A model generated the notes under the pieces. The model worked only from the letters and a program-made list of their open reading frames with translations, was not told the DNA's origin and searched no databases. Below, piece by piece: positions 1-41,939 of a DNA stretch of 41,939 bases. Both the position numbers and the translations under genes were made by a program. Source of the stretch: a virus; the IMG/VR virus record IMGVR_UViG_3300025410_000037, positions 1 through 41,939 of that record; one strand, given 5' to 3'. Numbering within the stretch: the first letter of the stretch is position 1; each line of letters begins with the position of its first letter.

Positions 1-852
1 AATCTTGTTCTTGCCCGCTAGGAATTGACTTGTCCAAGACACTCCAGCGCCAGCAGAAGAGTTTGCAACGAGTGTTGTGCCGTCAGCTCCGACTGCGAGG
101 TTGGTGACTGTGCCTGAACCGGTAGCGGCTAGGAGATCGCCCTTAGCGGTGACTGTAGAGGACTGGATCGCGTTAGCAATATTGAATGTACCTGTTGATA
201 TGACTGTGGCTATATCGCCCGCTACAAGGGCTGTAAGCCCCGTTACGGTGCTTCCATTAGAAGCTGTGTAGTCAACGCCACGCTCTAGGAGAACGCCGTT
301 GATATAAACCATTTCCTGCCCTGCTGTGTAAGCAAGCGATGTGGAGAAATCATCTGTACCGGATAGCGATGTTTCTCCACCTGCCGCAGCTTTACGCCAT
401 TGAGTCATAGTGCCAGCATTTGTAGTCCACTTAACGCCAGCAGTCTGAGATGAGTCAGCAACTAGAAATGAGTTATTTGCTCCCACTCCAACGCGAGCCA
501 TAGCGCCAGCGCCTGTTGCAGCAAGAATGTCACCCTTGGTTGTAGGGAGATTGATTAGGTTATTAGCCTCATCAAAATCAATTGCTGTTGGAGATGGGTA
601 AATGATCGCACCGGCAAGGTGGGAAGTGGCTGTAGTTCCATCGTAGCCACGGGTGGTGATTGTTACTGTGCTTCCGCTACGGGAAGTAGCAAGCATCTTT
701 TCTTCGCCAGCAAGCCCTGGATCAATAACAAGGGAGAAAGTGCCAGTAGGCCAGCCAGTTGTAGCAGTTAGGGTAAGGCTAGTAGCAGAATTGGTAATGT
801 TCGATGTGATAGTTGTAGGGGTTGCAGCACCCTGATATTCACGACGACCCAT
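1..852 (-). CDS. Tail fibre protein, incomplete at the 3' end
   Basis: A frame opens with ATG at 850-852 (MGRREYQG...) and stays open for 284 codons to the window edge, so the C-terminus is missing. Residues about 10-90 form a beta-rich domain with a TRGYDGT-type motif that resembles the protein at 40155-40541. Residues about 145-284 (GGETSLSGTD, NGVLLERGVDYTA, VGADGTTLVANSSAG) match the N-terminal half of the fibre at 38401-39786. It breaks off at LAGKNKI, just where that homologue enters its distal domain. It lies 3 nt after the nozzle gene, the usual place for a podoviral tail fibre or receptor-binding protein. Function is inferred from position and homology within the window. Confidence 0.8.
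   Translation of the reverse strand, partial: MGRREYQGAATPTTITSNITNSATSLTLTATTGWPTGTFSLVIDPGLAGEEKMLATSRSGSTVTITTRGYDGTTATSHLAGAIIYPSPTAIDFDEANNLINLPTTKGDILAATGAGAMARVGVGANNSFLVADSSQTAGVKWTTNAGTMTQWRKAAAGGETSLSGTDDFSTSLAYTAGQEMVYINGVLLERGVDYTASNGSTVTGLTALVAGDIATVISTGTFNIANAIQSSTVTAKGDLLAATGSGTVTNLAVGADGTTLVANSSAGAGVSWTSQFLAGKNKI
50..93. repeat. 44-bp exact direct repeat inside fibre genes, copy 1
   Basis: These 44 bases are identical to 39389-39432, and both copies sit in frame in tail-fibre genes. They encode the VGADGTTLVANSSAG segment. Similarity continues on both sides at a lower level, so this is the best conserved core of a longer duplicated domain. Confidence 0.9.
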
Positions 853-855
853 GTA

Positions 856-2745
856 TTAACCTACTATCTCTCTAAGTTGGGCATAAAAAACACCACGGAC
901 TTTGCCATAAATGTCCACCGCATCGGGCAACCATTGGTAATCATACATGATTACCTGATAAACATTGTCGGCTACCTGCAACGAGACGATATTCTGATTC
1001 TGATGTAAGCCAAAAAGGAACTGAAGTTCGGCATCTGAATCCTGCGCCCAGTCTTTATCTCCAAGGGTTACGGTTGGATAGATCAAAAGAGGAACATTCC
1101 ATTGAGCGCTTCTAACTGGCTTTGGGTAGGCTCTTAAAATCCAACGGGTAAGAACTGGGGTATGTGTTCCATCTGAAATCAGCTTAATAACAATTTGGAA
1201 GTTTTCGCCAGCCAATTGCCCTGCGGAAAATGGGTATGGCCCCGATACGCTTCTAGGAACATCAGAAGTTCCAATGATATTTGCATCTGAAGGAACGATA
1301 TAAGCATCGTTTTTATCAGCAACAATTCCCACTTCGATACTTCCCTGCAATGGCTCATGCTTAATATCGACAAACATGGCAATTTTAGGATCTGAAATTC
1401 CATAGGCAATAACGCCACTAATAAAAGTTCCATCAGGAACTGGAACGCTTGCTTCACCAACTAGACCAAATCCATCAACAGTAAAGTAACGCTTATTGTT
1501 ATAGGTAACTACAGAACGGACATTTCCCAAAACGCCAACTCTTGCACCGGCAACAGTATCAAAAGACATAAGATCCGAAGCATAAGCAGGGACAAGATTA
1601 GAAGTAAATGTGGTCAGATCCATGCGACCCAAGCCGCTTGTATAACCGTTGTAATTAGAATTTCCATACCAAACAAAATGATCTTGGGCTTCAAAACAAT
1701 AAACAGGAGCATCTGTTGAAATGATTCCACCGATAGTCAAAGAACCATCTGAATTAACTGAACAGAATCGAACACCTTTATCTGAGCCAATCATTATGTA
1801 ACCAAGATAAGCAGAAATAGAACGAACAATTTCCCCATCAGGGAGTTCTGCTGCGACTGTAGGTACAGCAAGAGCTGTGCCATCAGGAAGTACTGCTGTG
1901 CGGTAGATAAGGGACTTATCGCCAGCATAACCTGCTGCATAAATTTGAGATTGACCGCCACAAATATCTACCCAAGTAAAGTTACGGGAAGAAAGATCGA
2001 GAAGGGCTGAAGGTAAAGCACCACTAGTAGTTACATTATAAAGTTTTCCACCGCCAGCAACCATAAGGCGTGATTTTGTAAAACGAACAAGGCTGGCTGT
2101 TCCAGTAGCGTAACTACTTACCGTAGTGCCACCAACAGTTCCTGAATAAATACCATTGCTGCCGTGGGCTGTATAAATAGTATTACCGTCAGTATCAATA
2201 GATACTGGATTACCAGTAGCACCTGTTGCGGTAAGCCATGTTGCCAAAGTCCCTGAAGAATACTTAATAGCGCTTCCATCAAGAAGGTAAATATAAGTAC
2301 CTGCTGCAACACATTGAAGTCCAGTATTGCTACTTGCATAAACTTTAGTTGTGTCGTTAAGAAGTTTTAATTGCCAAGGAGTCCAAGGATCAATTCCAAG
2401 CCCATCATGGTAGCGACGGATCTCTGAAGTAGCTCGGTCAAGATAAGTCTGACCTTCTCCATATAGCCAAGTGTCTTGAGATCTACGCCAAAACTGCTCA
2501 GGAGAAATTGATTGCTCACCTGGAATATTAGAGTTGTCTGCTTGCTGACGAAGCAAGGGAAGAGACTCGCGCTTAAACTTTGCTCCCCATACACCAATAG
2601 AATCTTTATCCCATTGAACGCCGTAATAGTGTCCACCCAAACCAACAGGGAAAGGATAGGGAACTAAATCTGAAGAAGAAGTACCGGCAAATAAAGCGGG
2701 AGATGGATCGTATAAGGGGGTATCAAATGTCTCTAGTTCAGCCAT
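856..2745 (-). CDS. Tail nozzle / tail tubular protein B-like
   Basis: 629 aa, beginning MAELETFDTPLYDPSPALF. It has a long series of short beta-type segments (YIYLLDGSAIKYSSG, DGNTIYTAHGSNGIYSG, KSRLMVAGGGKLYNV, IMIGSDKGVRF), the pattern expected for a beta-propeller. A C-terminal beta domain contains TRWILRAYPKP and AQLREIVG. Size, propeller character and its place directly after the adaptor and before a fibre fit the nozzle (T7 gp12-like) of a podovirus tail. No signal peptide or enzymatic motif is visible. The family assignment rests on architecture and gene order, because the sequence itself is divergent. Confidence 0.6.
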   Translation of the reverse strand: MAELETFDTPLYDPSPALFAGTSSSDLVPYPFPVGLGGHYYGVQWDKDSIGVWGAKFKRESLPLLRQQADNSNIPGEQSISPEQFWRRSQDTWLYGEGQTYLDRATSEIRRYHDGLGIDPWTPWQLKLLNDTTKVYASSNTGLQCVAAGTYIYLLDGSAIKYSSGTLATWLTATGATGNPVSIDTDGNTIYTAHGSNGIYSGTVGGTTVSSYATGTASLVRFTKSRLMVAGGGKLYNVTTSGALPSALLDLSSRNFTWVDICGGQSQIYAAGYAGDKSLIYRTAVLPDGTALAVPTVAAELPDGEIVRSISAYLGYIMIGSDKGVRFCSVNSDGSLTIGGIISTDAPVYCFEAQDHFVWYGNSNYNGYTSGLGRMDLTTFTSNLVPAYASDLMSFDTVAGARVGVLGNVRSVVTYNNKRYFTVDGFGLVGEASVPVPDGTFISGVIAYGISDPKIAMFVDIKHEPLQGSIEVGIVADKNDAYIVPSDANIIGTSDVPRSVSGPYPFSAGQLAGENFQIVIKLISDGTHTPVLTRWILRAYPKPVRSAQWNVPLLIYPTVTLGDKDWAQDSDAELQFLFGLHQNQNIVSLQVADNVYQVIMYDYQWLPDAVDIYGKVRGVFYAQLREIVG

Positions 2746-2747
2746 TG

Positions 2748-3638
2748 CTACGCCTTAAAGGTTGGGTAGAGTGCTTCTAGTCTTGCAGCTTCTGCTGAAA
2801 TACGATTAGCGCGAAGTTGCTGCAATCCACGGGCAGATTGTAGAACTGCTCCTGGTGGAGTTTCACTAGCACGACGAGTATCTCCCTGACCTTCTGTAAA
2901 GTTACGCTTGATCTCTCGACCTTCCATCAAACGAATTGCAGCACCTAGTGGTGGCAGATCATAAGCAGATGGAAGCAAGCCAGTAGAAGATACATTAGCA
3001 AGGTAAGTGCTAGGCATAATAAAGTTAGAACGATAAACAACGCGAACATTGTAACCAGGATAAGCAGGTTCAAACATCTGCAATGAAAGTCCTGATGGGA
3101 ACTGGGAAGCATTGGCATTACGATTCAAGCGCCATCCTGTTGTGTGGATGCGTGGGTTATCAAGTTGCGGTCCAGGAGTTAGGTACTTGACTTCATAAAT
3201 AGACTGAAGGCTGTCGCCAATAGAACCAAGATCATAACCGTTAAGTGTTGCGTTGTAGGTTAGATCAACAGTCTGAATTCCAAATAAACCATTAGCAGGA
3301 GATGAAAGATCCCCAAGGTCATTTGCTAGTTGCTTCCAAATTTCATCACCAGTAAAGCGTGGAGATACACGAACAAGAGTTCCTGCTGGAACGCTAAGAT
3401 CAGTAGAAGAATCTTCACCTGCTTGAACTGTTGCTTGCTGACCGCTTACTGACCATACATAAAAAGTATTTGTGCCAATAGAAAGGCGAGCGCCTGGGCG
3501 AATACCAGCCATGTCGTACTGAAAAACAAGAAGACCACTACCTGCTGTGTAATCCTGAGCAAGTTTATTTCTGTTCTCAGCATAACCACTCATTAGGTAT
3601 GAGCGAGTTTGAGCGATCCAGTCTTGTCCTGTTGTCAT
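2748..3638 (-). CDS. Head-tail adaptor / tail tubular protein A-like
   Basis: 296 aa. The N-terminal helical part is followed by a beta domain with GARLSIGTNTFYVWSVSGQQATVQ, in the style of a small OB/Ig insertion. A helical segment with NGLFGIQTVDLTYN comes next, then a region ending in an alanine/arginine-rich helix (RISAEAARLEALYP). A protein of the same length and layout lies at 40551-41441. Position between the small head proteins and the nozzle points to the adaptor ring that joins portal and tail. It starts 4 nt inside the end of the upstream gene and stops 2 nt before the nozzle start, so it is translationally coupled. Confidence 0.55.
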   Translation of the reverse strand: MTTGQDWIAQTRSYLMSGYAENRNKLAQDYTAGSGLLVFQYDMAGIRPGARLSIGTNTFYVWSVSGQQATVQAGEDSSTDLSVPAGTLVRVSPRFTGDEIWKQLANDLGDLSSPANGLFGIQTVDLTYNATLNGYDLGSIGDSLQSIYEVKYLTPGPQLDNPRIHTTGWRLNRNANASQFPSGLSLQMFEPAYPGYNVRVVYRSNFIMPSTYLANVSSTGLLPSAYDLPPLGAAIRLMEGREIKRNFTEGQGDTRRASETPPGAVLQSARGLQQLRANRISAEAARLEALYPTFKA

Positions 3639-4075
3639 AGATTTACCGGTTTCGTATCAGGGGTGTAAACACTTTTGCCTGTAATAGATTCAATAGCGCT
3701 AACCGCAGTTTCAATTTTCTTTGCTTGACCAGGGAGTACCTGACCTGATTCAACTTCAAAACGAGTTTCTGCTTTTGCCTCAATATGAGCTGCACCGTCA
3801 ATAGTTTTAGGTTGTAACCCCTGTTGACGCAAACGCTTATACGCTGGCATATCTTTTTCCCAACGCTTCTCACGGGCTTCAACTGCTTGAGATCCAGGGT
3901 GACGGGTCGGCATAGTGCCAACACCAAAGCCAATAGAGCGAACTGCATCTAGTGAGAATGATCCTTCATCAACAGAAAGATGCTCGTCGCAAAGTTTGCA
4001 AATATAAGTTTTTTCTACGCTTCCATCTTTTAGCGTTACAAAAGTCATCTTGCGGTTCTGATGGCTACAAGTCAT
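3635..4075 (-). CDS. Small zinc-binding head-region protein
   Basis: The start chosen is the ATG at 4073-4075, preceded by a strong GAAAGGGAG site. A longer reading would overlap the upstream gene without a ribosome site. This gives 146 aa with an N-terminal C-x-H ... CKLC set (MTCSHQNRKM, YICKLCDEHL), which looks like a zinc ribbon. The remainder is a charged helical region (EAREKRWEKDMPAYKRLRQQG). It overlaps the adaptor start by 4 nt. No known function is recognised. A completion or head-tail role is possible from position only. Confidence 0.6.
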   Translation of the reverse strand: MTCSHQNRKMTFVTLKDGSVEKTYICKLCDEHLSVDEGSFSLDAVRSIGFGVGTMPTRHPGSQAVEAREKRWEKDMPAYKRLRQQGLQPKTIDGAAHIEAKAETRFEVESGQVLPGQAKKIETAVSAIESITGKSVYTPDTKPVNL

Positions 4076-4088
4076 TACGCTCCCTTTC

Positions 4089-4409
4089 TCACCCGACAAT
4101 GTTATCACCGTAACCTGCTTGGGTAAGGATGCGCTTTTCTTCATCATTAATGGTGTAAATATGTCCACCATAAAAAACTTTTTTAACGCCAGGAGTTACG
4201 CTGATTTGGTTGCCATCAGCATCTGTAACTGTGCGTTCAATCCACAAAGGGGGTTGAATTTCTGTTACTTCATTAAAAGTATTGATCCACACATTAATAC
4301 CGCGTGGGATAGACGGCTTGAAATAAGCAAATGGGCGTTGCTGTTCTTTAGGGACATTAGGAGTAACAACAGGAACGAGAACGCGTGAAGGGGGTTCAAA
4401 GGTTGCCAT
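4089..4409 (-). CDS. Small virion protein after the major capsid gene
   Basis: 106 aa with a good ribosome site (GGAGTAAC) before its ATG. It is proline-rich at the N-terminus (MATFEPPSRVLVPVVTPNVP), then shows beta-type segments (INVWINTFNEVTEIQPPLWIERTVTD, GHIYTINDEEKRIL). It lies between the major capsid gene and the zinc-binding gene in the late operon. The length and position fit a head decoration or connector protein, but I do not recognise the family. Confidence 0.55.
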   Translation of the reverse strand: MATFEPPSRVLVPVVTPNVPKEQQRPFAYFKPSIPRGINVWINTFNEVTEIQPPLWIERTVTDADGNQISVTPGVKKVFYGGHIYTINDEEKRILTQAGYGDNIVG

Positions 4410-4430
4410 TGTTACTCCTAACGATAAAGC

Positions 4431-4469
4431 GGGGGATGAGGCGAGAAAGGTATAAGCGCCTCACCCCCC
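4431..4469 (-). terminator. Strong hairpin just downstream of the capsid gene
   Basis: The arms at 4431-4443 and 4457-4469 pair over 13 positions around a 13-nt loop. The one imperfect position is a G-U wobble only when read on the minus (coding) strand, so RNA of the late transcript folds best. There is no U-tract after it. It is therefore more likely a partial terminator or an mRNA-stabilising hairpin that raises capsid expression over the downstream genes. Confidence 0.6.
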
Positions 4470-4477
4470 TAACTTAA

Positions 4478-5665
4478 TTACTGACCGATTGAAGAACCTG
4501 ATTCAATGCGGTACAAAGCAGCCTGACGGAATACAGCGTATCCGACAAAATGCTTCCAGCCAATACCTGTGAAACGACGCAATGTGTCGATAACAGGTAC
4601 ATCAACGATCTGAGCTTGCTCGCCATAACCGCCACCAGTTGAGAACGCCTTAGCAAGAGCCTGACGACCCATGACAAGAGTTCCGTACACATCGACTGCA
4701 GCAACTGCAAGTGTCAATGAAGTTCCTGGGTTAACACCAGTAAGACCAGCAACAGAAACTGTAAGAGTTGTTGTTGATGGAACAGTTACAACTGTGAACT
4801 GAGCATTGAAGCCAGTCTGATCTGTTGAACCTGTACCTGATGTTGTTGTAGCACCTGAGATGGTGAGAGTATCGCCAACAGAAAGACCGTGAGCAGCAGA
4901 AGTTGTAAGTGTTGCAACACCTGAAGATACAGCGATTGTTGAGATTGTGTATGACTGTGTAGCTCCATCAGAAAAGAATGGTGCGCGTGGTGTTTCCATG
5001 AACTGTACGCCCTGGAAGTTACCGATTACACCATTGTAGATACCTGAAGGATCTGAATAGACATGAGGATCTGACCAGTTAGTTCCACCAGTAGCGCCAC
5101 GGAAATCGTATGAAGCATCAGGGTGGATAAGACCCTTGTACATACCATTGAATGTAGCAACATTCTGCTTGCGGAGCTTAGCAACAGCCTTACGAACATC
5201 GTTACCTGCAAGGGTATCGGTCTTAGCAAGAGTTGCGCGTGAGGTCTTTGAACCAGCATAGCCGACCTGTGTACCCTGACCAGCAGCATTACGAGCAATA
5301 CCGTCTGTTGAGATACCAGCGTTCCAACCAACTACATTTGCAGCGATTGGGTTAACTTCCATGAACGCTGTAGCGCCGAGCTTAGAAGTAAGCTGAACTG
5401 CGTTACCGTATTCAAGAGGTGTAACGACAACATAAGAATCTGACATAGCAACAGGAGTTGTGTCTGAAGATTCGTTAAGTGCTGTTGTTGCTTCAGCAAG
5501 ATCTGAAGCGATTGTGAACTGTACAGATACGCCACGGTTTGTAGCGTTTGTTGACTGAACCTCTACTAGAGCATCGTAATAAAGCTCTGGGCGAAGTGCG
5601 TAGTATGCAAGCATCTCATACGCGGCCTTCGAGAGATCCAGCGACGAGGTGGTTGTTAATGCCAT
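4478..5665 (-). CDS. Major capsid protein, N4-gp56-like, with inserted beta domain
   Basis: 395 aa. The N-terminal arm (ALTTTSSLDLSKAAYEMLAYYALRP) and the core resemble the N4-gp56 family of HK97-fold capsid proteins: VVTPLEYGNAVQLTSKL, KLRKQNVATFNGMYKGLIHP and the C-terminal DTLRRFTGIGWKHFVGYAVFRQAALYRIESGS. Residues about 237-322 are a Thr/Ser/Gly-rich insertion (HGLSVGDTLTISGA, TGFNAQFTVVTV) that breaks the core and looks like a separate beta domain displayed on the capsid. The gene follows a scaffold-like gene and is followed by a strong hairpin, the usual setting of a highly expressed capsid gene. Capsid identity is firm; the family name is a pattern-based call. Confidence 0.82.
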   Translation of the reverse strand: MALTTTSSLDLSKAAYEMLAYYALRPELYYDALVEVQSTNATNRGVSVQFTIASDLAEATTALNESSDTTPVAMSDSYVVVTPLEYGNAVQLTSKLGATAFMEVNPIAANVVGWNAGISTDGIARNAAGQGTQVGYAGSKTSRATLAKTDTLAGNDVRKAVAKLRKQNVATFNGMYKGLIHPDASYDFRGATGGTNWSDPHVYSDPSGIYNGVIGNFQGVQFMETPRAPFFSDGATQSYTISTIAVSSGVATLTTSAAHGLSVGDTLTISGATTTSGTGSTDQTGFNAQFTVVTVPSTTTLTVSVAGLTGVNPGTSLTLAVAAVDVYGTLVMGRQALAKAFSTGGGYGEQAQIVDVPVIDTLRRFTGIGWKHFVGYAVFRQAALYRIESGSSIGQ

Positions 5666-5696
5666 TTATTTCTCTTTTCGCTAGAAGTAGGACAGG

Positions 5697-6203
5697 CTAA
5701 ATCTTGAACATTTCGCCTGGTTGTTCATGCGAGATAGTGATGTTGTTTTCACGAAGAATCTTCATAATCTCAGAAGGATCCGCAGCGTTACGAATAGCAT
5801 CTAGTGCTGTAGGAGAAACAACTCCTGTAGAACCTGCTGCAGCCTGTGAAACGCGATCCAACGCATCAAGATCATTCTTGACCTCAGAAGTCTGAGATGT
5901 TGCGATCAAACCGTATTCAGTTGCTGCTGCCTTAATTGCTTCTACAGAAATCTCTCCGTCGTATGCCTTGGCAAACAACTTTCCTGTTGGAGACTCAACA
6001 TCTACGCCTGACTTAATTAGAGCTAGTTCGCGCTTTGCGGCTTCTGCCTCGCGTTGGGCATCTTCTGCCTGGCGCTTTGCAGCCTTGCCTTCCTTCGCTT
6101 CCTGCTCTAACTTTCGTACAAACTGACGAGAATCCCTAGCGGGTTCGTTGGTTTCTTCTGGTGAGTTATCTAGTTCTTGATCTTCAAAATCATATTCGCT
6201 CAT
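5697..6203 (-). CDS. Scaffolding protein
   Basis: The start chosen is ATG 6201-6203 (MSEYDFEDQELDN); in-frame ATGs lie 4 and 6 codons further upstream. The product is about 168 aa and acidic at the N-terminus. It then has a highly charged coiled coil (RKLEQEAKEGKAAKRQAEDAQ, REAEAAKREL) and a helical C-terminus ending EQPGEMFKI. Composition and position directly before the capsid gene are those of a head scaffold. The 219-bp gap upstream (6204-6422) has no convincing gene on either strand but holds inverted repeats such as CAAGTC/GACTTG. It may contain a late promoter and leader. Confidence 0.72.
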   Translation of the reverse strand: MSEYDFEDQELDNSPEETNEPARDSRQFVRKLEQEAKEGKAAKRQAEDAQREAEAAKRELALIKSGVDVESPTGKLFAKAYDGEISVEAIKAAATEYGLIATSQTSEVKNDLDALDRVSQAAAGSTGVVSPTALDAIRNAADPSEIMKILRENNITISHEQPGEMFKI

Positions 6204-6422
6204 TGCATTTTCCATTTCCGTGTCGCGCACCTACTAGGAATAGTGGTACGGCGGGGCTGATTAAAGGGGCTGGCTCGGAAGCCAAAGACCGACACCACGA
6301 AGCCATTCGCGGGGCGACCTTCATCAAGTCTCAACAGGTCTCAGGCAAACGACTTGGAGATTGCCAACAATTACTCGGACCTTCTAGACGAAAGCGTACA
6401 GAATGTCTAAGCACTAAGCAAC

Positions 6423-7796
6423 TTAGGCTGTGGCGTTACCCTTACCAAGACCAGTAATACCTGTAGCGTTAGAAGCAACTGCCCCACCCTGATTAAACTC
6501 GTTGACACGGGCTTGCTGAAGTTTCTTAACTGCCAAAGTATCTTGAGAATTTAATCCAAATTGAGCATTGATAAGTTGCTGGTTAGTCACGCTACCAGTT
6601 GTATCCCCAGGAAGCGCTTGGGCAAACTGACCTTCTTGACCAAGGGTATTAAATCCTGCCTGTGCCTGAGCCTGATTAACACCAGCATTAGCAAGTTGTT
6701 GTGCTTGGGTGGTGCTGAGTTCGCCATTAGATGCTAGACCACCATTAAATCCAGCCTGAAGAGCTGCTCCACCGATCTGCATAGCCTTAGCCTGTTGCTG
6801 AATAACCTGTGTTGATGCTGCTGGATCCAAAGCCCAAGCAGCAAGACTTCCGGCATTAAGTCCGTAAGTATCTTGAGCATATTTAATAATGTTTGGATCC
6901 AAAGAATTTACAGAATCCTGTGCTGCTTGTAAGCGCATTTGCAAATCAGGAGCTGTGACATTGTTTGAAATCAATTTCCCAAGGTAGGCAGTTGTATCAA
7001 AAATTCCAGCAGGAATGTTGTATTGCTTAAGAAGTTCAATATCTGCTTTTTCTTTATTGATGTAATCTGCTTCAGTAATACGCTGTCCTCGAGCAGCCAA
7101 AGCAGCCATTCCTGGAAAACGATTTGCATAATCTTGGCTATTGCGAATGTCGTTAATAATTTGTGCTGCGGGAACGCCAGCCTTAAGTTGGTTATAAGCA
7201 TTATTGGCAAGAGTATTTAAACCAGCCTGTGTGAGAATATCAGAAATAGAGTTAATCGCAGAAGTATCTGCTGCATTAACCTGTGATTGACCTTGAACAA
7301 GTTTGACGGATGTGCCATCAGACATTGGTTGGTAATACCAGCCATCAGATCCAAGAATGGCTTGTCCTACTGCTGTAGCAGTTGTACTTCCCGTGCCAGT
7401 ACCGCCAGTACCTGAACCGCTACCAGCCCCTGCGCCACCCGCAACTACGGGATTTTTATAAAGAATTGGGTTTCCATCAGGTCCAAGAGTTTGACCATAA
7501 TGTGTTCCTGCAGGAGCAGGATGCGCTTGAGCGTAAGAAGAAATAGTATTAGCAATTTTTTGATTTGTTGAAAGAGGTGCTGCTGCAACTGGGGTTGAAA
7601 CAATCGGAGAAGTGTTTCTTGGATTTGTGTCAGTAACAACAGGGCTGGAATCAGGTTCTGTCAGTTTTGCGCTTTGAGTAATTGTTGGCGCATAACTGAT
7701 TGCTGCAGCTTGATCTGCTGCACTTGGCGTGTATGTGGAAGTTGGGGTAGCAACGCTTCCGTCGTCAATTAAACCTCGACCTGTATAGATAGCCAT
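6423..7796 (-). CDS. Probable internal virion protein (457 aa)
   Basis: 457 aa. The N-terminal 170 residues are Thr/Ala/Pro/Gly-rich and low in complexity, with a Gly-Ser run around residue 125. The rest is helical, Gln/Asn/Ala-rich and regularly spaced (QKIANTISSYAQAHP, LTQAGLNTLANNAYNQLK, DIRNSQDYANRFPGMAALAA). The segment IPAGIFDTTAYLGKLISNN resembles one in the 354-aa neighbour (GIPLPKDPVQMESFIKGII), suggesting related folds. No signal peptide or catalytic motif is visible. Position between portal and scaffold suggests a virion-internal or ejected protein. Function is inferred. Confidence 0.5.
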   Translation of the reverse strand: MAIYTGRGLIDDGSVATPTSTYTPSAADQAAAISYAPTITQSAKLTEPDSSPVVTDTNPRNTSPIVSTPVAAAPLSTNQKIANTISSYAQAHPAPAGTHYGQTLGPDGNPILYKNPVVAGGAGAGSGSGTGGTGTGSTTATAVGQAILGSDGWYYQPMSDGTSVKLVQGQSQVNAADTSAINSISDILTQAGLNTLANNAYNQLKAGVPAAQIINDIRNSQDYANRFPGMAALAARGQRITEADYINKEKADIELLKQYNIPAGIFDTTAYLGKLISNNVTAPDLQMRLQAAQDSVNSLDPNIIKYAQDTYGLNAGSLAAWALDPAASTQVIQQQAKAMQIGGAALQAGFNGGLASNGELSTTQAQQLANAGVNQAQAQAGFNTLGQEGQFAQALPGDTTGSVTNQQLINAQFGLNSQDTLAVKKLQQARVNEFNQGGAVASNATGITGLGKGNATA

Positions 7797-7804
7797 ATCT
7801 CTCC

Positions 7805-8869
7805 CTAGAATCCGAACATTTGCTTGATTTGAGAAGCAAGATTAGCGGCTTCATTCTTTGCCTGATTAGTGTAATCGTATCCGTATTGTGGATCAGTTTT
7901 AATCTTATTCATAACATCAGACATATTGGCTTGAGTTGAAAGACCAGGCTTTGCTGGATCTGTCTTAACAAGAAGTCCCTGCCATTTTGGATCTTGCCAA
8001 TTTACTTGATCGGGAGAAATATCTAAAGTATTGGCAATGGTTGTAGCAAATGGTTGAAGGTAAGTCTTTGGAGCAATACCGGCATCAATTGCTGCACTCA
8101 TCCATGGGAAAAGGCTTTTAGCCTGATCTTTGGCGTATTGGGTAAAGATCTGTTCAGCATTGCCACCAAGGGCAGGATTCTGATTGCCAGGGGCAATGAT
8201 TCCTTTGATAAAGGATTCCATTTGTACTGGATCTTTAGGAAGCGGAATACCATAGTTGCTTGCAATTGCAGCCATATCGCTAATGGTTTTACCAATAGTT
8301 CCACCAGGAATTTTGGCAGTTGGATCATAATGGTACTGAGCAGTTAATGCTGCTTTGATTTGATCTGTAGTAGTCCAGCCGTTGACATAGGCATCTTCTG
8401 CAACTTTGTTTAAAGATTCTGCTGAAAGATTTAACCCAAGTTCGTTAGCAACTGGGGTTACTGCTGAATCAAGGGTGTTCTTAACATTTTGATTGTAAGT
8501 TCCTACATCAGAAATCTTTTGAGCCATGGCATCTCGAACCGCTTTGCCATGTGTGCCAAACCAACTTTCTTCAGGCTTAACTTCGACAACATTTCCGCTT
8601 GCATCAACAGCATGGGTTTTAATGTAATCGGTATAAGCCTGACCCTGAAGTGCTGTTCCATTTTTACCTGCTGTAAGGGCAGACTTAAGAACTGGACCAA
8701 TAGAAGGGTCGTTGTACCAAGCAGCAATAGAACCAAAATTACTATTTAAGAAATCTTGAGTTGCTTGGTCAAAATTAACATTTGTCGCTGTTTTGGCAAC
8801 TTGAGTAGAAGATACTGTTCCACCTGAAGGAACTTTTGCTTTAGGTGAGTGGATAACTGTTTGTGCCAT
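7805..8869 (-). CDS. Probable internal virion protein (354 aa)
   Basis: 354 aa, helical and rich in Ala, Lys, Asp and Gln, with many aromatic-containing helices (FGSIAAWYNDPSIGPVLKSA, AKSLFPWMSAAIDAG). It begins with a flexible, basic N-terminus (MAQTVIHSPKAKVPSGGTVSS) like its neighbours. It overlaps the upstream gene stop and shares part of its layout with the 457-aa protein downstream. It is part of the four-gene block between portal and scaffold. I recognise no enzymatic motif. The virion role is inferred from location and composition. Confidence 0.5.
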   Translation of the reverse strand: MAQTVIHSPKAKVPSGGTVSSTQVAKTATNVNFDQATQDFLNSNFGSIAAWYNDPSIGPVLKSALTAGKNGTALQGQAYTDYIKTHAVDASGNVVEVKPEESWFGTHGKAVRDAMAQKISDVGTYNQNVKNTLDSAVTPVANELGLNLSAESLNKVAEDAYVNGWTTTDQIKAALTAQYHYDPTAKIPGGTIGKTISDMAAIASNYGIPLPKDPVQMESFIKGIIAPGNQNPALGGNAEQIFTQYAKDQAKSLFPWMSAAIDAGIAPKTYLQPFATTIANTLDISPDQVNWQDPKWQGLLVKTDPAKPGLSTQANMSDVMNKIKTDPQYGYDYTNQAKNEAANLASQIKQMFGF

Positions 8870-9765
8870 TATGCGCCCTTCAACATTGACATGAACTGAC
8901 TAAGACCATCGGCTGCAGCCTGAGCTGATGCTTCGGTTGGATTCTGCTGAGCAGCATAGTTAGCCGCAGCAATGCTTGCTGTAGGTGGTGCTTCAACTGC
9001 ATTGATTCCAGGCTGAGTGCTTTTAATTGGCTTAGAAGCTGTTTGACCTGTTTGTTCAAATTGAATTGGATTGGCAGGTGCATTAAATGCTGCTGCTTTC
9101 TTAGCATCAACTTTAGCGTTACCATATGAAAGAACAAGATCTTGATATTTCTTGGCAAAATCTGCTGCTTCTGCAGGAGATGCTGAACGACCAAGAGTTG
9201 TGGCAAATGCTGTTTGCGCTGCAGAAGTTAGATCTGCCTGAGCGGGAACGCTGACTACGGGAGTTGTAGTCTGAGTACTGTTAATAGTACTGAAAGATAC
9301 GCCACTCTTTTTAGCATTTGTTGCAGTTGTGTTAAGGAATCCAGCAACGCTCATTTGATTGCTAGGCATCGTTGTATTTACATTGTGAAGGGTAGTAATA
9401 AAACTACGAACTGCAGTTACATCTTGGTTAGTCCAGTTAAGGCGAAGATCTTTGGCTGTATATCCCGGAATGGTGTTTTTGAGAATATCTCGGATGCCAC
9501 CCCAGTTTTTGTTATTGGTTGCAGCCATAGCATTGATCGCTTGATAAATCTGATCTCCGGTCATCTGACCATTTTTAGGAGTGTTAGGAAGCCCAAGCCC
9601 AGTTACATCGTATGAAGCCTTTGCTGCTGCAGCCCAGTTAGAATCGGTTGTTCCACCGCCAGTTGGCAATGTAGGAAAACTTGAACCAAGGTTATCAACA
9701 GCAGAATTACCAGTTTTTACTGAATTGGTATTACCTGCTTTTAATCCTGTAGATGTTTTACCCAT
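8869..9765 (-). CDS. Probable internal virion protein (298 aa)
   Basis: 298 aa with a Gly/Thr/Asn-rich flexible N-terminus. A helical centre follows (GDQIYQAINAMAATNNKNWG, IRDILKNTIPGYTAKDL). Then comes a segment TAFATTLGRSASPAEAADF of the LGR-x-A-xPAE type often seen in virion-internal proteins. The C-terminus is Ala/Gln-rich. Start and stop codons overlap or abut both neighbours (stop at 8869, start at 9765), so the block is co-translated. No catalytic residues can be assigned. Confidence 0.5.
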   Translation of the reverse strand: MGKTSTGLKAGNTNSVKTGNSAVDNLGSSFPTLPTGGGTTDSNWAAAAKASYDVTGLGLPNTPKNGQMTGDQIYQAINAMAATNNKNWGGIRDILKNTIPGYTAKDLRLNWTNQDVTAVRSFITTLHNVNTTMPSNQMSVAGFLNTTATNAKKSGVSFSTINSTQTTTPVVSVPAQADLTSAAQTAFATTLGRSASPAEAADFAKKYQDLVLSYGNAKVDAKKAAAFNAPANPIQFEQTGQTASKPIKSTQPGINAVEAPPTASIAAANYAAQQNPTEASAQAAADGLSQFMSMLKGA

Positions 9766-12700
9766 TACATTCCTTCCAATGGACCGTACTTAGACTGATA
9801 ATACTTTTTGTAAAAAGCAGCAAAAGACTTATCTTGCAAAGATAGTTCGACAGCACCTTTACGGAAAGCATCCATTGCAGATGCAAGTGTAGTGCTATCT
9901 ATCGAATCCTTGCTTATTAAGGATTGAAGTTGATCGTTGTAAGCAACCAATTTATCGTAAAACGGAAGGTAAGCGGGGGCTGCTTTTTGAACATCTTCGC
10001 GTTGCTTGCTAATGGCTGCTTTTTGATTGGCAACTGCGATAAGGATCTGAGCCGAATCCCACTTTGGATAGACATGGTTTACGAGATCATTGATAGTCGC
10101 AGTAGAAACCTTTTGACCGCCAACCCGAGGAATGTCTGAAGGCCAAGCGTAGTTTCCACCCCTGCGGTTTGCCTCAAGAACTGCAGCAACCTTGGTCATT
10201 AACTGAGAGCGAAGGTTCCAGCCAGCGTTCTGCTGAGCTGTATAGTTAAGGTGATCTTGGCTTGCCCAATCAGCCTGTGAGCCACGGTGTAGGGCATTGC
10301 CAATCTCCCATGCACCTTCTTTGATGGTTGACCAAAGTTCTCCACCCAATTGAGTTGGCTTCTTTCCGTTTGGGTCATTACCAATTAAAATATTGGAAAG
10401 GTCACGGTAAGCAGGGATAAGGGCTGCAATTGCTTGAGCCGAATCCTTAGTTGTAATTGGCTGAGGTGAAACCATTGCCACAAAGAGTTGCTTGAGAACA
10501 TCGTATGGAAGTCGGTTAATTCCACCAAACTGACCAATGCCTACACCATGGAAGAATGGGTTGAACTTTTCTACTTCCTTAAACAATGGCAAATTGGTTT
10601 CCATCCATTGCTTAATCTTTTTACCATCTGATGAGTCGTATGCAGCAATAGCCGCAGCAGTCATTAAGCGAGCGCCAGGGTTATCGAGGATATGACCACC
10701 CAACTGACGCATAACTGTCTTTTCAAACGAGAATGGGAAGAAGAACGCATTGACTGTTTTTTCAGCAGCGGTGCGATTTCCATAAGAATAGATGTTGTCA
10801 AATTTCTTGAGAACAGAAGCCTTGTCAATCTGAGATACATTGCCACCGGCATCGGCAAGCGCGGCATTGTGCAAGTAATAAATATTACGAGCCTCAATAG
10901 CGCGTGGGTTGTAAACATTGTAAATATCGTTTTGATCGAATTCTTTGGTTACATAATCAGTTACTTCTTTTTGAACTGGGTTTGCTCCAAGATACTGATC
11001 GCGTAGTGCGTATGCCCGTGCTTCTTCTTTTGGACCCAATGCCTTTAAAGCATCGGCTGCATTAAGGGTAAATGGAATATCTTCGGTAACGCCCTTGAGA
11101 GCAGACTTAACTGCGCGAAGATAGGCAAAGCGATATGAACCTTGATAACGGAATGAAAGCAACTGCTTTTGAATATTGCCAGTTATATCGAGAATATGTG
11201 CGCCATTAACGCCCAATGGAATATTACCCAAACCAAATGTGCTTCCAAGCATTTTGGTTAATGGGCTTTGACCATTGACATAAGTTGGTGCGTCACGAAG
11301 TCCCTTTTGCATGGCATAGTAAAAATCATTAGCGGCTTTTTTGCTAATTCCTACTGCCTCAACTTCACGACCAAACTTATCTGTAATAAGTTGATTGTCC
11401 CCACCTTTATTGGTTAAGGCATCTACAACCTGCTTGCGAGTCCAATATTGAGGACCTACATCTTTTGTTAATGAATTTTTGATTGCAGCCTTAGCATCCT
11501 CACGGGTCATCTTTGGATCAGAAGCCATGAGCTTCTTGATTTCATCTTCCCACATTCCACCCCTGAGTGGGCGAATAAATTTGCTTGTGCGAGAAGTAGC
11601 AACTGCAAGTTGACCTGAGATAAATAGATTCATGTCAGGCTTAATAACATTCTGTAAGAAATTAGTCATACGAGATGCAGTAGCCCATGCAGGATAAGCA
11701 TCAGGGTTTTCAGACAAATGATCTTGAATATTGTTAAGCATCTGAGAGTACGAATGTTGCGCTGCAACTGATGGTTCTACCTGTTGGAAATCAAGACCTA
11801 ATCTGTCTGCAAAGCGAGACATTAGATTTTGAGAACGACCAAGTACATTTAATGGAATTGGTGTATTGGCAAACGCATGACCAATATCAGTTCCATAAAC
11901 TAACTTTCCACCAAGAGCTTCAAGTTTAGCAACTGATGCTCTGAAAGCAGGAGAAGCATCCGCAGCCAAATGAGCATCGCCAGCAAGCAAATGAGAACGC
12001 TCAACTACAAGATCAATAAGATTTTTGGTAGGAACATAAAGTAAATCTTTAACATTTCTGTTGAGTTCTTCGCCAAGGTATTGAAGCACTTGATTGCGAA
12101 GTTGAATTTCTGCTTTAGTAGCAGAGTTGTAATTAAAATTCTTTGGGAGATCAGAGACCTTAGTTGTGTTTTTGCCACCAGCAAAAAGTGTTTCTAGGTC
12201 AGAATTGTCATCAAGTGCTTTAGGAGCTACATATCCAGGCTTTGCTTTTTCTAATTGATTGTAGAATTGCATTGCTTTGGCTTGTGCATCATTTGCTGTT
12301 TGACGCTCTGTATTCATGTGACCAAAGCTAGGAATAAGAGTTTGGTCATTAAGTGCTGCTTGTTCAGCATCTGTAATGCCTTGCTTAACTCCCTGTGCGC
12401 GAAGTTGCTTTGCCAATTTTGTTTGTGGTGTTACAACATTGCCATCAAGATGTGGGGCAATTTCGTTACGCATGATTTCATCGCGCTGAAGTTTGTTCAT
12501 AAAGTCTTTTGCATAAATATAAGTTTTATCAGACTTCATGTTAAGAATAGAACGGTTTAAATCTTTTGCATATAGTCCAGGCTTGAGCAAATAACTTTCA
12601 CGGGCTTGCGACAAAAGATTTGGATCATTCAAAATTGCATGAGAAGTTTCACGCATAAAGTTTAATCTTTGGTCATCTGTCATTGCTTGCTGAGTTAATT

Positions 12701-14300
12701 TAGAAGCAAATGGAGCATTAACAGATATTCCTGTTTTTGCTTCTAAGAGCGATTGAGCGCCATGCCATGCAGCCATTTTGTTAAGATCATGAAAAATGCT
12801 TGCATCAACTGCTGATTGTGGGATACCTGCTTCTGCTGCCTTAGCAACTGTGGCTTTATAACTTTCGCCAGTTCCGCGTTCCCAGTTAGCAAGGACTTGA
12901 TTTTGATTAAGTCCATCAACCAACTTTTGACGAGCGTTCTCTACTTTTGATCCAATCACCGCAGAAGGAGCTGCAGAAATATCGTAAGTTGGGGCATGAA
13001 GTCCTACTTGCAAAAGGTTAAGAGCATTTCCTTCAATACCGGCAATTGGCTTTAAGTTTTCAAGAGCCAAAGCCTGACCGCCATTTGGATCACCAAGGAA
13101 GTTTTCGGCATTACCAATAAGTCCAAGTTTTAATCCTGCTGTTCCTGTTGCTGCGCCAATTTTTCCAATAGCACCAACAATGGGCAAACGATATGGCGTT
13201 GCAAGAAGTGCGCGGTTTGCTTTCCATCCATCAGCAAGACCTGTAGCAACCTTGTTAACGCTGTTCATAAAGTTAAGGGTTGGAATATTTTGCAAAGACT
13301 TTGTAAATGCGAAACGACGCATACCATCTTCCGTCTCAGGAAGAATAGAATTCATTACCCACTTGCCAACTTTGCCTTGCTGGAAAGCAGAGTCAGAGCC
13401 AAGGTCTGTAAAGAATGAACCTGCAGTTGTTTTTGCTCCTGCTGCTTTACCTGCTGCAGTTGCACCCTTAATTGCAAGAATTCCTTCTTCGCCAAGTTTT
13501 CCAATAGTTGATGCGGTAAGAGCTGTGCTTGCAACATTTACCAAATCTTGCATACCCAATGGGGTTTTCAAATACTGATCTAAATTCTGAGTTTTTTGAT
13601 TCTCAATAATTCGACCAGCAGAATCAAATGCGTGTGGAATCTGTGCCGCTAGTTGAGTTTGTGGTTTTACACCTTCTAAAGAACTAACTGCATTTTCTTC
13701 TTTAAGAAGTAATTTACCAGGAACTGCCAAGGCTTTTAAGGCATCTCCTAAAGCAGATTTGCCCATGCTAACAACAAGCGGAATTGCTTTGTTGAGAAAC
13801 GTCGGTCCAAATATGTCGCTAAATAATTTACCAGCGCCAAATGTTCCTGCTGCTGGCTTGTTTTGCGTATCAAGGTGCATTTGATATGACTGGTTATTCC
13901 AGTCTGCAGTCCATACTCCATTTGGCTTAAGGTTTTTTCCATAACCTGCAGCAATCATCTGATTCTGAATATCAGTAATAGTTTCGTTTGGAATTGATGG
14001 AACACCAGTATTTTTAAAATGGTCATTCATCTGTTGAGCAATTGTTGGTGGTTGCTTAACAGTAGGTTCGCCAAAGAAATGTCCTACGCCTTGCCAAATA
14101 TCAGTAAGACCGTTTTTTACAGTTTGCAAAATGCTATGCCCACCAGGGGTATTGCCAGTTTGCTGACCTACGGCTACCTGAACATTTGGATCTACATTGC
14201 CACTACCCGTTGCATGGGCAGTATCAATAAAGTTTGCTAAAGACTGAGCATTAGGATCTGCCTTTTGCTGAGTATTAACATTGGGCGTAATGTTTGGCAT
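9765..14300 (-). CDS. Giant internal virion / ejection protein candidate (1511 aa)
   Basis: 1511 aa, the largest gene in the window. The first 200 residues are Asn/Gln/Thr-rich with a hydrophobic patch, and residues about 350-420 contain Gly/Ala-rich segments (LPIVGAIGKIGAATGTAGLK). The rest is predominantly alpha-helical. The last third has NAFFFPFSFEKTVMRQLGG and a long helical tail (DVQKAAPAYLPFYDKLVAYN). This is the size class of podoviral proteins ejected with the DNA (as T7 gp16). I see no lysozyme or transglycosylase catalytic motif, so a peptidoglycan-cutting role is not supported. Polymerase is excluded by the lack of any motif. Confidence 0.5.
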   Translation of the reverse strand: MPNITPNVNTQQKADPNAQSLANFIDTAHATGSGNVDPNVQVAVGQQTGNTPGGHSILQTVKNGLTDIWQGVGHFFGEPTVKQPPTIAQQMNDHFKNTGVPSIPNETITDIQNQMIAAGYGKNLKPNGVWTADWNNQSYQMHLDTQNKPAAGTFGAGKLFSDIFGPTFLNKAIPLVVSMGKSALGDALKALAVPGKLLLKEENAVSSLEGVKPQTQLAAQIPHAFDSAGRIIENQKTQNLDQYLKTPLGMQDLVNVASTALTASTIGKLGEEGILAIKGATAAGKAAGAKTTAGSFFTDLGSDSAFQQGKVGKWVMNSILPETEDGMRRFAFTKSLQNIPTLNFMNSVNKVATGLADGWKANRALLATPYRLPIVGAIGKIGAATGTAGLKLGLIGNAENFLGDPNGGQALALENLKPIAGIEGNALNLLQVGLHAPTYDISAAPSAVIGSKVENARQKLVDGLNQNQVLANWERGTGESYKATVAKAAEAGIPQSAVDASIFHDLNKMAAWHGAQSLLEAKTGISVNAPFASKLTQQAMTDDQRLNFMRETSHAILNDPNLLSQARESYLLKPGLYAKDLNRSILNMKSDKTYIYAKDFMNKLQRDEIMRNEIAPHLDGNVVTPQTKLAKQLRAQGVKQGITDAEQAALNDQTLIPSFGHMNTERQTANDAQAKAMQFYNQLEKAKPGYVAPKALDDNSDLETLFAGGKNTTKVSDLPKNFNYNSATKAEIQLRNQVLQYLGEELNRNVKDLLYVPTKNLIDLVVERSHLLAGDAHLAADASPAFRASVAKLEALGGKLVYGTDIGHAFANTPIPLNVLGRSQNLMSRFADRLGLDFQQVEPSVAAQHSYSQMLNNIQDHLSENPDAYPAWATASRMTNFLQNVIKPDMNLFISGQLAVATSRTSKFIRPLRGGMWEDEIKKLMASDPKMTREDAKAAIKNSLTKDVGPQYWTRKQVVDALTNKGGDNQLITDKFGREVEAVGISKKAANDFYYAMQKGLRDAPTYVNGQSPLTKMLGSTFGLGNIPLGVNGAHILDITGNIQKQLLSFRYQGSYRFAYLRAVKSALKGVTEDIPFTLNAADALKALGPKEEARAYALRDQYLGANPVQKEVTDYVTKEFDQNDIYNVYNPRAIEARNIYYLHNAALADAGGNVSQIDKASVLKKFDNIYSYGNRTAAEKTVNAFFFPFSFEKTVMRQLGGHILDNPGARLMTAAAIAAYDSSDGKKIKQWMETNLPLFKEVEKFNPFFHGVGIGQFGGINRLPYDVLKQLFVAMVSPQPITTKDSAQAIAALIPAYRDLSNILIGNDPNGKKPTQLGGELWSTIKEGAWEIGNALHRGSQADWASQDHLNYTAQQNAGWNLRSQLMTKVAAVLEANRRGGNYAWPSDIPRVGGQKVSTATINDLVNHVYPKWDSAQILIAVANQKAAISKQREDVQKAAPAYLPFYDKLVAYNDQLQSLISKDSIDSTTLASAMDAFRKGAVELSLQDKSFAAFYKKYYQSKYGPLEGM

Positions 14301-14815
14301 TAGTGTGGCATCTGATTTTCTGCTTGAAGGGCAAGATAATTACGAATGTAATTCACTTGTGGAGAAACATTATCTCCAAGTGAATTTAACAATGTTAATG
14401 CCGAAGATGCTGGATTGGTTTGAATTGTTTGTGGCATCGCTTCCGGACCAGCACCAGGGCCTGTTGGAAGTCCTGTTGTGATAGGCAATCCATGAGTTGT
14501 TGGCTGAGCCAATGGAGTTACTGGTTGCATACCTGCCATTGGAGATGCGCCACCTTGTTGTGCTGGAGCAGTAGGAGTTGCAGGAGCAGGTTGTATTGGA
14601 CTTGATGTTGCTCCCATAGGAACTGCTTTTTGTGCTGCTAATTGTGCGCCAGCAGATCCATAGGCTTGCCCAGGAACTGCTGTTGCAGCAAGTTTATTTG
14701 CATTAAGGTTTTGACCTTGTGGACCTACAACATTTGCACCGTTCATGTCTGTACGGTTTGCGTATGCTTTTCCTGTTACGCCCTGACGAGCGCCACCGCG
14801 ACCTCTAGAACCCAT
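14300..14815 (-). CDS. Pro/Gln/Ala-rich hydrophilic virion-region protein
   Basis: 171 aa, strongly biased to Ala, Pro, Gln, Gly and Thr (GATSSPIQPAPATPTAPAQQ), with a basic N-terminus (MGSRGRGGARQGVTGKAYAN). A short helical C-terminus is the only ordered-looking part (ALTLLNSLGDNV, SYIRNYLALQAENQ-like). It starts at the last base of the portal stop and stops on the first base of the 1511-aa gene, so all three are coupled. Composition suggests a disordered linker or assembly factor. No family is recognised. Confidence 0.5.
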   Translation of the reverse strand: MGSRGRGGARQGVTGKAYANRTDMNGANVVGPQGQNLNANKLAATAVPGQAYGSAGAQLAAQKAVPMGATSSPIQPAPATPTAPAQQGGASPMAGMQPVTPLAQPTTHGLPITTGLPTGPGAGPEAMPQTIQTNPASSALTLLNSLGDNVSPQVNYIRNYLALQAENQMPH

Positions 14816-16590
14816 TATGCACCAGCCTTAGCGCCACCACCGAGTGATGCAAGGAACGCACCAACATCTTGTGGTTGCTGTGGTTGTGCCGGTGGTTGCT
14901 CTGCACCCATTCCTGGTTGTGCAAGTCCTGGCATTGTTTCAGGTGCGCCTGTTGGTGCAGGAGTTGCTTGACGCTTCTGAGCTTGTTCGTGAATCTTTGT
15001 TACCGCGTCAGCCAACGACGCTTTGTCCGACGCGACCAAAGCAGCAATAGCAGCCACATCACTAGGGGGAATAGCACCTTGAGAAGCCTGAGTTTGAATT
15101 GATTGGAGAAGCGCTTGCTCAAGTCCTTCACTAATAACACGGTCTTTCTCTTGCTCGGGATCGGAAATAAATGGATCAATTTCTTGTGCTGTTTGCTTTG
15201 ACATGATTCCAATACCAATGCGCTGACCAAGACCTACAACAAGTGCGTTTGCATCTGCACCTGTGTGTGAATAGGTAACAACATTGTTATCATCTTCAAA
15301 ATCTTTGTTTGGTACATAGTCAACATGACCCTTTGCACCACGCGATGAAATGTAGAAAGACTTGCGCTCATTACCAAAATAAGTCTTGGCAATTGCAATA
15401 GCGCGCTTGTTCTCTTCCTGCAAGGAAGCAGCAAAGATTTCCTGTGCTTCCTGAATTGGGAAATCAACTACGGCTGAAAGGATTGCATCTCCGCGCTTTC
15501 CAGTACGGACATTGGATGTTGATTCTCCACCGAACTCAGCAGGAGTACCAGAACCGATACGCTGCGCTCGCTCAATGCGATCCATCATTCCGTTGGTAGC
15601 AAATCCAGGATTAGCAGCCATTTCACGAATGTCTCCACCTTGAACCACATTTACCTGACCGGTACGACCATCGTAAGGTCCTGCTACGAAACGAGCAGTC
15701 TCACCTGGGCGAGATACAAGATAAGTGTCAGGGAAGATACCGCGCTCTACAGCAATGACTTCAAGAGCCATTAACTTAGACTGCAACTGGTACATACCAA
15801 CAAGTGAGTCGAACTGACCCATTGGGCGATCAAGAGTGATACGGCCTGGAACTACAGCAAGGCAAAGCCCTGTTTTATTTTGGATGCGCTCGAGTTCTAC
15901 ATGAGGAACACCGCGAACTGGACCATCCCATTGAGAAAGTTTTGTTTGCGATGAAGCCATAAGAACTGTTACTTCAGCATCTGTGTATTCAGCAATCTGT
16001 ACAAGATCAGTTGGCTTTGCTTTATCCCCACCAACGAGCTGTACTGCTGCATCAGGATAGTGTTGCTTGAGCCATGCGCGTGAACGAGTATATGTAAAAA
16101 TACAATCGTTAGGAGTAATCTCATCAGGATCTTCACCGATAGATGGATAAGTGCTTAGGGGATCACGAATATCCCAACGAGCAGCGCCCCACTTTGTATC
16201 AGGGCGAAGAATGACTGGTGAGGAAGCATAGCCAATAAGCCAGCGAGCTCGACGGCGCATCTTCAACTGCATCTTATTTGCTTCCCACCAGCCCATTGTT
16301 GCGCGCTTACGGGTGCGAGCGCGCTTCTCAGAAGCATTGTTTCCTTCTTCAAGGGCAGGATAATAAACACTAGGCATTGTTGATGAGATACGCATTGCAG
16401 TCTGATCTAAACCAGTAGTAATAAGATTTGCGACAGCAGACTTCTCGCGTCGATCCATTTCAGGTAACGGAATAACGAGATCACCATTGTAGGCATCTCG
16501 TAGTTGACGCATTTGGTCAATCATTGGACCTTGGCGCTGTTGTCTTTCAGACAAAATATAAGCAATCTCAGCAAGTGTTGGACCGACCAT
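14815..16590 (-). CDS. Portal protein
   Basis: 591 aa. The order is an N-terminal helical segment (LSERQQRQGPMIDQMRQLRDAYNG), a conserved-looking NLITTGLDQTAMRISSTMPSV region, and a stem/wing core with DPLSTYPSIGEDPDE. A crown-type helical region follows (MYQLQSKLMALEVIAVERGIFPD) with RIGSGTPAEFGGESTSNVRTGKRGD. The C-terminal tail (from about 520) is Pro/Gln/Ala-rich and disordered. Size and position two steps after the large terminase are those of a podoviral portal, the dodecameric ring through which DNA is packed. It overlaps the upstream lysine-rich gene by one base (TAATG). Confidence 0.75.
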   Translation of the reverse strand: MVGPTLAEIAYILSERQQRQGPMIDQMRQLRDAYNGDLVIPLPEMDRREKSAVANLITTGLDQTAMRISSTMPSVYYPALEEGNNASEKRARTRKRATMGWWEANKMQLKMRRRARWLIGYASSPVILRPDTKWGAARWDIRDPLSTYPSIGEDPDEITPNDCIFTYTRSRAWLKQHYPDAAVQLVGGDKAKPTDLVQIAEYTDAEVTVLMASSQTKLSQWDGPVRGVPHVELERIQNKTGLCLAVVPGRITLDRPMGQFDSLVGMYQLQSKLMALEVIAVERGIFPDTYLVSRPGETARFVAGPYDGRTGQVNVVQGGDIREMAANPGFATNGMMDRIERAQRIGSGTPAEFGGESTSNVRTGKRGDAILSAVVDFPIQEAQEIFAASLQEENKRAIAIAKTYFGNERKSFYISSRGAKGHVDYVPNKDFEDDNNVVTYSHTGADANALVVGLGQRIGIGIMSKQTAQEIDPFISDPEQEKDRVISEGLEQALLQSIQTQASQGAIPPSDVAAIAALVASDKASLADAVTKIHEQAQKRQATPAPTGAPETMPGLAQPGMGAEQPPAQPQQPQDVGAFLASLGGGAKAGA

Positions 16591-16757
16591 TATTTACCTG
16601 ACTTCTTCTTAGTTCTTTTTGCTGCAGCATTATCAACCAAATTTGGATATGGTCTGCCAGCAGCTTTTGCACTTGCCTTGGCTTTTGCCTTTTGCTCAGG
16701 GGTTAAAGGCTTAGAAACTTTATTAGGATTTTTTTTATCCCAAAATTCTTTTTTCAT
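16590..16757 (-). CDS. Lysine-rich microprotein 1 (55 aa)
   Basis: ATG at 16755-16757, stop at 16590-16592 overlapping the portal ATG. 55 aa, very basic: MKKEFWDKKNPNKVSKPLTP, then KAKAKASAKAAGRPYPN and the tail KRTKKKSGK. It starts inside the stop of the upstream gene (ATGA). This is the last of five small basic proteins between terminase and portal. A DNA-condensing or packaged role is possible from charge alone; no family is recognised. Confidence 0.6.
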   Translation of the reverse strand: MKKEFWDKKNPNKVSKPLTPEQKAKAKASAKAAGRPYPNLVDNAAAKRTKKKSGK

Positions 16758-17050
16758 TTCTTACCTTGATTTCTTTTAGAAATTGCTGCGGCTTTCTTTT
16801 TAGCATCTGCTTTGCTAGAAGCACCCCATGCTTGTAGCGAAAGTAAAAGGCGAGTTGGATCTCCGTTAGGCTTGTGTTCAGGTCCTGGCATATTGCCCAT
16901 GCGAGCAAGAAAACTTGCCCTGCGTGGGTTATCGCCTGATTTAACAGGAGCCTTTATGTCGTGACCTTTAGCATTAAGCGATGCTCTGCCTTTAGCGTTT
17001 AAGCCACCTTTAGGATTCTTGCCTTCTTTTTTTTGCCAAGCCTCAGACAT
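16754..17050 (-). CDS. Small basic phage protein (KEGKNPKGGLNAKGR type)
   Basis: 98 aa. The motif WQKKEGKNPKGGLNAKGR, then NPRRASFLARMGNMPGPE and DPTRLLLSLQAWGASS, recalls a family of small proteins common in environmental phages and usually annotated only as a domain of unknown function (I believe DUF6321). The C-terminus is Lys/Ala-rich (ADAKKKAAAISKRNQGKK). It is coupled to both neighbours by overlapping codons. The location beside terminase and portal is typical of such genes. The biochemical function is unknown. Confidence 0.6.
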   Translation of the reverse strand: MSEAWQKKEGKNPKGGLNAKGRASLNAKGHDIKAPVKSGDNPRRASFLARMGNMPGPEHKPNGDPTRLLLSLQAWGASSKADAKKKAAAISKRNQGKK

Positions 17051-17232
17051 TACTTACCCTTTTTGATTTTTGCTACGAGAGCTTTATCCATTTTCATATC
17101 TGCTTTAGCAGATGGTTTCTTTTTATCCATAGCAGCATCGCCTTTTTTAAAGGCTGCTTTTTGTTTCGGGGTTAATCCCTTTGTTACTTTAGCATCCTGC
17201 TTCTTATCTGCTTTTTCGCTGTACTTAGCCAT
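17050..17232 (-). CDS. Lysine-rich microprotein 3 (60 aa)
   Basis: 60 aa, about one third lysine: MAKYSEKADKKQDAKVTKGL, TPKQKAAFKKGDAAMDKKKP, ending ALVAKIKKGK. Stop and start overlap both neighbours. The TPKQKAAFKKGD segment may form one helix. It has no cysteine or hydrophobic core. It belongs to the basic five-gene cluster and its function is unknown. Confidence 0.55.
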   Translation of the reverse strand: MAKYSEKADKKQDAKVTKGLTPKQKAAFKKGDAAMDKKKPSAKADMKMDKALVAKIKKGK

Positions 17233-17420
17233 TACATACCCTTCTTGCTTTTTACTCCGGAAACTTTCTTGAGGTTTGGGTTAGCCTTGAGTGCGGCAGG
17301 AGATGCTTTACGAGCGCCAGCAGCAAGAATTGCTCCTGCTCGCTTTGAGCTAACTCCTTCTTTTTTCGCAATCTGTGCTTGAACGGCTTTGAATCCTGGG
17401 TGTGCTTTCTTTGCAGCCAT
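17232..17420 (-). CDS. Basic microprotein (AHPGFKAVQAQIAKKEG type)
   Basis: 62 aa: MAAKKAHPGFKAVQAQIAKK, then EGVSSKRAGAILAAGARKAS and KANPNLKKVSGVK. The pattern AHPGFKAVQ..I..K.G.....A.AILA...RKASP..K..NP.L recurs in small phage proteins of unknown function that I recall from environmental genomes. It is basic and helical with a clear ribosome site (GGAGAAATGAC) upstream. It is coupled to the next gene at 17232. A DNA-associated role is an inference from charge. Confidence 0.6.
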   Translation of the reverse strand: MAAKKAHPGFKAVQAQIAKKEGVSSKRAGAILAAGARKASPAALKANPNLKKVSGVKSKKGM

Positions 17421-17431
17421 GTCATTTCTCC

Positions 17432-17605
17432 TTAGACAGTCTTGTTGATTTTTTTGCCAGCAGACTTAGACTTCATAGAAGCCTTGGTCTTTACGACTAC
17501 ATCTTTTTCGCCACGCTTTTTTTCTAGCGCTGCAATAGCTTTACCTTCAGCATTTTCATGCTTAGCCATTGCTGCCTTTGAAGAAAACTTTTCCATTTTT
17601 GCCAT
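17432..17605 (-). CDS. Lysine-rich microprotein 5 (57 aa)
   Basis: Start chosen at ATG 17603-17605 (MAKMEKFSSKAAMAKHENAE). A longer frame to 17713 would overlap the terminase gene and has no ribosome site. 57 aa, basic, mostly helical, with KAIAALEKKRGEKDVVVKTK and the tail SKSAGKKINKTV. It is the first gene of the basic cluster, 61 bp after the terminase stop. Function unknown. Confidence 0.6.
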   Translation of the reverse strand: MAKMEKFSSKAAMAKHENAEGKAIAALEKKRGEKDVVVKTKASMKSKSAGKKINKTV

Positions 17606-17666
17606 GTTAATCTCAATTCTCGAGAGGCGTAACTTGTGTGTAAATATACCACTTAACGGTAATGAA

Positions 17667-19565
17667 TTACCTATTTCCCCATCGAGATCCTGACATCCAA
17701 CTTGGTCGTGCAAACTTTGGTGGGTTAGTCATATTGGCATGGAACAAATTCGGTGCGTTCCAAATTAAGAACCAATGCGCCATAACGGTATCGTCTGTTG
17801 ATCCTTCGGGCCATTGAATAAGTTCTTTAACCATTGGTTTCATCGTTGCCTTTGAGCCAATGTAATCGCCACCGCTAGGGAAGCGAACGCGACCAGCTTT
17901 ATAATGTGGGGCAAGGGTTTGAACACCAAAGTCCTCATCGGACTTGTTGCGGTTAGTCTGATGCGGGACAAGGCTGACATTGCGAATCGCTGCCCACCGT
18001 TTGAAATGATCGTACTGAAGCATGAAGCGTTGCGCTGCATTTGCCTCAACGATTAGCGTGGTAAACGGATGACCCTGATCATTGGCGCGTTGCCACCATT
18101 CCTCAAGCAACCCCGTGTACTGGCGCGTGTCTTGGTTGTAGTCCAAAAAGTCAGGAGCATCCATAGGCGAGCGCACCAAATCAACCAAGTGTTGCATTTG
18201 GGTTTCTGCTGAGTAAGCCCACCATTGGACAGCCCAGTACTTTGTAGGAGACGGGTCAGCAGTTACCACCGAATAAGCGTTGATGCCAACAGGCCATTTA
18301 CCGATGATGCGATCCTCATCCCAAGAACCTTGGTGCATGACACCGGTTGAATCTTGTCCACCGTCAATCCATGCTGGCTGGATCAAGCTCGCTGCCTGAT
18401 CTACATCCTCTTGTTGATAGAGAGTCTGAAAGCGATCTAAACGATTTTTTTTGATTCGGGCAAGTTCTCGCCACGGCAATCTATATTCATCTAAAAGACA
18501 ACCGTGTGGGTAGTTGCCCTTATGAACGCCGCCGTTTTTATCAGCATCACATAGTTCGTCGTAATGCGCCTTGTAAACAATGTGGTGATATTTTTTGGGG
18601 GCTTTCTCGGGGGTTTCCTCAAATTCCTCAGACCAGTCAACTAGGTTAAGTGCGTACCGGTACAGATCATCTGAAGCCATGCGCTGACCTTGAAGGATTA
18701 AAAGCCCACCTGGATCAAGACGCGTCTCAGCTTCCGTTTCCCACCAACTGATTAAGTTCTCTCGGGACTCAACTGTACGGATGTTTGTTTTATCGACAAG
18801 GTCATCCCAAATAACTGTGTCAAAGCGCCCACCCAAGAAGCCTGAATCCATACCGTATGCGACGAAGTTTGGTTCTTTGTCGTCAACTGCCACTCCACCG
18901 TCTTGCGCCAAGATGAATTCCTCAAGTCTCCATAGGTCTGAGTTACTTGGTTTGAATCTTCCGAAGTCTGTGATGAGAGTTGATTTTGCATCTTCCGCTA
19001 AGCCTTTCTCAAAGAGGATGGGGTCAGCCTTAACAGGTGTGACGCGTTCAAAGGTACGACGGATACGACCCGTGTACTTAACTGCCTGACCTGCTGTACG
19101 AGATCCGATCATAGTTCTACGCGAACGGTCACGGACTGCAAGCCACACCGGAAAGTCGTGTGTCCATGTTGTTGACTTACCAACGCCAGGTGGACAGTTG
19201 ATAACAACATATTCTTTGTTGGGGGTTGCTGCTAACTCAAGCATCTTGTACGCAGCTTCTTCCACCCATGGTGAAGTAGAGCGCGCAAAGTAACGCTGAC
19301 GGAAATATCCAAAATCTTCTATCGCTCGTTGTGCGTCGCCTTTAACATCATCAATTCCAAAGACACCAGCCTTCTCAAAGCCAAACTCACCAAGTACGCG
19401 GTTAAGTCGTGAAGTTGGAATTGGCAACTGACGCATAACAGATGAGTAACTAATGCCAGCCATCTGCGCGGCGGTTCGTTGGGAGTGTCCTTCGCTGACT
19501 GCTTTTGCATACTTACGCCAGCGCGTGTCATCAATGCGTTTGTTACTGTTGCTCATCAGGCTCAA
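17667..19565 (-). CDS. terL: Terminase large subunit (with N-terminal HTH)
   Basis: 632 aa. The ATPase domain carries Walker A CPPGVGKST at about residues 124-132, Walker B VIWDDL at about 251-256 and the coupling motif LILQGQRMAS near 290. The nuclease domain shows TADPSPTKYWAVQWW, TTLIVEANAAQRF and DDTVMAHW as likely acidic metal ligands. This is the gp19/T7-like class that packages DNA at the portal. The first 50 residues form a helix-turn-helix (SEGHSQRTAAQMAGISYSSV), a feature usually found in the small subunit. No separate small terminase gene is recognised nearby. The start overlaps the upstream zinc-finger gene by 23 bp; MSNSNKR three codons later is an alternative start. Confidence 0.88.
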   Translation of the reverse strand: MSLMSNSNKRIDDTRWRKYAKAVSEGHSQRTAAQMAGISYSSVMRQLPIPTSRLNRVLGEFGFEKAGVFGIDDVKGDAQRAIEDFGYFRQRYFARSTSPWVEEAAYKMLELAATPNKEYVVINCPPGVGKSTTWTHDFPVWLAVRDRSRRTMIGSRTAGQAVKYTGRIRRTFERVTPVKADPILFEKGLAEDAKSTLITDFGRFKPSNSDLWRLEEFILAQDGGVAVDDKEPNFVAYGMDSGFLGGRFDTVIWDDLVDKTNIRTVESRENLISWWETEAETRLDPGGLLILQGQRMASDDLYRYALNLVDWSEEFEETPEKAPKKYHHIVYKAHYDELCDADKNGGVHKGNYPHGCLLDEYRLPWRELARIKKNRLDRFQTLYQQEDVDQAASLIQPAWIDGGQDSTGVMHQGSWDEDRIIGKWPVGINAYSVVTADPSPTKYWAVQWWAYSAETQMQHLVDLVRSPMDAPDFLDYNQDTRQYTGLLEEWWQRANDQGHPFTTLIVEANAAQRFMLQYDHFKRWAAIRNVSLVPHQTNRNKSDEDFGVQTLAPHYKAGRVRFPSGGDYIGSKATMKPMVKELIQWPEGSTDDTVMAHWFLIWNAPNLFHANMTNPPKFARPSWMSGSRWGNR

Positions 19566-19758
19566 TTCTTGCGTGTAGGAATCCAGTTACATTAGTTATG
19601 TACAAATGATAGAAAAAATGTTTGCGCTTAATATGTGCTTTCAAATCCAAAGTCCATAGATCAAGAGCATCCATAAATACAACGCTTGGATAACTCTCAG
19701 ACTTCCATTTGCATTTAGGGCAATGAGCTGAGTATTTACCTTCTTTAAGATCAAACAT
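19543..19758 (-). CDS. Small zinc-finger protein upstream of terminase
   Basis: 71 aa with CPKCKW near residue 14 and HIKRKH near residue 43, spaced like a C2H2-type finger (C-x2-C ... H-x4-H). A GGAG site lies just before its ATG. It is the first gene of the packaging/virion operon and overlaps the terminase start. Candidate roles are a DNA-binding packaging factor or a regulator. No family is recognised beyond the finger itself. Confidence 0.55.
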   Translation of the reverse strand: MFDLKEGKYSAHCPKCKWKSESYPSVVFMDALDLWTLDLKAHIKRKHFFYHLYITNVTGFLHARIEPDEQQ

Positions 19759-19994
19759 TACTCTCCATGGTTATCCCTTTCCGTAATGTTTAACCCTATC
19801 ACTTGCAATGCTTGTAATTGATGCTATCGTTCGTTTACCGCAAGGGGAAGTTGCGGTTATTGGAAAAAACTTAATAATGGCAGCGCGGCACACCATGTAA
19901 AAAACCGCGCACACTACTGACTCTAGTGTGGCCCCGTTTGATGGGTTAGTCTTTACTGTCCGAGTGTTGATCGGCAAAAGGTTAGCCACCGAGG

Positions 19995-20509
19995 AACTCC
20001 TGAGAGCAAGGGAGTTAAACAGCGAGTATCTATTAGCTCATAAACACGAATCACCTTATGAGCATTACAACAACTAATAGATTACATATAGCGTGATTGG
20101 GAGCAATCCCCTATCTAACAGATAGTCCTTAACTAAGGCTATCTATGTCCACCACCGGTCAATCAGTTACGCCGCGATTAGTGAGTGGCTTTAAAACCAT
20201 TACTCATAGATGAGAAGATAGCCTTAAAGCTATACGACAAACTTGAGTCACACCGACTCAACTACGGCTGGTCAATAGGTTACGCTGATGACATATAGTT
20301 CGTATGGTGATATGAAATTGGGTCGCGCCACCCACCCTCGGCACATCCCCCGTCAAAGCTAGACAGATCACGCTTAAATGTCTAACCCTTAACTCAACCA
20401 TTAGAGATAGTCCGATACCTAGCAAGCAATGGCGAGAGGTTGCAGAAGATGGGACTAGATAGAAAACGGCGCGGAAGTTCTCAAATAACGACTAGCCACT
20501 AGTGAGAAC
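19995..20509. ncRNA. Candidate large structured RNA
   Basis: At least six independent hairpins plus a long-distance pairing (AAGGCTATCT at 20135-20144 with AGATAGCCTT at 20216-20225) fall within about 515 nt in a genome where coding gaps are otherwise under about 200 bp. The density of perfect stems with short loops is more than I would expect by chance. Large ornate phage RNAs such as GOLLD and ROOL are known from environmental and actinobacterial phages and have this size. I cannot match their conserved cores by eye. The strand is not determined. Confidence 0.4.
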
Positions 20510-20876
20510 CGCAAGCATTGAAAAGGTTGGGGATAAGATGGGGAAAAGATAGCGCGGAATAACTCACTATTTTCACAAGATATACACAAGGCGGGGCAAA
20601 TAGTTGCAACTTTTAGTGGAATATCGGGCGGATGCTGTGGGGTAAACCAAACCTCACCCCCAACCCTTGAAATCTGAGCGTGAAACCCCCCAAACATTAC
20701 GAACAGGGCAAGAAAGGGCGCGGGGTGGCTTTGGGCTAGGTTTTGCGACAACTTGCGCCACTTATGACACCACCTGAACACGGTCCAAGCCCTGCCGGTT
20801 TCCCCTGGTTTTTGCTCTCAGCTTTGAATTGCCCCCCCGCTTTTTTGCCCGTTTGGTGGTTCTTTTTTGCCCCTAA

Positions 20877-20918
20877 ATAGATTACGCTTAGCCCTAACGA
20901 GGTGGGGAGAGTCCCACC
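20877..20918 (+). promoter_or_regulatory. Promoter-like 10-mer plus leader hairpin for the plus operon
   Basis: ATAGATTACG at 20877-20886 contains a -10-like TAGATT and is identical to the -10 regions of two strong minus promoters (25.1 and 28.2 kb). No good -35 is present here. The leader hairpin GGTGGG/CCCACC at 20901-20918 carries the 12-mer GGGGAGAGTCCC, which also occurs in the leader of the 25.05-kb transcript. The AAAGG ribosome site and ATG of the first gene follow. Confidence 0.6.
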
Positions 20919-20938
20919 CGATACAGAAAGGCTAGACA

Positions 20939-21094
20939 ATGGCAAAGAGTGTAAAAATAATCCTCACCCTTGTTGATTCTTCAGGGGTTGAATGGGTAGC
21001 AACAGAAACAACAGAAACAAAAGCAAAGGCAATTGTTAAGGCATACACAAACGCGGGCGTAATTCTTACCGCTAAGTTTCAGGCGGTGGCATAA
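20939..21094 (+). CDS. Small hypothetical protein (51 aa), first gene of plus operon
   Basis: ATG at 20939-20941, preceded by GAAAGG at good spacing. 51 aa: MAKSVKIILTLVDSSGVEWV, then ATETTETKAKAIVKAYTNAG and VILTAKFQAVA. The predicted beta-strand, loop, helix, strand pattern suggests a compact alpha/beta fold. Its stop is directly followed by the GTG start of the next gene. Function unknown. Confidence 0.6.
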   Translation: MAKSVKIILTLVDSSGVEWVATETTETKAKAIVKAYTNAGVILTAKFQAVA

Positions 21095-21445
21095 GTGGCG
21101 ACTTACCACGGATTAATCAAAGTCTCTTGTCTCGTTTGTTCTTGGGAAACTACAGACGATCACACGATGACCACTCTTAACGATCTCGATGGTTCATGCC
21201 CACGATGTGAGGAACAGTTCTTCCGTTGGGAAAATTTCAACGGTTCTATAGTCGTTTCACTTACTCAAAATCTCGACGGTTTGCACACTTACGAAAACCT
21301 CGTTTACCAAGCGCCTACAGTTGCAGAACCTGATTATTTTTCTTGCGGTTCTTGCGGTGGTTCTTTTCTTGAAGAAGAAGGCACACGCACACAAGATTCA
21401 GAACATCACTTTACTTTTACCTGTAACGATTGCAAAGGAGAATAA
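21095..21445 (+). CDS. Double zinc-ribbon protein (116 aa)
   Basis: Starts with GTG directly after the previous stop. 116 aa with four C-x2-C knuckles: CLVC near residue 12, CPRC near 36, CGSC near 84 and CNDC near 112. They are arranged as two zinc ribbons, separated by a beta-rich segment (NFNGSIVVSLTQNLDG). It is acidic between the ribbons. No enzymatic domain is visible. The setting in a small plus operon gives no functional clue. Nucleic-acid or protein binding is likely. Confidence 0.65.
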   Translation: MATYHGLIKVSCLVCSWETTDDHTMTTLNDLDGSCPRCEEQFFRWENFNGSIVVSLTQNLDGLHTYENLVYQAPTVAEPDYFSCGSCGGSFLEEEGTRTQDSEHHFTFTCNDCKGE

Positions 21446-21449
21446 ACAG

Positions 21450-21740
21450 ATGAGATCTTTCGATTATGTAACCGCTTGCAAAGAGGCAAGCAAAGCGCAA
21501 GGAATCGACGACATTGTGAGCGCGTTGCAGGAATTAGGGATCAACGCATCAAGCGAACAAACGGGTGGTTTTACCATGTGCGCTTATGTTCAATTAACAG
21601 AATCTCGCTACATTTACGCAAATCTCTATGGTGAGAGCGTTTATTCTGATGAGGATTACCTTTTTGATATTTTCCAGTATGACGATAAGCAGGACGCAAC
21701 TCAGATCGCGCAAGACATCAACAACTACATCAACGACTAA
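21450..21740 (+). CDS. Hypothetical protein (96 aa)
   Basis: ATG at 21450-21452 with an ideal AAAGGAG site; the longer frame upstream overlaps the zinc-ribbon gene and is rejected. 96 aa, acidic: MRSFDYVTACKEASKAQGID, a helix, then a beta segment FTMCAYVQLTESRYIYANLY. The C-terminus is Asp-rich (SDEDYLFDIFQYDDKQDA). An alpha/beta fold is likely. I do not recognise the family. Confidence 0.65.
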   Translation: MRSFDYVTACKEASKAQGIDDIVSALQELGINASSEQTGGFTMCAYVQLTESRYIYANLYGESVYSDEDYLFDIFQYDDKQDATQIAQDINNYIND

Positions 21741-21746
21741 ACAACA

Positions 21747-21791
21747 GCGCGCCCGTGGTGGCTTGCGTGGGTTCGATTCTCACGGCGCGCA
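21747..21791 (+). ncRNA. tRNA-like minihelix (acceptor stem plus T arm)
   Basis: GCGCGCC (21747-21753) pairs fully with GGCGCGC (21784-21790) as a 7-bp acceptor stem. Directly before the 3' arm lies a T arm: stem GTGGG/CTCAC with the exact 7-nt loop TTCGATT, matching the TTCRANY rule, followed by a discriminator-like A. Only 13 nt replace the D and anticodon arms, and no CCA is encoded. An alternative fold is a simple 10-bp hairpin with one bulged C (GCGCGC-CGTG with CACGGCGCGC). It could be a tRNA relic, a functional tRNA-like element, or an attachment-site remnant. Confidence 0.45.
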
Positions 21792-21834
21792 CTAACTAGG
21801 GGGATCGGCTCTCTAGTGAAACGAAAGGCAGAAC

Positions 21835-22236
21835 ATGACTACAACGCTTGAAGGTTTAATGAATGGGGCAGGAATCACCGCCTCAATCCGTGAAGATTGG
21901 AACGAAAACGCCCCTGATTGGGCGCATAGCAAGGCGCGCCACTATCGCGTAAAGGTTCGTTACCAAAAGCGCACTATGAGCCTTTGGTATTACCAAGGCT
22001 TAGGAATTACCCGCGAGCCTCGCCCTGCTGATGTTGTCGAATGTCTCGCTTGCGATTCTTTGAGCGATTACGACTCATTAGATGACTTTATTAATGAGAT
22101 GGGCTTAGAGATCAAAAGCGTGGCAGATTTTCGCAATTATGAAAAGCAATACAAGCAACTCAAGGCGCAGAATAAGCGTTTCGCCCACCTTATCGGGAAT
22201 CCTGAACTCATCCAACGGATGCAAGAGGTTGCATAA
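21835..22236 (+). CDS. Hypothetical protein (133 aa)
   Basis: 133 aa with GAAAGG before the ATG. Helices flank a basic beta segment (HYRVKVRYQKRTMSLWYYQG). A conserved-looking LACDSLSDYDSLDDFINEMG follows, and a charged C-terminal helix (NYEKQYKQLKAQNKRFAHL) ends it. The sequence pattern resembles phage proteins of unknown function from actinophages. Its stop overlaps the next ATG by none, but the genes are adjacent (TAA then ATG). Confidence 0.6.
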   Translation: MTTTLEGLMNGAGITASIREDWNENAPDWAHSKARHYRVKVRYQKRTMSLWYYQGLGITREPRPADVVECLACDSLSDYDSLDDFINEMGLEIKSVADFRNYEKQYKQLKAQNKRFAHLIGNPELIQRMQEVA

Positions 22237-22395
22237 ATGAGACTCACAAAGCGCGGTGAGCGCGTTCTAGGGCTTTTAATGCTTGCGGGGTTTGTAGCTC
22301 TATTCCTCGTCGTTAATTGGCTATTAACCCCCGACAGTTGCGGGGGTGATGTTGCGACACTTTCCCAAGGTTGTAAAGATCTTCTCTACCCTTGA
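22237..22395 (+). CDS. Small single-pass membrane protein (52 aa)
   Basis: ATG follows immediately after the upstream stop. 52 aa: a basic N-terminus (MRLTKRGERV) and one hydrophobic segment (LGLLMLAGFVALFLVVNWLL). Then comes a short tail with two cysteines (SCGGDVATLSQGCKDLLYP) that would lie outside the membrane and could form a disulfide. It looks like the small RGER-type membrane proteins common in actinobacteria and their phages. Function unknown; a superinfection or envelope role is a guess. Confidence 0.6.
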   Translation: MRLTKRGERVLGLLMLAGFVALFLVVNWLLTPDSCGGDVATLSQGCKDLLYP

Positions 22396-22478
22396 TTAGA
22401 TGCCTTCTGTCGCTCACCGCTTGCCGGTGGGCGGTGGTGGGTGGCTAGATCGGACACTCAATAAAGAAAGGTCAGGAC

Positions 22479-22580
22479 ATGGAAACAGAAAAGAAAGAGA
22501 CGGGCTACCGCGCACACTTCACGGGGGCTTGGGTTTGCTACACCTGCGGGGTTTTGTGTGAGTGTGGGGATGATGACTAA
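22479..22580 (+). CDS. Cysteine-rich microprotein (33 aa)
   Basis: ATG at 22479-22481 after AAAGG. 33 aa with CYTC and CEC (WVCYTCGVLCECGDDD), a minimal zinc-knuckle arrangement. It is preceded by a hairpin (CACCG/CGGTG near 22420-22434) and followed by the terminator region. Small but with a good ribosome site. It adds to the many cysteine-knuckle proteins nearby. Function unknown. Confidence 0.5.
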   Translation: METEKKETGYRAHFTGAWVCYTCGVLCECGDDD

Positions 22581-22682
22581 ATAACTTAGACATTATCCAG
22601 GAAAAAGTCTAACCCTCAACCTACGGGGGCGGGGTCGGATTTCCCAAGGACTAGTGCGAACTCAGTCCCAAAAAAATTTATT

Positions 22683-22732
22683 GCAAGCCACCTAGTGAGA
22701 ACTCAATCTCCGGTGGCTTGCTTTTTTTCTTT
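22683..22732. terminator. Bidirectional intrinsic terminator
   Basis: GCAAGCCACC (22683-22692) pairs perfectly with GGTGGCTTGC (22712-22721). T-rich DNA follows on the plus side (from 22722) and an A-run at 22670-22677 gives a U-tract on the minus side. It separates the plus operon from the convergent minus operon. The stop codon of the 22703-22903 gene lies within its loop, so the stem overlaps that gene's 3' end. Confidence 0.88.
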
Positions 22733-22903
22733 TGTTAATTTCAATCGTTCTTCTAGCAATAAATCAATCGATTGGATCAGGTTCATTTTTTTTCGCCAGT
22801 CCATCCGATTACCGTACTCATCTCTTTTAAGATCCCGTGAGAGATTCGCAAGAGCTTCATCTATCTCAGCAAGAGATTCATTCGTAACGGTAAGCACCAA
22901 CAT
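22703..22903 (-). CDS. Helical protein of unknown function (66 aa)
   Basis: 66 aa, charged and almost entirely helical: ESLAEIDEALANLSRDLKRD, then MDWRKKMNLIQSIDLLLEER and LKLTKEKKQATGD. A coiled coil or small dimer is likely. It is the last gene of the early minus operon, with its stop in the terminator loop. Not recognised. Confidence 0.55.
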   Translation of the reverse strand: MLVLTVTNESLAEIDEALANLSRDLKRDEYGNRMDWRKKMNLIQSIDLLLEERLKLTKEKKQATGD

Positions 22904-22906
22904 ATT

Positions 22907-23092
22907 TTAACCTTGATTACGGTCATCTCGCTTTGCTTTATATGCGCGAACATCATCAGCCAAGTAGAAAACATCTCGACCAACTTTCTTCACCCACTTA
23001 ATCGCACCGCGATGCTGCATTTGTCGAAGGTTGTTTAGATTGACTTGCAAGAACTCAACAACCTGTTTAGACGACCAAAGTTCTTCACTCAT
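22907..23092 (-). CDS. Excisionase-like HTH protein
   Basis: 61 aa with a winged-helix/MerR-like helix-turn-helix: WSSKQVVEFLQVNLNNLRQM, then QHRGAIKWVKKVGRDVFYLA and DDVRAYKAKR. This is the layout of excisionases and helix_turn_helix_17 proteins. In a temperate phage it is a candidate recombination directionality factor or small regulator. It is not next to the integrase (12 kb away), so excisionase function is inferred. Its start touches the stop of SSB. Confidence 0.68.
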   Translation of the reverse strand: MSEELWSSKQVVEFLQVNLNNLRQMQHRGAIKWVKKVGRDVFYLADDVRAYKAKRDDRNQG

Positions 23093-23475
23093 TAGAAGGG
23101 CGCATCCTCACTTTGTGTAGAGGTTGCAGGTGCATCTTCAGTTGCATCTTTAGATAAGCGCTCAACCTTTTCAATCTCGCTTCCGATAATGTCTAGAGAA
23201 GTGCGAACCTCTCCACTATCTGTAGTGAATTGAGACTGAGCTAGTCGGCCCGTGATTGTCACGGTATTACCTTTAACAAAACGATCAACAACTTTTTCAG
23301 CAGAACCGCCAAAGAAAGTTACCTGAAACCACATGGTCAAACCGTCAACCCACTCACCATTGACGCGATGACGCTGACCAACGGCTAGTGAGAAGTTGCA
23401 AATAGCTTTGTTATCTTTCGTAAACTTGAGTACCGGATCTTTTCCAAGGTTGCCGGTGATAGTGATTTGATTCAT
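23092..23475 (-). CDS. ssb: Single-stranded DNA-binding protein
   Basis: 127 aa with a full OB-fold pattern: MNQITITGNLGKDPVLKFTK, AICNFSLAVGQRHR, TMWFQVTFFGGSAEKVVDRF and GNTVTITGRLAQSQFTTDSG. An acidic, disordered tail ends in DAPF, like the bacterial SSB tip that recruits partner proteins. Typical length. It coats ssDNA in replication and in the annealing pathway served by the Bet/RecT and Cas4-like genes upstream. It is coupled to the HTH gene downstream. Confidence 0.9.
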   Translation of the reverse strand: MNQITITGNLGKDPVLKFTKDNKAICNFSLAVGQRHRVNGEWVDGLTMWFQVTFFGGSAEKVVDRFVKGNTVTITGRLAQSQFTTDSGEVRTSLDIIGSEIEKVERLSKDATEDAPATSTQSEDAPF

Positions 23476-23495
23476 TATTTACCTTTCTTCTGTTG

Positions 23496-23879
23496 TTAGT
23501 ACCAGGGATTACCTAGCTTTGCTTGATGATTCCAAAAATTAAGAGCCTTACACGGGCTTCCATAACGAACCGTAATATATCGTAAACCTGCCTTAATCTG
23601 AATTACAGGATCTTTGGGCATATATGGATACTTGTAATTGCCCCATGTCTGAGGCAAAAACTGAGCGATACCAAATGCACCCGACGATTTATTAAATGCT
23701 TTCGGATTCCAATGACTCTCTCGATTCCAAAGAGTGTTCAAGCATTGAAACTCTTTGACGATCTTCCATTGCTTGAGAACAGATTCTCTTGCAAGCAAAC
23801 GCGGTGACATTGCAAAATGTACGCTTTTACTTGGAGCTACTGCCGCTTGCGCTGGAACAATATGTAAAAACCCTACCAT
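23496..23879 (-). CDS. Secreted transglycosylase (Rpf/SLT-like) cell-wall hydrolase
   Basis: From the ATG at 23877-23879 the product is 127 aa. The catalytic domain shows CLNTLWNRESHWNPKAFNKS, SGAFGIAQFLPQTWGNY and GLRYITVRYGSPCKALNFW, as in actinobacterial lysozyme-like SLT enzymes with the catalytic Glu in NRESHW. The usual signal peptide is incomplete from this ATG. In the same frame a better start is ATT at 23913-23915, with GAAAGG 7 nt upstream. That start adds RLRRKALLTAI and completes a signal peptide (cleavage near PAQA-AV), so I think the true start is the ATT. It cuts peptidoglycan outside the membrane. Location in the early operon, not the lysis cassette, is unusual. Confidence 0.75.
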   Translation of the reverse strand: MVGFLHIVPAQAAVAPSKSVHFAMSPRLLARESVLKQWKIVKEFQCLNTLWNRESHWNPKAFNKSSGAFGIAQFLPQTWGNYKYPYMPKDPVIQIKAGLRYITVRYGSPCKALNFWNHQAKLGNPWY

Positions 23880-23918
23880 TATGGCTGTTAAAAGGGCTTT
23901 ACGGCGTAGGCGAATCGC

Positions 23919-24011
23919 CTAGCCTTTCGCCACCTTTCGGCAAACTTCGCAAGCGTTATCAACCCAACGCTGTGCGCCACACTTACAATAAATAACTTTT
24001 GAATCATCCAT
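23919..24011 (-). CDS. Zinc-ribbon microprotein (30 aa)
   Basis: ATG at 24009-24011 after GGGGGAAATC; 30 aa MDDSKVIYCKCGAQRWVDNA then CEVCRKVAKG. CKC and CEVC form one zinc ribbon. Its stop (TAG) lies 3 nt before the probable ATT start of the transglycosylase, so translation may re-initiate there. Part of a run of tiny cysteine-knuckle genes. Confidence 0.6.
   Translation of the reverse strand: MDDSKVIYCKCGAQRWVDNACEVCRKVAKG
23923..23928 (-). promoter_or_regulatory. Ribosome site placing the transglycosylase start at ATT
   Basis: GAAAGG ends 7 nt before the ATT at 23913-23915. The ATG at 23877-23879 has no such site (the bases before it are CCCTTTTAACAGCC). The site lies inside the end of the 30-aa zinc-ribbon gene. 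Confidence 0.55.
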
Positions 24012-24047
24012 GATTTCCCCCTAAAGGTGTTGGTTATGGACAAGGAA

Positions 24048-24269
24048 CTATTTTAGCGTTATTGAATCCTTGATCTTCGACTTAGCAATGTCCCGGGCTA
24101 CCTGTAAGCCACGCGTGTACGCTTGCTCGGGTGTAAGATCCACCGGCAATTCTTTGAAATCTAGAATCTGCTGCTGAATCGCGCTCACAATATCTGAAGC
24201 TGTACGGTTAAGAACCGTGAGCATAAGGCTATTGATCTGTGGGCCTAATGATTTTGGATCGGGTTTCAT
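24048..24269 (-). CDS. Hypothetical protein (73 aa)
   Basis: 73 aa, helical: LMLTVLNRTASDIVSAIQQQ, then LPVDLTPEQAYTRGLQVARD and IAKSKIKDSITLK. Its ATG overlaps the stop of the FmdB-like gene (ATGA). No motif is recognised. It belongs to the early operon and lies between two zinc-ribbon genes. Confidence 0.55.
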   Translation of the reverse strand: MKPDPKSLGPQINSLMLTVLNRTASDIVSAIQQQILDFKELPVDLTPEQAYTRGLQVARDIAKSKIKDSITLK

Positions 24270-24430
24270 TTACTGGACATTCCTTTCACATTGATACTTG
24301 GGGTTGCGTGGAACTGTTTGGTCATCTGTTGACCGCACTTTGGGCATTGAGGAATAGAACTATCCTCAAGTGATTGGTGCATCTCGATCATTGAGTAATC
24401 GGAAGAGCAACGATATTCATATGTAGGCAT
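24266..24430 (-). CDS. FmdB-like zinc-ribbon protein (54 aa)
   Basis: 54 aa beginning MPTYEYRCSSDYSMIEMHQS, with QCPKCGQQM near the middle. This is the FmdB-type regulatory/ribbon pattern (MPTYEYRC). The second cysteine of the first knuckle is replaced (CSSD). It overlaps the upstream stop (TAATG) and the downstream start (ATGA). Family likeness is clear; function is not known. Confidence 0.68.
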   Translation of the reverse strand: MPTYEYRCSSDYSMIEMHQSLEDSSIPQCPKCGQQMTKQFHATPSINVKGMSSK

Positions 24431-24654
24431 TAGTGCTTCACCACCCTATAATTCATAACCCCACAATTACTACATCCAAATGAGATCTGAGTTATGTTGC
24501 GCTTGAGAATTAAATCAACCTTAACTTTGGTATCACAATCGCTGCAATATAACGCATCAACATATTGATCTGATAACAGGTAATACCCCGCTTCATCAAT
24601 GATCTTGGGATGGCTGTCACTAATTGCTTCAGCTTGATCTGCAAATTCGCTCAT
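24430..24654 (-). CDS. Zinc-ribbon protein (74 aa)
   Basis: Start chosen at ATG 24652-24654 (MSEFADQAEAISDSHPKIID), which overlaps the previous stop; a longer frame runs into the upstream gene. 74 aa with CSDC near residue 41 and CSNCG near residue 65. The N-terminus is acidic and helical, and the knuckles lie in a beta-rich C-terminal half. No family is recognised. Part of the coupled zinc-ribbon chain. Confidence 0.62.
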   Translation of the reverse strand: MSEFADQAEAISDSHPKIIDEAGYYLLSDQYVDALYCSDCDTKVKVDLILKRNITQISFGCSNCGVMNYRVVKH

Positions 24655-24818
24655 AGACTCACCGTATTTTCGTAACCGCAATGTTCGCAGACATGAGTTA
24701 CCTCATCTCCTTCTACCCAACAAGCAATATCTTTATTTGATTTCTTGCAATCGATGCAATCAAAACTGCAATCGATCTCATAAGCATTAACTCCTGGTGC
24801 GTATGAATATCCCATCAT
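24651..24818 (-). CDS. Zinc-ribbon protein (55 aa)
   Basis: Start at ATG 24816-24818 (MMGYSYAPGVNAYEIDCSFD), preceded by AAAGGG and overlapping the previous stop; the longer frame has no site. 55 aa with CSFDCIDCKK and CEHCG, plus CWVEGDEVTHV between them. Two knuckles suggest one or two zinc ions. Function unknown. Confidence 0.62.
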   Translation of the reverse strand: MMGYSYAPGVNAYEIDCSFDCIDCKKSNKDIACWVEGDEVTHVCEHCGYENTVSL

Positions 24819-24955
24819 GCACCCTTTTTTACAACAGCGCCTAACGAACACCAACGGCACTCAATAATTGCATCATCACCGGTGCGATGAATAATAAGAT
24901 CGTTAGCGAAACCGCCTTTAGTGCCACACCAAATACAAGTAAGACCGTGGCTCAT
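24815..24955 (-). CDS. Zinc-ribbon protein (46 aa)
   Basis: ATG at 24953-24955. 46 aa: MSHGLTCIWCGTKGGFANDL, then IIHRTGDDAIIECRWCSLGA and VVKKGA. CIWC and CRWC make a classical two-knuckle ribbon. It overlaps the following start by ATGA. It is likely real because cysteine spacing, coupling and codon use agree. Confidence 0.62.
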   Translation of the reverse strand: MSHGLTCIWCGTKGGFANDLIIHRTGDDAIIECRWCSLGAVVKKGA

Positions 24956-25051
24956 TTGTTTTCGATTCTGTGGCATAGATTTTCAAGAGCTACACCAGCA
25001 AAAGTAGCAAGCGTAGATAAAAATAAAACAACTAAAAAGAAACTCATCATG
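24952..25051 (-). pseudogene. Frameshifted small membrane protein gene
   Basis: The first gene after the strong 25.1-kb promoter starts MMSFFLVVLF (ATG 25049-25051, AAAAGG site). It stops after 22 codons in the frame present. If one base of the six-T run (25019-25024) is dropped, the frame continues LSTLATFAGVALENLCHRIE and ends NK with a stop overlapping the next ATG (ATGA). The coupling makes the 32-aa single-pass membrane protein the likely intact form. Assembly error, mutation or slippage are all possible. Confidence 0.5.
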
Positions 25052-25065
25052 CACCTTTTCTCTTG

Positions 25066-25117
25066 GGGACTCTCCCCTGTTACTGCGTAATCTATTCCTG
25101 ATTAGTTACGGTGTCAA
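25066..25117 (-). promoter_or_regulatory. Strong sigma70-type promoter with leader hairpin
   Basis: On the minus strand TTGACA (25112-25117), a 17-bp spacer and TAGATT (25089-25094, within ATAGATTACG). The leader contains GGGGAGAGTCCCC (25066-25078), a hairpin sharing a 12-mer with the 20.9-kb leader. It drives the zinc-ribbon/transglycosylase/SSB genes and overlaps the 3' end of the resolvase-like gene. Confidence 0.82.
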
Positions 25118-25469
25118 GAGAATTGCCATAACCGGCATCTCTAAGCAGATTCAATATCTGCCCGACGGTCATAACCGCCCACCAATCTTCAACTGAACCC
25201 AAGCCAACGCCATTGGGCTTCACAACCAACACACCGTAATCGGCCTTGGCATTTATGCGTTCAACTTCAGTTTCTTTTAACCATTCAGGAAACTTATATG
25301 TTTTGTGATTCTTAATCTCGAATACCAAACAAGGCGCGCCCGATACATCACCCATGTCGTTAGCCCCTGAAAGTGAACGGCGCTCCACCATAGGGAAAGA
25401 CTCAAGCACTCTCGCGTTCTTTACAAACGCGGTTTCTGCACTTGTGCCTTTTTGTTTAGCCTTACTCAC
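25092..25469 (-). CDS. Holliday-junction resolvase-like nuclease
   Basis: 125 aa from GTG 25467-25469. The pattern KGTSAETAFVKNARV ... VERRSLSGANDMGDVSG ... CLVFEIKNHKTYK fits the PD-(D/E)xK fold: an N-terminal Glu in a helix, GxxDxGDV with the metal Asp, and ExK. This is the Hjc/MRR-like class used by many actinophages to resolve recombination junctions. It lies downstream of the annealing and Cas4-like genes. The ATGA-like overlap with the 63-aa gene is 8 nt. Family likeness is good; the exact substrate is inferred. Confidence 0.68.
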   Translation of the reverse strand: MSKAKQKGTSAETAFVKNARVLESFPMVERRSLSGANDMGDVSGAPCLVFEIKNHKTYKFPEWLKETEVERINAKADYGVLVVKPNGVGLGSVEDWWAVMTVGQILNLLRDAGYGNSLDTVTNQE

Positions 25470-25653
25470 TAACGATTAACTGAACAGGGTCACGCACGAT
25501 CTTGTGACAGCCACCACAACCGTTGTCCAAATAAATATCAAATGTCCCGTTGTGATCGGGTCCATCAACTATTCGGATTGTGCCTTGGTCTTTGTCGATA
25601 ATTACAGGGTCGCCAAGCTGAAGGTTTGCTGGATCAATTGATACGGTAGTCAT
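25462..25653 (-). CDS. Hypothetical protein (63 aa)
   Basis: 63 aa, beta-rich: MTTVSIDPANLQLGDPVIID, then KDQGTIRIVDGPDHNGTFDI and YLDNGCGGCHKIVRDP. The DGPDHNGTFDIYLDNG stretch looks like a small SH3-type barrel. CGGCH is a possible metal site. It overlaps the resolvase start. Not recognised as a family. Confidence 0.55.
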   Translation of the reverse strand: MTTVSIDPANLQLGDPVIIDKDQGTIRIVDGPDHNGTFDIYLDNGCGGCHKIVRDPVQLIVSE

Positions 25654-25675
25654 TTCTATTCCTTACTCGTAATCA

Positions 25676-26095
25676 TTACGGTCTAGGGTACACATTACGG
25701 GACCATTGTTCAAGTAATCTTTTCTTCACTTCATCAGGGATGGGAACTGCTTGCTCCTTGGCTCTCTGAGCCTCTAGATCGAGTTCTAAAGCCTTTTTGC
25801 GTTCAGCCTCATCTCTTAACCTAGCCTTTTCTAATTCAGCCTTCCTAAGCTCGTCAGGGCTGAGTTTTCGGGGTGGCAAGGGATCATCCGACCAGCGCTC
25901 TTCATCGAGCCAACGAGCAGGGGAAGGGGTAAAGGTTGGATCTCGATTGGGGTCAGCCGCATAAGCCTGGACTGCATCAAGAATAACCTTTGGGTTTACT
26001 TTGGTGATTGCAACTTTCCAAGATTCCCTGGCGCTGACAACGCTTACCTTGCGAGGATAGGCGTTCCAAAATAAACCAAAATCATCAATGACCAT
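25676..26095 (-). CDS. Phage replication protein (DnaT/gpO C-terminal-like)
   Basis: 139 aa. The pattern FWNAYPRKVSVVSARESWKV ... ILDAVQAYAADPNRD ... PSPARWLDEERWSDD is the C-terminal domain of many phage replication initiation or helicase-loading proteins. The rest is a long charged helix (RKAELEKARLRDEAERKKAL). Only this domain is present, about half the usual length or less, so it may act as a separate loader. No helicase or primase gene is in the window. It overlaps the end of the WhiB-like gene. Confidence 0.6.
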   Translation of the reverse strand: MVIDDFGLFWNAYPRKVSVVSARESWKVAITKVNPKVILDAVQAYAADPNRDPTFTPSPARWLDEERWSDDPLPPRKLSPDELRKAELEKARLRDEAERKKALELDLEAQRAKEQAVPIPDEVKKRLLEQWSRNVYPRP

Positions 26096-26423
26096 TCATC
26101 AAACTCCTTACCTGTACTTCATCAATGCCAAACCGAGCGATGGATTTTAATGTCCGTACTCGATTCTCAAAGAACTTATTGCTCATAAACGATTGACGCT
26201 CAATACCGGTTAGCCCGCCCCAAACGCCAAACTCTTCATTCTCAAATGCCCACTTCAAACACTCTGCCCAAATGGGACAACTAAAACAGATGGCACGAAC
26301 CGCTTCAGTTGTTTCAGTCTTTTGCGGGGATGCCCGCATTTCCTCAACATCAAAGAAAGTATTTACGGGCATCCCAACGCAATTACCTTTGTCCCAATCT
26401 ATGCGCGCCTCAAAGAACTGCAT
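26085..26423 (-). CDS. whiB: WhiB-like Fe-S regulator
   Basis: 112 aa. C15, C46, C49 and C55 (NCVGMP, ICFSCPIWAEC) give the C-x30-C-x2-C-x5-C set that binds a [4Fe-4S] cluster in WhiB proteins. FGVWGGLTGIERQ follows, the G-V/I-W-G-G turn that contacts sigma factor. The C-terminal tail is longer and less basic than in host WhiB proteins. WhiB genes occur essentially only in actinobacteria and their phages, so this strongly suggests the host. It may control phage or host transcription or exclude other phages (as described for TM4 WhiB). It overlaps both neighbours. Confidence 0.88.
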   Translation of the reverse strand: MQFFEARIDWDKGNCVGMPVNTFFDVEEMRASPQKTETTEAVRAICFSCPIWAECLKWAFENEEFGVWGGLTGIERQSFMSNKFFENRVRTLKSIARFGIDEVQVRSLMNGH

Positions 26424-27094
26424 CCCACCTCACCCGTCTCGTCAAAGTATTCGCAATACATCTTGCAGAAATGCTTAGGCTTTTCGGGGGAAGGAATCTC
26501 TTTCTTAGATGCGGCTTCTTTTACTTCATCGAGCCAAGCGAGCGCAGCTTCTGCTTTCGTTGGGTCATAAGGTTCTGAGTGGGTGAGTATGTCAGCCATC
26601 TTTCCATCGCGGGGGATGGTGACAAGTGCAACTTCCTTTGGATCTTCGCCACTAGCTTTGAGCATATGCGCGTAAACCTGTGCTTGCCAAATTTGTTGGT
26701 CGCTAGGAAAGTAACGAAGGGAAGCCTTGGTGGTGGTTTTCCAGTCCACCACCAATTGCTTGTCCCGGATATAAAGATCCGTATGGGCAGGAATTCCATA
26801 CGCATCTAAAGTTTGCTCGATAAGAAAGTTATCTCCAAATGGATCTTCAGCTTTAATTGCTTCAGCAATTCCAGCATGAATATAAGTTCCAAGTATTGCC
26901 GGTAACTTCTCAGTTGTGTTTGTCTCAGGTTGATCTACTAATTGGTAATACACCTGGCGACGACATCCACCTAATTGTGATGGTCCAATTTCTTTTTGCT
27001 TGGAACGATCACGCTGACCATCTTCTGCAATTAAAGCACCAGTTAAAAGTTTATAAAGAAATACATTTGTTGCTTCGCTCACTTCTTCTCCCAA
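26399..27094 (-). CDS. Cas4-like PD-(D/E)xK nuclease with Fe-S cysteines
   Basis: 231 aa. Four cysteines lie at about 44 (GGCRRQVYY), 210, 214 (CKMYC) and 225, the arrangement of Cas4/AddB-type iron-sulfur nucleases. The nuclease core is HTDLYI near 104-109, VVDWKTTTK near 115-123 (Asp and Lys) and QAQVYA near 137-142. It sits just downstream of the annealing protein. In many phages this pair makes the exonuclease and annealase of a recombination system. There are no CRISPR genes nearby, so this is a phage recombination nuclease. Confidence 0.82.
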   Translation of the reverse strand: MGEEVSEATNVFLYKLLTGALIAEDGQRDRSKQKEIGPSQLGGCRRQVYYQLVDQPETNTTEKLPAILGTYIHAGIAEAIKAEDPFGDNFLIEQTLDAYGIPAHTDLYIRDKQLVVDWKTTTKASLRYFPSDQQIWQAQVYAHMLKASGEDPKEVALVTIPRDGKMADILTHSEPYDPTKAEAALAWLDEVKEAASKKEIPSPEKPKHFCKMYCEYFDETGEVGCSSLRRA

Positions 27095-27381
27095 ATGGTA
27101 ACCATGCGAGCGTGTGATGAAACGCGTCGGGTCTTTTCAAACCCAACGCGCTCCACCGCACCGCCGTGTGACCAAGTGCGGATCTTTGCTCCAACCGCGT
27201 TATTGGAGTTCGGATTGCTCTTGTCGGGCAACCCGATTGCATCAATCAAATCTTCTGAAGTGAATCTTTCGCCGCTTGCTAAATCTTTAAACCACACATC
27301 AGCATCAAAACTCCAAAGTGATTTGGTGATAAGAGCTAATCTTGATCCTTCATTGGCAAGCACTTCTCCTACGATGCTCAT
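27079..27381 (-). CDS. Winged-helix-like protein between annealase and nuclease
   Basis: 100 aa: SLWSFDADVWFKDLASGERF, then TSEDLIDAIGLPDKSNPNSN and NAVGAKIRTWSHGGAVERVG, ending FEKTRRVSSHARMVTIWEKK. Helices followed by a wing-like basic C-terminus suggest a DNA-binding winged helix. The pattern recurs in actinophage genomes next to recT-type genes. It overlaps both neighbours by a few bases. Function unknown. Confidence 0.58.
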   Translation of the reverse strand: MSIVGEVLANEGSRLALITKSLWSFDADVWFKDLASGERFTSEDLIDAIGLPDKSNPNSNNAVGAKIRTWSHGGAVERVGFEKTRRVSSHARMVTIWEKK

Positions 27382-28169
27382 GCTTCAGTGTTTTCTTTGA
27401 GTTCTGCAACTCGGGCAGAGATAACCTGCTTCAATGTTTTACCATCAACAGGTATATCTAAGTACTGGGCTTCATCTGCCCATAGTGCGCGAAGTCCATC
27501 AATGTCATGTGACGGAACAGAATTGATGAGAACAGTTGCGCGCTTGATTTCAAGTTCGGTTGGCTCTACAACTTCTGCTTCTGCAATCTGCTTTCCTGGT
27601 GCATCAGCTTTAATTGTGACTGGCTTTTCTTCTTTGTCAGCCTGAGACATTTCATCGTTGGTATAAATACCTGAGAGATCATTAGGAAATGCTTTACGAA
27701 GAGCGAGCGCTTCAGCGCACTTTGAAAGCATAAGGTCCGGCATCTTCTTCCAAATTGGAGAACCGGCATTGTATGAATCCCACTTAGCAACTGCATAAGT
27801 TGGGTGCGGAGTATCTTTGTAATAGACACCGATACGAGCAGCAATTGGTGGAGTTGGCTCTAGCCAAACATCCTTCCAAACACCATCTTGCCCACACCAC
27901 TCTGCGGGGGTCTGACCACCGTAGTTTCCTGAGCGTTGAGCGACGATGCGAAGTCCATCAATTGATGACTGGATGGTGAACTTTCCACCACGGGAGATCA
28001 TGTAGATCTGACGGGCAAATGGGTCTAACCCTGTGCGTTGGCAATAGTGGTGAAATACCTTCATATCGCCTTCAGATGCCCCTGTAAGCCCTAATTGCTT
28101 GAGTGCAGCAACTTGGGTAGGAGTCCAGTTATCCTGCTCTGAGGTGAGAGCTAGGCTTTTTTCAGTCAT
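27378..28169 (-). CDS. Bet/RecT-family single-strand annealing protein
   Basis: Start at ATG 28167-28169, with GAAAGG 7 nt upstream; an in-frame TTG two codons earlier is less likely. 263 aa. GLDPFARQIYMISRGGKFTI, then IDGLRIVAQRSGNYGGQ and KWDSYNAGSPIWKKMPDLML, is the lambda Bet superfamily signature. SKCAEALALRKAFPNDLSGI follows. The C-terminal third is acidic and variable, as usual. It pairs complementary ssDNA made by the Cas4-like nuclease, with SSB from the same operon. It is the first gene after a strong promoter. Confidence 0.9.
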   Translation of the reverse strand: MTEKSLALTSEQDNWTPTQVAALKQLGLTGASEGDMKVFHHYCQRTGLDPFARQIYMISRGGKFTIQSSIDGLRIVAQRSGNYGGQTPAEWCGQDGVWKDVWLEPTPPIAARIGVYYKDTPHPTYAVAKWDSYNAGSPIWKKMPDLMLSKCAEALALRKAFPNDLSGIYTNDEMSQADKEEKPVTIKADAPGKQIAEAEVVEPTELEIKRATVLINSVPSHDIDGLRALWADEAQYLDIPVDGKTLKQVISARVAELKENTEA

Positions 28170-28213
28170 AATCAAACCTTTCGTTTGGGGCTTCTAATTG
28201 CCCGTGTAGCCGT

Positions 28214-28243
28214 AATCTATCGGAGCATAATCTTTAATGTCAA
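28214..28243 (-). promoter_or_regulatory. Promoter of the recombination operon
   Basis: On the minus strand TTGACA (28238-28243), 18-bp spacer, TAGATT (28214-28219, within ATAGATTACG). A second copy of ATAGATTACG lies at 28250-28259 without a -35 and may be an operator. The leader carries a GGGC/GCCC hairpin before the GAAAGG site. Confidence 0.8.
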
Positions 28244-28291
28244 CAACCTCGTAATCTATATTTTGGGTGTGTCGCGTGAGAGGATTGCCCT

Positions 28292-28495
28292 ATGGCATTT
28301 TCATCGATTGAGATCAGACTGGGCGGCCTATGGGTGTCAGTCCAAAGCGAATTGACCTACCCCGATGGGATAGATGACCTAACTTCTAGGGCGCTCTTCA
28401 TGTTTAAGGAAAGCGTAAATACAGCCAAGGCAAACAACATTGATATAACCGTGATGAGTTTAATGACTGGATACCCCGAGGATACTGACGAGTGA
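28292..28495 (+). CDS. Hypothetical protein (67 aa) upstream of the HslV-like gene
   Basis: 67 aa, acidic with beta then helix: MAFSSIEIRLGGLWVSVQSE, LTYPDGIDDLTSRALFMFKE. The ribosome site GAGAGG precedes its ATG. It is divergent from the recombination operon and overlaps the next gene start by 4 nt (GTGA). A partner or modifier of the peptidase-like protein is possible from coupling only. Not recognised. Confidence 0.55.
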   Translation: MAFSSIEIRLGGLWVSVQSELTYPDGIDDLTSRALFMFKESVNTAKANNIDITVMSLMTGYPEDTDE

Positions 28496-29022
28496 CAACG
28501 ATTATTGGAATTCAGTACGAAGAATCTTGTCTTATCGTTGCTGATTCTAGGGTAACCGATGATTCAGGAAAGATCTTTAGCCATCCAAACATGACCAAGA
28601 TCAATGAGCGCGGTGCGTTCTTGATTGCCGGTGCTGGTGAGATTCTTCCTTGCGATGTAGTTCAGCACTCTTGGAACCCGCCACGGGTGACAGCCAAAGA
28701 TAAGCAGAACCTTTATCATTTCATGGTAGTAAAAGTAATTCCATCAATACGCAAATGCTTGAAAGAGAATGGTTACAATTTTGATGACAACGGGGATGAC
28801 CGATTCAGCTTCTTGGTCGCTATATGCGGTCAACTATTTGAACTCGATGACAACCTTGGAATTACACAAAACAGTACAGGCTTTTATGGAATTGGATCCG
28901 GAGCGCCTTATGCTCTCGGAGCATTAACGGCTGGCGCTAAGCCAATAGAAGCGATGGATATTGCAACTGATCTAACGGCGTTTACTGCCCCGCCGTATCA
29001 GTTTGCTGAGCAGTCTGCTTAA
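28492..29022 (+). CDS. Proteasome beta/HslV-like Ntn-hydrolase
   Basis: 176 aa, GTG start. After Met the sequence is TTIIGIQYEESCLIVADSRV. T1 is the would-be catalytic nucleophile and D17 falls exactly where proteasome and HslV have their essential Asp. NMTKI gives a Lys at 35, close to K33. FLIAGAGE and YGIGSGAPYALGALTAGAKP match the HslV AGGTAD and IGSGGPYA regions. The length matches HslV (about 175). It would act in the cytosol as a self-activated peptidase, probably a ring. No HslU-type ATPase is nearby. The 3' end overlaps the convergent methyltransferase gene by 41 bp. Fold is confident; activity is inferred. Confidence 0.78.
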   Translation: MTTIIGIQYEESCLIVADSRVTDDSGKIFSHPNMTKINERGAFLIAGAGEILPCDVVQHSWNPPRVTAKDKQNLYHFMVVKVIPSIRKCLKENGYNFDDNGDDRFSFLVAICGQLFELDDNLGITQNSTGFYGIGSGAPYALGALTAGAKPIEAMDIATDLTAFTAPPYQFAEQSA

Positions 29023-29416
29023 CCAACCGATCAACTATCCATGAAACAACAGGAACTGCAACAGCATTTCCCATCTGCTTGTAACGATGAGTATCTGCTT
29101 GATCTTCAGTCCAACCATCAGGGAATCCTTGTAAGCGTTCGCACTCTGTTGGGGTTAGTCTGCGAACTGTTGCATCTTTAGAAATCATTGGCATATTGTT
29201 ACCACCTGTTCCCATTCGTGCTTGTAAAGTGTTAATGACATTACCTTGGAACCGAATGTCATCTACTCGATTGCCATAAAAGATCAACACCGTGGCGCGT
29301 GAATCTCCATTATCAAATGCGTTCAAAGTAGGAACTACCCCCCCCGCTGCCCATGTCTCGTTGTCATCTACAGTTTGTGCGCGCTTAGCTTTGACGAACC
29401 ACAAGATCGGTGGCAT
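28982..29416 (-). CDS. C5-cytosine methyltransferase, C-terminal part (frameshifted)
   Basis: 144 aa frame that continues the methyltransferase begun at 30188 but lies one base out of phase. It holds the rest of the target-recognition region (FDNGDSRATVLIFYGNRVDD, TLQARMGTGGNNMPMI). It also holds motifs IX and X (VRRLTPTECERLQGFPDGWT, HRYKQMGNAVAVPVVSWIVD) that complete the catalytic fold. The apparent ATG at 29414-29416 has no ribosome site and lies inside the upstream frame. The enzyme is therefore split rather than made of two designed subunits. Confidence 0.75.
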   Translation of the reverse strand: MPPILWFVKAKRAQTVDDNETWAAGGVVPTLNAFDNGDSRATVLIFYGNRVDDIRFQGNVINTLQARMGTGGNNMPMISKDATVRRLTPTECERLQGFPDGWTEDQADTHRYKQMGNAVAVPVVSWIVDRLVKQTAQQTDTAGQ

Positions 29417-30188
29417 CTTTGTAATCCCTCGCCTTCAATGCGGAAGCAAGTGAATCATCAGAGTAATCACCAAATCCCCTTTGGCGAAAAGTCATAGTGT
29501 CATGCGCCCTACGAGCGCTAAGAGTTGGGCTTATTGGTTCTGCGGGGAAGTCGTAAAGCTCAAAGTTTCCAGCGCCGATTGAAGCATTACTGGAAGAGTC
29601 TTTCCCCTTCTGTTTGCTCTCCGCAAGATACCCTGTGCGGCCTTCGATGAGAGCGAGTATTTCTGCAGGTGTTTGCCAGTCGTCTCCAAGACATCCGACA
29701 ATGAAGACTCGACGACGGCGTTGGGGTACTCCGAAGTATTGAGCATCAAGCACTCGCCACGCAACGCTATACCCGAGTTCATCCAGCGTTCCGACAACGG
29801 TTCCCATGTCTCGCCCTTTGTTACTTGAAAGTAAGCCAGGGACATTTTCGAGGATGAAGTACTTCGCTTTGGTTTCTTCGAGGATTCTTGTGACTTCAAA
29901 AAAGAGTCCTGATCTATCGCCAGCCAGTCCAGCGCGCTTGCCAGCCACGGAGAGATCTTGGCAGGGAAATCCACCGACAATAATTCCATTTGACTCAAAT
30001 CCGAGTTTGAATAACTGCTCACCTGTTACCTCTTTCACATCTTCTAAAATTGCTGAGTTGGGAAATTGTTTGGCAAGAACCTTTCGTGCGTTCTTATCAA
30101 TTTCAACAGAAGCAACAACAGGTACACCGTTGCGCTCTAGGGCTAAATCAAATCCACCAACACCGGCAAAGAGACTAACAGCTTTCAT
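29385..30188 (-). CDS. C5-cytosine DNA methyltransferase, N-terminal part (frameshifted)
   Basis: 267 aa with motif I LFAGVGGFDLAL, motif IV GGFPCQDLS (catalytic C76), ENV at about 114-116, motif VI/VIII VPQRRRRVFIVG and the first part of the recognition domain. It stops at DATDLVVRQS. In the +1 frame the sequence reads on as VKAKRAQTVDDNETW, as intact phage enzymes do. One inserted base near 29388-29416 explains the split. It would modify cytosine to guard phage DNA against host restriction. Real decay, an assembly error or frameshifting remain open. It overlaps the HTH microprotein by ATGA. Confidence 0.85.
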   Translation of the reverse strand: MKAVSLFAGVGGFDLALERNGVPVVASVEIDKNARKVLAKQFPNSAILEDVKEVTGEQLFKLGFESNGIIVGGFPCQDLSVAGKRAGLAGDRSGLFFEVTRILEETKAKYFILENVPGLLSSNKGRDMGTVVGTLDELGYSVAWRVLDAQYFGVPQRRRRVFIVGCLGDDWQTPAEILALIEGRTGYLAESKQKGKDSSSNASIGAGNFELYDFPAEPISPTLSARRAHDTMTFRQRGFGDYSDDSLASALKARDYKDATDLVVRQS

Positions 30189-30331
30189 TGATCTCTTTTT
30201 CCAAGAGCAATGTCTCTGATGCGTTGTTGAGGTACACCAAAACGCTTTGACAATTCAATAACATTTATCGCTTTACCTTTCACGACTTTATATTCTTTGC
30301 GAATAATTTTTACTGCTTCTTCATCCAACAT
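30185..30331 (-). CDS. HTH microprotein (48 aa)
   Basis: 48 aa: MLDEEAVKIIRKEYKVVKGK, then AINVIELSKRFGVPQQRIRD and IALGKRDQ. IELSKRFGVPQQRIRDIALG is a helix-turn-helix of the kind found in small phage regulators and homing-nuclease-associated domains. A good GAAAGG site precedes it. It is coupled to the methyltransferase by ATGA, so it could regulate it. Confidence 0.6.
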   Translation of the reverse strand: MLDEEAVKIIRKEYKVVKGKAINVIELSKRFGVPQQRIRDIALGKRDQ

Positions 30332-30342
30332 GGTTGACCTTT

Positions 30343-30408
30343 CTAGTATCTACCGTGGATGAATCCAACCCCAATCCCTAAAATAAAGCAACCGATCATG
30401 GTTAGCAT
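30343..30408 (-). CDS. 21-aa hydrophobic peptide
   Basis: MLTMIGCFILGIGVGFIHGR then Y: one hydrophobic segment with a single cysteine. The ATG overlaps the stop of the phosphoesterase gene (TAATG), so it is translated by coupling. Short membrane peptides of this type are common in phages. It could be spurious. Confidence 0.4.
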   Translation of the reverse strand: MLTMIGCFILGIGVGFIHGRY

Positions 30409-31490
30409 TAGTCGAGCCACACTTGGTATTGAGCTGTAACGCGACCCTTGATGGGATCTACGAAGTGAAGGCGTTGGCTAGGCATACCTGATGCAGCCAT
30501 CGAGTCACGGGCGTATCTATTATCGGACTCAGTAGAGCCAGTCCAATAAAGATTGAAGTTCTTTTGAATAGGCTCTTGTGCATGGCGATGGTAGTGACCA
30601 AGATATATGTCATGGAAATCATAATCGTGAGCGCCAGCCTTCCAACGGTTAGCACCAGCGATCCATGCAGCAGGAGAAGCAAAGCCCGAGCGACCAAGTT
30701 CATCACCGTGCATCAACAATGCGCGGTAATTGCCAACAGCAACTTCTTGTATATCTTCAGGGCAATCTTCCCAAATAAGGCGCTTCTCACCGGCAAGGAT
30801 CTGCCGAGACATTTCATAGACCATGCGATCCACATTGTCGCTCTTAGGAACTTCAGCTCTCTTGCCACCGATGCGCCCGTGGTTTCCCCACTCAGCAACA
30901 ACAGTTACCTTCTCAAAGTTAGCAAGCATCACGCGAACAAAGTCCACGCAAAGGCGAGATACCTGGGTAAATTGACCAAAGAGCGAAGCATCGATCTGCC
31001 ACAACTGAGCAGGATAGTTAAACAAACCTTCAACCATGTCCCCACCAAACATCACTACGCACTCGCGTACTGGATGATGCGCTCGCTGTAGTTCAGTTAG
31101 GTGAACGATCTTGTCTGCAAACTGAAGAACTCTCTTACGCATAATCTCTGAGTTGTAAGAAGTAGTTACCTTTGCACCCTGCCAGTCGGTTGAGTGAACA
31201 AGTGCAACTTCAGGAGAGACCTTGCGCTTATCTGCTTTAGGTGATGGAACTGCTGGAACTTTACCGAGAGTAAGCATCGCTTCATACGCACCACGGTGAG
31301 TTGCTACTACGAGTTCATCGTTGCGGATCTTTGCTTTTGATAGTTGCTTCTGCGCGTTGTTAAGCGCCTTACGAAGTTCTACGATTTCCGGATTTGATTC
31401 TTTTTCCAACTGCTCTAAATCATCCTCTAGCGCCAAGGCATTGACCCCTTCTATGACGAGACACAACACCTTCGCTGAGGTTGTATCCAT
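30408..31490 (-). CDS. Metallophosphoesterase (calcineurin-like)
   Basis: 360 aa from ATG 31490. Metal-binding motifs occur in order: HSTDWQGAKV, FGGDMVEGLF, WGNHGRIGG, LMHGDELG and LGHYHRHAQ, the usual D-x-Q/H, GD-x-(V), GNH, H, GHxH set. The N-terminal 90 residues are a coiled coil (EQLEKESNPEIVELRKALNN). This arrangement is used by phage DNA-processing phosphoesterases of the SbcD/Mre11 type. The upstream gene overlaps by 71 bp, so a start within the coiled coil (TTG after GAAGGGG, near 31440) is an alternative. Substrate not determined. Confidence 0.78.
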   Translation of the reverse strand: MDTTSAKVLCLVIEGVNALALEDDLEQLEKESNPEIVELRKALNNAQKQLSKAKIRNDELVVATHRGAYEAMLTLGKVPAVPSPKADKRKVSPEVALVHSTDWQGAKVTTSYNSEIMRKRVLQFADKIVHLTELQRAHHPVRECVVMFGGDMVEGLFNYPAQLWQIDASLFGQFTQVSRLCVDFVRVMLANFEKVTVVAEWGNHGRIGGKRAEVPKSDNVDRMVYEMSRQILAGEKRLIWEDCPEDIQEVAVGNYRALLMHGDELGRSGFASPAAWIAGANRWKAGAHDYDFHDIYLGHYHRHAQEPIQKNFNLYWTGSTESDNRYARDSMAASGMPSQRLHFVDPIKGRVTAQYQVWLD

Positions 31491-31665
31491 TCTTGCGAAG
31501 CACTCGACTCAAAGATGAGCTAGTGATGTTTTTATCTTCAACGCGTTCTGCAATTAACTTGGCTTCTTCTTTCGGAAGGGTTTCTAGAAAAGTACAAAAT
31601 GTACATTTGCCTCTAGAAGAATGTACGAAATTATCTTTGTTCTTGAGGTCATCAAGAAGTCCCAC
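31420..31665 (-). CDS. HTH protein with RHRRGQC tail
   Basis: 81 aa. N-terminal CTFCTFLETLPKEEAKLI has a cysteine pair. It is followed by a helical HTH-like region (NITSSSLSRVLRKNGYNLSE) and GVVSRHRRGQCLGARG. The L..NGY.(L/I)S..(T/V)V.RHRRG(E/Q)C pattern recurs in actinophage HTH proteins of unknown role, sometimes near terminase. It overlaps the phosphoesterase start and is coupled to the DUF6378-like gene. A DNA-binding role is inferred. Confidence 0.6.
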   Translation of the reverse strand: MGLLDDLKNKDNFVHSSRGKCTFCTFLETLPKEEAKLIAERVEDKNITSSSLSRVLRKNGYNLSEGVVSRHRRGQCLGARG

Positions 31666-31904
31666 TATGCACCCACGATCTCTCGACCCACGGTTACATA
31701 ACCCACAATGTCATCCCAAGAATCTGAGTAGGTGGGATTCTTCAGGACTCTTACTGATTTCAAAGCGATCATCATTACTGCTACCTCTTCAGGAGCAAGA
31801 TCATCGGTATGGAGAATAGCTCCCCATAAGCGACCTATGAGTGCGAAGTTCTCAGACGCATCCCCATACTTTTCTTGCCGATCTTCAAGAATTTGGTCAA
31901 TCAT
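31665..31904 (-). CDS. DUF6378-like protein
   Basis: ATG at 31902-31904 after AAAGGG; an upstream in-frame TTG is less likely. 79 aa: MIDQILEDRQEKYGDASENF, then ALIGRLWGAILHTDDLAPEE, VAVMMIALKSVRVLKNPTYS and DSWDDIVGYVTVG. The YGD ... LW ... MM.I.LKS.R....P..DSW.D..GY pattern is that of small phage proteins named DUF6378. It is the first gene of its operon and has an inverted repeat at its ribosome site. Function unknown; a nucleotide-pool role has been suggested for related folds but is not shown here. Confidence 0.68.
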   Translation of the reverse strand: MIDQILEDRQEKYGDASENFALIGRLWGAILHTDDLAPEEVAVMMIALKSVRVLKNPTYSDSWDDIVGYVTVGREIVGA

Positions 31905-31929
31905 GTTCAACCCTTTCTATTGGTTGAAC
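31905..31929 (-). promoter_or_regulatory. 8-bp inverted repeat at the ribosome site
   Basis: GTTCAACC (31905-31912) and GGTTGAAC (31922-31929) flank the AAAGGG ribosome site of the DUF6378-like gene. As RNA this would fold a hairpin that can hide the site. As DNA it could be an operator. Confidence 0.55.
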
Positions 31930-31961
31930 GAACTCTAACAGGTTACACGCCGTAAAAGCAG

Positions 31962-31989
31962 AAACACCCCTAGATCGGTAGGGGTGTTT
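31962..31989 (-). terminator. Intrinsic terminator ending the right-hand late operon
   Basis: AAACACCCCTA (31962-31972) pairs perfectly with TAGGGGTGTTT (31979-31989) around a 6-nt loop. On the minus strand it is followed by a T-rich stretch. It separates genes ending at 32035 from the operon starting at 31904. Confidence 0.85.
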
Positions 31990-32034
31990 CGCGGGGGCAA
32001 CAGACTTAACCCACTAGCGGTTAAGGTTGTAAAA

Positions 32035-32304
32035 CTAGGATACCTGAAAAGTTCCGCAATCGATAACAGGGATCTCGGGCGAGTCGGTAATCTGCGCCCA
32101 CACCTTCCATATACCTACCCCGTAAGTACCCGTTAAAAAGCCTGTAGCGCCCTGTAGGAGCGTTGCGGGGAACCAGTCAGCATCAGTTGGTCGGGCGGTA
32201 GGTTTGATGACCGCAAACTCCACGGCATCGGTATAAGCCACATTGTCCAGGGTGACCAACACCGGCTGGAATTCAACGCTCTCGCGTGGGTAAATATTGG
32301 TCAT
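32035..32304 (-). CDS. Small Ig-like structural protein (89 aa)
   Basis: Start chosen at ATG 32302-32304 (MTNIYPRESVEFQPVLVTLD), which overlaps the previous stop (ATGA); a longer frame lacks a site. 89 aa, all-beta: NVAYTDAVEFAVIKPTARPT, then ADWFPATLLQGATGFLTGTY and GVGIWKVWAQITDSP. It looks like an Ig-fold tip or neck domain of fibre proteins. It follows the 20-residue-repeat protein and ends before the terminator. Confidence 0.55.
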   Translation of the reverse strand: MTNIYPRESVEFQPVLVTLDNVAYTDAVEFAVIKPTARPTDADWFPATLLQGATGFLTGTYGVGIWKVWAQITDSPEIPVIDCGTFQVS

Positions 32305-33743
32305 TGGAGATATGCCTTCCATCGTTTGTCTTGGAGTGAGCCAATGTTGTTCTTGTCCCCAAGAATAGCACCCCATCGACGAGTAGCCATTATAGCCTCA
32401 TAGTTTCTTGGAGCTACGATGACTGAATCATCTCGCTGGACCGACAATTCTGCGTACCACCGGCGAGGAAGAATCTCACCAAAGGTTTGAATATCGTGGT
32501 CATTAAGCGGGCTTACGCGCTTGATCTTAAAGGTAAGTTTTGCAGTAATAGCCAAGGGAACCGCAACTGCATAATAAGTCTTGGAAATGTTTTGCAAGAA
32601 AGTTGCAGAAATTATTATTGGATTGACACTTGCGTATCGGGTGACACTTGCATCGCAAGTAAATGTTGCGCTTGCCGAAATGCTAGTTGAAGCGGTTAAA
32701 GAGTGAAGGGCATCGCTTGTTAATGTTGTAATTACCTGTGTTGATGTATTTGCAACTTCAGCATTGTAGGCTGTTGAAGATAGAGTAGTTGTAACAGCGG
32801 TAGAAGAAGTAATTTTTTGATCTTTAATTACATCTGCTGTTTGTGTTGCAATTACAGAAGTAGATGTTGCTGCCTTTTGATCTTTTTTGGAATCAGCAGT
32901 TTCGGTAGCAGTTACTGAAAGAGAAGAAGCGCCGTAATGCGTTACATTTGCCGCGCTTGTAAGTGTTGTTAATATTGCAGTAGTAGATGCAATAAGACTG
33001 TTATTAGAAGCAGACCCAGTTGTTGTTGCATTAGCATTGAATGTTTCATCTGCGTATTGAGTTTTAAGAGCTGCTGTTATTTCAACATCTGCAATAGTTA
33101 AATTAGCCTGAACAAGCATTGCCCTGTAACCATCAGCAGTTCCGGCAAATGTTGTATTACTAGATGATTGAATATAAGAAGTTCTAAGTCCATCGCCAGT
33201 TAATGTGGCAGTAAAAGCGCTAGGTGCTTGAGCAATTCGAGTTACTACACCATCTGCAGTAAGGCTGGTTACAAATGATGAATTAGAAGAGATAAGTGTA
33301 TTAAGTAAAACAACACTAGATGTTGTTGAAGTAATTGGTGTAGATGCTGAAGCAATTCTATAAACAACACCATCTGCTGTTATTGTAAAGATAACTGGCG
33401 TTGATGCTTGAAGATAAGAAATGCGAAGGGAATCGCCAGTAAGATTTGCTGCAAATGAACTTGTTGTTTGTGCTAAACGGGTAACATTTCCATCAGCGGT
33501 AAGCGAAACAGTAAATGGTGAAGATTCAGCACCATATACCGTGCGTAAAGAATCTGCAGTAAAGGTTGCAGTAAGTGAAGTAGAAGCAGAAATACTCTGA
33601 CCGCGTGAAGAATTTGCGGTCAGAGTACCTGTAAACGATGAATTGACATCGGCATATATTGCAATCGCACCTAGCCAAAAGGCAGGTGACGGACTGTAAA
33701 ACTTGCCGTCATAGGTTAAGGCGCTGGACTTAGTAAGACCCAT
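32301..33743 (-). CDS. Fibre-like protein made of 20-residue beta repeats
   Basis: 480 aa. From about residue 35 to 400 the sequence can be cut into 18-19 consecutive blocks of exactly 20 residues. An example block is STSLTATFTADSLRTVYGAE. The pattern is S-x-x-x-(T/A)-x-L/F-T-A-D-x-x-x-(T)-x-x-x-A. Regular spacing of hydrophobic beta strands and ADG/GDS turns suggests a beta-solenoid fibre. The C-terminus (GEILPRRWYAELSVQRDDSV) is different and aromatic-rich, probably an assembly or attachment domain. The N-terminus (GKFYSPSPAFWLGAIAIYAD) resembles capsid/tail anchors. A tail or decoration fibre is inferred. Confidence 0.68.
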   Translation of the reverse strand: MGLTKSSALTYDGKFYSPSPAFWLGAIAIYADVNSSFTGTLTANSSRGQSISASTSLTATFTADSLRTVYGAESSPFTVSLTADGNVTRLAQTTSSFAANLTGDSLRISYLQASTPVIFTITADGVVYRIASASTPITSTTSSVVLLNTLISSNSSFVTSLTADGVVTRIAQAPSAFTATLTGDGLRTSYIQSSSNTTFAGTADGYRAMLVQANLTIADVEITAALKTQYADETFNANATTTGSASNNSLIASTTAILTTLTSAANVTHYGASSLSVTATETADSKKDQKAATSTSVIATQTADVIKDQKITSSTAVTTTLSSTAYNAEVANTSTQVITTLTSDALHSLTASTSISASATFTCDASVTRYASVNPIIISATFLQNISKTYYAVAVPLAITAKLTFKIKRVSPLNDHDIQTFGEILPRRWYAELSVQRDDSVIVAPRNYEAIMATRRWGAILGDKNNIGSLQDKRWKAYLQ

Positions 33744-33773
33744 GACTTAACCCCCTGTTACTGCGAAAAAGAA

Positions 33774-34157
33774 CTAAGCAGCCAAAGGTGAAAGTGAAAC
33801 TCCCAAAGTTGTGAATGTAAGAGTGTCTGTATTCACGACTGACTTAGATGTTGTAAGAGCTGCTGACCAAAGGAAGTTTCCTGCAGTTGAAGCATCCCAT
33901 ACAGAGATGTGCGTAATTGTCTCTGTTGCTGTCATTGTAAATGATGGCGAGTTAGACAATGCAATTGCCCCTGCTGATGCAGCAGAGAAAGTTGCTGATG
34001 CGCGAGTAGTAACAGCAGATGGATTTGATGTTCCTGCTGCTCCTGGATCGGCTGTATGTAGCTTGATATAAGTTCCGGCAGGAGCAGTAAATGCTGTACC
34101 GCGAAGCATATTTAGCCAGTTATTAGCCAGGGTTGTAGTCGCTAGTCCTACAGTCAT
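33774..34157 (-). CDS. Minor tail-type structural protein
   Basis: 127 aa: MTVGLATTTLANNWLNMLRG, TAFTAPAGTYIKLHTADPGA, then ATFSAASAGAIALSNSPSFT and ETITHISVWDASTAGNFLWS. The ATL.NNWLN.LRGTAFT.PAG.Y.KLHT.DPG pattern is common in actinophage genomes beside lysis genes and is annotated there as a tail or fibre protein. All-beta. An AAGGAG site lies before its ATG. Family likeness is good; the precise position in the virion is not known. Confidence 0.65.
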   Translation of the reverse strand: MTVGLATTTLANNWLNMLRGTAFTAPAGTYIKLHTADPGAAGTSNPSAVTTRASATFSAASAGAIALSNSPSFTMTATETITHISVWDASTAGNFLWSAALTTSKSVVNTDTLTFTTLGVSLSPLAA

Positions 34158-34243
34158 TCTTGCTCCTTATTTTCTTCTTGGGGGGTTGCTTTGGTTATTT
34201 CTGCATCAGCAGTAAAAACCAATCCCATTACTGTGTTAGACAT
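34154..34243 (-). CDS. Small peptide (29 aa)
   Basis: ATG 34241-34243: MSNTVMGLVFTADAEITKAT then PQEENKEQE. The stop overlaps the next start (ATGA), and its last codons form the ribosome site of that gene. The upstream site is weak. May be a leader that couples translation. Confidence 0.4.
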   Translation of the reverse strand: MSNTVMGLVFTADAEITKATPQEENKEQE

Positions 34244-34253
34244 TATATCTTAA

Positions 34254-34511
34254 TTAAGCCTGTGGCTTATCGAGAACAGTCGCATCAGCAGCAACAAGTG
34301 CCTTGCTTGGAGCAGGGAACTGATCGGCTGGATTAGCCCAACGATAGATCAATGGAAGAATTGCAGCGCCACCGGCGCTAAGCAAACCCTTGACTGAAGT
34401 TGTGTGATGCAAAAGGTATTCAGCAGTTACTGCACCTACGAAGATGTGCGCCCATTGTGAAAGAACAGTCCACACTTTAGGAGATACATTAAAGAGATAT
34501 TTGTTAGCCAT
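34254..34511 (-). CDS. Holin-like membrane protein
   Basis: ATG 34509-34511 preceded by AAAGGA. 85 aa with two likely membrane helices (VWTVLSQWAHIFVGAVTAEY and GLLSAGGAAILPLIYRW), a short polar loop, and a hydrophilic C-terminus (ADQFPAPSKALVAADATVLD). It lies directly after the endolysin gene. Size, topology and place fit a phage holin. The identity is inferred from context. Confidence 0.6.
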   Translation of the reverse strand: MANKYLFNVSPKVWTVLSQWAHIFVGAVTAEYLLHHTTSVKGLLSAGGAAILPLIYRWANPADQFPAPSKALVAADATVLDKPQA

Positions 34512-34564
34512 TTTCAATCCTTTACTAGATTAGGAATGGGCGTATGCCCAAGGGAATAATACCC

Positions 34565-35038
34565 CTAGGACTGCCACTTAGGGCGAATTACAGCCTTAAC
34601 AACTAGCGGTGAGCGTACTTTTGCGTAAACACCGTCTCCGTTGCTTTGGTTTACGCCTACATGGTCGGGTCCAGTATTGCCTTCGATAGTCGGGATCAAC
34701 TTTGTATGAGGATCCATAGGCCCTGTAGCGATGCCAGTATGTTCAGCAACCCCGCTATGAGTCCAGTCAAAGAGAAGTACATCTCCCATTTGAACCTGAG
34801 AGATAGGCACGATCATGTTGTGGCTATGCGCCCAAGATTCTAGAGATGGGCAGTAAGAGAATTTTTCAAGAACTGATATTGCCTGTGCTTGATCGAAGCA
34901 CCATGAAACGAAAATAGCGCACCATGAAACATGGTTTACCCCGTACCAAACACCAAACTTATTATCGTTGTTAGCGCCTTCTTTGTAGCCAATCTGTGAC
35001 TTGGCTGCTGCGACTACTGCTACTGCTTGCTTGCTCAT
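34565..35038 (-). CDS. CHAP-domain endolysin
   Basis: 157 aa with SWCAIFVSWCFDQAQAI (C40 nucleophile), GDVLLFDWTHSGVAEHTGIA (H100) and TIEGNTG (Glu119/Asn121), the CHAP amidase/endopeptidase triad. The single domain has no separate cell-wall binding module. It degrades host peptidoglycan at the end of infection. It is coupled to the membrane protein upstream and followed by a holin-like gene. The CHAP signature is clear. Confidence 0.85.
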   Translation of the reverse strand: MSKQAVAVVAAAKSQIGYKEGANNDNKFGVWYGVNHVSWCAIFVSWCFDQAQAISVLEKFSYCPSLESWAHSHNMIVPISQVQMGDVLLFDWTHSGVAEHTGIATGPMDPHTKLIPTIEGNTGPDHVGVNQSNGDGVYAKVRSPLVVKAVIRPKWQS

Positions 35039-35289
35039 CGCTCTGACTTTGCTTTCATTACCTCAACATCAATTTTAATCTGCTGTTGATTTTCAAGTAA
35101 CTCTTCTACTTTATTAATGAGACCAGTCTTCCCGTCGTTATAAAGCGCGTATGTAATCTTAGCCAATTGATCTTTGAGTTCATCAGTATGCTTTTGAATC
35201 GTATGCTTGGCAATAAGGCTAAGCCCCGCAAGCAATGCTGCGGCTACAAAGAAATACGAATAGACTATCGTTGCGGTATCAGATGACAT
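35035..35289 (-). CDS. Membrane-anchored coiled-coil lysis protein
   Basis: 84 aa. One membrane segment (IVYSYFFVAAALLAGLSLIA) is followed by a charged coiled coil (HTDELKDQLAKITYALYNDG, VEELLENQQQIKIDVEVMKA). The layout fits the second small membrane protein often found in actinophage lysis cassettes (a holin or spanin-like component). Its stop overlaps the endolysin start by 4 nt. Confidence 0.6.
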   Translation of the reverse strand: MSSDTATIVYSYFFVAAALLAGLSLIAKHTIQKHTDELKDQLAKITYALYNDGKTGLINKVEELLENQQQIKIDVEVMKAKSER

Positions 35290-35308
35290 GATTGCGCCTT
35301 TGCGGTTA

Positions 35309-35554
35309 TTAAATTTCTAAAATATAAATAGGAGCTGTGCTTGAAGCGGTAATCGCCCAAAGTTCAGCGCTACCTGCAAGATCAAATGTAATCTTATCAT
35401 TGGCATCCATCTTGTAACCTGTTGTTGCAGTTACATTACGGTCACCAAGAAAAACTGCTGTAGTTTCTGCATGGATAGATAACTTGCGGGTTGATCCAGC
35501 TTGATCTGCAATCTTAACTGCTGTGGTTCCTGCTGTGTATTGTGCTGAACGCAT
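35309..35554 (-). CDS. Small beta-rich structural protein (81 aa)
   Basis: 81 aa: MRSAQYTAGTTAVKIADQAG, STRKLSIHAETTAVFLGDRN, then YKMDANDKITFDLAGSAELW and AITASSTAPIYILEI. All-beta, like small capsid- or fibre-decorating proteins. It lies between the integrase and the lysis cassette, an odd place, and is not coupled to either. Confidence 0.55.
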   Translation of the reverse strand: MRSAQYTAGTTAVKIADQAGSTRKLSIHAETTAVFLGDRNVTATTGYKMDANDKITFDLAGSAELWAITASSTAPIYILEI

Positions 35555-35585
35555 TGAATCTCCCTAGATTATTTAATGCCTAATC

Positions 35586-36383
35586 TTACTCTATTAGATT
35601 AACTAAAGAGCGTGTTCTTCCTTGAGATAATTGTGTGTACACCTGGGTAGTTGCTACAGATGAGTGACGCATAAGATCTCGAACTGCCAGTAAATCACCA
35701 TTAGATTTCTCAAGCATTGTGGTTGCAAAGTAATGACGAAGGCTGTGGAAATGCTTGGCATTAGGTCCAAGGATTCGACGCATTTCATCAGCAGCTTTTT
35801 TAGAGAACCGATTTGGATCGCATTTCCATAATGGTCCGAGCGTGTTATAACTCTTGATGACTTCGGCAACTTTTGCAGCAACCGGCACTACAAGATCTGT
35901 CTTACCTTTACCAATAACCCGTAATGAATAGCCACCGTTATCTTCAATCAGATCAGCGCCTTCGATCTTTGCTACCTCATGGGCGCGAAGCCCGACCATA
36001 CCGCCAAGAATGAACCAGTCTTTGTAGGGTTGGGTTGCTTCAGCAATCAATTTATCAAACTCGCCCTTAGTAATGGGCTTAGGGACACCCCTGCCTGACT
36101 TCACATTGGGTAAGTCGGCTGCAGGGTTATTGCCATTGACAAGATCCATCTTGTTCAGGTGCTTGTAAATCGACCTAAGCCTAGACACATAGTTTGCCTT
36201 GGTGCTTTGCTTAGTAGCTGAGAGAACTATCTTCTCAAGATCCTGGACTGTGGCTATGGCTGGATGAACGCCAATGCGCCGGATAATCTGCCAGTCTGTG
36301 CGGATCACATAGGGTGAAAAGCCCGAAGTGTCATACCGGTTTTTGAGCTGTCGGTATATCTCCTCGAGGGGTACTAGATCCAT
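35586..36383 (-). CDS. int: Tyrosine integrase
   Basis: 265 aa. Catalytic residues fall at R133 (GLRAHEV), K159 (VIGKGKT), H213 and R216 (HFHSLRHYF), H240 (LMRHSS) and Y249 (TQVYTQL). The N-terminal core-binding domain is present (about residues 5-95), but no obvious arm-binding domain, making this a short phage integrase. It catalyses integration and excision at an att site. It is downstream of two small genes and a structured non-coding stretch that could hold the attachment site. Confidence 0.88.
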   Translation of the reverse strand: MDLVPLEEIYRQLKNRYDTSGFSPYVIRTDWQIIRRIGVHPAIATVQDLEKIVLSATKQSTKANYVSRLRSIYKHLNKMDLVNGNNPAADLPNVKSGRGVPKPITKGEFDKLIAEATQPYKDWFILGGMVGLRAHEVAKIEGADLIEDNGGYSLRVIGKGKTDLVVPVAAKVAEVIKSYNTLGPLWKCDPNRFSKKAADEMRRILGPNAKHFHSLRHYFATTMLEKSNGDLLAVRDLMRHSSVATTQVYTQLSQGRTRSLVNLIE

Positions 36384-36404
36384 CTACCAACTATAGCGGG
36401 TGTA

Positions 36405-36707
36405 CTAACTCTCGGTGGAGTGTTCCAATAAGGCAGCCTCGTCAGCAACTTTAACCAATACGCCCATAACAACCGTATTCGCGCCTTCTTCGCTTCCCCG
36501 ATAATCAAATCCTTCATCAGTTGCGTTGATGTAACCCATCACCCTGACTTGTGGATTAGAAACTGCAATATAACCTTGGTTTTTTGTTTCATAAATAATT
36601 GCTTGACTTAGCATCTCAGTAACCATTGCAGGTTCACTTTTCCATAGACTAAGGACTATATTTGTTTCCCAACCAAAATCTTTTAACTGATTATTTCCCT
36701 TGCTCAT
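36405..36707 (-). CDS. Hypothetical protein (100 aa)
   Basis: 100 aa, mixed alpha/beta: LKDFGWETNIVLSLWKSEPA, then MVTEMLSQAIIYETKNQGYI and VRVMGYINATDEGFDYRGSE. The Asp/Glu-rich middle and C-terminal helix are unremarkable. Its start overlaps the stop of the small membrane protein (ATGA). No family recognised. Confidence 0.5.
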   Translation of the reverse strand: MSKGNNQLKDFGWETNIVLSLWKSEPAMVTEMLSQAIIYETKNQGYIAVSNPQVRVMGYINATDEGFDYRGSEEGANTVVMGVLVKVADEAALLEHSTES

Positions 36708-36853
36708 TCTGGCAAACTCTCAGTCAAGTGTTCAAACTTTGCCTTTTCGGTCTTGTAAAGCCAAGTCAAGTATCTAGCATTATCAAAGACTTGGTAGAGA
36801 ACGAACGCCCCTGCGGTCAAAACTGCAATCCAACCTAAAGCCATCATAGCCAT
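36704..36853 (-). CDS. Small membrane protein (49 aa)
   Basis: ATG 36851-36853 after GAAGGGGG. 49 aa: MAMMALGWIAVLTAGAFVLY as a membrane helix, then the polar QVFDNARYLTWLYKTEKAKF and EHLTESLPE. It is the first gene after the structured region and is coupled downstream. Function unknown. Confidence 0.55.
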   Translation of the reverse strand: MAMMALGWIAVLTAGAFVLYQVFDNARYLTWLYKTEKAKFEHLTESLPE

Positions 36854-36893
36854 ACCCCCTTCTAGGTAGGAAATAACTTACACCTTCAGGGGG

Positions 36894-37008
36894 CTGGACT
36901 GCGATATGCACTCGCAGGTGGCGGGTCGGACTATCCAGCATTACCGTCAAGCGGTCTTGAATCTACCGAGGTAGATACGGTGGTTCCTAGTTTCTAGCCT
37001 ACACCCTA
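36894..37008. other. Structured non-coding stretch upstream of the integrase group
   Basis: Stems: CTGGA/TCCAG (36894-36898, 36934-36938) around CTGCGA/TCGCAG, then a three-way junction closed by ACCGT/ACGGT (36943-36947, 36977-36981). The junction holds hairpins CAAG-CGGT-CTTG and TCTAC-CGAG-GTAGA. A further CCTAC/GTAGG pair (37005-37020) runs into the upstream gene's end. This is too orderly for chance. It may be a regulatory RNA, or the attachment site with integrase-binding inverted repeats. The strand is not settled. Confidence 0.45.
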
Positions 37009-37155
37009 CTAGGCCGTAGGCGCAGAGTTGGCTGCAAGTGTGGCTTCGTAAGTTGCCTTGGTCATTTGGGTAAATGAGTCATTGCCGTTATCAATTTCAA
37101 CCATTTCGGTTGCTGAACCATCAATGTTGGTTATTGTAAATGTCTTTGTATTCAT
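37009..37155 (-). CDS. Small hypothetical protein (48 aa)
   Basis: 48 aa: MNTKTFTITNIDGSATEMVE, then IDNGNDSFTQMTKATYEATL and AANSAPTA. Beta then helix, like small tail-fibre accessory proteins. Its start overlaps the stop of the fibre gene (37155). It may act as a fibre chaperone. No family recognised. Confidence 0.5.
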   Translation of the reverse strand: MNTKTFTITNIDGSATEMVEIDNGNDSFTQMTKATYEATLAANSAPTA

Positions 37156-38198
37156 TATAACTCCGCACTAAAACCAAGATAGCCAGAACTTGAACCTTGA
37201 AAAATTCCCTTGTAAGGCCTAAATTGAACTGCGCCAGATACCGTTAAATCTAAATGAATTTGATTTACATAAGATTCGTTTGAATTATATGTAATTGCAG
37301 TTGGTATAAGTAGGTTTTGTCCATCAAATACTGCATAAGTAGATGAAAGCGTTGAATAATCAATGGCACTTGGTAATGTTCTCATTTGAACTGGGAAGAA
37401 ATAATCAATACGAACATTTGTTGTAGTGCTTGCTGAACCCAATCCGTAACCACCATATCCAGATGGATTGTTGTTTACGCGCTGATAATACCGCTGGCAC
37501 AAGGCTAACTCGCCTTGGAGTGTTCCAGCGGCTCGGCTAAATGGTGTGGCTACTGAGCCAAGTTCTAATTGAACGCCAGTTATTTCAACATAATCTGTTG
37601 CTCCAGCAGTTCCTGAACCGTAAGCAATAAACACAATGGCAAGTTGAGTAATGGAAGAACCAACGGCTCCAGTAACTGTAAAGCGTTGCCAGTTTGTGCT
37701 AAGCGTTGCAGGTGAAGTTGTGAATTGCGTGGCTTGTCCTGTAAAACCTGACAAAATGTTTTGGTCTGTTCCAGTTCCGCCGATTATGTTTGCGGTGATT
37801 GTATTGCTACCTGAGTATAAAGCGCCTTTTCTAGCGTAAAAAGAAAAAGTAGCAGTCTGACCAGCAAATCTTTGGCTTTCAAGAGATTCTAGCGATGTAA
37901 CAAAATATGTTCCAACTGATGTAGCGCCACTATTGTTTGCAATACGAGCGCAGTATTTTATCTGTGGAAGATATGTTGCATCCGTAGCAACTTGTTGAGA
38001 TACAGTTCCGCCAGCAGTTCCATACCGAGTTGCTTGCCAACGGTCTAAAGTATAAATGTTAGTAGTTGAGGTAAATGAAGTGCCTCTTTGCGCCAATTCC
38101 ATTGACCCGTTGATGACTGCGTTCTTCCCCGCCACAAATGGCGGTACTGCCCCACCTGTATTCTGCTCAACCGTTGAGGTTAATTGCGCTCTGCTCAT
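37155..38198 (-). CDS. Tail fibre protein (347 aa)
   Basis: 347 aa. The sequence NAVINGSMELAQRGTSFTST, then NIYTLDRWQATRYGTAG, is the start of a widespread phage fibre domain (also seen in the 38401 fibre as NLLINGGFDIWQRGTTF...YYMDRWN). LQGELALCQRYYQRV is shared near residue 230. Beta-rich throughout with SSSGYLGFSAEL at the end. Its start touches the stop of the 66-aa gene. It is a receptor-binding tip protein by family likeness. Confidence 0.68.
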   Translation of the reverse strand: MSRAQLTSTVEQNTGGAVPPFVAGKNAVINGSMELAQRGTSFTSTTNIYTLDRWQATRYGTAGGTVSQQVATDATYLPQIKYCARIANNSGATSVGTYFVTSLESLESQRFAGQTATFSFYARKGALYSGSNTITANIIGGTGTDQNILSGFTGQATQFTTSPATLSTNWQRFTVTGAVGSSITQLAIVFIAYGSGTAGATDYVEITGVQLELGSVATPFSRAAGTLQGELALCQRYYQRVNNNPSGYGGYGLGSASTTTNVRIDYFFPVQMRTLPSAIDYSTLSSTYAVFDGQNLLIPTAITYNSNESYVNQIHLDLTVSGAVQFRPYKGIFQGSSSGYLGFSAEL

Positions 38199-38398
38199 TA
38201 GTTACCTGCCTGTGGTGTAGAAGAGTTGGATGGGAGTGTGCTATCTGGCACTACATTGCCGTTAGCGACATAGGCTAAATAAGCCTGATAATCAGAATTA
38301 GTTGGGTCAGTTGGAATAGAAGAAATAGTGCCATCATCATTGTTTCTCAGAATGATGTCATTTCCCGATAAGGCTGATTGAATAACTTGATATTTCAT
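38198..38398 (-). CDS. Small fibre accessory protein (66 aa)
   Basis: 66 aa: MKYQVIQSALSGNDIILRNN, then DGTISSIPTDPTNSDYQAYL and AYVANGNVVPDSTLPSNSST. The NSDYQAYLAYVANGN segment resembles the small proteins often found after tail-fibre genes. It lies between the two fibre genes with tight spacing. A fibre assembly factor is possible. Confidence 0.5.
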   Translation of the reverse strand: MKYQVIQSALSGNDIILRNNDDGTISSIPTDPTNSDYQAYLAYVANGNVVPDSTLPSNSSTPQAGN

Positions 38399-38400
38399 AA

Positions 38401-39786
38401 TTACAACTCCGCACTAAATCCGAGAAACGCTGCGCTAGTATTATTCGCCCCAGCCATTCCTGCTTGCCCGACCGTTGCCGATGCAATTGCGTATAACAAA
38501 TCAGTTGTTCTTTGTGTTGCTTGGTCAATAACTGGAACTGATGTGCAAGATGCTACGGAACTTCCAACAATTACTCTGTAATTTGCAGCAGTTCCAGAAG
38601 TGGTTAATGTTGGAGATGTTCGCATTTCAACAGGATATTGAATAGTACCGATAACCTGAGTTGAAGTATTAACAAAAGTATTATGCCACCAAGAAACAGG
38701 ATTTACTGAGCCATCAAGTCTCCAGTAATATCGTTGAGCCGCGGCTAACTCCCCCTGAAGTGTTCCACCAGCGCGGGAGAAAGTAGTTGGGATTGAGCCT
38801 AGTTCTAGTTGTGCTTGAGCAAACTCAATGTAATCACCAACCGTTGTGGTGATAGTTATAAGGTTACCGTGTATTCGTAACGAGTTGGCAGTTCCATCGT
38901 TAGGAACCGCAGCAGTTATTGTAAAAGTTGTCCAGTTGGTTGTAGATAAAGAAGTATAAGGAACCGAAACGCTACCGATTGTTGTCCAAGTAGCACCTAA
39001 ACCAGCATCTATTGTTGAGGATTTATCAATTTGAAATGCGTAAGTTCCAGCAAAGGTTGAGTTACGGCGTACCTTGATTGAAAAGGTAACGGTGTTACCC
39101 CAAGCCTGTTGAGCCTGACCAGTTTCAATAAACTGTTGTATGTTTACATAAGGGTTGCTTGAATTGGCAACCGTATAGCGAACATAGTAACGAGAACCTG
39201 CTGGCGGGTTAGAAGATTGCTGAGTAACTGTGTAGTTATTGTTGGCGTTATCGTTATTCCACCTGTCCATATAGTAACCAGATGTGTTGGCAGCAAAAGT
39301 TGTTCCGCGTTGCCAAATGTCAAATCCGCCGTTGATGAGCAAGTTCTTGCCACCAGCCACACTTGGCCCTGCCCAACTTACCCCACCACCAGCAGAAGAG
39401 TTTGCAACGAGTGTTGTGCCGTCAGCTCCGACGCCAAGGTTAGTTACTGATGATGCGCCGTTGCCAACAATCAAGTCGCCCTTAGCGGCCACTGTAGCCT
39501 TTGGGATGGCGTTAGCCACGTTGAAGTATGTTGCACTTTGGACGGTAGCCAAGTCGCCTGCGACAAGGGCATTAGTCAAAGTGATAGCAGTACCAGAGGT
39601 GGCTGTGTAATCCACACCACGCTCAATGAGCACACCATTGATAAAAACTTCCTCTGCACCAACGGTGTAGGACAGGCCAGCGCCAAAAGCGTCTGTGCCT
39701 GAAAGGGTTGTCTCACCGCCCGTGGCGTTATAGCGCCACTGGCTTAGTGTGACACCCTGATTGTTAGGGTGACGGGTAACAGTCAT
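38401..39786 (-). CDS. Tail fibre protein (461 aa)
   Basis: 461 aa. The first half (GGETTLSGTDAFGAG, NGVLIERGVDYTATSG, VGADGTTLVANSSAGG) is homologous to residues about 145-284 of the left-end fibre. It is followed by the NLLINGGFDIWQRGTTF domain with YYMDRWNNDNANNNYTV, and LQGELAAAQRYYWRL near 350. It ends GFSAEL like its neighbour. It shares an exact 44-bp DNA segment with the left-end gene. Receptor-binding tail fibre by family likeness; a beta-rich trimer is expected. Confidence 0.72.
   Translation of the reverse strand: MTVTRHPNNQGVTLSQWRYNATGGETTLSGTDAFGAGLSYTVGAEEVFINGVLIERGVDYTATSGTAITLTNALVAGDLATVQSATYFNVANAIPKATVAAKGDLIVGNGASSVTNLGVGADGTTLVANSSAGGGVSWAGPSVAGGKNLLINGGFDIWQRGTTFAANTSGYYMDRWNNDNANNNYTVTQQSSNPPAGSRYYVRYTVANSSNPYVNIQQFIETGQAQQAWGNTVTFSIKVRRNSTFAGTYAFQIDKSSTIDAGLGATWTTIGSVSVPYTSLSTTNWTTFTITAAVPNDGTANSLRIHGNLITITTTVGDYIEFAQAQLELGSIPTTFSRAGGTLQGELAAAQRYYWRLDGSVNPVSWWHNTFVNTSTQVIGTIQYPVEMRTSPTLTTSGTAANYRVIVGSSVASCTSVPVIDQATQRTTDLLYAIASATVGQAGMAGANNTSAAFLGFSAEL
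39389..39432. repeat. 44-bp exact direct repeat inside fibre genes, copy 2
   Basis: Second copy of the 44-bp identity at 50-93. The two copies lie in the same reading frame of homologous fibre genes. Confidence 0.9.
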
Positions 39787-40136
39787 TAGGAAAGCTCACT
39801 TCCATAAGCATTGAATGAGACGGATGTTGACGATGCTGCGATGGAGATAACGTCTGTGTTGGCAAGGGTTAAGCCAAGGGTGAGTGTGTCTGTAGCGTTG
39901 CTACCAAGAACCACGTCGTAAGCAAGGTACTGCTTAGGATCATCTGCTGCACCGGCTACACGGACTGAGACACGGTATGTTTGAGCTGATGTTGACTGGT
40001 TGCAGATGGTGATAGTTGAAACAATCGCGCCTGACGCTGTACCTGATGTGTACAGGGTTGTAAGGTTAGATGAAGCACCTGCCGCTGTTGTTGCTGTTGG
40101 GACTTTTTGCCCAAGCACTTTATATGCACTTGCCAT
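39786..40136 (-). CDS. Virion protein (116 aa, KVLGQ type)
   Basis: 116 aa: MASAYKVLGQKVPTATTAAG, TLYTSGTASGAIVSTITICN, then RVSVRVAGAADDPKQYLAYD and LTLANTDVISIAASSTSVSF. The KVLGQ..P.A......LYT......VSTI.(I/V)CN......YR(V/I).V..AGA...KQYL pattern is widespread among small structural proteins of environmental phages. All-beta. Its start and the fibre gene are coupled. It probably sits at the head or tail surface. Confidence 0.62.
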   Translation of the reverse strand: MASAYKVLGQKVPTATTAAGASSNLTTLYTSGTASGAIVSTITICNQSTSAQTYRVSVRVAGAADDPKQYLAYDVVLGSNATDTLTLGLTLANTDVISIAASSTSVSFNAYGSELS

Positions 40137-40154
40137 TTATTTTCCTTTGCTTGG

Positions 40155-40541
40155 TTAAGCGCCCATTGTCAGGAACGCGATGTTTGTTATATCTCCAAAA
40201 CCGGCTACGTTATCTGTAACGCCGTGGACATTGCTTGTTGCTGCGATGTGGTTGGCAGCATCGGTAAGATCCTGCGCTGTGATAACGTGGCGAACAGCAG
40301 CTCCAGCAGCGTGAGCTTGAGCAGTTGTTGAGTTAAAGCCTCGAGTGATAGTGAGCGTTAGGCCAGAAATTCCGGTAACAATAACAAGTTCTTCAGCAGA
40401 AGAATTGTAATCGACAGCCAAGACGTAAGGAGTTGTTCCGGGATAACCGGTTACTGCGCCTACTGTCATGGTGGTCGATGAGCTTGTTATCGATCCTGTC
40501 AATGTAGTATCTTGCGCCGTGGCGCTGTAGTATCTTGTCAT
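40155..40541 (-). CDS. Fibre-domain protein (128 aa)
   Basis: 128 aa: TTLTGSITSSSTTMTVGAVT, GYPGTTPYVLAVDYNSSAEE, then TGISGLTLTITRGFNSTTAQ and AHAAGAAVRHVITAQDLTDA. This corresponds to residues about 10-90 of the left-end fibre (TRGYDGTTATSHLAGA), so the same domain is a separate gene here and a fusion there. All-beta. Probably a fibre base. Confidence 0.58.
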   Translation of the reverse strand: MTRYYSATAQDTTLTGSITSSSTTMTVGAVTGYPGTTPYVLAVDYNSSAEELVIVTGISGLTLTITRGFNSTTAQAHAAGAAVRHVITAQDLTDAANHIAATSNVHGVTDNVAGFGDITNIAFLTMGA

Positions 40542-40550
40542 GGGCCTGCC

Positions 40551-41441
40551 TTAGCGACTGTAGTGGGTGCGTGGTGGGTATTGCTCTGCTTGACGTGCCA
40601 TTTCGACCGCAAGGCGTTGCTGGTACATCTGATAGAAATAACGGCTCATATTGGTTGCAGACCCAACTGGGTTGCTCTGATCCATTGATCCTGCTTCGGC
40701 AGAGGATGCTGGTACGCGGCCCATATCGACATATGCAGCTGAGCGGTATGCCGCTCCAAGAATGATTACTTCTCGGGCTGAGTCTGGAAGGCCAGTAGTT
40801 GTAAAATCATCATTGTCATAAACAAGCTGTGTAGGCTTTTTGGTGTAAACAACCTGTACGGTGCGACCCGGGATAATTCCATCGGAGATGGAGATGGTCT
40901 TTCCGGTGTTCCACACAACAGGGTTAGCAGTACGGTCAATGCGGTAGTGACGCACTGGTAGCCATTCCAAAGATGGTCCAATGGTCTGCCATGAAACTGC
41001 TATCGCATCAATTGCTTCCGATGGAAGCTGGTATGTTGTACGCGCAGCAATGAATGGGAACGTGGTGTAGTACACGCCAAAGAGGCTTGGATAAATAGCG
41101 TCAATAGCCTCGTTAATATCTTTGCGGATCATTGCCCGTGGGAATGATGGGGCAACGGTAACGCGTACTCCAGCGCTATGTGGCACCGGTGTTGTATCTC
41201 TAAAACCGCGGCCATATGGCGGGATGGTTGCGGTGTTTGATGTACGGTCAAATGAATCGACCCAGATCAACTCTTCGTCAATTTCTACAATACCGCGTGT
41301 AAGGACTGTGCCATCAGCAACGGTAAAGCTCAGATCCGTCGGTCCCATTGGGGCAAGAAGGAATGTAGCCTGATCCTGACGTGAGGTATAACCTGTGAGC
41401 GCTAGAGCCGTCTCATCAATAAGTTCTGAAAAAAGTGTCAC
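40551..41441 (-). CDS. Second adaptor-like protein (296 aa)
   Basis: 296 aa, the same length and layout as 2748-3638: an N-terminal helix region, a beta insert (GIVEIDEELIWVDSFDRTSN), then FPRAMIRKDINEAIDAIYPS with LFGV. A region SREVIILGAAYRSAAYVDMG-like and a C-terminal Arg/Ala helix (YQQRLAVEMARQAEQYP) follow. The two proteins look like distant homologues. In a podovirus only one head-tail adaptor is normal, so this is either a second tail module or a specialised collar. Family likeness by layout; role inferred. Confidence 0.55.
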   Translation of the reverse strand: MTLFSELIDETALALTGYTSRQDQATFLLAPMGPTDLSFTVADGTVLTRGIVEIDEELIWVDSFDRTSNTATIPPYGRGFRDTTPVPHSAGVRVTVAPSFPRAMIRKDINEAIDAIYPSLFGVYYTTFPFIAARTTYQLPSEAIDAIAVSWQTIGPSLEWLPVRHYRIDRTANPVVWNTGKTISISDGIIPGRTVQVVYTKKPTQLVYDNDDFTTTGLPDSAREVIILGAAYRSAAYVDMGRVPASSAEAGSMDQSNPVGSATNMSRYFYQMYQQRLAVEMARQAEQYPPRTHYSR

Positions 41442-41722
41442 GATGTAATCCTCGATGCAGCCGCTGCTTCGCCGTATCCAGTTACTCCAGCAAGGGCATT
41501 AAGAACGCCCGGCGTATCTAGATAAAAATTCTTTCCACCGTGTCGGCTTGCGTAAATTAAATTCAGAGCATCAATACCACGTGTGGCGTTGTGGCCGGGA
41601 ATTGTCCTATTGGCCCACTGAACAGCTGCGCCATTAAAATCCCATTGCGGTACTCCATTAACGATGGTTCCCGCTAAACGATTTAAATGATATACAGTTG
41701 GACGACCATCATCTACCGCCAT
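41438..41722 (-). CDS. Hypothetical virion protein (94 aa)
   Basis: 94 aa: MAVDDGRPTVYHLNRLAGTI, then VNGVPQWDFNGAAVQWANRT and NLIYASRHGGKNFYLDTPGV. Small, mixed, with a His/Trp-rich centre. It overlaps the adaptor-like gene start (ATGA) and lies between two virion-type genes. Not recognised. Confidence 0.5.
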   Translation of the reverse strand: MAVDDGRPTVYHLNRLAGTIVNGVPQWDFNGAAVQWANRTIPGHNATRGIDALNLIYASRHGGKNFYLDTPGVLNALAGVTGYGEAAAASRITS

Positions 41723-41939
41723 TTACTTGCCTTTCGCTGGATGAGCCTTATGCCATTTTTTAACCGCTGCCACGCCAGCGGCAACGGTCTTTACATCTGC
41801 TTTTTTAGTCAAATCAATTTTCTTGAATGTTGTCTTCTTTGAATTGGGATGATTGACAATTACATCCCCATTACTGGCGCGTGTGACAACATGCTTCTGG
41901 CCACCAATGGTGACCGAATCAGATACAGCCTGCTTTTTA
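41723..41939 (-). CDS. Basic C-terminal fragment (5' end outside window)
   Basis: The frame enters at the window edge (KKQAVSDSVTIGGQKHVVTR ...) and ends at the TAA of 41723-41725, giving 71 visible codons. It is Lys/His-rich at the end (TKKADVKTVAAGVAAVKKWH, then KAHPAKGK), like the basic proteins near the terminase. The N-terminus is missing and no family is recognised. Confidence 0.55.
   Translation of the reverse strand, partial: KKQAVSDSVTIGGQKHVVTRASNGDVIVNHPNSKKTTFKKIDLTKKADVKTVAAGVAAVKKWHKAHPAKGK

Follow-up and report, generated by a model that had tools for sequence, protein, structure and literature searches.

The window, that is, the whole stretch of 41,939 nucleotides of viral DNA analysed here, carries the gene of an HslV/BPH-like N-terminal-threonine (Ntn) hydrolase (28492..29022, plus strand; GTG start, TAA stop, 176 codons), alleles of which have been exchanged repeatedly between two phage lineages, each uptake occurring at the recipient lineage's own site. 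Lineage A is that of the window, and lineage B is a sister lineage that includes the cultured Planktophila phages; the portal proteins of A and B are 26% identical. The hydrolase is best explained as an ATPase-independent, portable accessory protease of the HslV/BPH type that acts on host or generic substrates and is not a fixed factor of virion assembly; with due reserve, we hold this reading to be probable. Its computed support consists of the fold, the invariant residues, the selection acting on the gene, the absence of AAA+ domains from the record, the gene contexts and the exchange between lineages.

Family and fold

Among the PHROGs families, the protein matched phrog_1040, "peptidase HslV family" (E=2.6e-24, residues 1-171), as did all 34 aligned relatives. 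Pfam PF00227 was missed narrowly by the window protein (20.4 bits against a cut-off of 22.4) and matched by 23 of the 34 relatives at E<=0.01; this HMM search had been proposed in an initial annotation of the sequence. Profile searches of the PDB with 21 relatives retrieved HslV (1m4y, 1.5e-15) and, over the full length, BPH (5ovu, 4.3e-15). An AlphaFold2 model built with 34 relatives (pLDDT 93.3, pTM 0.88) displays the alpha-beta-beta-alpha arrangement of Ntn hydrolases, with four helices (51-59, 74-92, 138-146 and 151-161) and no fifth, C-terminal helix. When this model was compared with the PDB using Foldseek, the top match was BPH (5ovs, E=2e-10), accompanied by HslV (3ty6, E=2.4e-9) and proteasome beta subunits; there were 972 matches at E<=0.001, the best 50 of which were all BPH, HslV, proteasome or Anbu, and a search of BFVD returned many phage proteins of the hydrolase's type.

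By the phrog_1040, PDB profile and Foldseek matches, membership in the proteasome-beta/HslV superfamily, as claimed in the initial annotation, is confirmed far beyond chance; the claim also survived the fold comparison, in which a structure unlike Ntn hydrolases might have emerged and BPH and HslV came out best. The narrower family definitions do not apply: the protein scored 14.4 bits against the cut-off of 157.75 for the NCBIfam HslV equivalog and 16.8 bits against 191.9 for that of the bacterial 20S proteasome beta subunit. Two scans of genome contigs for a bacterial or archaeal source yielded one distant match, on a gammaproteobacterial metagenome contig.

Catalytic residues and selection

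The catalytic Thr immediately follows the start codon, leaving no propeptide, and the protein comprises 175 residues once Met is removed. Its mature form contains T1, D17, K35 and the motif YGIGSGAPYALGA, the GSG corresponding to precursor residues 135-137. T1 and D17 occupy the catalytic positions when aligned to HslV and BPH, and K35 aligns with K33 of HslV and K36 of BPH in the profile alignment; the two catalytic residues, the Lys near K33 and the HslV-core glycine motif had all been pointed out in the initial annotation and are borne out here. To judge from the alignment and the fold match, T1, D17 and K35 would lie close together in space. None of the 104 relatives deviates at T1, D17, K35 or either glycine of GSG, and 101 keep the middle Ser; a diverse set of 21 relatives extends down to 21% identity. 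A further conserved motif behind the oxyanion loop, GExxPCDxxQHxW, is specific to the hydrolase's clade. Close pairs of hydrolase genes have dN/dS values of 0.02-0.09, indicating strong purifying selection. Because the T/D/K residues and Gly-x-Gly are invariant and dN/dS is low, the hydrolase has the appearance of an enzyme under constraint that is apparently active.

Host and cultured relatives

WhiB genes mark actinobacterial phages, and on the basis of such a gene (26085-26423; PF02467) and its cultured relatives the window phage is placed among the phages of freshwater Actinobacteria. The nearest cultured relatives that carry the hydrolase are the Planktophila phages E7 and F5 (OX376640, OX376641) on 'Ca. 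Planktophila', which belongs to the acI Actinobacteria (PMC10202952). Their hydrolase is 42-43% identical to that of the window, a WhiB gene is likewise present, and the GC content is ~45% in both (PMC10202952 for E7/F5); in E7 and F5 the portal gene is immediately followed by the hydrolase gene, which in the window has its place beside recT. Distant relatives occur in Arthrobacter and Microbacterium phages, including the Arthrobacter phages Hum25 and Pitbull (41-43 kb). Since cultured phages thus carry the family, the function of the hydrolase is testable.

Genomic neighbourhood in the window

The hydrolase gene belongs to a separate plus-strand unit that diverges from the recombination genes, as described in the initial annotation: the gene of the RecT recombinase (27378..28175; PF03837, 5.9e-28), which forms the left border of the insertion site in the window's lineage, lies on the minus strand. 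Equally accurate was the description of a coupled gene for a 67-aa protein at the 5' side (28292..28495, plus strand), which shares the four bases GTGA with the hydrolase start. At its 3' end, the hydrolase gene overlaps by 41 bases with a minus-strand ORF encoding the C-terminal half of a DNA cytosine-5 methyltransferase (28982..29416; PF00145), an overlap absent from that annotation. The other half of this split gene (29385-30188, minus strand; PF00145) overlaps the first. A frameshift was considered for the split and dropped, relatives having the same two ORFs; as G006 and G011 show the identical split in the same frame relation, a sequencing error is an unlikely cause. In relatives, the site is bounded on the right by c24, a conserved gene of 360 aa (30408..31490, minus strand), which has no Pfam match and by eye probably encodes a metallophosphoesterase. 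The homologue of the portal gene lies elsewhere (14815..16590, minus strand); the gene that follows it, at 14300-14815, overlaps it, and no hydrolase occupies the slot. A scaffold-like gene (5697-6230) is likewise located away from the hydrolase.

A search with the sequence of the 67-aa protein brought up ten loci, in all of which the hydrolase starts exactly 200 bases past the start of the 67-aa gene, and the latter was detected only alongside the hydrolase. Since G005 and G011 lack it at the recT site, the 67-aa gene is a frequent, translationally coupled, but not an obligatory companion. No relatives of the protein were found among 50,697 phage records, and its model, a low-confidence beta-beta-alpha-beta arrangement (pLDDT 69.9), did not suffice for a fold comparison. 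Comparisons with hhalign gave no homology among the 67-aa gene, the 80-aa gene behind the hydrolase in lineage B and the 75-89-aa genes of the slots lacking the hydrolase.

The lack of an ATPase partner, also noted in the initial annotation, was reproduced: neither an AAA nor an AAA_2 domain, and with them no gene for HslU, the ATPase partner of HslV, was found in the 41.9-kb record, which is possibly incomplete, the control genomes being positive in 14 of 14 cases.

Two further features of the record may be mentioned. A phrog_7578 protein is present in two copies at its two ends (2748-3638 and 40551-41441, minus strand). A match to a tyrosine integrase (35586-36383, minus strand; phrog_1, E=9.2e-33) is common, among 17 genomes, only to G001 and G009, and the phage may therefore be temperate.

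Gene position in relatives

Of 104 hydrolase loci, 57 have the gene immediately after the portal gene, 18 have it after an endolysin gene, and about a dozen have it in a recT island like that of the window; among the remaining locations is one adjoining an HSP20-like gene. The location beside the recombination genes given in the initial annotation is one among several, most relatives carrying the gene behind the portal or the endolysin gene. When the portal of lineage B was used as query, i.e. independently of the hydrolase, 67 of 79 readable loci had the hydrolase as the following gene, within the order TerL, small gene, portal, Ntn hydrolase, small genes and a protein of ~1500-1900 aa; the identity of the portal was anchored by an annotated Streptomyces phage portal (43% identity). 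For lineage A, the next gene directly abuts the portal in all readable loci, leaving the hydrolase slot empty, and the hydrolase, where carried, lies between recT and c24. A position beside portal, scaffold and capsid genes, by which a prohead protease may be recognized, was thus found in lineage B and not in the window or its close relatives. The hydrolase is present in 12 of 17 near-complete genomes, those without it occurring in both lineages, and no replacement common to all of the latter was seen among the gene families found in at least three genomes.

Individual loci show additional features. In L013 (5567-6124) and L014 (5587-6120; both plus strand), the latter from a 96-kb contig, the hydrolase is immediately followed by an ORF that is HSP20-like by eye, and the two genes are a possible chaperone-peptidase pair. 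The gene is found in two inverted copies in L061 (4548 bases), probably an assembly artefact. Phages of lineage B (e.g. L219, 11560-12393, minus strand) contain a 277-aa ORF that begins MCLLVVCEPNG and by eye resembles a Cys-type Ntn hydrolase (class II glutamine amidotransferase).

Exchange between lineages

Sequences of lineages A and B are mixed in the hydrolase tree, with seven label changes (6-7 in the bootstrap), and the same mixing is seen in a larger tree. Holding lineage A as one clade costs 143.9 log units and is rejected (AU p=2.4e-8). Supported cross-lineage pairs are G005 (A) with G029 (B) and G009 (A) with G033 (B); some of the exchanged pairs are joined by long branches. Three A-type sequences (L033, L042 and L048) were assigned to their lineage by the surroundings on the recT side and not by a portal on their own contig. 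Trees of 17 genomes require one A/B change for the portal, the terminase (TerL) and the capsid-containing cluster, 1-3 for other shared genes and four for the hydrolase. Because the hydrolase tree mixes A and B while the portal and terminase trees separate them, the alleles have been exchanged repeatedly. Related phages carry the gene very often, and it has moved in both directions between the two lineages, which would suit a useful tool for cutting proteins better than a permanent component of the virion.

A metallopeptidase-like gene at the recT/c24 site

Two near-identical records of lineage A that lack the hydrolase, G012 and G013, carry in the interval between recT and c24 an ORF of 110 aa that contains the motif HEITH and is oriented opposite to its neighbours. 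This HExxH metallopeptidase-like ORF (L213, 1528-1860; L215, 4631-4963; both minus strand) reached 27.2 versus 27 bits with the Pfam entry DUF6782, a putative metallopeptidase, the matches to M78 and SprT remaining below threshold. Its relatives are found in ~36 other phage loci of the same broad phage group. The hydrolase was present in none of eight long records (29-41 kb) carrying the metallopeptidase-like ORF, in a search that included positive controls, and this ORF was present in none of 18 other records, hydrolase-bearing or empty. The apparent replacement of the hydrolase at the recT/c24 site points to proteolysis as the property that the two genes would have in common. It represents one event in one phage pair; elsewhere, the mutual exclusivity may reflect descent only, because the portal tree needs just two changes for the metallopeptidase label.

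Possible functions

As an accessory protease, the hydrolase could operate in the following manner: Host methionine aminopeptidase would remove Met and expose Thr1, which, together with Asp17 and Lys35, would attack peptide bonds. To judge from the fold similarity, the subunits most likely assemble into a ring resembling those of HslV and BPH, which may work on peptides or unfolded proteins with no dedicated ATPase. The hydrolase would then serve freshwater actinobacterial phages as a portable accessory protease, presumably in trans on host or generic substrates. Against a context-free role stands the preference for the portal slot in lineage B, which it leaves unexplained. The initial annotation's ideas of altered host protein turnover, of processing of the phage's own proteins and of a structural ring are to be taken as conjectures.

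A different proposal is that the hydrolase would attack a specific target in the host in the service of counter-defence or host takeover and that, in the window's lineage, the 67-aa protein would act as its adaptor or regulator. Such a role is in line with the strong selection on the hydrolase, with its repeated exchange at fixed sites, with the coupling of the 67-aa gene at all ten loci retrieved by the 67-aa query and with the apparent replacement by an M78/SprT-like metallopeptidase candidate; however, a PADLOC search for defence systems gave no match, and the 67-aa gene is missing at the recT site in G005 and G011, so that we regard this function as unlikely.

Less likely still is a virion protease in head maturation. 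Many tailed phages keep a prohead protease at the position after the portal, and the hydrolase might replace it, cutting the scaffold, the portal, the capsid or the giant internal virion protein. This would agree with the gene order in lineage B (67 of 79 portal-anchored loci, including E7 and F5) and with a search of 20 genomes for canonical head proteases, in which neither an S78 nor a ClpP-type protease was found. In lineage A, however, the portal slot is empty and the hydrolase lies among recombination genes; near-complete genomes exist that have neither the hydrolase nor a shared replacement family; Streptomyces phage WRightOn, the portal of which is 43% identical, has no such gene annotated behind the portal; the scaffold-like gene of the window is separate from the hydrolase; and alleles have been swapped between lineages with highly diverged portals. 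It is the empty slot, the absences in both lineages, WRightOn and the free exchange that make a context-independent accessory protease fit better than head maturation.

Ntn hydrolases include non-proteases, e.g. acylases. A non-proteolytic reaction of an active Ntn hydrolase, be it as amidase, acylase or protein ligase, is in keeping with connectase, a proteasome homologue that acts as a ligase (PMC8665760), and with the clade-specific GExxPCDxxQHxW motif, but appears improbable given that the compact fold is that of HslV and BPH and that the model has no long insertion like the two-helix insertion of connectase. Just as improbable appears a portable proteasome-fold module with a small coupled partner, exchanged between lineages that infect freshwater Actinobacteria and interchangeable with an unrelated metallopeptidase, which behind the portal does, or did, carry out head maturation as a protease of the threonine-nucleophile class.

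Comparison with known systems

Phage proteasome homologues were described by Fuchs, Alva and Lupas in 2021, who found neither an informative gene context nor an AAA+ partner (PMC8665760), and an Alteromonas phage carries a gene annotated as 'proteasome-like' (PMC7289586). The initial annotation was right to call the protein phage-encoded, and the window protein joins a kind that is already known from that survey and from PHROGs (PMC8665760). What is new here is where the gene lies, that lineages have exchanged it and that a metallopeptidase-like gene has apparently replaced it; no earlier account of these points was found in open-licence papers. The clade of the hydrolase offers an informative context: the portal slot in one lineage, the recT-side site in the other, the exchange and the apparent substitution of one protease for another. 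We know of no phage proteasome homologue with an established function, nor of any experimentally defined role within PHROG 1040, from which no feature separated the window hydrolase or its 34 relatives in our tests.

PPH and AAH resemble the window hydrolase in being compact group I proteins of tailed phages that lack a propeptide, the C-terminal S12/H5 and an AAA+ partner (PMC8665760). PPH comprises ~140 residues and lacks helix H2 (PMC8665760), whereas the window hydrolase has 175 residues and four helices. For AAH, compared here by description only, the 2021 survey reported no Actinobacteria-specific phage, whereas the family of the window hydrolase occurs in actinobacterial phages (PMC8665760). 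With HslV (ClpQ), the hydrolase shares T1/D17/Lys, the GSGxPYA core and nearly the same length, the profile of 21 relatives matching T. maritima HslV at E 1.5e-15; it differs in its NCBIfam score far below the cut-off and in the missing HslU gene in the record. BPH forms a double-ring, ATPase-independent barrel. Its structures (5ovs, 5ovt, 5ovu) provide the best fold match (E 2e-10) and a full-length profile match, whereas BPH is bacterial and ~22% identical to the phage hydrolase, which was modelled as a monomer only. If active without an ATPase, the hydrolase would show viral use of the proteasome fold.
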